A stretch of DNA of 30,841 bases from a virus. The position numbers and the translations under genes were made by a program. The notes beneath the pieces are model-generated. The model was not told where the DNA came from, did not search any database, and worked only from the letters and a program-made list of their open reading frames with translations. This document shows positions 1-30,841 of this stretch, one piece after another. Location: positions 1 through 30,841 of IMG/VR virus record IMGVR_UViG_3300001460_000113, one strand, 5' to 3'. How positions within the stretch are numbered: the first letter of the stretch is position 1; every line of letters starts with the position of its first letter.

Positions 1-1
1 G

Positions 2-226
2 GCAGATGCATTGGCCGAGCTTTTTAAAGCTGGTAAAATTGAATCAATCGATGTTAGCATAACAAATGATGCTCGCGCAGTGGCCACTATGAAAGTCATA
101 GAGGCATATAAAAAATCCCAAGCTCAGCGGTCACCTGATCAGATTGCAGAAGAGCGTGCAATGGCTCGGGCCGCTTTTGGTCTTGATGCTGACCTTGTAG
201 ATGTATTTACAGGGGAGAGATTCTAA
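2..226 (+). CDS. C-terminal part of an unidentified phage protein
   Basis: The open frame enters from the left edge with no start in the window, so only about 74 C-terminal residues are visible. They are alanine-, charge- and helix-rich (ADALAELFKAGKIES at the edge, then EERAMARAAFGLDAD) and end in DVFTGERF. No catalytic motif or membrane segment is visible. The frame could begin at the TTG at base 11, but it stays open to base 2, so truncation by the window is more likely. Its TAA shares one base with the ATG of the next tiny gene (TAATG), as at many junctions in this phage. Function unknown. Confidence 0.75.
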   Translation, partial: ADALAELFKAGKIESIDVSITNDARAVATMKVIEAYKKSQAQRSPDQIAEERAMARAAFGLDADLVDVFTGERF

Positions 227-306
227 TGGGTACTTTTGTAGCGACTGCATTATTCTTTTGTGCCCTAGCATTAGCTTCATGGGTATGTGAAACTTTTTTA
301 GATTAA
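226..306 (+). CDS. 26-residue hydrophobic miniprotein
   Basis: An ATG overlapping the previous stop (TAATG) opens a 26-codon frame. It encodes a nearly uncharged hydrophobic stretch (GTFVATALFFCALALASWV) followed by CETFLD and TAA. That is the length and composition of a single membrane-spanning helix with a short acidic tail. There is no good separate Shine-Dalgarno, so translation would be by coupling to the upstream gene. Such tiny membrane proteins are common in T4-like early regions but often go unannotated. Family not recognised. The overlap geometry and membrane-like composition favour a real gene, but it is short enough to be chance. Confidence 0.45.
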   Translation: MGTFVATALFFCALALASWVCETFLD

Positions 307-320
307 ATTGAAATTAACTG

Positions 321-349
321 TTGACCTTTGTTTAAAAAGGTGTGATACT
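321..349 (+). promoter_or_regulatory. Sigma70-like promoter P1 with palindromic spacer
   Basis: TTGACC (321-326), a 17-nt spacer and GATACT (344-349) fit a host sigma70 promoter for the gene starting at 374. The motif ACCTTTGTTTAAAAAGGT at 324-341 is an inverted repeat (ACCTTT/AAAGGT, 6-nt centre) lying between the -35 and -10. The 25 bases 318-342 recur identically at 2762-2786, just upstream of another transcription unit. Confidence 0.7.
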
Positions 350-373
350 AAGGTTAACAAAAGGGAATACATT

Positions 374-589
374 ATGAGTTGGACATTAAGCGCAACACAC
401 AGCACTAGAAATTGGGACAATCCTGATTGGCCAAGCGACAATTTGGTTGGAAATGCTATGACTGTTGATACTTGGGCTGAAGCAGAGTCTTGGTGGGAGT
501 GCTGGTCTTTGGCTAGGAATGTTAATAGAACTGTTAGTACATTGACTGATAATAGTACTAATACTGTTGTTAGAGTATCGTTGGATTAA
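374..589 (+). CDS. Small tryptophan-rich hypothetical protein
   Basis: 71 residues. The ATG at 374 is chosen because AAAGGG lies 8 nt upstream and promoter P1 (321-349) ends just before it. The frame stays open upstream to a TTG at 308, but that would place the promoter inside the coding region. The protein is soluble-looking, with six tryptophans (MSWTL, NWDNPDWPSDN, TWAEAESWWECWSLA) and a threonine/asparagine-rich C-terminal beta-like segment. No known domain recognised. First gene behind P1, so probably expressed early by host RNA polymerase. Confidence 0.7.
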   Translation: MSWTLSATHSTRNWDNPDWPSDNLVGNAMTVDTWAEAESWWECWSLARNVNRTVSTLTDNSTNTVVRVSLD

Positions 590-601
590 GGAAAATATAT
601 T

Positions 602-916
602 ATGCGAATAAAAGAAGCAATGAGCATCTTGAAAAAAGAAACAAAAAGTGGAACTCGAGGTTCTACTATAAAAGAAGTAGTCGCAGCCTTGGATAAAGAG
701 ACTGCGGATTTCCGTTCTCATACGCGTCCTGGAGTAACTATAAAAGTACTTCAAGCGTACGAAGAGTATAAAATGAACCAGGGTTATTATTGGAAGGGTA
801 CTGATCATGATACCTGGGCTGTTATAACCGATCCTGATCATCCTAATTTTAGAGAAGAAGCTATGGAAGATCTTCTTGCAGATGTATTAATGGCTTGGGA
901 ATCGTCTAATGCCTGA
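602..916 (+). CDS. Hypothetical protein, 104 aa
   Basis: Starts at ATG 602 with AAGGAAA about 8 nt upstream. The N-terminal half is basic and helical (MRIKEAMSILKKETKSG, then TIKEVVAALDKETADFRSHTR). The C-terminal half is acidic (DHDTWAVITDPDHPNFREE, then MEDLLADVLMAWESSNA). No catalytic signature, signal peptide or membrane segment is seen. Its end overlaps the start of the next gene by 8 nt (ATGCCTGA), which suggests translational coupling in the operon headed by P1. Function unknown. Confidence 0.75.
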   Translation: MRIKEAMSILKKETKSGTRGSTIKEVVAALDKETADFRSHTRPGVTIKVLQAYEEYKMNQGYYWKGTDHDTWAVITDPDHPNFREEAMEDLLADVLMAWESSNA

Positions 917-1175
917 TACGTTTGAATATGATGGTACTGTATATGACGTTACCTTTGGTGTAGAAAATGAAATGGTCCGTCACGGAGGTCCTTTTGACCG
1001 CGGATCTGCAGACAGCTATTATCGTCGTATGCTAGATCCCCACTATTTTGTTAGTGGGACTAATCGGTCTGAGCGTGTGGGACATAACCGCATGACCCAA
1101 GCGCAGATTAAAGAATATCATGCTGGGCATGAATATAATGAAGTGGTCAATCAAGACTGGAAGGATTGGGGTTGA
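909..1175 (+). CDS. Small conserved phage protein with DRGSADSYYRR motif
   Basis: 88 residues, overlapping the previous gene by 8 nt. The central segment (GGPFDRGSADSYYRRMLDPHYF, residues about 26-47) followed by MTQAQIKEYHAGHEYNE resembles, from memory, a small family widespread in phages and their hosts whose members carry a D-R-G-x-A-D-x-Y-Y-x-R core and a downstream helix around EYHAGY. No function is established for that family as far as I know. The frame ends in a TGA that overlaps a TTG start of the next gene. The sequence shows conserved-looking aromatic and charged residues but no recognised catalytic centre. Confidence 0.7.
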   Translation: MPDTFEYDGTVYDVTFGVENEMVRHGGPFDRGSADSYYRRMLDPHYFVSGTNRSERVGHNRMTQAQIKEYHAGHEYNEVVNQDWKDWG

Positions 1176-1363
1176 TATATAAAAACGAAAAATATGGTGA
1201 GGATAGACATTACTCGCTATGTAATGATGGAATGGGTTTTTGGACTCTTCGTGAATTTGTTAATAAATGTAAAAAAACATCGTTGACATTAGAGACAGAA
1301 GAGAAGATACTATTTGTGAAACGTCTGAAGGAGAATGGTTGGTATGAATATATTCGCAGCTGA
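1172..1363 (+). CDS. Small hypothetical protein, 63 aa, TTG start
   Basis: The TTG at 1172 overlaps the previous TGA and sits 6 nt after AAGGA (1161-1165), so it is preferred over the in-frame TTG at 1166, which is too close to that site. The protein begins IYKNEKYGEDRHYSLCNDG, followed by a basic helical segment (REFVNKCKKT) and KILFVKRLKENGWYEYIRS at the end. Function unknown. The 3' half contains a strong sigma70-like promoter and the Shine-Dalgarno and start of the next gene, so its tail is under overlapping constraints. Confidence 0.5.
   Translation: MIYKNEKYGEDRHYSLCNDGMGFWTLREFVNKCKKTSLTLETEEKILFVKRLKENGWYEYIRS
1283..1311 (+). promoter_or_regulatory. Sigma70-like promoter P2, intragenic
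   Basis: TTGACA (1283-1288, a perfect -35), exactly 17 nt, then GATACT (1306-1311), the same -10 as P1. It lies inside the 1172-1363 gene and 33 nt before the start at 1344, so it would give extra transcripts of the downstream genes. The spacer is purine-rich and lacks the palindrome of P1 and P3. Confidence 0.5.
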
Positions 1364-1616
1364 ATTGGCAAAAGAAGTAACTAAATTCCGTAAAGCTGAA
1401 GAGCGTAAGGAAATTGCATTTGCTCTAAAACAGAGACGGCAGCAAGATGCTTTCATGAAAAAGCAGGCTCGTCAGGCTCGCGTTAAGCGCGAAGACAAAT
1501 CTATGCTTCGCAAGGAAGAATTTTATTGGAGCGACGCTCCTAAGTATGCCCAGCAATATTATGGTGAGGTGTATCATGAAACTACTCGTCATGATAATGA
1601 GTGGGGGGATTATTAA
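1344..1616 (+). CDS. Basic helical hypothetical protein, 90 aa
   Basis: ATG 1344 is preferred. The AAGGAGA at 1328-1334 directly abuts the earlier in-frame ATG at 1335, leaving no spacing, but lies about 10 nt from 1344. The first 60 residues are almost entirely charged helix (FRKAEERKEIAFALKQRRQQ, KKQARQARVKREDKS), followed by an aromatic C-terminus (FYWSDAPKYAQQYYGEVYHE) ending EWGDY. The strong positive charge would allow nucleic-acid binding, but that is only inference. It overlaps the preceding gene by about 20 nt and joins the next through TAATG. Expected to be transcribed from P2. Confidence 0.65.
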   Translation: MNIFAAELAKEVTKFRKAEERKEIAFALKQRRQQDAFMKKQARQARVKREDKSMLRKEEFYWSDAPKYAQQYYGEVYHETTRHDNEWGDY

Positions 1617-1906
1617 TGTTAGATAACAATTTGAAAGGGAATGTCATGATGTATGATATTACAACTAAGTCTCGTGATGAGATGATTGCTGAATTGCAGA
1701 AACGGGAATGTGAAGTTTTGTTTCGTAAGATTAATGGAGACGAGCGGCGTATGACCTGCACTCTTCAAGAATCTGTTTTGCCTACTACAACTCCCAATCC
1801 AGAAAAGAAGCCTCGGCCAGTCAATGAAGCAAACATTGTTGCATGGGATGTCAAGGCAAATGGCTTTCGCTCGTTTCGTGTAGAAAATGTTGTGTCTTTT
1901 TCCTAG
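1616..1906 (+). CDS. DUF2693/WYL_2-type SH3-like barrel protein
   Basis: The ATG at 1616 overlaps the upstream TAA and follows a G-rich Shine-Dalgarno region (1602-1608). ATGs at 1646/1649 behind GAAAGGG are alternatives. The pattern FRKINGDERRMTCTLQESVLP, then AWDVKANGFRSFRVENVVSF, matches the small Sm/SH3-like barrel family found in T4-like phages (DUF2693, also called WYL_2). Members are about 80-100 residues: a strand pair with K-x-(D/N)-G-x-x-R-x-M-x-C-T, a proline-rich linker, and a closing W-D-x-x-x-x-G-x-R-S-F strand. The biochemical role is unknown, and ligand or nucleic-acid binding is only suggested by the fold. The stop lies directly before a late promoter. Confidence 0.65.
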   Translation: MLDNNLKGNVMMYDITTKSRDEMIAELQKRECEVLFRKINGDERRMTCTLQESVLPTTTPNPEKKPRPVNEANIVAWDVKANGFRSFRVENVVSFS

Positions 1907-1914
1907 TATAAATA
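1907..1914 (+). promoter_or_regulatory. T4-type late promoter TATAAATA
   Basis: An exact TATAAATA, the T4 late promoter octamer, immediately follows the stop at 1904-1906. It lies 25 nt before the GTG at 1939, in the same position as the late promoters that precede structural genes farther right. It would place the membrane protein and the first oxygenase under gp33-dependent late transcription. Confidence 0.65.
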
Positions 1915-1938
1915 TCAATGATTAATTAAGGAGATTAA

Positions 1939-2184
1939 GTGTTGGACTATTCTCAATTTTTTACTAAGTTTTTATTTCAAGGAGGACAGATAGATCCTAC
2001 CATCATTAGCTGGCTTATTATTTTAGGAGCTTCGGCTTGCGCATTTATGGTTGGCCGGAATTTGGGTATTCTATCTCGTGAAGATATTGCTGAAACTACT
2101 ATTCAATATCTTATCGATAATAATTTTCTAAGAGCTAAAAAAGTAGACGGTAAATGGGAAATTCTTGACCTGGATGAAAAGTAA
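1939..2184 (+). CDS. Small membrane-anchored protein, 81 aa
   Basis: GTG start at 1939, preceded by AAGGAG (1928-1933) at ideal spacing. One hydrophobic segment (residues about 19-40, IISWLIILGASACAFMVGRN) is followed by a hydrophilic C-terminal domain (REDIAETTIQYLIDNNFLRA, then KKVDGKWEILDLDEK). This looks like a single-pass inner-membrane protein with a small cytoplasmic domain. Similar short proteins occur in marine T4-like phages, without known function. It directly follows a TATAAATA late promoter, and its TAA overlaps the ATG of the first oxygenase (TAATG), so the two are probably co-expressed and translationally coupled. Confidence 0.75.
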   Translation: MLDYSQFFTKFLFQGGQIDPTIISWLIILGASACAFMVGRNLGILSREDIAETTIQYLIDNNFLRAKKVDGKWEILDLDEK

Positions 2185-2747
2185 TGTCCAAGGCCTTACA
2201 CTATAGTGTTATAGGAGTATGTGAAAACGTATTAGAACAAGATGAAATTGACTACGTTAAAAAACTTTTGAAAGAACAACGAGAGTTTAAACCATTCGAG
2301 GATTCATTAATGGTCGCGACATGGCAGGTCGAGGTGTTGTTAACAGATCCTATTATGCTCAATATTACTGGTAAGATTAAACAAGCGACTGAAAAAGTGA
2401 TGGGTGTAAAACTTAGCAATAAAGGTGATGATTTCAGAGGTGATATTATCGAGTATCGCAAAGGATCTTGTGCCAAAGGTCATTATGATAATATGCCTGG
2501 TCGTATGGGCAAACAAGTTAAAGAACAAATTACTGTTGTTACCATGATTGATTTAAGTGATGACCTTGTTGGAGGTGATGCATGGTTTGCCAAAAACAAA
2601 AACACCTCTGCTACTCATAAAATGATTCCTGGACCATTTGGAACTGGAGATATGCTAATGTATGGATATGATACATTTCACGGAGTTTCAGAGTTAATAG
2701 CAGGAAGAAGAGTTGTTTTGATATCTTGGTTTTCAAAAATAAATTAA
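2184..2747 (+). CDS. 2-oxoglutarate/Fe(II)-dependent oxygenase 1
   Basis: 187 residues, a typical size for the phage P4H-like oxygenase family. The iron-binding H-x-D is H100-Y-D102 (AKGHYDNMPG). The distal histidine is H166 (YDTFHGVSE) and the 2-oxoglutarate-binding arginine is R175 or R176 (AGRRVVLISWF), with the jelly-roll strands MIDLSDDLVGGDAWF and GTGDMLMYG between them. All residues needed for Fe(II)/2OG chemistry are present. Such enzymes hydroxylate proteins, nucleic acids or small molecules with O2 and 2-oxoglutarate. The substrate here cannot be read from the sequence. Coupled to the preceding membrane protein through TAATG and probably driven by the TATAAATA at 1907. Family assignment strong, substrate unknown. 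Confidence 0.88.
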   Translation: MSKALHYSVIGVCENVLEQDEIDYVKKLLKEQREFKPFEDSLMVATWQVEVLLTDPIMLNITGKIKQATEKVMGVKLSNKGDDFRGDIIEYRKGSCAKGHYDNMPGRMGKQVKEQITVVTMIDLSDDLVGGDAWFAKNKNTSATHKMIPGPFGTGDMLMYGYDTFHGVSELIAGRRVVLISWFSKIN

Positions 2748-2764
2748 AAAAGTACGATTAGCTG

Positions 2765-2793
2765 TTGACCTTTGTTTAAAAAGGTGAGATAAT
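2765..2793 (+). promoter_or_regulatory. Sigma70-like promoter P3 with palindromic spacer
   Basis: TTGACC (2765-2770), 17 nt, GATAAT (2788-2793). It carries the same ACCTTT/AAAGGT inverted repeat (2768-2785) as P1, within a 25-bp identical core (2762-2786 equals 318-342). It precedes the gene at 2819, which has a strong GGAGG Shine-Dalgarno at 2809-2813. Confidence 0.72.
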
Positions 2794-2818
2794 AATTTAT
2801 ATTATGATGGAGGTTTGA

Positions 2819-3451
2819 ATGGCACGTAAGAAATTAACACCAGACGAGATGGCAGCTAAGGTTGCTAAGATGAAAGCTACTAAGGCTGCTAACAAAGCAA
2901 AGGCTTTAGAGACACTAGGATTGTCTAAGTATAATCGTACTCCAATGAAGACTCGCAAGAAGCGGATCATGACTGAAGAACAAAAAGCAGCTGCATCAGA
3001 GCGGCTTGCAAAAGCTCGAGAAGCTAAAGGACCTTCTCAGTTATTGACTGTTCATGAATCGCTTAGAAATATTCCTGATACTGATCCTTTTGCTCCTGCA
3101 CGAGTTCGTGGGTGGATTAAGAATCAGTCAATGATGTTAAAGTCTATGAGATCTATGAAAGACTCTAAGGATGCTAAAGAGCGTGCAGCTTATATTGATA
3201 CTGAGTGTTACTTAGCTAATCTGCAGGCGTACCTACGTACTGGCACTTATTTAGATCATCGTTGGGGATCTGAGAAGCAACATAAAGCAAAAATGAAATG
3301 TGTTGCCATGGCATACTATCCAGATGGTACGCCTAAACGAACAGTGGGTACTTGGTATCCTGACATTGGAACTTATACTAAAGAAATGGAATATGACGAT
3401 AATGGACACAGACCAGCTGCTAACAAAAACAAAGTTCACAAAGCTAGTTGA
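2819..3451 (+). CDS. Conserved basic protein upstream of gp33
   Basis: 210 residues behind promoter P3 and a strong GGAGG. The N-terminal 70 residues are extremely rich in lysine and alanine (AAKVAKMKATKAANKAKAL, PMKTRKKRIMTEEQKAAASE) and probably form a helical, nucleic-acid-binding-like arm. The remainder looks globular (RVRGWIKNQSMMLKSMRS, TECYLANLQAYLRTGTYLD, MAYYPDGTPKRTVGTWYPDI). From memory, similar proteins sit beside gp33 in marine T4-like phages without assigned function. Its position recalls T4 dsbA, a DNA-binding protein next to gene 33, but I see no sequence basis for equating them. The last 50 nt overlap the gp33 start in another frame. Confidence 0.75.
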   Translation: MARKKLTPDEMAAKVAKMKATKAANKAKALETLGLSKYNRTPMKTRKKRIMTEEQKAAASERLAKAREAKGPSQLLTVHESLRNIPDTDPFAPARVRGWIKNQSMMLKSMRSMKDSKDAKERAAYIDTECYLANLQAYLRTGTYLDHRWGSEKQHKAKMKCVAMAYYPDGTPKRTVGTWYPDIGTYTKEMEYDDNGHRPAANKNKVHKAS

Positions 3452-3632
3452 AGAAACAGTTAAGGAACATCGGTCAAACTATATGGATGCTATTATACAT
3501 ATCTGTAGTGACATCGACATTGATCTCGAGGATGTTAGGAGATTCATTTCTCCTGTCATCAAGGAAAAAATAGAGGCAGAAGCTATGACGCTAAATTACC
3601 TGCCTAGACAAAACACTCTACCGGTAGGTTAA
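3402..3632 (+). CDS. 33: Late-transcription coactivator gp33
   Basis: 76 residues from ATG 3402 (MDTDQLLTKTKFTKLVEET). ATG 3393 is an alternative, three codons longer. The body aligns with T4 gp33 as I recall it: FTKLVEET with T4 IEKMVEEFG, NYMDAIIHICSDIDIDLED with a YLEATTAFLEENSI region, FISPVIKEKIEAEAMTLNYL with FIPSGIIEKIQSEAIDENLL. T4 gp33 (112 aa) binds the RNA polymerase beta-flap and links the sliding clamp to late promoter opening with sigma factor gp55. The N-terminal extension is shorter here. The location just upstream of gp32 also matches T4. The start is nested 50 nt inside the preceding gene. It is expected to act on the TATAAATA sites of this window. Confidence 0.82.
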   Translation: MDTDQLLTKTKFTKLVEETVKEHRSNYMDAIIHICSDIDIDLEDVRRFISPVIKEKIEAEAMTLNYLPRQNTLPVG

Positions 3633-3633
3633 C

Positions 3634-4194
3634 ATGACAGGCATTATTCCACCCAAATTATTTGTAAAAAGATCTGATGTTCCAATTCAATCGTTAATGG
3701 ATATGGACTTTGCTCCATCAAGAGAAACACCAGCTCTTGTATATAAAGAAGGGCACCCAGATAAACCCCACGATGATAGAAAAACAACACTTAAAATGGA
3801 TATTAAGCCTCAGGAATATCCTGAGGTCTGTAAGGCCTTATTGAATATTATTTCTATATGGGATAAAGCTCTTGATCCTGCTGACTTTGTTGTATCTGAA
3901 TTTAACTATCTCAAGTATGGAGTAGGTGATCTATTTAAAAAGCATAAAGATAGATTACCAGATAATTCTGGCAGTCTAAAACCTCGCCTATTTTCTACAT
4001 CAACTATTATAAAAGTCTCTGATGACTTGAAGGGTGGGGAGTTTCGCATATGGCCTGAAGACGAGTCAACTACAATTGAATGTAACTTAGATGTTGGTGA
4101 CACAATATTCTTTTCTTCGCAGACTATGCACGAAGTAAATACAGTATATTCAGGAAACAGGGAAGTTCTTGTTGCCTGGATTACGCATAAATAG
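3634..4194 (+). CDS. 2-oxoglutarate/Fe(II)-dependent oxygenase 2
   Basis: 186 residues, one base after the gp33 stop. The catalytic set is complete: H104-K-D106 (FKKHKDRLPDN), distal H166 (SSQTMHEVNT) and 2OG-binding R176 (SGNREVLVAWI), with a jelly-roll core (STIIKVSDDLKGGEFRIW, then VGDTIFF). Residue numbering is almost the same as in the oxygenase at 2184 (H100/D102/H166/R175), but overall sequence similarity is low, so the two are distant relatives rather than a recent duplication. It sits between the transcription coactivator and gp32. Substrate unknown. DNA, nucleotide or protein hydroxylation are all possible, and the neighbourhood does not decide between them. Confidence 0.87.
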   Translation: MTGIIPPKLFVKRSDVPIQSLMDMDFAPSRETPALVYKEGHPDKPHDDRKTTLKMDIKPQEYPEVCKALLNIISIWDKALDPADFVVSEFNYLKYGVGDLFKKHKDRLPDNSGSLKPRLFSTSTIIKVSDDLKGGEFRIWPEDESTTIECNLDVGDTIFFSSQTMHEVNTVYSGNREVLVAWITHK

Positions 4195-4200
4195 TATACT
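4172..4200 (+). promoter_or_regulatory. Candidate promoter for gp32
   Basis: TTGCCT (4172-4177), 17 nt, TATACT (4195-4200) fits a sigma70 promoter with a moderate -35 and a good -10. The -35 and spacer lie in the end of oxygenase 2. A late-like CATAAATA (4186-4193) overlaps the same stretch, so gp32 may have early and late transcription from one place. Positional inference only. Confidence 0.4.
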
Positions 4201-4205
4201 ATACG

Positions 4206-4238
4206 AACATACAAACATACAATATATATTTTAAACAA
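4206..4238 (+). promoter_or_regulatory. G-free leader of gp32 mRNA, possible autoregulatory site
   Basis: A 33-nt run without a single G directly precedes the AAGGAG Shine-Dalgarno of gp32 (4237-4242). It contains a tandem 8-mer ACATACAA (4207-4214 and 4215-4222) followed by an A/T alternating tract. An RNA leader lacking G cannot form stable hairpins. T4 gp32 represses its own translation by binding an unstructured A/U-rich leader, so this is a plausible equivalent operator. Confidence 0.45.
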
Positions 4239-4248
4239 GGAGACTTAA

Positions 4249-5169
4249 ATGTCATTCGCAGCACTAAAAAATAACCGTACAGATCTTTCTAAACTGGTTG
4301 CACAAGCACAAGAAACATCTGGCAGTAACACTAAACGGCAATCAGACGATCCTCGCTTTTGGCAGCCTACTCGAGACAAAGCTGGTAACGGTTATGCCGT
4401 CATTCGCTTTCTTCCTGGTGATGCAGAAGCATCTACTCCATGGGTACGGTACTGGGATCATGCATTCAAAGGACCAACAGGTCAGTGGTATATTGAGAAG
4501 TCATTGACTTCTATTGGCCAGCAGGATCCTCTATCAGAGTTAAATAGTAAGATGTGGAACTCTGGTAATGAATCAGATAAGGGCATTGTACGTCAGCGTA
4601 AACGTAACCTACGTTATGTTGCCAACGTGTTAATTGTATCTGATCCATCCGCACCAGAGAACGAAGGTCAAGTTAAACTATATCGTTTTGGTAAGAAGAT
4701 CTTTGATAAGATAATGGACAGCATGCAGCCTCAGTTTCCTGATGAGAAGCCTGTTAATCCATTTGATATGTGGGAAGGTGCAGACTTTACTGTTAAGATT
4801 CGTAAGGTCGAAGGCTATCCTAACTATGATGCATCTACATTCAAAGCACCAGCTGCAATTGGTGAAGATACATTCATGGAAGACCTTTATGGTAAGCAAC
4901 ATGAGATGATTGAGTTTACTGAACCTAAGAACTATAAGAGTTATGATGAGCTCAAGTCTCGCTTAGCTATGGTTTTGGGTGAGCAAGCTCCTCGTACTCA
5001 GAAGCAAGAAGCAGCATTAGAACTGGATGATGAGATTCCTCAATTTCCATCTGCACCTGCTCCAGAAGCGGCTGCATCAGCACCAGCAGCTAAGGTTAGT
5101 ACCGCAGAGTCCAAGATGGACGATGATGATACTATGCAATACTTTGCTAAGTTAGCAGCAGAAGACTAA
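4249..5169 (+). CDS. 32: Single-stranded DNA-binding protein gp32
   Basis: 306 residues, close to T4 gp32 (301). The basic N-terminal arm (MSFAALKNNRTDLSKLVAQA) is followed by the OB-fold core with family motifs (DPRFWQPTRDKAGNGYAVIRF, TPWVRYWDHAFKGPTGQWYI, NLRYVANVLIVSDPSAPENE, NPFDMWEGADFTVKIRKVEG, PNYDASTF). The tail is Ala/Pro-rich and ends in a very acidic stretch (ESKMDDDDTMQYFAKLAAED), as in T4, where it contacts replication partners. It coats single-stranded DNA in replication, recombination and repair. Oddity: there is no cysteine anywhere, so the zinc site of T4 gp32 (one His, three Cys) is absent. A strong Shine-Dalgarno lies 6 nt before ATG. Its stop is one base from the stop of the convergent tape-measure gene. 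Confidence 0.96.
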   Translation: MSFAALKNNRTDLSKLVAQAQETSGSNTKRQSDDPRFWQPTRDKAGNGYAVIRFLPGDAEASTPWVRYWDHAFKGPTGQWYIEKSLTSIGQQDPLSELNSKMWNSGNESDKGIVRQRKRNLRYVANVLIVSDPSAPENEGQVKLYRFGKKIFDKIMDSMQPQFPDEKPVNPFDMWEGADFTVKIRKVEGYPNYDASTFKAPAAIGEDTFMEDLYGKQHEMIEFTEPKNYKSYDELKSRLAMVLGEQAPRTQKQEAALELDDEIPQFPSAPAPEAAASAPAAKVSTAESKMDDDDTMQYFAKLAAED

Positions 5170-5170
5170 A

Positions 5171-6655
5171 TTAAAAGGTCAGTTGGGCGTTAGCATATAA
5201 GTTATTGCCCAACTGCATACTATGCTTTTGTAGATAGTGATAGTCTAATGTCGAGCCCATTCCCCCACCAGATCTCCTACCTGCTACTGCAGAAGAACTG
5301 GTTGTTGTGCTATTGTTTCCAAGTTGACCTATAATAATATTATTATTTCCACCACCTGTTTTGTTTAAAGACATCAGATCGTTTTCTAGTCTTGTCTTGA
5401 TACTACTCTGAAGCGCGCTTTCTTGAAAGCCACCAGCTACTTTACTATAAACTGAATAAAAGTCATCAGGGTTAGTAAGATCCCGATCTTTCCTTTCAGC
5501 AAGTAACACCATAGCCGCTCTCATTTGGTCAAAGCGAACATCACTGTTTGATTCACCCTTTGTATTTTCAAATGCTGCTTGACCACCCAAACGTGCAGAT
5601 GCCATAACATTTCGGATGGTAGGACTTAATTTAGTAACTACTTCTTGATTATCATAAGCCTGCGAATAAGCTAATCCTGCTTTACCAGAATTTATTACTG
5701 CTAAACGTCTTGCGAATCGCTCAGATTCTTTTACTGCTTCAGCCATGGCAGATGTATCGCCTGTCGCGCGAGCGGCTTGAAATTTTGTGTTAGCTTCTGC
5801 AAGTGCGTCAACAAGATCTTGTTCAGTTTCTTGTCTACGCTTATTCATCCAGTCTATTAGTGCTTTGCCGGCATACCCTACCAGTGCTGCTATCCCTAGT
5901 ACTATTGCACCCTTTGGACCCAAGAACATAAGTCCAGCAGCTGCTATTGCTGCAGAGCCAGAAATAGCTTCTCCCATTTGTTCACTTCCAGTTAGTCCAC
6001 CTATATAATTTCCTAATGCATCACCAGCAAATCCAAGTATAGCTGCTAACCCCAATTTCCCAATAAAGCTCTTTCTAATAGCGGGGCCCTTAGTGTCTCC
6101 TTTACCAAAGAACGCTCCTTGAACAGCCGTGGCAATTAATTTCTTTGAGAATAGCGCTGCTAATCCTACCCCTAATCCTGCTACTAACTTAGACGCATCA
6201 AACTCTTTACCAAACATTTCCCAAGTAGCGTTTTCTCCAAGTATCTTATCTAATGTAGGACTTATCCACTTATCGACATACTTGGCTCCAAAGAATGCAG
6301 CAAGTGCTGGAAAGAATAATCTTCCGATACCTTTACCAATGATTCCTCCTATAGTTGCTCCACCTAGTAGGCCAGCACCACCACCAAAGCCTCTTAGCAT
6401 ATCGCCTATACTAGCAATACCTGTACCTTGTGCAATACCTTGCTTAAAACCTTTGGCAGGCTCTTGACGTGCTTTAGCTTTGGCATTAGACTTTTCACGA
6501 CGAAGTTCTTCCTTATCACCCTTATTGGATTCTTCTTTTTTGCGACGTTTCTGATCTTCGGACAGCAATGCTTTAATACTATCTTTAACATCAACTAATG
6601 TATTGTTCTGTAGTTGTAACTCGATTACAACTTGGTTTAATGATGTGGTAGCCAT
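5171..6655 (-). CDS. Probable tail tape-measure protein (gp29-position)
   Basis: 494 residues. The N-terminal section contains a highly charged helical segment (about 28-70, EDQKRRKKEESNKGDKEELR). A long glycine/alanine-rich hydrophobic region follows with several membrane-like helices (GGATIGGIIGKGIGRLFFPA, LVAGLGVGLAALFSKKLIAT, GPKGAIVLGIAALVGYAGKA). Next come charged helices (DLVDALAEANTKFQAARATG) and a Gly/Asn/Ser-rich C-terminus. This profile, and the position directly after the chaperone-like pair, is typical of tape-measure proteins, which set tail length and help DNA entry. T4 gp29 has 590 residues. No direct similarity to gp29 is claimed. At roughly 1.5 A per residue it implies a tail of about 75 nm (inference). 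The last codons contain the 5180-5215 hairpin. Confidence 0.65.
   Translation of the reverse strand: MATTSLNQVVIELQLQNNTLVDVKDSIKALLSEDQKRRKKEESNKGDKEELRREKSNAKAKARQEPAKGFKQGIAQGTGIASIGDMLRGFGGGAGLLGGATIGGIIGKGIGRLFFPALAAFFGAKYVDKWISPTLDKILGENATWEMFGKEFDASKLVAGLGVGLAALFSKKLIATAVQGAFFGKGDTKGPAIRKSFIGKLGLAAILGFAGDALGNYIGGLTGSEQMGEAISGSAAIAAAGLMFLGPKGAIVLGIAALVGYAGKALIDWMNKRRQETEQDLVDALAEANTKFQAARATGDTSAMAEAVKESERFARRLAVINSGKAGLAYSQAYDNQEVVTKLSPTIRNVMASARLGGQAAFENTKGESNSDVRFDQMRAAMVLLAERKDRDLTNPDDFYSVYSKVAGGFQESALQSSIKTRLENDLMSLNKTGGGNNNIIIGQLGNNSTTTSSSAVAGRRSGGGMGSTLDYHYLQKHSMQLGNNLYANAQLTF
5180..5215. terminator. Convergent hairpin, possible bidirectional terminator
   Basis: CAGTTGGGC (5180-5188) and GCCCAACTG (5207-5215) form a perfect 9-bp stem with an 18-nt loop, just after the gp32 stop and inside the last codons of the minus-strand tape-measure gene. 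On the minus strand it is followed by ACCTTTTAATTT, a weak T tract. On the plus strand the downstream tract is poor. The long loop and short T tracts make it a moderate candidate, but the convergent position is where a terminator is expected. Confidence 0.45.
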
Positions 6656-6658
6656 ATC

Positions 6659-6847
6659 TTACCCTTGCATTTGGTTCTTTGCGTTTTGTTCTCGTTCGTC
6701 TTTTAGTTGTTGTAATAACATCTCTAAATAAATCTCCCTTTCCCATGGTATCATATTTTCAATATTGTCTAATGAGTACTGATGGTTTTGCATCAATTGA
6801 TAATTAGTTTGATAGTAGTTCATTAAACTTTCATGTGAAAGGGCCAT
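6659..6847 (-). CDS. Small downstream frame of tail-chaperone pair (GT-like extension)
   Basis: 62 codons from an ATG overlapping the upstream TAA (TAATG), in the -1 frame relative to the gp26/gp51-like gene. The protein is helical and hydrophilic (SLMNYYQTNYQLMQNHQYSL, then MIPWEREIYLEMLLQQLKDE, then REQNAKNQMQG). The PWEREIYLEMLL stretch resembles segments found in downstream tail-chaperone frames of other phages, from memory. There is no Shine-Dalgarno at initiating distance: the nearest, AAGGAA at 6869-6864, is 16 nt from the ATG. It may be expressed by reinitiation or, more interestingly, only as a -1 frameshift fusion of about 299 aa. The tape-measure gene starts 3 nt after its stop. 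Confidence 0.75.
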   Translation of the reverse strand: MALSHESLMNYYQTNYQLMQNHQYSLDNIENMIPWEREIYLEMLLQQLKDEREQNAKNQMQG

Positions 6848-7557
6848 TAAAAAAAATCTTGTATTCCTTGTAGTGTAATTGTATTCTCATGTTTACAAGA
6901 AGAACATGTGAAGTTAATATCATGTTCTAATCGAGGTATATTATTCACAAATTTCATAATATCATCTAATTGTTGAGTATTCAATCCTTCTAAGAAATTT
7001 TCTATTTCGTCTCTGGTCTCATCATTAAACCTTATAATATCTTCTTCTGTTCTTAATTCATCAAGGCACATTATTATCATTTCAAAAATAGAGTCTGTTA
7101 ATGTTTCTTCCTCATCAGGATTTGGTTGTAATAGTATTGCCGAGTATTGAGGATACTTCATTATCAATGTAAACTTATCACTAAGTTGTATGCTTTTATT
7201 TACACCAGCAATTTCTATTTTAACTTCATCTAAATTTACTACTACAGTCGTTTCCTCTTCACACGCTGAACAAGATAAATTTACTTTTGTTGTTTCTCCT
7301 GCACTCCTTGCTCGTATTTGAGTAAAGATATATTCAATATCAAAAGTAGTTAATGATTCAGATTTTATCTTATCAGTTACGCACGACTCAATAGTATTCA
7401 CTATTGCTTTTAATATCTGTTTTTCATCTTGCGATTCTAACGCTATTAACAAAACTTTTTGTTCTTTTACTAAGAACGGTCTGTATGAAATTGTCTTTCC
7501 TGTTGATGGTATTACAAGTTCATAATTTGGATGTTCATTCAGTTTAGGCAAAGCCAT
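6847..7557 (-). CDS. gp26/gp51-family baseplate hub/tail chaperone protein
   Basis: 236 residues. The N-terminus (YELVIPSTGKTISYRPFLVK, EQKVLLIALES, then ESLTTFDIEYIFTQIRARSA) matches my knowledge of the T4 baseplate family containing gp26 and gp51. Those proteins function in central hub formation, gp51 as an assembly catalyst. Two CxxC pairs (C96/C99 and C218/C221) could together bind one zinc. The second pair lies near the C-terminus, just before the frameshift candidate. The order tube-like protein, this gene, a -1 frame and a tape measure equals that of lambda-type G/GT tail assembly chaperones. AAAGGA provides a Shine-Dalgarno. Which of gp26 or gp51 it corresponds to cannot be decided. 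Confidence 0.75.
   Translation of the reverse strand: MALPKLNEHPNYELVIPSTGKTISYRPFLVKEQKVLLIALESQDEKQILKAIVNTIESCVTDKIKSESLTTFDIEYIFTQIRARSAGETTKVNLSCSACEEETTVVVNLDEVKIEIAGVNKSIQLSDKFTLIMKYPQYSAILLQPNPDEEETLTDSIFEMIIMCLDELRTEEDIIRFNDETRDEIENFLEGLNTQQLDDIMKFVNNIPRLEHDINFTCSSCKHENTITLQGIQDFF
6849..6869 (-). promoter_or_regulatory. Candidate programmed -1 frameshift site
   Basis: On the minus strand: AAGGAA (6869-6864), 7 nt, then eight consecutive T (6856-6849). Reading frame 0 is GAT-TTT-TTT-TAA. A slip of one base back on T-TTT-TTT reads TTA (Leu) and then the ATG of the 62-aa frame, bypassing the stop. The upstream Shine-Dalgarno-like element is at a distance known to stimulate -1 slippage in bacterial dnaX. 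No other TAATG junction inspected in this window has a homopolymer run of this kind before the stop. Confidence 0.55.
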
Positions 7558-7568
7558 TTTATAATCCT

Positions 7569-8270
7569 TTAAAATATATTATTCACAAATCCTACCAATG
7601 TGTTTCTAATTTGAGATATAAATGCATCTTTTATATTAGTTGGTGATAGTACAAATGGGGTCTCCCAGTTTGTATAAGAAAGTTGAATGTTTAGCTCTAC
7701 GATGCCATCGAGCTCATTGTTTAATTGAACAGCAGTCATTGAGGATGGAAATGCATCGATCAGCTTACATTTATATACTACTAAATCATCAATCTGATCA
7801 CCTAGGTTAAAAAACTGTTGAATTATATCAAAATCACTTAATCTTGGTAATAAAGAATTGTCAAATTCTTCTGTAAATCTATCTGGTAGTCTAACTACTT
7901 TTTGGAATTGCTCAATCTCAATGTCCCGAGCATACTCACTCTGATATCCTACTTCTTTTGTTTGTTGGTTAACTGCAAGGTTCTGCCATGTTTCAAAATA
8001 CTCTTTGATTCCGTAATTATTCATTACATGAAAAGTTACACTAATGTCATTAACAGAATAACCATATGGGACTTTTTCTAGTTGTAAACCAATGCGTCTC
8101 TCATTTGTCATTATTTGCCGGCCTGGTAACTGAACATCCTTACATAGAATATTTACTTCTTCTGAACTTGCACCTGCTAAAGATGGAAACTTAATCCTAA
8201 ACAGATTAGTTCTAGCGACACCACCTTTGGCACTTACTAAACTTTTAAATTGATCTATTGATGAGACCAT
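7569..8270 (-). CDS. Tail-tube-fold protein (gp54/gp19-like)
   Basis: 233 residues. The segment NLFRIKFPSL, then ILCKDVQLPGRQIMTNERRI, VPYGYSVNDISVTFHVMNN and YFETWQNLAVNQQTKEVGYQ has the pattern of T4-like tail tube and tube-initiator proteins: an N-terminal strand, a short LPGR loop, a beta hairpin, and a helix with a tryptophan. T4 gp19 is 163 aa and gp54 320 aa, so length does not settle which it is. With gp4 and baseplate genes beside it and no gp18 sheath gene in view, gp54 (tube initiator on the baseplate) is the better guess. It starts through a TAATG junction with the upstream gene. Confidence 0.65.
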   Translation of the reverse strand: MVSSIDQFKSLVSAKGGVARTNLFRIKFPSLAGASSEEVNILCKDVQLPGRQIMTNERRIGLQLEKVPYGYSVNDISVTFHVMNNYGIKEYFETWQNLAVNQQTKEVGYQSEYARDIEIEQFQKVVRLPDRFTEEFDNSLLPRLSDFDIIQQFFNLGDQIDDLVVYKCKLIDAFPSSMTAVQLNNELDGIVELNIQLSYTNWETPFVLSPTNIKDAFISQIRNTLVGFVNNIF

Positions 8271-8854
8271 TATATCATCCTTCTGGAATCAGCATAGACT
8301 TTTGACTTGCCTGCTTTTGCAAAGTCTGCTGTTGGTAAGAACGCTGCAATTTCCCATTCAGTTGCAGGAACTCTTGCAAACCGGCTTCTTACATTTGAAC
8401 TTAGATAGTGTTTAACACATGGCTTGAACCACTTATACTTTGCAGCACTGGATAACATTCTATATGATAAATTAAAACTTGTGCTAGCATCATACTTTTT
8501 ATTATTAGTTATATCCATTAAAGAATCCAATAGTTTTGCTCTTAACATAGGAGCAATGTAATGTAAGTTTAATCCTAAGAACCCACCATCAGCAGGTCCA
8601 ATAACAATAATTAGTGGGAAGCGATCATAATATGGTAGAGTGTCTTTTAGTTTTGGATCATAGAAAAACATATACATTGAACCTACAATCTCTCTGTTTG
8701 ATAGCTCAATAGGTTCTTCCTTCATTATTTCGTTTCTGTTTACACGTCTAATCTGTTGTGCCTTACGACGAAACCATTCCCTGGACTCACGGGTCCTTGG
8801 AGTAATTCCTGCTTTGAATGCTTCTAATTCTAATTTATCAAATATGTTAGCCAT
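8270..8854 (-). CDS. Conserved T4-like structural/assembly protein, unassigned
   Basis: 194 residues. A basic N-terminal helix (TRESREWFRRKAQQIRRVNR) is followed by a core rich in aromatic and hydrophobic residues (GSMYMFFYDPKLKDTLPYYD, RFPLIIVIGPADGGFLGLNL, HYIAPMLRAKLLDSLMDITN). It then reads SYRMLSSAAKYKWFKPCVKH and a C-terminal RVPATEWEIAAFLPTADFAK. The pattern looks conserved, but I cannot name the family with confidence. It sits between gp4 and the tube-like gene. In T4 the neighbours of gene 4 are genes 2 and 3, so a role at the head-tail connection is possible, but this is positional inference only. Gene reality is well supported by codon continuity and coupling. Confidence 0.75.
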   Translation of the reverse strand: MANIFDKLELEAFKAGITPRTRESREWFRRKAQQIRRVNRNEIMKEEPIELSNREIVGSMYMFFYDPKLKDTLPYYDRFPLIIVIGPADGGFLGLNLHYIAPMLRAKLLDSLMDITNNKKYDASTSFNLSYRMLSSAAKYKWFKPCVKHYLSSNVRSRFARVPATEWEIAAFLPTADFAKAGKSKVYADSRRMI

Positions 8855-8862
8855 GAATCTAT

Positions 8863-9354
8863 TTATCTACGTTTTTTAACTTTAAATGGCTTAATTGGCT
8901 TAAACTTTTTGATTGGCTTGGGAAGTATCCCTAATGCTGCTAAATGGTTCTCTGTCCAAATTTCAAATCCCCAGCCTCTGTCAGAAGCATATTCATAGGC
9001 TGCTGACCATTTATTCATATTCTTTACATATGTCATTCCCTCAGTAAGATAACGCTTACTCTTCTTACCATTGAAAGCTGGTGGCTTTGTTTCTTTTTCA
9101 GGCTTGATTTCCACAAGTATCGTTTTGCCACTATTGTATGTGATCTTCAAATCCATAAAGTATCTGTGATATTTTTTATCGACCTCATACAAGTAAGGTA
9201 TTACAACTTCTTCACTAACCCAGGATTTTATGTTATCAGAATCATCACACCATTTAAAAGCATTACGTTCCCAAAGAGATCTAAACACTACTTTGTCTGG
9301 ATCACCTTTATACTTGCTTCTGTTTTTGACTTTGTATCGTCCAGAATATGCCAT
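8863..9354 (-). CDS. 4: Head completion protein gp4 (TnsA-like nuclease fold)
   Basis: 163 residues, near T4 gp4 (150). The signature FRSLWERNAFKWCDDSDNIK, then WVSEEVVIPYLYE, then YHRYFMDLKITYNSGKTILV and EIKPEKE matches the gp4/gp50 head-completion family, which has a TnsA/PD-(D/E)xK endonuclease core. Candidate catalytic residues are E29, D68, E82 and K84 (V-E-I-K). The family acts at the portal to complete the DNA-filled head before tail joining. The C-terminus is very basic (KPIKKFKPIKPFKVKKRR), consistent with DNA contact. It is the first gene of the minus-strand block, transcribed divergently from gp48 across a 49-nt gap holding late-promoter-like sequences on both strands. Confidence 0.85.
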   Translation of the reverse strand: MAYSGRYKVKNRSKYKGDPDKVVFRSLWERNAFKWCDDSDNIKSWVSEEVVIPYLYEVDKKYHRYFMDLKITYNSGKTILVEIKPEKETKPPAFNGKKSKRYLTEGMTYVKNMNKWSAAYEYASDRGWGFEIWTENHLAALGILPKPIKKFKPIKPFKVKKRR

Positions 9355-9362
9355 AACAACCT

Positions 9363-9370
9363 TATAAATA
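9363..9370 (+). promoter_or_regulatory. T4-type late promoter TATAAATA for gp48 operon
   Basis: An exact TATAAATA lies 33 nt before the gp48 ATG in the 49-nt divergent intergenic gap. It heads the plus-strand run from gp48 through the M15-peptidase spike gene. Confidence 0.8.
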
Positions 9371-9385
9371 GATTTAAGTTATTTG

Positions 9386-9393
9386 TATTTATT
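9386..9393 (-). promoter_or_regulatory. Late-promoter-like AATAAATA for the gp4 operon
   Basis: On the minus strand AATAAATA (7 of 8 positions of TATAAATA) lies 31 nt before the gp4 ATG, the same spacing as the plus-strand late promoters. It is the only such site ahead of the minus-strand block. One mismatch makes it tentative. Confidence 0.4.
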
Positions 9394-9403
9394 AGGATAA
9401 GAT

Positions 9404-10438
9404 ATGGCCAACTACAATACTGCAATACAACAATTCCAGAATGATTTCTCATCTAACTCAGTCAATGCTAGTAGATTTGGAAATGGTTCCCGAACTATAT
9501 TAAAATATCCTTTAAATAATCAACAAGATTATGGAGGAACAATTACTTTCAAAGCGTTGGAGCGTGAACCTCTATCTCTGGGATCAAAAGCCCTTGAGTT
9601 GTTAAAGCCAGAGTTTAATGCACTTGCAGAAGGTACTGCTGTTCGAGATAACGCATTCTTTGATGGTGCTCCTGTAGCTGTAACCAGAAGACCCTCTGCA
9701 ACTGACAAAGCAAGACCAGAAATTGGTGCTGGTAGAAAGTGTACGTTATATCTTCCAGCTGCAATACAAATTCAAGACAAAGTAAGTTATAGTAATATTG
9801 ATCTAGGAGTTCTAGGATCTACTGTTAGAGAAGGCCTTACATCAGACGCATCTGTAAGAGAGATGGGCTCTGCAGTTGGCCAAGAAATTAAAGATACCTT
9901 TGGATCATTGATAAGTTCATTACAACAAGGCGCTGTTTCAGAAGAAGCGCAAGTTGCAGCTTTAAAAGTATTCAGCCGTAGTAGTGCAATATCAGGAGCC
10001 ATATCTACAACAACAGGCATTTCATTAAATCCTAATAGACGATCTATGCTTCAAGGACCCGAGCTTAGAAACTTTACATTCTCGTTTAAATTGATTCCTA
10101 CTTCTCCAGCAGAAGGAGAGTCTATTGAAAAGATTATTCAGTTCTTTAGAGAAGAAATGTATCCAGATGCTGTAGAGACTGGTGATACGGGTGTATCAGC
10201 GGTGTTTAGATACCCAGCACTATTTGATATCGTAATGAGATACAGAACAGCTAATGGTGGATACAAAAAGGTCGCAACTCAGTTGTTACCCTGTCAGCTT
10301 CAAGCAGTTGATGTCAACTATAACCAAAGTGGTATGTCATTTCATAGAGATGGTAAACCACAAGAAGCTGCGCTCACTCTTAACTTTACAGAAGAACGTA
10401 CATTGAATAAGCATGATGTAGCAACACGAGGATACTAA
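9404..10438 (+). CDS. 48: Baseplate tail tube cap gp48
   Basis: 344 residues (T4 gp48 364). The N-terminus ([33 protein letters not shown]) and the C-terminal tube-like segment ([89 protein letters not shown]) are characteristic of the T4 gp48 family. These proteins sit on top of the baseplate and start tail tube polymerisation together with gp54. The middle (residues about 130-215) is alanine/serine-rich helix and probably insertion material. First gene behind the TATAAATA at 9363. The next gene begins with GTG one base after its stop. Confidence 0.83.
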
Positions 10439-10439
10439 C

Positions 10440-11528
10440 GTGGCATTTTTCAGAAACTTTCCAGTAGTAAATTATAATTTTGGAGATGAGATTAGTCCTG
10501 CTATCTTTCAGAACCTTACAGCATACATTGATTTAATAGATCAAGTCAAAGACGACATAAGTTATTATGAGAAATATTTTATAAAAGACAACATGAGGCC
10601 TGACACTTTGTCGCAAGAACTTTATGGTAATACTAGTTTCTATTGGATGTTTTACTTACTAAATGACAATTTAAGACAACAAGGTTGGCCTCTCAGTGAA
10701 CAAGATGTCTATGAACTTGGAAAGAAGTATTATCCCAATACGGTATTATCAACTACAAATAGTATGGTGTCCTATGGCAAGGTTGGTGATATTGTAGCTA
10801 CTACTCCATTTTCTAATCCTACTTTTAAAGGAAAGATTCTGGAAAGGAATTACGATTTAGGTCAGTTAACGGTCAAACCTATAATTGAAGTCCGTTCAAT
10901 TACTGTCACTAATGGTGGTTCAGGATACACATCGGTTCCCACAGTAACCATTACTGGTGGTAATGGAATAGGTGCAACCGCTGCAGCTGCTATTGCAAAT
11001 GGAGCAGTAACAGCAATTACCGTTACAAATGGTGGTGATGATTATACAGCTGTACCTACTGTAAAGATATCAGCTCCTGACACACCAGCTGATACAGATT
11101 CTGTTTTAGCTCAAGCTACAGGAACAGCAGTGCTTTCAGCATATTCTATAAATGCTAGTGAAGCATCACAAGTATTACTTCACTCTGTACCAGGTGAACA
11201 AGATGAGACTCAATGGTCATTACCAATAACAAAAAGAATATTTGTGTGGGATTCTGTAGTACAGTATAATGCAACTCATCATTTTGAAAATGCAGACGGT
11301 ACTTGGGGTGATCTGACATATATTCCTGTCTCTGGATATGGAGTTAATAATCGAAAAGGAAATGAAAGCGAGTCATCAAACTCAACAGCTGGGTATGGAT
11401 CATTAATACCTATCACATATACAGACAGATTGAAAAGAAGTAATGATGAGCTTCGTATAATTAGAGTTTTAAAACCTAATGTAGCTACTCAAATAAACTC
11501 AGAATATCAGAAGTTATTAAAGCAATAG
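10440..11528 (+). CDS. 53: Baseplate wedge protein gp53 with repeat insertion
   Basis: 362 residues from GTG 10440. T4 gp53 is only 196. The N-terminal part is clearly gp53 ([78 protein letters not shown]). The C-terminus returns to a gp53-like end ([20 protein letters not shown]). Between them lies an added beta module with two near-identical 18-residue repeats, residues 154-171 and 193-210 ([18 protein letters not shown] and [18 protein letters not shown]). In T4, gp53 joins wedges into the baseplate ring. The insertion may decorate the baseplate or help oligomerise. The same module type appears in gp8 of this phage. Confidence 0.85.
10899..11069 (+). repeat. Two copies of an 18-residue beta repeat in gp53
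   Basis: Copies at 10899-10952 and 11016-11069 encode [18 protein letters not shown] and [18 protein letters not shown], 39 residues apart. The conserved core is V-x-N-G-G-x-x-Y-T-x-V-P-T-V. A Gly/Ala-rich linker lies between them. Confidence 0.85.
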
Positions 11529-11529
11529 A

Positions 11530-12876
11530 ATGTCACAAGCTGAACAAATAAAAATATTAGAAGTATCAATTCGTTCCGAAAGATTCGTGGACGGAAAGAA
11601 ACTATTGGTTGCTGGTGACGGAGCAGGTGTGGGTGTCGAGCTTGTAATTTATGAAAACATTTACATGCCATACCTTACCGGTGCTATTTTAATTCAAGAT
11701 GATAATAACTTTTATGGTGAAATAGGTATTAACGGAACAGAAAGACTTGTGGTCAGGATGCAGACTCCAGGTGCAATTGAAGAAATAGAAAAGACATTTG
11801 TCCTTAGCACTGTCCAAAAACAAATAAAAGTAAACGATCAATTATCACAGCTACTGTTTACATTAACAGAAGATCATGGATACTTTAATGAGCTGCAATT
11901 GATTAATAAATCTTATAACGGAACAGGTTCTGAGATTATACAAAAAATACTTGAAGATAATACTAATAAAAGTATTAAACCAGATTATCATCTTGCCCCT
12001 GCACAAGGCAAGTTTCGGTACATTGTTCCTTGGCAGAGTGCTTATCAAGCAATACATACAGTATTAAATTATATGACGACAGACAACTTCTTACCGTATT
12101 TCTTATTCTCGTCAATAACTTCGGACAATTTAATATTAACAGATCTTGAAAGCATATTGAAAAGAGAGCCTTTCACAAGACCACTCAAGCAGGCTTTTTC
12201 ATATGCTGTGAATAAAAAAGAAGAAAATTCTATTATAGAAAAAGCGTTTAACATAGTTGAAATAAACAGTTCAGAAATGAATGATACACTTTCACTAGCT
12301 AAAATGGGTGCAGTTGGAGCATCAGGACAAAGTATAGATACAACATCAGGTAGCGCTACTGACTTCCGTATTGATATGAAACAACAATATAACTTTCTAA
12401 ACGATGCTAATGTGATTAGCTTGAAGGAAGATAATTATCCAATAGACGATCTCTTTAGAGTAGACACTCAACCTAATACTCCAATCACTGACTTAGATAG
12501 TAAGCGATATTCAATAATGGCATCTCTACCATATGATAATATCAATGGACTTGTATCTGATAATAATGCATCTCAACAAATTGTAATTAAAAATAATTAT
12601 ATAAAACTATTAGCTAATAATGCATTTGAAATTACAGTACCAGGATTTGCATTTGGGGTAAAGCATACTAATCGTTCAGTTGGGCATACAGTTGACATAG
12701 CAGTTCTTAAAGAAGGTAATGATGTTATGGATAACGCAAATCAAGTTGATCCAAGACGATCAGGCACCTTTGTAATGTTAGCTAAAAAGCATGTGTTTAA
12801 TTTAGTTGAAGAATCACATAATGTTGTTGTTAATGTTGGTAGAATAACCGAGCCTAAAAGGATTCAAAGAACATGA
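11530..12876 (+). CDS. Baseplate central hub protein (gp27-like)
   Basis: 448 residues (T4 gp27 391). It opens IKILEVSIRSERFVDGKKLL and has tube-like strands (VELVIYENIYMPYLTGAILI, INGTERLVVRMQTPG, TFVLSTVQKQIKVNDQLSQL) and FRYIVPWQSAYQAIHTVLNY. The C-terminal part (NNAFEITVPGFAFGVKHTNR, SVGHTVDIAVLKEG, GTFVMLAKKHVFNLVEESHN) fits the trimeric hub proteins of the gp27/gpD class, which connect the tube to the spike. Assignment rests on fold-like patterns and on its place directly before the OB-domain/lysozyme gene, the T4 partner of gp27. Its TGA overlaps the next ATG (ATGA), so hub and spike proteins are translationally coupled. Confidence 0.7.
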   Translation: MSQAEQIKILEVSIRSERFVDGKKLLVAGDGAGVGVELVIYENIYMPYLTGAILIQDDNNFYGEIGINGTERLVVRMQTPGAIEEIEKTFVLSTVQKQIKVNDQLSQLLFTLTEDHGYFNELQLINKSYNGTGSEIIQKILEDNTNKSIKPDYHLAPAQGKFRYIVPWQSAYQAIHTVLNYMTTDNFLPYFLFSSITSDNLILTDLESILKREPFTRPLKQAFSYAVNKKEENSIIEKAFNIVEINSSEMNDTLSLAKMGAVGASGQSIDTTSGSATDFRIDMKQQYNFLNDANVISLKEDNYPIDDLFRVDTQPNTPITDLDSKRYSIMASLPYDNINGLVSDNNASQQIVIKNNYIKLLANNAFEITVPGFAFGVKHTNRSVGHTVDIAVLKEGNDVMDNANQVDPRRSGTFVMLAKKHVFNLVEESHNVVVNVGRITEPKRIQRT

Positions 12877-13820
12877 ATTTTTATGGAGATGATACCAGAT
12901 GGTTTGTTGCCAAGGTAATTAACTGGGAAGATAATATTCAAGGTCGTGTAAAGATTAGAGTTCTGGGTTTACATTCAGAAGATATCCCTAACAAAGATCT
13001 TCCATGGGCTAAATGTGTTCTACCTACCACAGAAGGTGGGACCTCGGGTATTGGTAAAATACCTCAGATGCTAAACGGTGCTTTTGTATTTGGAATGTTT
13101 TTAGACGGAAAGTTGTCACAAATGCCAGTAGTGTTGGGTAGTATGAGCCAATTTGAATTACAATCAACTCCTCAAAAAAAGATATCAGCGCAAAGTGGAA
13201 CTGGCGATGTGTCAGCGCATGCATTTACTGTTGATGGAGTAATTCTTAACCCAAGTTTGGTTGATATGTTTAACAATGGTGAAGCCAACTTAGAAACAAG
13301 AATAGTAATCGTTATGCAGTTTTTATTAGATGCTGGTATTGCTAATCCAGAAGCAGCTGCTGGTGTTGTTGGTAATCTAATAGGAGAATCAAATCTTGAA
13401 CCAGATGCTGTAGGTAGTGTAGGTGAAGTTGGAATAGCTCAATGGAACCCTTCGGTTAATGTACAAAGATTACAACAGCTACAAGCATATACCAAGGATA
13501 AGTTTCCAGGTAAAAACTATGAAGATTTCTTTGTCCAATTACAATTTTTAGTGTATGATATGAAAACAAATGGATCACATAAAGTGTGGAACAATCTTAG
13601 TAACAGAGCTATCAGTCACACATTCAATGTCGATGTTGATTTTACTCAGCAAAAAGATACTAACGCAACATTTTTCTTTTTAAAAAAATATGAGGTACCA
13701 GCAGATATTTCAAACGCACTGGATACAAGGCAAAAGCATGCACAAGTTGCATATGATACTTACAATGAGTCATTGCGATTAACAGCTGCATATGCTGCTA
13801 ATTCAGGAGGTGTTGTGTGA
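12873..13820 (+). CDS. gp5-like spike base with tail lysozyme domain
   Basis: 315 residues. The N-terminal OB-fold (residues about 9-95: RWFVAKVINWEDNIQGRVKI, DLPWAKCVLPTTEGG, NGAFVFGMFLDG, MPVVLGSM) is that of T4 gp5. A phage tail lysozyme domain follows (about 140-300: VIVMQFLLDAGIANPEAAAG, VVGNLIGESNLEPDAVGSVG, EVGIAQWNPS). E172 in the GESNLEP motif is the likely catalytic glutamate and GIAQW 187-191 the substrate-side motif. It should cut peptidoglycan locally during injection. T4 gp5 has lysozyme and C-terminal beta-helix in one chain. Here the helix is on a separate gene downstream. The lysozyme family differs from the T4 type. It overlaps both neighbours (ATGA and GTGA). Confidence 0.82.
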   Translation: MNFYGDDTRWFVAKVINWEDNIQGRVKIRVLGLHSEDIPNKDLPWAKCVLPTTEGGTSGIGKIPQMLNGAFVFGMFLDGKLSQMPVVLGSMSQFELQSTPQKKISAQSGTGDVSAHAFTVDGVILNPSLVDMFNNGEANLETRIVIVMQFLLDAGIANPEAAAGVVGNLIGESNLEPDAVGSVGEVGIAQWNPSVNVQRLQQLQAYTKDKFPGKNYEDFFVQLQFLVYDMKTNGSHKVWNNLSNRAISHTFNVDVDFTQQKDTNATFFFLKKYEVPADISNALDTRQKHAQVAYDTYNESLRLTAAYAANSGGVV

Positions 13821-15331
13821 GCATTAGAGTAAATATATCAAATGTGTTTAGTGATCTACAAAAGACATTAAATCTTTCTCCTGTTAAAAAACAAGTTGCG
13901 TCTGTTCGTAAAAATTATGATACGTCAGTAACTACATTATATAAGCCGCAGGGTAGTACAAGTCATGGATTCAAACAACTAGCCAGTACTGCTACTGATG
14001 TGCAAACAAATGTTAAGAGCTCTGTTCCTAACCAAGTTGTAGACCAGGTTGGCATTGCACAGTTAGATGTTAGCGCGTCAGAAAAAGATTTAAAAAAAAT
14101 ATTAAGTGGTTCTGATAGAACAGATTTAGAGACAATTACTGGCAAGTCAGAACTTGTTACAGATGGTGTTCTTGACGTTGTTATAACTGCTCCATTCCCA
14201 GAAGCAATAGCAACTACTCTTAAAAATACTACCACATTGAATAGTGGGACAGTAACAGGTGTGGTGCAAAGTAATGTTGAGGTAGCAAATTCATCAGATG
14301 AAGATGTTGAAGATCCAAGCACCAACTCTATAAAAAGTATTGTGGGTAATGTATTTCCGGATGATAATTCTAGTTCTGTCCAACGTAGTACCGCTGTTTC
14401 TACACTAACAGTAAACAGTATAGATCTATCAAATCGTTCAGATGAAGGATTTCCTTCTTTGGTAGAAAACACTGTTGAGCAATCTTCACACCCTACTAGA
14501 ACCTTGTTGAGTGGAGTAACAACATCATCTATATCTAATGCTGATCTAAAGCGTATAATAGAACTTCAAAATAATGGAAAAACAAAAGCAGCAGCAGATA
14601 TTTTAAGTAGGTATTCCGATAAGACAATCCCAGAGTTAGAAGCTACTATTAGTCAGATTAATAATAAAGCTAGTGTACAAATAAATGAAGCTGTTGCCCC
14701 ACGCAATCTGAGTGTAAAAAGAACTGATAATTTTCCTAATGTTTGGAGAGAAGCTACTACCGATGTCACAAATGCCAATGTGTTTTCTCCTGTCATAGGT
14801 ACAGAAATAACAGCCGAAGTACTTAACTTACGAAGAGATGTTACAGAAATAGTTATTCAGTTTTTAGGACGACCAGGAGCTACAATACAAGACTATCATA
14901 ATTTGTATAGTCAAAAGTATAGCATAGGTTTTAATCCTCATTTTTATATTGGTTATGATGCTATCACTTATCGTGGTAGACCATTAGAGATAGAAGCAAG
15001 CTCACTACCAACAACAATAACTAATAACCATTACCAAAGAAGTATTATTATTAGTGTTAATATCAATGACGAATCTTACAGTCATAAGTTTGCTCCTAAT
15101 CAAAGGGATCGTCTATTATCACTGATTGACCATATCTTAACAGCTAAACCTGGTATGCAAGTTTATTCTAGTAAAGACGTTGGATGGAATTGTAGTGCTT
15201 ATGAGGATGCGTTAGATGTTCAATTATTTGTAAAACAAAAGTTGGGTAAGGTTAATATACCTAACTACGACCCTCGAAATCAAGATCCATTAACGTCAAC
15301 TGCACTTGCTAATTTTTATGTGGGAACTTAG
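13817..15331 (+). CDS. Spike-region protein with degenerate amidase-like C-terminal domain
   Basis: 504 residues from GTG 13817, behind GGAGG and overlapping the previous TGA. Residues 1-330 are Ser/Thr/Val-rich, probably extended or fibrous. Residues about 340-470 follow the N-acetylmuramoyl-L-alanine amidase/PGRP pattern of T7 lysozyme: a first strand EIVIQFLGRPG, PHFYIGYDAITYRGRPLEIE, a strand RSIIISVNIN, a helix QRDRLLSLIDHILTAKPG and a VYSSKDVGWNC end. The zinc ligands are not kept. The first-strand histidine position holds Q348, the H of the usual GHRD holds S452, and only C459 remains. If the alignment is right the domain binds murein without cutting it, or is purely structural. The gene lies between a tail lysozyme gene and an M15-peptidase spike gene. 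Confidence 0.6.
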   Translation: MSIRVNISNVFSDLQKTLNLSPVKKQVASVRKNYDTSVTTLYKPQGSTSHGFKQLASTATDVQTNVKSSVPNQVVDQVGIAQLDVSASEKDLKKILSGSDRTDLETITGKSELVTDGVLDVVITAPFPEAIATTLKNTTTLNSGTVTGVVQSNVEVANSSDEDVEDPSTNSIKSIVGNVFPDDNSSSVQRSTAVSTLTVNSIDLSNRSDEGFPSLVENTVEQSSHPTRTLLSGVTTSSISNADLKRIIELQNNGKTKAAADILSRYSDKTIPELEATISQINNKASVQINEAVAPRNLSVKRTDNFPNVWREATTDVTNANVFSPVIGTEITAEVLNLRRDVTEIVIQFLGRPGATIQDYHNLYSQKYSIGFNPHFYIGYDAITYRGRPLEIEASSLPTTITNNHYQRSIIISVNINDESYSHKFAPNQRDRLLSLIDHILTAKPGMQVYSSKDVGWNCSAYEDALDVQLFVKQKLGKVNIPNYDPRNQDPLTSTALANFYVGT

Positions 15332-15334
15332 AAG

Positions 15335-17806
15335 ATGAGTGATTTTACTAATCTAGAAACTAAAACTTTAGCAAATGGTATATCTGCAAGTGCTGCAGAG
15401 GATCCCTCAGGTCAATTTCCTCGACCTGAGTATTATAATAAAGAAAACACTAATACACAAGCATTGGGTGAAATAAAGAATAGTTTAAAATGGGCTGCTT
15501 CTTCTGAAGGTATAGCTCAAGTTGACGCAGTAGAAACCGTTAGCTCAATATATCCTTACAATCAAGTCGCGCGTTCAATAACAGGTCATGTTTATGAAGT
15601 AGACGATACTCCTGGAAATGAACGTATATTAATTAAACATGCAGATGGAGCAGGAATAGAACTTGGAGTAGATGGAAGTGTATCAATTAGTGCACTTGGA
15701 AATAAGATTGAATGCACAGGTGGTGACCAACACATAACAATTGTGGGTGATGCTAAACTAGAGTATCAAGGTAATGTTGATATGAAAGTGACAGGAGAAT
15801 TCAACCTAGACTGTAATGAATTCAATGTCAACGTCAAAAATAATAAAACAGAAACAGTTGGTGGCGCTGAAACTAAACAAGTGTTCAAGGGAGTGACAAA
15901 TTCAATAGTTGGCAATGTCGCTAATTTTGTTACCGAGCAAGTGACCGACACTGTTTTAGGTGGCCATCAATATAATATTAAAGGTAATACTGATTATAAT
16001 ATTAATGGTAATGTAAATCTTTTCTCGAGTGGTAAGATGAATGTTACAGCAGAAGATTATATTAATATAGCCTCAGATAATGTAACTGCTTCTGGCAATC
16101 AAATGACTATCCAGGGAGGCAGTGGAGTTATTGGTGGCACTGCTATGGACTTTGTAGGTAATGGTGCTATCTTTGATCAAGGTATTACTGCCCCCACCTT
16201 TCATGGAGATTTGAATGGTAAAGCCGCAACTACAATTAAGCAAGAGTATGCTCAGTCAGCAACAGCAGGTGGAACCGCTATTACTAATACAGCGACTCCA
16301 ACCATCAAAACACCAACTTCAACTTTAGTATTAACATATTTACAAAAAGCTGCAGGTGGTATTCGTAAAGTTAAGATTGACCTTGAAAATCATCTAAAGG
16401 ACTTTATGGATAGAGGAACAAGATATGATGGTATAGCAACACAGACTATGACATCAAAAGCAGCTAGATCAAAACTAAGAGATGTAGCTAATAGAAATAA
16501 TACTAAGTTTATTGGATCGTTGATAGAGGAAGGTACTCTCAGCTCAGACTACAATAATCCTACGCCAGTGGGTGTGGGTAGAATTGTAGATGGACAATCT
16601 ACTACATTCCAAGCGTCAAGATTTGCAGATGCTATATCAGCAACCAATAATGTAATCCACATTCCTAGAAATGTAGTTAAGCAATTCTTACCTGATCCTT
16701 TATTCAATCCATTAAACTTTGGTACTGAATCATTAACTGCTATTACTGCAAAGACAAAGTTGGCTCCCAACGTCTCTGTATCTAAGTTCTTAGGAACAGA
16801 AGATCCAGTAAATATAAAATATATTAGAAGTGAGCAAACAAAGAAAGACATTCTTAAGCATCTATATTTACAAACGCATATACTAAAACAGATTAGAGTT
16901 AATCAACAAGAGTTTGAAGGAGTGACCCTTGAGGTGACAGAAGGTCTGTATCGCCCAGGATCAGGCGAAACAATTACTCCAGGTAGTATAAACGATTTAA
17001 AATCCAAAGGTCGCGCTGTTGTCTACAAAGCAGTAGATTCTCAAGGTATTGTTAACAACGCTCGATTGTTTGACATTGCAGTATTCTTCAAAGATAATGC
17101 ATACTTTGATGAAATGATACTTTCTTATGATACAAATGAATCAATAAACGATACACCAATCTTGTCAGCAAGATTAATTATTACTATGCCTGAGTTGGAC
17201 GATTCGTTTAGTGGAACATTTAGAAGAGAGGTATCTACTGAATTTAACAATAATAAACTAGCACAAGGCGAGTTAGTTGAAGCTCTTGCTCAGAAAAAAG
17301 ACATAGTTCCTAATATTGATAATATACAGCTTTTAGATAACAACAAAACAATGGGTATCAATATAAACACAGGACTTGATTATACCCCTCAAGTTGTTAG
17401 ATCTGGATTAACCCACCCTGAGGTTGATAGACAATCTGAGCTGAACTTAACTGTTCTGTTGATGGAAAATTATACACAGATGCAACGTTTGTTTGGAGAG
17501 AAGCTACTTATTAATGATGCTCTTCCAATAACAAAGACGTCCAGAAAGCCACCAAGTCAAGGTGGAGGGTCACAACACTGGTATGGCCGTGCTATTGATA
17601 TCGATACTTCCCAAATGAACAATGCGCAAAAATCTAAGCTAGTAAAAGCAGCTAGTGAAGCTGGCTTTAAAGGATTTGGTTTTGCTAATACATTCTTACA
17701 TGTTGATCTAGGGACAAGGAGATCTTTTGATTATAATAATACATCATATGCTGGCAAAACTACTGATTATTGGTTTAGGTGGGTTAGACAAAATGTTGTT
17801 GTATAA
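15335..17806 (+). CDS. gp5-like beta-helix spike with C-terminal M15 peptidase
   Basis: 823 residues. Residues about 70-120 (YPYNQVARSITGHVYEVDDT, PGNERILIKHADGAGIELGV) carry the gp5/VgrG linker motif. Repeating beta-helix strands follow to about 300 (DMKVTGEFNLDCNEFNVNVK, HQYNIKGNTDYNINGNVNLF, MNVTAEDYINIASDNVTASG). Residues 340-680 are unassigned. The C-terminus is a zinc D-Ala-D-Ala carboxypeptidase/endopeptidase of family M15: S746-Q-H748 ... G751-R-A-I-D755 and F-L-H789-V-D791, with all three metal ligands (H748, D755, H789) present. The chain thus combines a membrane-piercing needle with a peptide-bond-cutting murein hydrolase, replacing lysozyme as the enzyme attached to the beta-helix. 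Last gene of the unit that starts at 9363. A late promoter follows its stop. Confidence 0.82.
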   Translation: MSDFTNLETKTLANGISASAAEDPSGQFPRPEYYNKENTNTQALGEIKNSLKWAASSEGIAQVDAVETVSSIYPYNQVARSITGHVYEVDDTPGNERILIKHADGAGIELGVDGSVSISALGNKIECTGGDQHITIVGDAKLEYQGNVDMKVTGEFNLDCNEFNVNVKNNKTETVGGAETKQVFKGVTNSIVGNVANFVTEQVTDTVLGGHQYNIKGNTDYNINGNVNLFSSGKMNVTAEDYINIASDNVTASGNQMTIQGGSGVIGGTAMDFVGNGAIFDQGITAPTFHGDLNGKAATTIKQEYAQSATAGGTAITNTATPTIKTPTSTLVLTYLQKAAGGIRKVKIDLENHLKDFMDRGTRYDGIATQTMTSKAARSKLRDVANRNNTKFIGSLIEEGTLSSDYNNPTPVGVGRIVDGQSTTFQASRFADAISATNNVIHIPRNVVKQFLPDPLFNPLNFGTESLTAITAKTKLAPNVSVSKFLGTEDPVNIKYIRSEQTKKDILKHLYLQTHILKQIRVNQQEFEGVTLEVTEGLYRPGSGETITPGSINDLKSKGRAVVYKAVDSQGIVNNARLFDIAVFFKDNAYFDEMILSYDTNESINDTPILSARLIITMPELDDSFSGTFRREVSTEFNNNKLAQGELVEALAQKKDIVPNIDNIQLLDNNKTMGININTGLDYTPQVVRSGLTHPEVDRQSELNLTVLLMENYTQMQRLFGEKLLINDALPITKTSRKPPSQGGGSQHWYGRAIDIDTSQMNNAQKSKLVKAASEAGFKGFGFANTFLHVDLGTRRSFDYNNTSYAGKTTDYWFRWVRQNVVV

Positions 17807-17810
17807 CCAT

Positions 17811-17818
17811 TATAAATA
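17811..17818 (+). promoter_or_regulatory. T4-type late promoter TATAAATA for gp25-gp6
   Basis: An exact TATAAATA lies 5 nt after the spike gene stop and 19 nt before the gp25 ATG at 17838. It starts a new late transcription unit for the outer baseplate wedge. Confidence 0.75.
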
Positions 17819-17837
17819 ATGCTAAAAGAGAGTTACA

Positions 17838-18284
17838 ATGGCTACGACTAGAGTATTATCAAATCAGGATGCAGTACAGAATACTAGTGCAATCATTACT
17901 AGTCGTACGCAAGTATATCGTGATATTGATTTATCTTTTACCGCAAAACCTAATGGGGAATTGTTTATTAAAAGAGACGCAGCTGCAGTTACTCAGGCCT
18001 TAAAGAATTTAATTCAAACTAACTATTTTGAAAAACCATTCCAACCATTTTTTGGTGGTAACATTAGAGCAATGTTATTTGAATTGGTTGATGAAGATAG
18101 TGAAGAAGAACTTGCTGAGCAAATAGTTAAAAGTATTAATGCATATGAACCCAGAGCAAGATTATTACATCTCGATGTAGATGTAAGCCCAGATCAAAAC
18201 TCGTTGGGAGTTAAGATAGAATATCAAGTTGTGAATACAGAAGAAGTTATAACATTCACCACATCAGTTTCAAGGTTGAGATAA
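17838..18284 (+). CDS. 25: Baseplate wedge protein gp25
   Basis: 148 residues (T4 gp25 132). The gp25 core is plain: DIDLSFTAKPNGELFIKRDA, AVTQALKNLIQTNYFEKPFQ, PFFGGNIRAMLFELVDED, then INAYEPRARLLHLDVDV with the conserved E-P-R at residues 104-106. gp25 anchors the tail sheath to the baseplate and belongs to the family shared with R-type pyocins and type VI secretion (TssE). It directly precedes gp6, its structural partner, by one base. High confidence from motif, length and neighbours. Confidence 0.93.
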   Translation: MATTRVLSNQDAVQNTSAIITSRTQVYRDIDLSFTAKPNGELFIKRDAAAVTQALKNLIQTNYFEKPFQPFFGGNIRAMLFELVDEDSEEELAEQIVKSINAYEPRARLLHLDVDVSPDQNSLGVKIEYQVVNTEEVITFTTSVSRLR

Positions 18285-18285
18285 C

Positions 18286-20286
18286 ATGGCAACTACAATA
18301 AGATCAACAGCTTTAGATTTCGATAATATTAAAAGTAATCTAAAAACCTTTTTAGGAAATCAAGAGCAGTTCAAAGATTATAACTTTGAGGCTGCAGGAC
18401 TTTCAAATATCCTTGATGTCCTTGCATACAACACTCATATAAATGGATTAATTGCAAACTTTGCGCTTAATGAATCATACTTACCTACAGCTCAACTTAG
18501 ATCATCCATGGTGTCTCTTGCTGAAGGTATTGGATATGTTCCAGACACTGACACAGCATCTCAAGCAAAAATAAGAGTATCGTTTAATTCTACTACAGCT
18601 GGTAGACCTTCAACTGTTACTTTACCTGCATATACTAAGTTTACTTCAAATGTGGATGATGTCCAATACAATTTCCAGACAGTCGAAACATTTACAGCTA
18701 CAGACAATGGAACTGGGTTCTATGAATTTAAAACAGCTAACGACATAGCACAGATCCCTGTATTTGAGGGTACATTAAGAACTAAAACATTTTTAGTTGG
18801 TGAATATGAAGACAATCCAATATATGTGATTCCTGATGGGACTATGGATATTGATACAGTAATTGTAAATGTATTTGCTAGCGCAACGTCATCTACTTTT
18901 GTTGCATATCAAAATATCATTAAAGCAACGTCAATTAATGCTCAATCTACTGTATATGTTTTAAAAGAAGCCCCCAATGGATATTTTGAATTATCATTTG
19001 GTGATGGATCAACATTTGGTATTGCTCCTGCTGCTGGCAATAGAATAGATGTGCAATATCTTTCAACAAAAGGTGAACCAGCAAACGGTGCAGCCGTGTT
19101 TACTCCTGCTGCGACATTTACATCTGGAACTATATCTGAAGATTTGACAGTGACTACACTAACTAATTCAGTAGGTGGAGATCAAAAAGAATCTATAGAA
19201 TCTATTAGACAAAATGCTCCTTTCCAATATGCTACTCAGAATAGAATGGTTACTGCAGCAGATTACTCTTCTTTAATTCTTAGAAACTTCTCTACTCTTA
19301 TTAAAGATATTAAATCTTTTGGAGGAGAAGATGCAAAAAATCCAGAATTTGGAGCAGTGTTTACTTCCATCTTATTTGAAAGTACTGTATCGCAAGAAAC
19401 TCAAACAGCAACGAAGAACGCTATTCTTGATCTAGCAGCTCAGTTGGCTATTGTATCATTTAATTTAAGATTTATTGATCCTGTTACAACATTTGTTGAA
19501 ACGGACACGTTCTTTCAGTTTAATGAAAATTTAACTGACCAAACCTTAAATGCTGTTACCAATAGTGTTTCTGCTGTTGTAGCTAAATACTTTACAGATA
19601 ATACTGGTAAATTTGACCAAGCATTCAGACGATCAAACATGTTAACAGATATAGATGATACTAGTGCAGCTGTGTTGTCTTCAAGGTCTAATATAAGAAT
19701 GCAACAAAGATTTACTCCATCTGCACCATCTCTTGTTACAGTGATAAAAGGGTTGGCTAATGTAACTCTAAACAATATCCACCTTAATAAAATTTTAGAG
19801 TTAACTACCCAAGGAGCATATACTACAGCTGCAACATATATGATTTCTAACTCTCTTACAAACAACAACTATCAAACATTGGTAGATAAGCTATCTTCCG
19901 CAAATAACAATACTAACCAACAGCTGTTGTTTCCTGTACCGATTGCAGCTGCAGATGATGACACATATATTATATCATCTAATGAATTTACTTTCAACAG
20001 TCAGAATAGTGTTATCAGAAACAAACTTAGTTCAACATCACTACAAATAGTTTCAGCTGCTGGTGGTGTTGTTCTTCAGGATAATGTTGGAAACTTCCAA
20101 CCCACAACTGGTGTAGTATCAATTAATTATTTCAATCCAACAGCAATTGCTCGAGGATTATCATTTATTAAACTAGCTGCCGTACCTGCAAATCAGAGTG
20201 TTATTGATCCTACAAGAAATGAAAGATTAGTACACGACCCAGATCGATCTACAACAAGTCCAGTATTAACTAGCGCGAATAATTAA
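18286..20286 (+). CDS. 6: Baseplate wedge protein gp6
   Basis: 666 residues, almost exactly T4 gp6 length (660). The conserved N-terminal region reads FDNIKSNLKTFLGNQEQFKD, YNFEAAGLSNILDVLAYNTH, INGLIANFALNESYLPTAQL, then SLAEGIGYVPDTDTASQAKI. This is a hallmark of the gp6/baseplate J class. Later strands YFELSFGDGSTFGIAPAAGN and NRMVTAADYSSLILRNF are also typical. gp6 forms the inner iris dimer that ties wedges together and transmits the contraction signal. Its TAA overlaps the ATG of the next gene. Confidence 0.92.
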   Translation: MATTIRSTALDFDNIKSNLKTFLGNQEQFKDYNFEAAGLSNILDVLAYNTHINGLIANFALNESYLPTAQLRSSMVSLAEGIGYVPDTDTASQAKIRVSFNSTTAGRPSTVTLPAYTKFTSNVDDVQYNFQTVETFTATDNGTGFYEFKTANDIAQIPVFEGTLRTKTFLVGEYEDNPIYVIPDGTMDIDTVIVNVFASATSSTFVAYQNIIKATSINAQSTVYVLKEAPNGYFELSFGDGSTFGIAPAAGNRIDVQYLSTKGEPANGAAVFTPAATFTSGTISEDLTVTTLTNSVGGDQKESIESIRQNAPFQYATQNRMVTAADYSSLILRNFSTLIKDIKSFGGEDAKNPEFGAVFTSILFESTVSQETQTATKNAILDLAAQLAIVSFNLRFIDPVTTFVETDTFFQFNENLTDQTLNAVTNSVSAVVAKYFTDNTGKFDQAFRRSNMLTDIDDTSAAVLSSRSNIRMQQRFTPSAPSLVTVIKGLANVTLNNIHLNKILELTTQGAYTTAATYMISNSLTNNNYQTLVDKLSSANNNTNQQLLFPVPIAAADDDTYIISSNEFTFNSQNSVIRNKLSSTSLQIVSAAGGVVLQDNVGNFQPTTGVVSINYFNPTAIARGLSFIKLAAVPANQSVIDPTRNERLVHDPDRSTTSPVLTSANN

Positions 20287-21365
20287 TGCCCAATTATAAA
20301 GATAAAACCTTATTGGATAACAACAGACGTTTGTTAAATCTGCAAAGAGCAGAAGTGTCAAACGTCCTACCTGAATACTTTGGTGAAGACTTTCCCAATT
20401 TGGTTCAATTCTTAGATGCCTATTATGATTGGATGGAAGATTCTACTAATCCGACTGGTCAGATACAACAACTGTATCGTAATAGAGACGCCTCACAAGT
20501 ACCTGATAAGTTATTACAATTCCTTGAAGATGAGCTGTTGCTAGGTCAAGCATACTTTGGAGGCTTTCTTAATAAAAGAGAAGCAATAAAGTTTAGTAAT
20601 CTTTTGTATAGATCTAAAGGTACAAAGTATTCTATCGAACAATTCTTTAGAGGATTCTTTGGCTCTGATCCACAAGTGATCTATCCCAAAGAAAACATTT
20701 TTACTGTAGGACCTGCTATCGATTTTGAGTTAGATAGTATCAATAGTAGTTCTCAACAAGTAAAACAACCAGCGTCTGTTATTGGTCCTGAGTCTCAGAG
20801 ATTTCTTACCGATGACAAAAAATATCAAGTACTGTCTGTATTGATAAAATCAGATATTCCTATTAGCAATTGGCTAGAAACATATAAGTTGTTTGTTCAT
20901 CCTGCTGGTGCACATATTGCTGGTGAGTTGGTTCTTGAGTTAGTTAATACCAATACAATTACTAGCGAGTATCTATTTGGTGTCCAAACCAATCTTGCAA
21001 GAACAACAAGTGTATCATTTACTGGACTTGTTGAGCCTACTGGTTCTATGGAGACCACGCTAATAGAAAAAGGTGATGGTACAATAGGTATGATCAGAAC
21101 AAAAGCTGGTGAGCACTTCGGTATTCTAGGAGAGACACTAGTAAGTATTGATAGTACTGGTCCATACACATTCCGCGAGCTAGTAACACCAAGCTCTAGA
21201 ACAATGGATGATTCACATGCTACTGCTGCAACTCTCTTCGATCAAGATTCGACTGGTTTGGCACCGCTACTTCTAAATACAATGGATGAATCAAGATATG
21301 ATACATTATTTGACTCGGCAACAAATAGTGCTGATTCAGCTCATTATCCTTTTAAACACGTATAA
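20286..21365 (+). CDS. Probable baseplate wedge protein in gp7 position
   Basis: 359 residues. The N-terminal half (EVSNVLPEYFGEDFPNLVQF, LDAYYDWMEDSTNPTGQIQQ, YRNRDASQVPDKLLQFLEDE, REAIKFSNLLYRSKGTKYSI, EQFFRGFFGSDPQVIYPKEN) resembles wedge proteins of marine T4-like phages encoded directly after gp6. A globular section, LKSDIPISNWLETYKLFVHPAGAHIAGELV by composition, follows. T4 gp7 has 1032 residues, so this would be a strongly reduced counterpart. I infer the role from gene order (gp25, gp6, this) rather than from clear similarity. The C-terminus (residues about 290-359) is rich in Asp/Ser/Thr and short. A late promoter overlaps its stop codon. Confidence 0.65.
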   Translation: MPNYKDKTLLDNNRRLLNLQRAEVSNVLPEYFGEDFPNLVQFLDAYYDWMEDSTNPTGQIQQLYRNRDASQVPDKLLQFLEDELLLGQAYFGGFLNKREAIKFSNLLYRSKGTKYSIEQFFRGFFGSDPQVIYPKENIFTVGPAIDFELDSINSSSQQVKQPASVIGPESQRFLTDDKKYQVLSVLIKSDIPISNWLETYKLFVHPAGAHIAGELVLELVNTNTITSEYLFGVQTNLARTTSVSFTGLVEPTGSMETTLIEKGDGTIGMIRTKAGEHFGILGETLVSIDSTGPYTFRELVTPSSRTMDDSHATAATLFDQDSTGLAPLLLNTMDESRYDTLFDSATNSADSAHYPFKHV

Positions 21366-21368
21366 ATA
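21361..21368 (+). promoter_or_regulatory. T4-type late promoter TATAAATA for fibre/gp8 unit
   Basis: An exact TATAAATA overlaps the stop of the preceding gene (21363-21365). It lies 28 nt before the ATG at 21397. It starts the unit containing the small fibre gene, gp8 and the large fibre-attachment genes. Confidence 0.75.
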
Positions 21369-21396
21369 GTTTTAACAAAACCTAAAGAGATAAAGT

Positions 21397-22398
21397 ATGG
21401 CTAAAGAAACAATTAATATCGGATCAAGTGCTAATGATGGTACAGGCGATACATTACGCACTAGTGGTCAAAAGATTAATTCAAACTTCACAGAGTTGTA
21501 CACTCTGGTGGGTGGTGGTGCTGCCGGCACATCAGCTTTAACTGATAGTGGTTTAGATATCATAGGGGCAAGTTTTAGAACCAAGATTGGTCATGTCGCT
21601 CCTGCTTCAGAAGTAAGTATTGACTTTCCTGATTCTGCTGGGATTGTAACCGTTAACACAGCATTACAAACTTTGACAAATAAGACTATGACTGGTCCTA
21701 TTCTTAACTCACCTATAATAACTACTCCTCAAATTCAAGACACAAGTGCAAATCATCAGTATGTGTTAGGAGTTAGTGAATTAGCAGCTGACAGAACAAT
21801 AACCTTACCATTGCTCACAGGTGCAGATGAGTTTACTTTCAACGCTCATACACAAACACTGACTAATAAAACTTTAACTACAGCTGTTGTGGATAGACCT
21901 AATATTCATGGCTTTTTAGGTGATTCAGCTGGTAATCCTATTATTAGTACTACAGCTACTTCATATGGTAAAACTACTAGCCGATTAAGAGTTCAGAACT
22001 CTGCTAGTGGTGATGTCACTCTCTCATCTGTTGGTGGCCAAACTCATATAGGTATGGTTGTTAATGGAAAAGGTAACAAGCCAGTTAAGTTTAGTAAGTA
22101 TGCAGCCAACTCACAAAGTATTGCAGCCGGTGCTACTATAGGAAGTGGCGGAACAGATATAACAGCTAGTATTATTCTAATCACAGGAAATGCTGGTGGA
22201 ACAATTACATTAAATGATGCTGTGGTTGCTGGAACAATACTACACGTTATTAGACAAGCAGGTTCAGGCACACAAACAATTACTCCAGGCAGTTTCCAAG
22301 CTGGGACTACTGTAAACTTTACAGCACATAAAACAGCAACTTTAATTTTTGATGGCACCAACTGGTACATGGTTGGCGGCACCGCAGTGATAGCATAA
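21397..22398 (+). CDS. Fibre-like virion protein
   Basis: 333 residues. The N-terminus (INIGSSANDGTGDTLRTSGQ, KINSNFTELYTLVGG) is a very common attachment module of phage fibre and structural proteins. Two QTLTNKT motifs with following T/V-rich strands and an Asn/Gly-rich beta C-terminus (ASIILITGNAGGTITLNDAV, LIFDGTNWYMVGGTAVIA) suggest a fibrous, trimeric beta-structured protein. It lies between the gp7-position gene and gp8, where T4 has no gene, so it may be a short fibre or decoration of the baseplate edge. No enzymatic motif seen. Confidence 0.7.
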   Translation: MAKETINIGSSANDGTGDTLRTSGQKINSNFTELYTLVGGGAAGTSALTDSGLDIIGASFRTKIGHVAPASEVSIDFPDSAGIVTVNTALQTLTNKTMTGPILNSPIITTPQIQDTSANHQYVLGVSELAADRTITLPLLTGADEFTFNAHTQTLTNKTLTTAVVDRPNIHGFLGDSAGNPIISTTATSYGKTTSRLRVQNSASGDVTLSSVGGQTHIGMVVNGKGNKPVKFSKYAANSQSIAAGATIGSGGTDITASIILITGNAGGTITLNDAVVAGTILHVIRQAGSGTQTITPGSFQAGTTVNFTAHKTATLIFDGTNWYMVGGTAVIA

Positions 22399-22410
22399 TA
22401 GGAAAAAACA

Positions 22411-23787
22411 ATGGGCGCTATAATTACAGATAAAATCAAAAGATCTTTTCTAACACAAGTGTTTGATGAGGCTACTGGTACCAAACTTGGTGATTCAAAT
22501 AATTACTATTATATCGGTGTGGGTCGGTCTAATCAATGGGGAGCCAGCGACGATGTGTTAGTTCAACCAGACTTTGATGAAAGAGAAGAACGACTATACA
22601 GATACTCAGCCCAGTCTATTAAGTCTATTGAAGCATTCTCTTTTGTCGTTCCTATTGTAAACTGGACAGCCAATACTCAGTATCTTCAATACAATGATAA
22701 TGTTGAAGGACAGCCTACTGGCTCTTCATACTATGTACGGACAGAAGATAACAATAACGTATATGTTTGTATTAGACAAGGTAAAGATACAGCAGGTGCT
22801 GGACAGGTGTCTACTGTTAAGCCTGATCATGTTAACACAGCTGTTCTAAAAGAAACAGACGGCTATGTTTGGAAATATCTGTATACCATATCAACTGCTG
22901 ATACAAACTTCTTTGTTACAGCAAATTATATGCCAGTTAAGATAGTCGATTCAGCAGCAGCTACTGATCCTTACTTTGGCCAATATACTATTCAAAACGC
23001 GGCTACTGCAGGTCAAATTATTGGATATCGAGTAACAGCTGTAGGTTCAGGATATGATAGCTCATCAACAAGTTTAAGTATTCATGGAGATGGTGCAAAC
23101 GCTAAGGCCTATCCAGTCATTAATACTGCGGGTCAGTTGATTGCAGTTGAAGTAGGAGAGAGCGCAGGAACTTCAAACTTAGCAACCTTTATGGGATCTG
23201 GATACAATGAAGCTAGTGTTAGAGTCACTTCGTCAAGCGGTTCAAGTGCAACAGTTGTACCAGTCTTTGCACATAAAAATGGCATTGGAAAGGACCCTCG
23301 AGAAGATCTACGGGCTACCGCAATGATGTTTCATATTAAACCAGAAGGTACAGTGAGCGACACATGGGTAACACAAAGTCAGGATTACAGACAAGTTGCT
23401 CTGTGGAGAAATCCAACTGACAGCGCTGGTGTCAAATTTACTGGTACCAGTGGCATAGTTGCCAAGCGGTTAAAGGTAACAGCTACTCTTGCATTTGGTG
23501 GATTGACTAACAACACATTAATAACAGGCGATAGTAATGCTCAGGCTTATTTAGACTTTATGCAAGACTCAACTGTCTGGTATCATCAAGATGATACTAC
23601 AGGATTTACACCATTTAGAGTTGGCGAGCCTATTTCAATTGGTGGCAACAACAGGACAGTTGGTGTACATAATGTTGTGTCAGATATAGATAGATTTAGT
23701 GGTGATTTGTATTTCATTAACAATGGAGCTGCACAACCACGAACTGCTGCGAGTACAGACGATATAAAATTAGTTATTCAGCTTTAA
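22411..23787 (+). CDS. 8: Baseplate wedge protein gp8
   Basis: 458 residues (T4 gp8 334). The gp8 core is seen at the N-terminus (GAIITDKIKRSFLTQVFDEA, NNYYYIGVGRSNQW, DEREERLYRYSAQSIKSIEA, FSFVVPIVNWTANTQYLQYN, NVYVCIRQG, KETDGYVWKYLYTISTADTN). The C-terminal part (DPREDLRATAMMFHIKPEGT, DYRQVALWRNPTDSAG) is also typical. Between them lies an inserted beta module with two G-S-G-Y units, at residues 212-215 and 262-265, comparable to the repeat module in gp53 of this phage. gp8 dimers form the outer wedge and contact gp7 and gp10. Start at ATG 22411 after a GGAAAA region. Confidence 0.85.
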   Translation: MGAIITDKIKRSFLTQVFDEATGTKLGDSNNYYYIGVGRSNQWGASDDVLVQPDFDEREERLYRYSAQSIKSIEAFSFVVPIVNWTANTQYLQYNDNVEGQPTGSSYYVRTEDNNNVYVCIRQGKDTAGAGQVSTVKPDHVNTAVLKETDGYVWKYLYTISTADTNFFVTANYMPVKIVDSAAATDPYFGQYTIQNAATAGQIIGYRVTAVGSGYDSSSTSLSIHGDGANAKAYPVINTAGQLIAVEVGESAGTSNLATFMGSGYNEASVRVTSSSGSSATVVPVFAHKNGIGKDPREDLRATAMMFHIKPEGTVSDTWVTQSQDYRQVALWRNPTDSAGVKFTGTSGIVAKRLKVTATLAFGGLTNNTLITGDSNAQAYLDFMQDSTVWYHQDDTTGFTPFRVGEPISIGGNNRTVGVHNVVSDIDRFSGDLYFINNGAAQPRTAASTDDIKLVIQL

Positions 23788-23797
23788 GGACTAGACA

Positions 23798-26758
23798 ATG
23801 GCGACTAATGTAACAAGTACAACATTCTTGAGCGAGTATGATGATGACTTTAGAGATAGTGATCATTACCACCGCGTCCTATTTAATAACGGTAGAGCAT
23901 TACAAGCCCGTGAACTTACACAAATGCAAACTATCATTCAGAAGGAAGTTGAAAGACTTGCTAAGTTTGTAGTTTCAGAAGGATCAATTTTTAACAATTC
24001 AGGAACTTTGGCGTCGGGTACTAATGCTGCTTCGTATACATATTTTCAGGTAGCAGCATTGCCCTCAGGATACGCAGGCTTCAAAGGTACTGAAGTTAAT
24101 TTTAATAATACTGTATTTGCAACAGTCAAGGCTATTGTTCCTGATAATACAGCGTCAGCTACACCTCCTGGTACTGTCATCGTACGTATGACTAAAGGTA
24201 ATGGAGCGGCTGGATCAATATCTTCAGATACTAGTGCACCAAATACATTTGTTAAAAATACAACATTAACTATCAATGGCCAATCTGCAACTGTATTAAA
24301 CACTAGCACAGCTGTGGGTAATTCTTCATTGATCGAGACTCCAGCGTTTGACACATATGCAGCTGGCCATCTAATAACAACAGAAGCACAAACACTTGTT
24401 TTAAATGCAACCAGTAAACTATTTACTGGTATTGTAGGATTTAAAGTATCGGAACAAATATTCACTGCTAGTGATGATGTAGCGTTGTTTGACAACTCAG
24501 GATCAACTCCCAACTTAACTTCACCAGGTGCCGATCGTTTAAAAATTACATTAGTCTTGACAAAGAAAGCAGATACAACTATAGATGATACTTTTTATGA
24601 AGTATTTAAAATAGTAAATGGAGCCGCTACACTTTTAAAAACATCTGATCAAACCCTTGGTAAAATTAATGAAGTTGTGTCAGCACGAACAGAAAGTATC
24701 ACTGGTAACTTTGTTGAACAAAAATCAGGTGGTATGTATGATCTAACTGTTGTTGCAGATAGTGCATCTGCTAATTTTCTTTCTATGGAAATTTCAAGTG
24801 GTACAGCATTTATTAACGGTAATCGGATCGAGAGAGATTATAATGTACCGTTTAGAATACGTAAGCCCAACGATGTTAGCAATACATCTAACTTAACTTC
24901 AGTATCAGGTGAGATCATAGCTGCAAAGTATGGTAATTATTTCTTATCCACTGAGGCAGCTACATTTGGAATGATTAGCAGATTTGCAGATTCATATGGT
25001 CACATATCTTTGTTTAGTGCTATCAACAGAGGTGGTTCTATTATTGGTGAAGCAAGAGTTAGAAACCTAGATAAGTTTGGTTCTGATTATAGAACTCATG
25101 TATTTGATGTTAAAATGAACGCTAGCCAATCATTGGGTTCGGTTAGATCAATTGGTATTGACGCTGACAATTACGCAAACCTAAAAACAGTTGGTGGTGA
25201 ATATGCTGTCTTTGATAAAGATGAGAACAATTTATTATTCCCATTAAAAAAATTGAGAGCCAATGCTGCTGATAATGTATCGATGACTGTTCAGCATGTT
25301 ATTACTGGTACTAAATCAGGAGCAACAACATCGGTTACAGCAACCACAGGAACTACTTTTAATGATGTTGAACAGTGGATCTACAGTGTAGATAGTAGTG
25401 GAGCATTAACAGCTCCCGTAACTATTACATCAGGTGGTGCTGGAGCATCTAGTGCTGTTATAGGGAGTGTTCCTGATGGAGCGTTTACTCTGCTAGCGTA
25501 TGAAACATATCCAGCAAGCTCAGTACAAAGAATAGAAAAGACTCTTACTCCTGCAGATGGTACTTACCAAGTTGATTCTAGCTTAACTCCAGTAGGTGGT
25601 GTGGTTACATTATCAAAGACAGATATTTTCCAAATCAATGCCATCTATGATGATGCGACTGGTGAGAATATAACATATAAGTATAATGTTGATAATGGCC
25701 AGAGAGACAACTATTATGATGCTGGTAGAGCGACACTTAAATCTGGTGTAACTGCTCCAGCTGGAAATGTCTACGCAGAGTACAATTTCTTTACACACGA
25801 TGCAGTATCGTCTAATAAAATTGGATACTTTGATGCACAATCATATGTAGGAATCTCATATGACCAGATTCCACACTTTTATTCTAACACAGGCGATGTC
25901 TATAGATTATCCGATGTAATCGATATACGACCTATGAAGAATCCATCAACTGGTAAATTCAGCGGTGGTGTCTCTCGAGTACAGCCTCTACCTAGAAATA
26001 ATGACACATTAACAGTTGGCACTGCTCAATATTGGAATCCAAGAATAGATGCCATATCAATTGGACCAAATGGATCACTACAATATCATCAGGGTGTTCC
26101 AGCCAATGTACCTAGCTACCCTTCTAGTGTCCCTCCTGAAAATATGGTGTTGCACAATGTGTTGATGCATCCATATACATTAAACCAAAATGATGTTAGT
26201 ATAAAAACTATTAACAATCGTGGGTATAAAATGTCTGATCTCAGAAGGATGGATGAAAGAATATTAGGACTAGAAGAATTTGCAACCTTGACAGCAACCG
26301 AAGCTTCACTAGCAAGTTTACAAGTCATTGATCCAACTACTAACGCTATCAGAATGACCCAGGGATTATCTGGAGATGGCTTTTTTGGACCCGAGCAAGC
26401 TGATTACGGAGATAACGATTATCGTGGTTGGGCTTATGGAGGTTTGTTAACACCACAGAAGATGATGCGTGGAATTGGTCTTACTTACGATTCAGATGCA
26501 TCACTAAATACTACAGTTATAAAAGGTAATACAATCTGGCCGGCATATACAGAAGAAGTTGCTGATTTCAGCCAGCCTGTTGCTACTCAGTTTGAAAATG
26601 TAAATCAGTTTGAAAATACAACTCATGTTGCTTCTGGTCTAATAGTACCAGAAGGTGATTATTTCACAATTAGAAGAAAGAAAGATCAACATTATGTATC
26701 GTCTTCTAGCGCAACATTAGTACCAGTTGGTACTGTAGAAATAACTTCGCAGACGTAG
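23798..26758 (+). CDS. Large DUF4815 baseplate/fibre-connecting protein
   Basis: 986 residues. The N-terminus (YDDDFRDSDHYHRVLFNNGR, ALQARELTQMQTIIQKEVER) has the DUF4815 signature of large virion proteins in marine T4-like phages: a conserved opening, a long GR-L-Q-A-R-E-L-T-Q helix, then beta domains. The middle contains many Ser/Thr/Gly-rich strands. Residues about 690-860 (DVYRLSDVIDIRPMKNPSTG, YWNPRIDAISIGPNGSLQY, MSDLRRMDERILGLEEF) form the conserved C-terminal part. In gene order it follows gp8, where T4 has gp9 and gp10, so it probably plays the fibre-socket or wedge-pin role. That equivalence is positional inference. Confidence 0.75.
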   Translation: MATNVTSTTFLSEYDDDFRDSDHYHRVLFNNGRALQARELTQMQTIIQKEVERLAKFVVSEGSIFNNSGTLASGTNAASYTYFQVAALPSGYAGFKGTEVNFNNTVFATVKAIVPDNTASATPPGTVIVRMTKGNGAAGSISSDTSAPNTFVKNTTLTINGQSATVLNTSTAVGNSSLIETPAFDTYAAGHLITTEAQTLVLNATSKLFTGIVGFKVSEQIFTASDDVALFDNSGSTPNLTSPGADRLKITLVLTKKADTTIDDTFYEVFKIVNGAATLLKTSDQTLGKINEVVSARTESITGNFVEQKSGGMYDLTVVADSASANFLSMEISSGTAFINGNRIERDYNVPFRIRKPNDVSNTSNLTSVSGEIIAAKYGNYFLSTEAATFGMISRFADSYGHISLFSAINRGGSIIGEARVRNLDKFGSDYRTHVFDVKMNASQSLGSVRSIGIDADNYANLKTVGGEYAVFDKDENNLLFPLKKLRANAADNVSMTVQHVITGTKSGATTSVTATTGTTFNDVEQWIYSVDSSGALTAPVTITSGGAGASSAVIGSVPDGAFTLLAYETYPASSVQRIEKTLTPADGTYQVDSSLTPVGGVVTLSKTDIFQINAIYDDATGENITYKYNVDNGQRDNYYDAGRATLKSGVTAPAGNVYAEYNFFTHDAVSSNKIGYFDAQSYVGISYDQIPHFYSNTGDVYRLSDVIDIRPMKNPSTGKFSGGVSRVQPLPRNNDTLTVGTAQYWNPRIDAISIGPNGSLQYHQGVPANVPSYPSSVPPENMVLHNVLMHPYTLNQNDVSIKTINNRGYKMSDLRRMDERILGLEEFATLTATEASLASLQVIDPTTNAIRMTQGLSGDGFFGPEQADYGDNDYRGWAYGGLLTPQKMMRGIGLTYDSDASLNTTVIKGNTIWPAYTEEVADFSQPVATQFENVNQFENTTHVASGLIVPEGDYFTIRRKKDQHYVSSSSATLVPVGTVEITSQT

Positions 26759-26770
26759 GAAAATAGAAAC

Positions 26771-27634
26771 ATGGCTTATCAAACAAGAACAAGAGATACA
26801 ACAGAAGTCGCTACACTAGGGTATGACCCTATTCCGTTGCACCGACCTAAGTTTATTTACTTTGAGTTTACAGGCCTGAGACCTTCAGTCCCTCATTGGA
26901 TGTTTTTTGGTGGAAAAGAAATAACTAACTTTGTAAACACAAGCTATACTCGAGCTAACTTTGACGCAGCAGGAAGAAATTCTGCTCTGAAAGAGCCTGG
27001 TGAGCAGTTTGTAAATGCTACGCAATTTCCAACTGGTGGTGGTTTAGCATATGGTGGAGCAACGGCTGCAGGCGGTGCTTCTGCTCCTTTATTCTCATCA
27101 GCCAATGGCATAATAAAAGGTGTGTTCTATCTACAAAGTAATGCTACTTACAACTGGTCAATCAACACAAGTGGTACTGAGCTTATGGTTAAAGATACCT
27201 TATCTATTGAAAAAGAAAACGCACTATCCCTCGGAACAGCTTTGTTTAAAGGTATAGGTCAGTATGAAAATTATTGGCAGTGGACTGGCCAAGAAACTTA
27301 TGAAGAGTGGGTAGAACCTGCGCGAGATATTTCAAGTGGTGGTAGTGGAAATAGTAATGGTAATGATAATGATTTATTTACTACTGTAGGAGCATTTAAC
27401 GGCGAGGCATGGATTTATACTACAACAAATAACCGTACCGGAGATCAAACCAAGACAGCGTCACAAGCTAAAAATCAATCGGGGGGTCTTGCTGGATCAT
27501 TTGCTGAGATTGGATCCAAACGCAAAAAGGTAGTAGAAACAAAAAATACTAGCAGCAAGCATTCGCATAAGGTTACCTCAATAGCCCAAAGTAGTAAGAG
27601 TTCTGATTACGATTGGGACGATCTCTTTGGATAA
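26771..27634 (+). CDS. Virion protein of the fibre-attachment cluster
   Basis: 287 residues, 12 nt after the DUF4815 gene. The segment FIYFEFTGLRPSVPHWMFFG, GKEITNFVNTSYTR, GIIKGVFYLQSNATYNW and YEEWVEPARDIS resembles the domain that follows DUF4815 in single long proteins of other marine T4-like phages, from memory. The region between 215 and 287 is low-complexity: Ser/Asn/Lys-rich with SGGSGNSNGNDNDLF and KKVVETKNTSSKHSHKV, ending in the acidic-aromatic SDYDWDDLFG. That tail could be a docking peptide. The function is structural by context only. Confidence 0.65.
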   Translation: MAYQTRTRDTTEVATLGYDPIPLHRPKFIYFEFTGLRPSVPHWMFFGGKEITNFVNTSYTRANFDAAGRNSALKEPGEQFVNATQFPTGGGLAYGGATAAGGASAPLFSSANGIIKGVFYLQSNATYNWSINTSGTELMVKDTLSIEKENALSLGTALFKGIGQYENYWQWTGQETYEEWVEPARDISSGGSGNSNGNDNDLFTTVGAFNGEAWIYTTTNNRTGDQTKTASQAKNQSGGLAGSFAEIGSKRKKVVETKNTSSKHSHKVTSIAQSSKSSDYDWDDLFG

Positions 27635-27665
27635 GAATGTATAGAAAACAAATGGAATTAGTCAT

Positions 27666-29354
27666 ATGACAGCAGCATTACAATTAGCGCAACAAGCTAA
27701 CCCAACAGCACAGACTTTTGTTGTTGATGAGGCTTCGGTCTTAACTGGAATTGGAATATTTTTTGCGACAGTGAGCAGCACTTATCCAATTACTCTTGAA
27801 CTAAGACCTACATCAGAAGGTGGGTTGCCGTCAAGTAAAAGATATATTCCAGGTACAAGAATTGTAGCAGGACCAGGAACAAGTAGCTCGATCACAGGAG
27901 CTACAACAAGTACAACTACATTTTATTCATCACCTCCTGAATTTAAATTTGAATTTGAAGAGCCAGTATATGTCCCAGCAAATACTCTAGTGTCTTTTGT
28001 TCTTTACACTTCTGCGCCAGCTGGTGAATACCAAGTCTATACAGCAAAGTCTCTTAAATACAAGTTTGGTAAACAGACTGCTATCTATACACAATCTACA
28101 TCTACAGAACGAGGAGCTTTCTTTGGATCTTCTAATGGAACCTCATGGGAAGCAGATAATACAAAAGATGTGACGTTTAATGCATATAGAGCTCAGTTCT
28201 CTACTACAGCACATGGTAAGGCAGTATTAAATGCAGATAATCCTCCTTATAAAAAATTATCTGAAACTATTAGTCAAGATGGTCTTGGTAAGTATAGCTT
28301 TGATCCTTTATTATTTGCTGCGGCTAGTACTAGTGTTAGAGTCAGGCATCCAGGACATGGTTTCCAATCTGGAGATAAAGTATCGCTTATATCGGATGGT
28401 GTCAATAGCTTTGCAACAGGTGGGACTGTTAACGGTGTCAAAGGTAGTAGTATATTAGGTACCAGAACTCTTACTGCAGCCGATCCATTTGGATATACAT
28501 TTACAATGGATTCAGCAGCCGATTCATCTATTAGAGCTGGTGGTACTGGTCTTATGGCTAACGAAAATTATGTAATGAATGAACTGTTATTGTCATTGCC
28601 ATATTCAACTCCTTCACAGACTAACATATCCACTAAAGCAGAGCTGACAACTTCAAAGGGGTTTGCTGGTAGTGAGACTGCATATCAAACAACATCAAAT
28701 ATTGCTGTTAAGCATGATGTATTAACAAGATTAAAAGATCCTCATTTGATAGCAACGGCTGCAAACGAAACCCATAGGTTAAGTGGTAATCCTTCTTCAA
28801 AATTTACTGTTAGTATGTGGACAGATAATGCCAACGTCGCTCCTTATATTAATGTAGGAGCTTCTCATTTAACTACATTACAATGGTTAGTTGATTATCA
28901 GGATTCTGATTCATACGCTGGACCTGGCACAAGAAATGTTATTAGTACTGTTGACTATGTTGCAGAGACAAGTGCTAATGGAGGTACGACAGCTGGTAAA
29001 CACATCTCGGTTCCATATCAGTTAGAAAACTCATCCACGTCTATCGTAGTTATGATGGATGTTAATAGACCAGTAAATGCAGACTTTTCAGTTTGGTTTA
29101 GAACTGCTAATAGTGCAGATGAAACAACTGCTTTGGAAGATCAAACCTGGACAGAATTTAGCAAGACAGCTAAATTAAGTGGAGGTAAAACATATTCAGA
29201 AATATCTGCAAGCGACACTGATATAAAAGAGTACCAGTTTGATGTATATGCCTTGGATGCTTTTGATGAATATCAAATTAAGATTACAATGAACACACTT
29301 AGAGAATCATTTCCTCCAGTATTCACTAATATGAGAATTGTTGCTACATCATGA
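27666..29354 (+). CDS. Virion protein with NPTAQTF module, fibre cluster
   Basis: 562 residues. It opens with NPTAQTFVVDEASVLTGIGI, FFATVSSTYPITLELRPTSE and PSSKRYIPGTRI, a module commonly found late in large DUF4815-containing virion proteins of marine T4-like phages. Here it starts a separate gene. The rest is beta-rich (FEEPVYVPANTLVSFVLYTS, HGFQSGDKVSLISDGVNSFA, YEYQ-like strands and a C-terminal EYQIKITMNTLRESFPPVFT, NMRIVATS). It is probably a baseplate rim or fibre-binding component. The start has no clear Shine-Dalgarno; a 10-codon frame at 27637-27669 overlaps it. Its TGA overlaps the next ATG. Confidence 0.68.
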   Translation: MTAALQLAQQANPTAQTFVVDEASVLTGIGIFFATVSSTYPITLELRPTSEGGLPSSKRYIPGTRIVAGPGTSSSITGATTSTTTFYSSPPEFKFEFEEPVYVPANTLVSFVLYTSAPAGEYQVYTAKSLKYKFGKQTAIYTQSTSTERGAFFGSSNGTSWEADNTKDVTFNAYRAQFSTTAHGKAVLNADNPPYKKLSETISQDGLGKYSFDPLLFAAASTSVRVRHPGHGFQSGDKVSLISDGVNSFATGGTVNGVKGSSILGTRTLTAADPFGYTFTMDSAADSSIRAGGTGLMANENYVMNELLLSLPYSTPSQTNISTKAELTTSKGFAGSETAYQTTSNIAVKHDVLTRLKDPHLIATAANETHRLSGNPSSKFTVSMWTDNANVAPYINVGASHLTTLQWLVDYQDSDSYAGPGTRNVISTVDYVAETSANGGTTAGKHISVPYQLENSSTSIVVMMDVNRPVNADFSVWFRTANSADETTALEDQTWTEFSKTAKLSGGKTYSEISASDTDIKEYQFDVYALDAFDEYQIKITMNTLRESFPPVFTNMRIVATS

Positions 29355-29569
29355 TAAGAAAATTAATGCCTGTTCAAGATCATCCAGATCTTGCGAGAGA
29401 TACAACAACTGGCATGATAGTTAATATAAATAAGGACAAGCATAGACAGCATATTGATATGATTGAACGAATAGTAAAAGATAAACAAGAGATAACTGAT
29501 TTAAAATCTCAAGTTCAGAATATGGAAAAGATGTTGCACAAATTATTAGAGAACGGTTCAAATGGCTAA
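29351..29569 (+). CDS. Short coiled-coil protein between fibre genes
   Basis: 72 residues. The start ATG overlaps the previous TGA (ATGA) and the end overlaps the next gene by 8 nt (ATGGCTAA). The N-terminus LMPVQDHPDLARDTTTGMIV, NINKDKHRQH is followed by a strong heptad-type helix (residues about 35-67: IERIVKDKQEITDLKSQVQN, MEKMLHKLLENG), which predicts an oligomeric coiled coil. Similar small proteins occur between fibre genes of marine T4-like phages; a linker or fibre-assembly role is inferred from context only. Confidence 0.72.
   Translation: MIRKLMPVQDHPDLARDTTTGMIVNINKDKHRQHIDMIERIVKDKQEITDLKSQVQNMEKMLHKLLENGSNG
29425..29432 (+). promoter_or_regulatory. Internal TATAAATA, possible late promoter for last fibre gene
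   Basis: An exact TATAAATA lies inside the 72-residue coiled-coil gene, 129 nt before the fibre start at 29562. The spacing is much longer than for the other late promoters, and the octamer can occur by chance in coding A+T-rich DNA (it encodes NINK). Confidence 0.35.
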
Positions 29570-30841
29570 TTCAAAGATACCCGATTTAAATTTATCAGAT
29601 ACTCTTAATGCTAGCAGATTAAAATTTAATCAGCTACTCGATTCAATAGGTAATCTGTCATCATTAACCACTACTTCTAAAGAAGTAACTGGAGCGATCA
29701 AAGAACTAGATGCTGAATTAGGAACCATATCAGCTGGTGCAATGGGTACAACAGCAAGTACAGTTAGTACCGCTATTGCTGAAATTGATACTCGTTTAGA
29801 TTCTATTAATGCTACTTACAATAATGATAACCTAATTTTAAATAATCTAACTGTCAATGGCATTGCCAATCTAGATTCTACTAACTTGGTAGGTCAACTC
29901 GATGTTACTGGAACCATTACAGCTCAAAACTTTACTGTAAGCGGTGCCTTCACAACCACAGGTGCCACTAGAAACGTTGCTTCTTTTCAAGTTGTAAATG
30001 ATGGAGTTGCTATTACTAATACTAACAGAGCTGGTCTTGCAGTAGACAGACCATCTGGAGACAGTGCTGTAGTACAATGGAATGAACTAGGAGACTTTTG
30101 GGAGATAGGTACTAACCAGACTGATGGTGGGTCCTCATCTGACTTGAAGCGGATTGCTAGACAGAATGATAGTGCAGTATTCTCAAATCTAATGCAAAGT
30201 GGCACTGGTGCTACTAGAATACCAGCCGGTACAACAGCACAAAGACCTTCGGCCGAACAGGGTCAGATACGTTATAATACTACAAATTCTTCATTCGAAG
30301 GATATAGTGGAGCTGCTTGGTCAGGTCTAGGTGGACTTATTGATGTTGACGGTGACACTAAAATTATAGCAGAAAGATCTGCAAGTAATGATAGTGATAC
30401 ATTAACCTTCTTCACCGCTGGTGTAGAACGTCTCAGAATGAATGATAGTGGATCAACCTTTGCTACCAATATTAGTGGTACAACTGCTTCATTCTCTGGT
30501 AACCTTGGTGGTACAACTGCTTCATTCTCTGGTAACATTACAATGACAGGTAGTGCCACAGTAGATGGCAGAGACTTAGCGACTGATGGTACAAAGTTAG
30601 ATGGTATAGAATCAAGTGCAACTGCTGATCAAACAGGCGCGCAAATAAAATCTGCCTATGAAGGTGAAGCCGATACAAATGCTTTTACAGACACTCTTCT
30701 TACAAAACTTAATGGTATTGCGACTAGTGCTAATAACTTCACGTTGCCTACAGCGGCGGCTGGCACTAAAGGTGGTGTAAAAGTTGGTAGTGGATTAAGT
30801 ATTAGTAGTGAAGTTCTTAGTCACACAGATACTTCTTCACA
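29562..30841 (+). CDS. Tail fibre protein, N-terminal part (runs off window)
   Basis: The frame from ATG 29562 stays open for 426 codons to the right edge. The N-terminus (MANSKIPDLNLSDTLNASRL, KFNQLLDSIGNL) is an attachment region followed by helices (VTGAIKELDAELGTI, STAIAEIDTRLDSI) and a repetitive beta section (NNLTVNGIANLDSTNLVGQL, DVTGTITAQNFTVSGAFTTT). Next come GQIRYNTTNSSFEGYSGAAW and KLDGIESSATADQTGAQIKS, a fibre repeat very common in marine phages. A 29-bp direct repeat encodes tandem TTASFSGN units. It is probably a host-recognition fibre; the receptor-binding tip lies beyond the window. It overlaps the coiled-coil gene by 8 nt. Confidence 0.85.
   Translation, partial: MANSKIPDLNLSDTLNASRLKFNQLLDSIGNLSSLTTTSKEVTGAIKELDAELGTISAGAMGTTASTVSTAIAEIDTRLDSINATYNNDNLILNNLTVNGIANLDSTNLVGQLDVTGTITAQNFTVSGAFTTTGATRNVASFQVVNDGVAITNTNRAGLAVDRPSGDSAVVQWNELGDFWEIGTNQTDGGSSSDLKRIARQNDSAVFSNLMQSGTGATRIPAGTTAQRPSAEQGQIRYNTTNSSFEGYSGAAWSGLGGLIDVDGDTKIIAERSASNDSDTLTFFTAGVERLRMNDSGSTFATNISGTTASFSGNLGGTTASFSGNITMTGSATVDGRDLATDGTKLDGIESSATADQTGAQIKSAYEGEADTNAFTDTLLTKLNGIATSANNFTLPTAAAGTKGGVKVGSGLSISSEVLSHTDTSS
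30475..30536 (+). repeat. 29-bp direct repeat in the tail fibre gene
   Basis: Bases 30475-30503 and 30508-30536 are identical over 29 bp at a 33-bp period (11 codons), encoding two SGTTASFSGNL/GGTTASFSGNI-type units in frame. The perfect DNA identity suggests a recent duplication. Confidence 0.9.

What the first reader, a model, noticed from the sequence alone, without database searches (positions are those of the whole stretch)
6659..7557. Probable programmed -1 frameshift fusing the gp26/gp51-like protein to a 62-aa extension
Seen: frame 0 ends GAT-TTT-TTT-TAA with eight T in a row (6856-6849, minus strand). The 62-aa frame lies in -1 and begins with an ATG overlapping the stop. Slipping one base on T-TTT-TTT yields TTA-ATG and continues to a 299-aa fusion. 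AAGGAA sits 7 nt before the T run, too far (16 nt) to initiate at the ATG but well placed to stimulate slippage, as in dnaX. Other TAATG junctions inspected (226, 1616, 2184, 8270, 20286) lack a homopolymer run. Known: lambda G/GT and many other tail chaperone pairs use a -1 shift just before the tape-measure gene. As far as I recall, T4-like phages are not described as doing so.
Basis: partly seen in the sequence, partly recalled or inferred. Interest (0 to 1): 0.85.

Follow-up and report, generated by a model that had tools for sequence, protein, structure and literature searches.

The report
Frameshifted tail chaperone in marine phage
A T4-like marine phage appears to make a longer version of its tail-building helper protein by having some ribosomes slip back one base on a run of Ts, a trick used by most long-tailed phages and already reported for several T4-like groups.

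Summary
Comparative evidence strongly supports a programmed -1 frameshift. An in-phase T_TTT_TTN site lies near the end of the gp26-like frame in 137 of 142 distinct homologous junctions (49 lineages at 70% identity). The downstream frame is always -1, under purifying selection, and usually lacks its own start codon. It is the only in-phase T_TTT_TTN in 28 window genes. T4, with a non-slippery TTC-TTT, instead carries separate gp26 and a full-length gp51 that matches the fusion profile across the junction. The gp26-like N-terminus resembles the HK97 tail assembly chaperone. So these are the short and long tail assembly chaperones (TAC-N and TAC-NC, the lambda G/GT equivalent), upstream of a likely tape-measure gene. 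The kind is known: Vladimirov et al. 2022 described T4-like TACs, and a 2025 paper cites T-run frameshift signals in their TAC-N genes. The AAGGAA stimulator is not supported here, and no downstream structure is apparent. The AUG overlapping the stop is a minority feature, absent from the closest relatives. No expression data exist.

The parts
6847..7557 (-). gp26-like ORF, 236 aa: short tail assembly chaperone (TAC-N); PF12322 T4_baseplate, phrog_150
   Evidence: fold match to HK97 TAC
6850..6856 (-). slippery heptamer T_TTT_TTT in frame 0 (part of the T8 run 6849-6856)
6847..6849 (-). frame-0 stop TAA that ends TAC-N
6659..6850 (-). -1-frame C-terminal extension (TAC-C): TTA Leu then 62 aa and stop; phrog_634 positions 58-118 and phrog_150 positions 237-282
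   Evidence: purifying selection in the -1 frame across relatives
6659..7557 (-). inferred fusion TAC-NC, 299 aa, by -1 shift at 6850-6856
6845..6847 (-). ATG overlapping the stop (TAATG); start used by a conventional annotation of the 62-aa ORF; absent from the closest relatives
6864..6869 (-). AAGGAA, SD-like; stimulator role not supported by the recoding test in this window
5171..6655 (-). 494-aa ORF directly downstream, probable tape measure protein (position; counterparts in some relatives match tape-measure families weakly)
   Evidence: inference
7569..8270 (-). tail tube protein gene directly upstream (phrog_45)

Best explanation
The two ORFs are one tail assembly chaperone gene. Most ribosomes stop at UAA and make the 236-aa short form (TAC-N). 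A minority slip back one base with both tRNA-Phe on U_UUU_UUU, read UUA AUG GCC... and make a 299-aa long form (TAC-NC) whose C-terminal domain is encoded only in the -1 frame. By analogy with lambda gpG/gpGT, many short and few long copies would coat the tape measure protein made from the next gene, and the extension would recruit tail tube subunits. Shown: sequence, phase, conservation, selection, homology to the single-ORF T4 gp51, partial fold match. Inferred: that slippage happens, its efficiency, and the chaperone role in this phage.
For: In-phase T_TTT_TTN (C 100, T 26, A 10, G 1) in 137 of 142 distinct junctions, mostly 2-4 codons before the frame-0 stop. All 49 lineages (70% identity clusters of those 137) keep base T before the first Phe codon and TTT as first Phe codon, whereas only 7 of 148 Phe-Phe pairs elsewhere in the same loci have that form. 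The extension is always -1, 53-71 aa. In 35 of 49 lineages (110 of 137 sequences) there is no ATG, GTG or TTG from the preceding -1-frame stop to codon 5 after the slip. Substitutions in the extension fall 66% on third positions of the -1 frame, as in TAC-N itself. The 62-aa ORF matches both phrog_634 and the C-terminal end of the gp26 family phrog_150. T4 gp51 matches a fusion profile across the junction at E 1.9e-11, against 9e-4 and 1.7e-3 for the two halves alone, while T4 gp26 and its relatives encode the same Phe-Phe as non-slippery TTC-TTT. Predicted TAC-N residues 1-96 match 3FGX, HK97 TAC 2OB9 and YqbN 3KLU at Z 7.6-7.9.
Against: No expression data. In the window the stop overlaps an AUG, so the 62-aa product could also be made by reinitiation. 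No clear stimulator: the SD-like element is unremarkable and downstream folding is weak (z -0.4). One relative, Vibrio phage K469, lacks the canonical heptamer. The fold match is moderate (Z below 8) and covers only the N-terminal domain.
Confidence: 0.93

Rival explanations
1. Two separate proteins: the 62-aa ORF is translated by termination-reinitiation at the overlapping UAAUG, with no frameshift.
For: The window and 13 of the other 48 lineages have an ATG, GTG or TTG at or before codon 5 of the -1 ORF; public records annotate gp51 as a separate gene.
Against: The closest relatives, L001-L005 at about 65% identity, have TAATAA or TGATAA instead of TAATG and no ATG near the junction. 35 of 49 lineages have no start codon near the junction. 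The slip site would not need to be conserved. T4 encodes the fusion as one ORF.
Confidence: 0.04
2. RNA polymerase slippage on the T8 run adds a base to part of the mRNAs, giving the same fusion by ordinary translation.
For: Eight Ts in the window approach the run of 9 reported as slippage-prone in vivo (PMC5009743).
Against: Most relatives keep the phase-specific T_TTT_TTC with only 6 Ts (100 of 137), short for that mechanism but a fitting ribosomal slip heptamer.
Confidence: 0.02
3. The T run is a sequencing or assembly error in what is really one continuous ORF.
For: Homopolymers are error-prone; L178 and L179, near-identical phages, differ by one T at this site.
Against: The same two-frame arrangement recurs in 137 distinct junctions from many sources, including isolate genomes of cyanophages, Vibrio, Aeromonas, Rhizobium and Acinetobacter phages.
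Confidence: 0.01

Closest known systems
T4-like phage tail assembly chaperones, gp26 (TAC-N) and gp51 (TAC-NC); Vladimirov, Gautam and Davidson 2022, Virology 566:9-15 (paper not readable here; known through PMC10885494 and PMC12846349 and, for details, from memory)
   Different: This is a further, uncultured marine phage; it has an AUG overlapping the stop and an 8-T run. T4 itself uses two genes and no slippery site.
Phage lambda G/GT
   Same: -1 frameshift near the end of the short chaperone gene, long minor form, next gene tape measure
   Different: Different slip sequence; no sequence relationship was looked for or seen here; the ratio of about 30:1 is measured in lambda only (PMC5009743)
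HK97 tail assembly chaperone (PDB 2OB9) and YqbN (3KLU)
   Same: N-terminal fold of the predicted TAC-N
   Different: The window protein is longer, with an added C-terminal half carrying two CxxC pairs
Vandenendeviridae and Andersonviridae TAC locus (PMC12846349)
   Same: T-rich -1 signal (GTTTTT) at the end of TAC-N, no -1 stop across genomes
   Different: Different phage families; their signal is GTTTTT rather than T_TTT_TTN

Membership tests
Tail assembly chaperone pair TAC-N/TAC-NC (lambda G/GT type) | short ORF followed by an overlapping or abutting ORF in the -1 frame with a slippery site near the end of the short ORF | tested here: met
Tail assembly chaperone pair TAC-N/TAC-NC (lambda G/GT type) | extension not independently initiated (conserved lack of start codon) | tested here: inconclusive
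   met in 35 of 49 lineages, but the window itself has an AUG at the junction
Tail assembly chaperone pair TAC-N/TAC-NC (lambda G/GT type) | TAC-N fold | tested here: met
   top three structural matches of the N-terminal domain include HK97 TAC 2OB9 at Z 7.7 and YqbN 3KLU at Z 7.6; moderate Z, so supportive rather than conclusive
Tail assembly chaperone pair TAC-N/TAC-NC (lambda G/GT type) | location between tail tube gene and tape measure gene | tested here: inconclusive
   tail tube gene directly upstream. The downstream 494-aa gene has no direct tape-measure match, but downstream counterparts in ValKK3, P-HM1 and phiM19 match tape-measure families weakly
Tail assembly chaperone pair TAC-N/TAC-NC (lambda G/GT type) | low-level production of the fusion protein | not testable with these tools
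   needs a reporter assay or proteomics
Tail assembly chaperone pair TAC-N/TAC-NC (lambda G/GT type) | binding to tape measure and tail tube proteins | not testable with these tools
   needs biochemistry
T4-like gp26/gp51 families | sequence homology to gp26 (PF12322) and gp51 | tested here: met
   PF12322 E 1e-59, phrog_150 1.3e-61, phrog_634 5.4e-23; T4 gp26 6.9e-24 and T4 gp51 1.9e-11 against the family profiles

The most novel reading that the evidence does not exclude
In this phage and the minority of lineages with an AUG at the junction, the same UUUUUUUUAAUG would serve two purposes: -1 slippage to make TAC-NC and reinitiation to make a free TAC-C domain, giving three chaperone products from one locus.
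Probability: 0.12. Interest if true: 0.45.

Novelty: new member of a known kind. Interest (0 to 1): 0.27.

Why it matters
It supports reading the gp51-like ORFs annotated as separate genes in cyanophages and many other T4-like phages as the C-terminal part of a frameshifted chaperone. It also shows a clean natural contrast, because T4-type phages that split the two forms into separate genes lack the slippery codons while keeping the Phe-Phe. It would correct annotations in many genomes, but the mechanism itself is already described.

Tried and rejected
SD-like AAGGAA as stimulator in the window: 51% of synonymous recodings are as strong. Across 49 lineages the upstream element is only modestly stronger than recoded controls (median fraction 0.21, 10 of 49 below 0.05, no correction for relatedness). 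Downstream stem-loop: window z -0.4; 18 of 49 lineages below -2, mean -1.4, so not a general feature. No solved structure is a close sequence relative. No relative of the downstream 494-aa gene among phage records; only metagenomic relatives. The Vladimirov 2022 paper is not held.

Full report
What is there. The window is an uncultured 30.8-kb virus fragment carrying a T4-like tail and baseplate module: head closure, DNA end protector, tail tube, gp26-like protein, 62-aa ORF and a 494-aa ORF on the minus strand, and tube cap and wedge genes on the plus strand. The gp26-like frame ends GAT-TTT-TTT-TAA within eight Ts at 6856-6849. The 62-aa ORF 6847-6659 is in the -1 frame, and a one-base backward slip on T_TTT_TTT gives a 299-aa protein.

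Is it more than chance? Among 28 main genes (9,290 codons) of the window this is the only in-phase T_TTT_TTN. Eighty relatives of the gp26-like protein in IMG/VR, further loci from four more scans and 16 annotated phages were examined with one script. Of 142 distinct junctions, 137 have T_TTT_TTN in frame 0, nearly all 2 to 4 codons before the stop. Clustered at 70% identity, these 137 form 49 lineages. The base before the first Phe codon is always T and the first Phe codon always TTT. In the same genes only about 70% of Phe codons are TTT and 50-73% of Asp, Asn and Ser codons end in T. Elsewhere in the same loci only 7 of 148 Phe-Phe pairs have this form. The five exceptions are three T4-type phages, one variant with five Ts whose near-identical sister has six, and Vibrio phage K469.

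The extension. It is in the -1 frame in all 137, and its sequence is conserved in the marine group (SHxSLxNYYxxNxxLMxxHxYSLxxxExMxPWEREIY). Between similar sequences, 66% of the substitutions fall on third positions of the -1 frame, the same pattern as in the gp26-like gene. In 35 of 49 lineages, and in 110 of 137 sequences, no ATG, GTG or TTG lies between the preceding -1-frame stop and codon 5 after the slip. The first start then lies 8 to 32 codons in and would cut off conserved residues. The ATG that overlaps the stop in the window is absent from its closest relatives, which read TAATAA or TGATAA.

The fusion exists as one ORF in T4. T4 gp51 (249 aa) ends in a segment homologous to the 62-aa ORF. 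A profile of the inferred fusions matches T4 gp51 across the junction at E 1.9e-11, better than either half alone (9e-4, 1.7e-3). T4, Melville and ZX14 gp26 keep the Phe-Phe motif but encode it TTC-TTT, which is not slippery, and the next gene is gp25 rather than an extension. So where the long form has its own gene, the slip site is absent. The PHROG gp26 family model itself ends with a stretch that the 62-aa ORF matches (positions 237-282).

Function. The predicted structure of the gp26-like protein (mean pLDDT 86) has, in its first 90 or so residues, as best solved matches 3FGX (an uncharacterised Bacillus protein), the HK97 tail assembly chaperone 2OB9 and YqbN 3KLU (Z 7.6 to 7.9). The scores are moderate, but an unguided search ranked a known chaperone second. 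The gene directly downstream has no direct family match, but its counterparts in ValKK3, P-HM1 and phiM19 match tape-measure families weakly. The gene directly upstream is the tail tube. This is the lambda G/GT setting; in lambda, gpG and gpGT are made at about 30:1 and load the tape measure and tube subunits (PMC5009743).

What is not supported. The AAGGAA element is ordinary for its codons (51% of synonymous recodings are as strong), and no stable structure follows the site in this phage (z -0.4). Across lineages the upstream element is only modestly enriched.

Prior knowledge. The 2016 review still listed T4 as the exception to the widespread tail frameshift (PMC5009743). Vladimirov, Gautam and Davidson (Virology 2022) then identified the T4-like TACs. 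PRFect (PMC10885494) cites them for T4-like phages that carry separate short and long genes, and the phage Adele paper (PMC12846349) cites them for T-rich -1 signals in T4-like TAC-N genes. From memory, the abstract says that frameshifting is conserved in several T4-like groups and that T4 uses genes 26 and 51; I could not read the paper.

Noticed in passing
L089 3640-3670 (Vibrio phage K469): This relative lacks T_TTT_TTN (ACG CTT TTT GCG TAATGATGG) yet keeps a -1 ORF of about 60 aa with an overlapping ATG; it may use a weaker slip site or reinitiation. Several similar Vibrio phage records exist.
   Followed up: no
L178 and L179 at about 3249: Two near-identical Stenotrophomonas-type phages differ by one T (6 against 5) exactly at the slip site; real variation or a homopolymer sequencing error.
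   Followed up: partly
window 6847-7557: The gp26-like protein has two CxxC pairs (C96/C99 and C218/C221), a possible zinc ribbon, lost in several cyanophage-like relatives such as L032 and L042.
   Followed up: no
L083 3783-3887 and other annotated phages: Public annotations give the -1 ORF as a separate gene with an arbitrary, often truncated start (for example 34 aa in phage C48C1), never as a joined CDS in the records opened here.
   Followed up: partly
L088 downstream of 3813: Vibrio phage ValKK3 shows strong predicted structure just after the slip site (z -4.3), unlike the window; some lineages may have a structural stimulator.
   Followed up: no
window 5171-6655: The probable tape measure protein has no relative in the annotated phage collection and only metagenomic ones (L014-L017, L001, L003), so it appears to diverge faster than its chaperone.
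   Followed up: partly

Follow-up and report, generated by a model that had tools for sequence, protein, structure and literature searches.

A degenerate Amidase_2 domain between the halves of a split gp5 in a T4-like phage, probably kept as a structural part of the baseplate hub

Known systems and the setting of protein X

Pseudoenzymes are well known in cell-wall biology, and the closest described systems for the domain studied here are the zinc amidases of the Amidase_2 family (PF01510), such as T7 lysozyme and the endolysin LysC (6ssc, 6srt), and the non-catalytic PGRPs (PGRP-SA, PGRP-SD and PGRP-LC), which have the amidase fold without zinc. T7 lysozyme uses His17, Tyr46, His122 and Cys130, and in the Ts2631 endolysin substitutions at the equivalent positions strongly lower activity (PMC4573324). 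PGRPs bind peptidoglycan and retain a Tyr in the groove, which is invariant even in the non-catalytic ones (PMC8124813). T4 gp5 and gp5 of the Caulobacter phage Cr30 carry OB, tail lysozyme and beta-helix modules, in Cr30 within one chain that has Phage_lysozyme2 and an M15-like C-terminal motif. The T6SS effector TseP brings both an amidase and a lysozyme module to a spike apparatus. With one of its amidase-inactive variants the apparatus still assembles, and other such variants failed to complement (PMC11893102). By analogy, TseP may serve as an example of an amidase domain that need not be active for the apparatus to assemble; it is a single bifunctional effector with both activities present, and the text consulted reports no natural reciprocal loss (PMC11893102).

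Here, we analysed protein X of a T4-like phage represented by a virus record of 30.8 kb; the window, as we use the term, is this whole stretch of DNA (Table 1). The C-terminal domain of X resembles T7 lysozyme and LysC in fold (~130 residues) and by a detectable sequence relationship, but it lacks the zinc His, the second His, the third ligand and the catalytic Tyr, and the protein that it ends is a predicted hub protein rather than a lysis enzyme. It shares the zinc-free amidase fold with the non-catalytic PGRPs; however, the groove residues of X and its degenerate homologues vary. As in TseP, amidase and lysozyme modules are found together, and the modules of T4 and Cr30 gp5 are all present at the locus, but gp5 in the window is split into two genes (gp5N and gp5C) with X between them, whereas Cr30 has these modules in one chain.

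The gene order near X was tail-tube cap, gp53, a phrog_350 tail protein (gp27-like by its position), gp5N, X, gp5C, gp25 and gp6, and the Pfam and PHROG matches (Gp5_OB, tail lysozyme, beta-helix, gp25/gp6 order) identified a T4-type baseplate hub/spike cluster. From the conserved position of X in syntenic loci we infer that it sits in the virion hub. The N-terminal ~308 residues correspond to a homologous region that is longer in amidase-intact relatives. Judged by gp6, the closest cultured relatives were Kyanoviridae: Phage C48C1 (38.5% identity over 98%), Pelagibacter phage HTVC008M and Methylophilales phage Melnitz. Among cultured phages neither the whole of X nor the spike middle domain had a match, and the C-terminal domain of X alone reached at best E ~1 or worse; one scan of bacterial and archaeal genomes confirmed no relative of the degenerate domain. 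Elsewhere in the window, gp53 (10440-11528) has an extra repeat-like stretch at residues ~128-233 that it shares with virion proteins such as head closure Hc2 and baseplate wedge, and there are two 2OG-Fe(II) oxygenase-like genes (2184-2747 and 3634-4194), one above the Pfam cut-off and the other just below.

Table 1. Features of the protein X locus (window coordinates)
Feature	Coordinates	Strand	Basis
gp5N: Gp5_OB and Phage_lysozyme2, Glu172 kept (codon 13386-13388)	12873..13820	+	Pfam, alignment
Protein X, 504 aa, GTG start; predicted hub protein with C-terminal putative pseudo-amidase	13817..15331	+	ORF and alignment
X residues 1-308, no Pfam match	13817..14740	+	
X residues ~330-480, Amidase_2/T7-lysozyme fold that lacks the zinc site	14804..15256	+	profile and predicted structure
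Q348, first zinc His position	14858..14860	+	alignment
P374, catalytic Tyr position (T7 Tyr46)	14936..14938	+	alignment
S452, second zinc His position (GHxD)	15170..15172	+	alignment
C459, unique to X, off the third-ligand column	15191..15193	+	alignment
E463, third-ligand position (Asp of DPGFD in intact homologues)	15203..15205	+	alignment
gp5C: beta-helix, middle domain, C-terminal Peptidase_M15_3	15335..17806	+	Pfam, PHROG
LAS/M15-type peptidase tail of gp5C: H748, D755, H789	17282..17803	+	Pfam, motif

Fold and catalytic positions of the C-terminal domain

An earlier note on this DNA had assigned the C-terminal part of X to the T7 lysozyme/amidase_2 fold, and both profile searches and AlphaFold modelling confirmed this observation for ~150 residues. 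Pfam gave no Amidase_2 match for X, and its single-sequence matches were weak (phrog_1493 endolysin, E 0.004; PDB amidase 6srt, E 0.05). A profile of eight degenerate homologues reached the amidases 6srt (E 4.5e-5) and 6ssc (E 5.5e-5), and a three-member degenerate profile aligned by hhalign with the intact same-slot homologues over 173 columns, with a probability of 96% and E 2e-9. The intact same-slot homologues were above the Pfam Amidase_2 cut-off, as seen for the syntenic L007, L010, L012 and L013 with their motifs VVHW, IGYHY, GHND and DPGFD; no Amidase_2 match was obtained for the window, L006, L004, L218, L175 and L069, and L194 scored 15.9 bits, below the cut-off of 26.

The AlphaFold model built with degenerate and intact homologues (model 1) had a pLDDT of 77.5 and matched 6ssc with Z 11.5 and 1lba with Z 9.9. 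The model built with degenerate homologues only (model 2) had a pLDDT of 80.2 and a pTM of 0.83, and it matched 6ssc with Z 13.1 (rmsd 3.0, 135 aligned) and T7 lysozyme 1lba with Z 12.2 (rmsd 3.4, 129 aligned), which argues against a different fold. Since the alignment behind model 2 was free of intact homologues, the fold could not have been borrowed from them. The best 50 matches listed in the structure search with model 2 were all amidases, endolysins or PGRPs of the amidase fold. By fold and by sequence homology, the X domain belongs by descent to the Amidase_2 / T7 lysozyme-PGRP superfamily.

The ligand positions of X were read from the alignment to intact homologues. It supported the earlier proposal that the first zinc His and the GHRD His had become Q348 and S452, and it placed E463 at the third-ligand position and P374 at that of the Tyr. 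The suggestion that C459 is a kept ligand had to be abandoned: its column contained no Cys in any other of the 88 non-redundant homologues and is not the third-ligand column, so we rejected it even as a vestigial ligand. With all these residues replaced, and with an Amidase_2 score below the gathering threshold, X does not have the features of an active zinc amidase (EC 3.5.1.28), and its amidase domain is predicted to be without catalytic activity. As for ligands at shifted positions, no alternative three-ligand set was visible in the sequence. Among the His columns that are well conserved in degenerate homologues, those of H375 and H405 hold His in the intact enzymes as well, next to a full zinc site, and the sole new one, H361, is partly conserved.

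Amidase, lysozyme and peptidase states across homologous loci

Scans of IMG/VR yielded, among the matches listed, 88 non-redundant domains in the gene slot between the gp5-OB/lysozyme and the gp5 beta-helix spike. A survey of their ligand positions separated two sets, with His-Tyr-His-Asp kept in 53 of the 88 and not in 35 (among the matches listed), and this sampling was directional: most intact homologues came from searches with intact queries, the best 80 being listed, and most degenerate ones via the spike middle domain, whatever the state of X. Some losses were partial, His1 being the only residue left in L218 and Tyr the only one in the L188-L203 group. One locus (L204:3407-8287) retains all four amidase residues, the lysozyme Glu and a peptidase-like tail, and is a candidate for a three-enzyme ancestral state. 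By its neighbouring genes L204 groups with the degenerate clade; by its amidase domain it falls, with modest support, at the base between the intact and degenerate sets. Parsimony required at least two changes of amidase state, and the amidase site may have been lost a single time. Because intact and degenerate homologues occupy one slot, with L204, L218 and the L188-L203 group as partial intermediates, it is possible to trace how an enzyme turned into a presumed structural part.

The position of X between two active-looking hydrolases, pointed out in the earlier note, was also upheld: gp5N carries Phage_lysozyme2 with Glu172 and gp5C ends in Peptidase_M15_3 with H748, D755 and H789. Thus the fold, the lost zinc site and the flanking hydrolases of that proposal stand, but not the role given to C459. 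From the conserved GNLxxES motif and general knowledge of lysozymes, we take Glu172 to be the catalytic Glu; our literature search found no source stating the catalytic Glu of Phage_lysozyme2, and the window lysozyme had no match by sequence among solved structures.

In degenerate loci, the beta-helix, the middle domain and a tail of 150-190 aa together make up one long gp5C chain, whereas in intact loci the middle domain is mostly a separate gene of ~200 aa and there is no tail. Among the matches listed, a peptidase tail was present in 32 of 33 scorable amidase-dead loci (that of L214 counted through its second ORF) and in 1 of 47 intact loci. Many tails were above the Pfam cut-off for M15_3, VanY or M15_4; the tail types of L063, L069, L165, L204 and L217 have the LAS-like His...Asp...His motif only, with a His-Asp spacing one residue shorter in L204, and the tail of L225 lacks the first His. 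For several tails peptidase activity is thus suggested by the motif only. The spike-tip domain (window 17282-17803) also varies in kind within the clade (M15_3, VanY, M15_4 or motif-only) and differs between the window and its close relative L063, as if it had been swapped repeatedly.

The gp5N lysozyme Glu showed the reciprocal distribution: 24 of 25 degenerate loci have it, as against 2 of 45 intact ones. Counted jointly, 43 loci had the amidase residues without the lysozyme Glu, 24 the lysozyme Glu without the amidase residues, two had both and one had neither (all among the matches listed). In the 43 of 45 amidase-intact loci listed that have lost the presumed catalytic Glu (L012, L086, L112 and L124 among them), the lysozyme fold is itself retained: the Glu-less gp5N of L012, L086 and L112 is still above the Pfam cut-off for Phage_lysozyme2, and Glu-less lysozyme domains had dN/dS of 0.01-0.08, indicating purifying selection.

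These loci are related, and the reciprocity comprises one supported independent contrast, or two on an unsupported tree; with one or two evolutionary contrasts, a sign test has no power and the pattern could be a coincidence. Compensation is also not strict, since in L242 (L242:2950-6348) a dead amidase is not accompanied by a peptidase tail, and L222 (L222:3329-8251) has neither the lysozyme Glu nor the amidase ligands but keeps the tail. LAS-like motifs, with weak Pfam support, were already found in Cr30 gp5 and in two Melnitz hub proteins; the peptidase tail may therefore predate X, which sets back the idea that gain of the peptidase caused loss of the amidase.

Selection on the domain and its possible role

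In unsaturated pairs, dN/dS of the degenerate domain was 0.087 (L064-L065), 0.073 (L175-L179), 0.15 (L167-L169) and 0.03 (L203-L190), compared with 0.045-0.06 for amidase-intact pairs. The conservation ratio relative to intact homologues was 0.37 within 2 residues of the catalytic columns and 0.56 elsewhere (permutation p 0.005). Purifying selection acts on the degenerate fold, and the relaxation is specific to its old active site. The catalytic residues are gone and the structural core is conserved; R340, H375, R386-P389 and P445-Q448 of the X domain are largely conserved in the degenerate set.

The strong conservation of the core and the fixed gene position favour a structural part, and we consider it likely that X is a pseudo-amidase kept as such in the split gp5 hub, the ancestor having had redundant hydrolases. 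We infer the following evolutionary direction and structural role. The Amidase_2 domain of X would descend from an active zinc amidase and would no longer cut peptidoglycan. The ancestor of the phage group probably had three redundant hub hydrolases, namely the tail lysozyme, the amidase and, at the tip of the spike, a peptidase of the LAS type. In the window lineage the lysozyme and the peptidase would cut, with the amidase turned into a structural part, and in the sister lineage the amidase would cut, with the lysozyme deprived of its catalytic Glu and the peptidase tail absent. Reciprocal loss in two lineages, both folds being retained, would be the simplest account, and X could serve as a connector or scaffold between gp5N and gp5C, keeping the two joined.

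The purifying selection could also reflect binding of murein, with the X domain, like non-catalytic PGRPs, holding the spike on peptidoglycan while the lysozyme and the peptidase cut. The zinc-free amidase fold and the placement between two intact-looking hydrolases would suit such a module, which we nevertheless think unlikely: relaxation within the domain is greatest in the region of the old active site, the residues at the former ligand positions differ among sub-clades, which is unexpected for one conserved ligand, and the Tyr of non-catalytic PGRPs has been replaced by Pro (P374 in X), Gln or other residues in 26 of the 32 dead sequences and is kept in 6. The variable groove residues and the loss of this Tyr disfavour a conserved PGRP-like binding site; the X domain could bind peptidoglycan in a non-canonical manner. 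The same strong selection, together with the conserved polar residues that remain (H361, H375, H405 and D454), might point to a hydrolase that is still active through a rebuilt or shifted site, metal or non-metal. This seems very improbable, given that H375 and H405 accompany the full zinc site in intact enzymes, that no new three-ligand set is conserved and that C459 occurs in X alone. Least credible is simple decay, in which the amidase would be a functionless relic in the course of being lost. The loss of all catalytic residues and the intermediate states would fit it, but we rejected it on the domain dN/dS of 0.03-0.15, and it is also at odds with the many divergent loci whose frames are full-length and with the closeness of the predicted fold to active amidases.

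In a search of the open literature, the titles and abstracts contained no paper on a phage-hub pseudo-amidase. The hub of this ocean T4-like phage group seems to retain retired enzymes as building parts, and from the structural reading of X we tentatively propose, as a possibility, a wider pattern for marine T4-like hubs with tandem hydrolase folds: catalysis may be allotted reciprocally, the dead lysozyme or amidase may become an obligate structural subunit, and the pseudo-amidase may link the split gp5 halves. If the reciprocity is true, an annotation as 'tail lysozyme' or 'amidase' from the fold alone would often be wrong in these marine phages, and the activity that opens the wall during infection would become testable.
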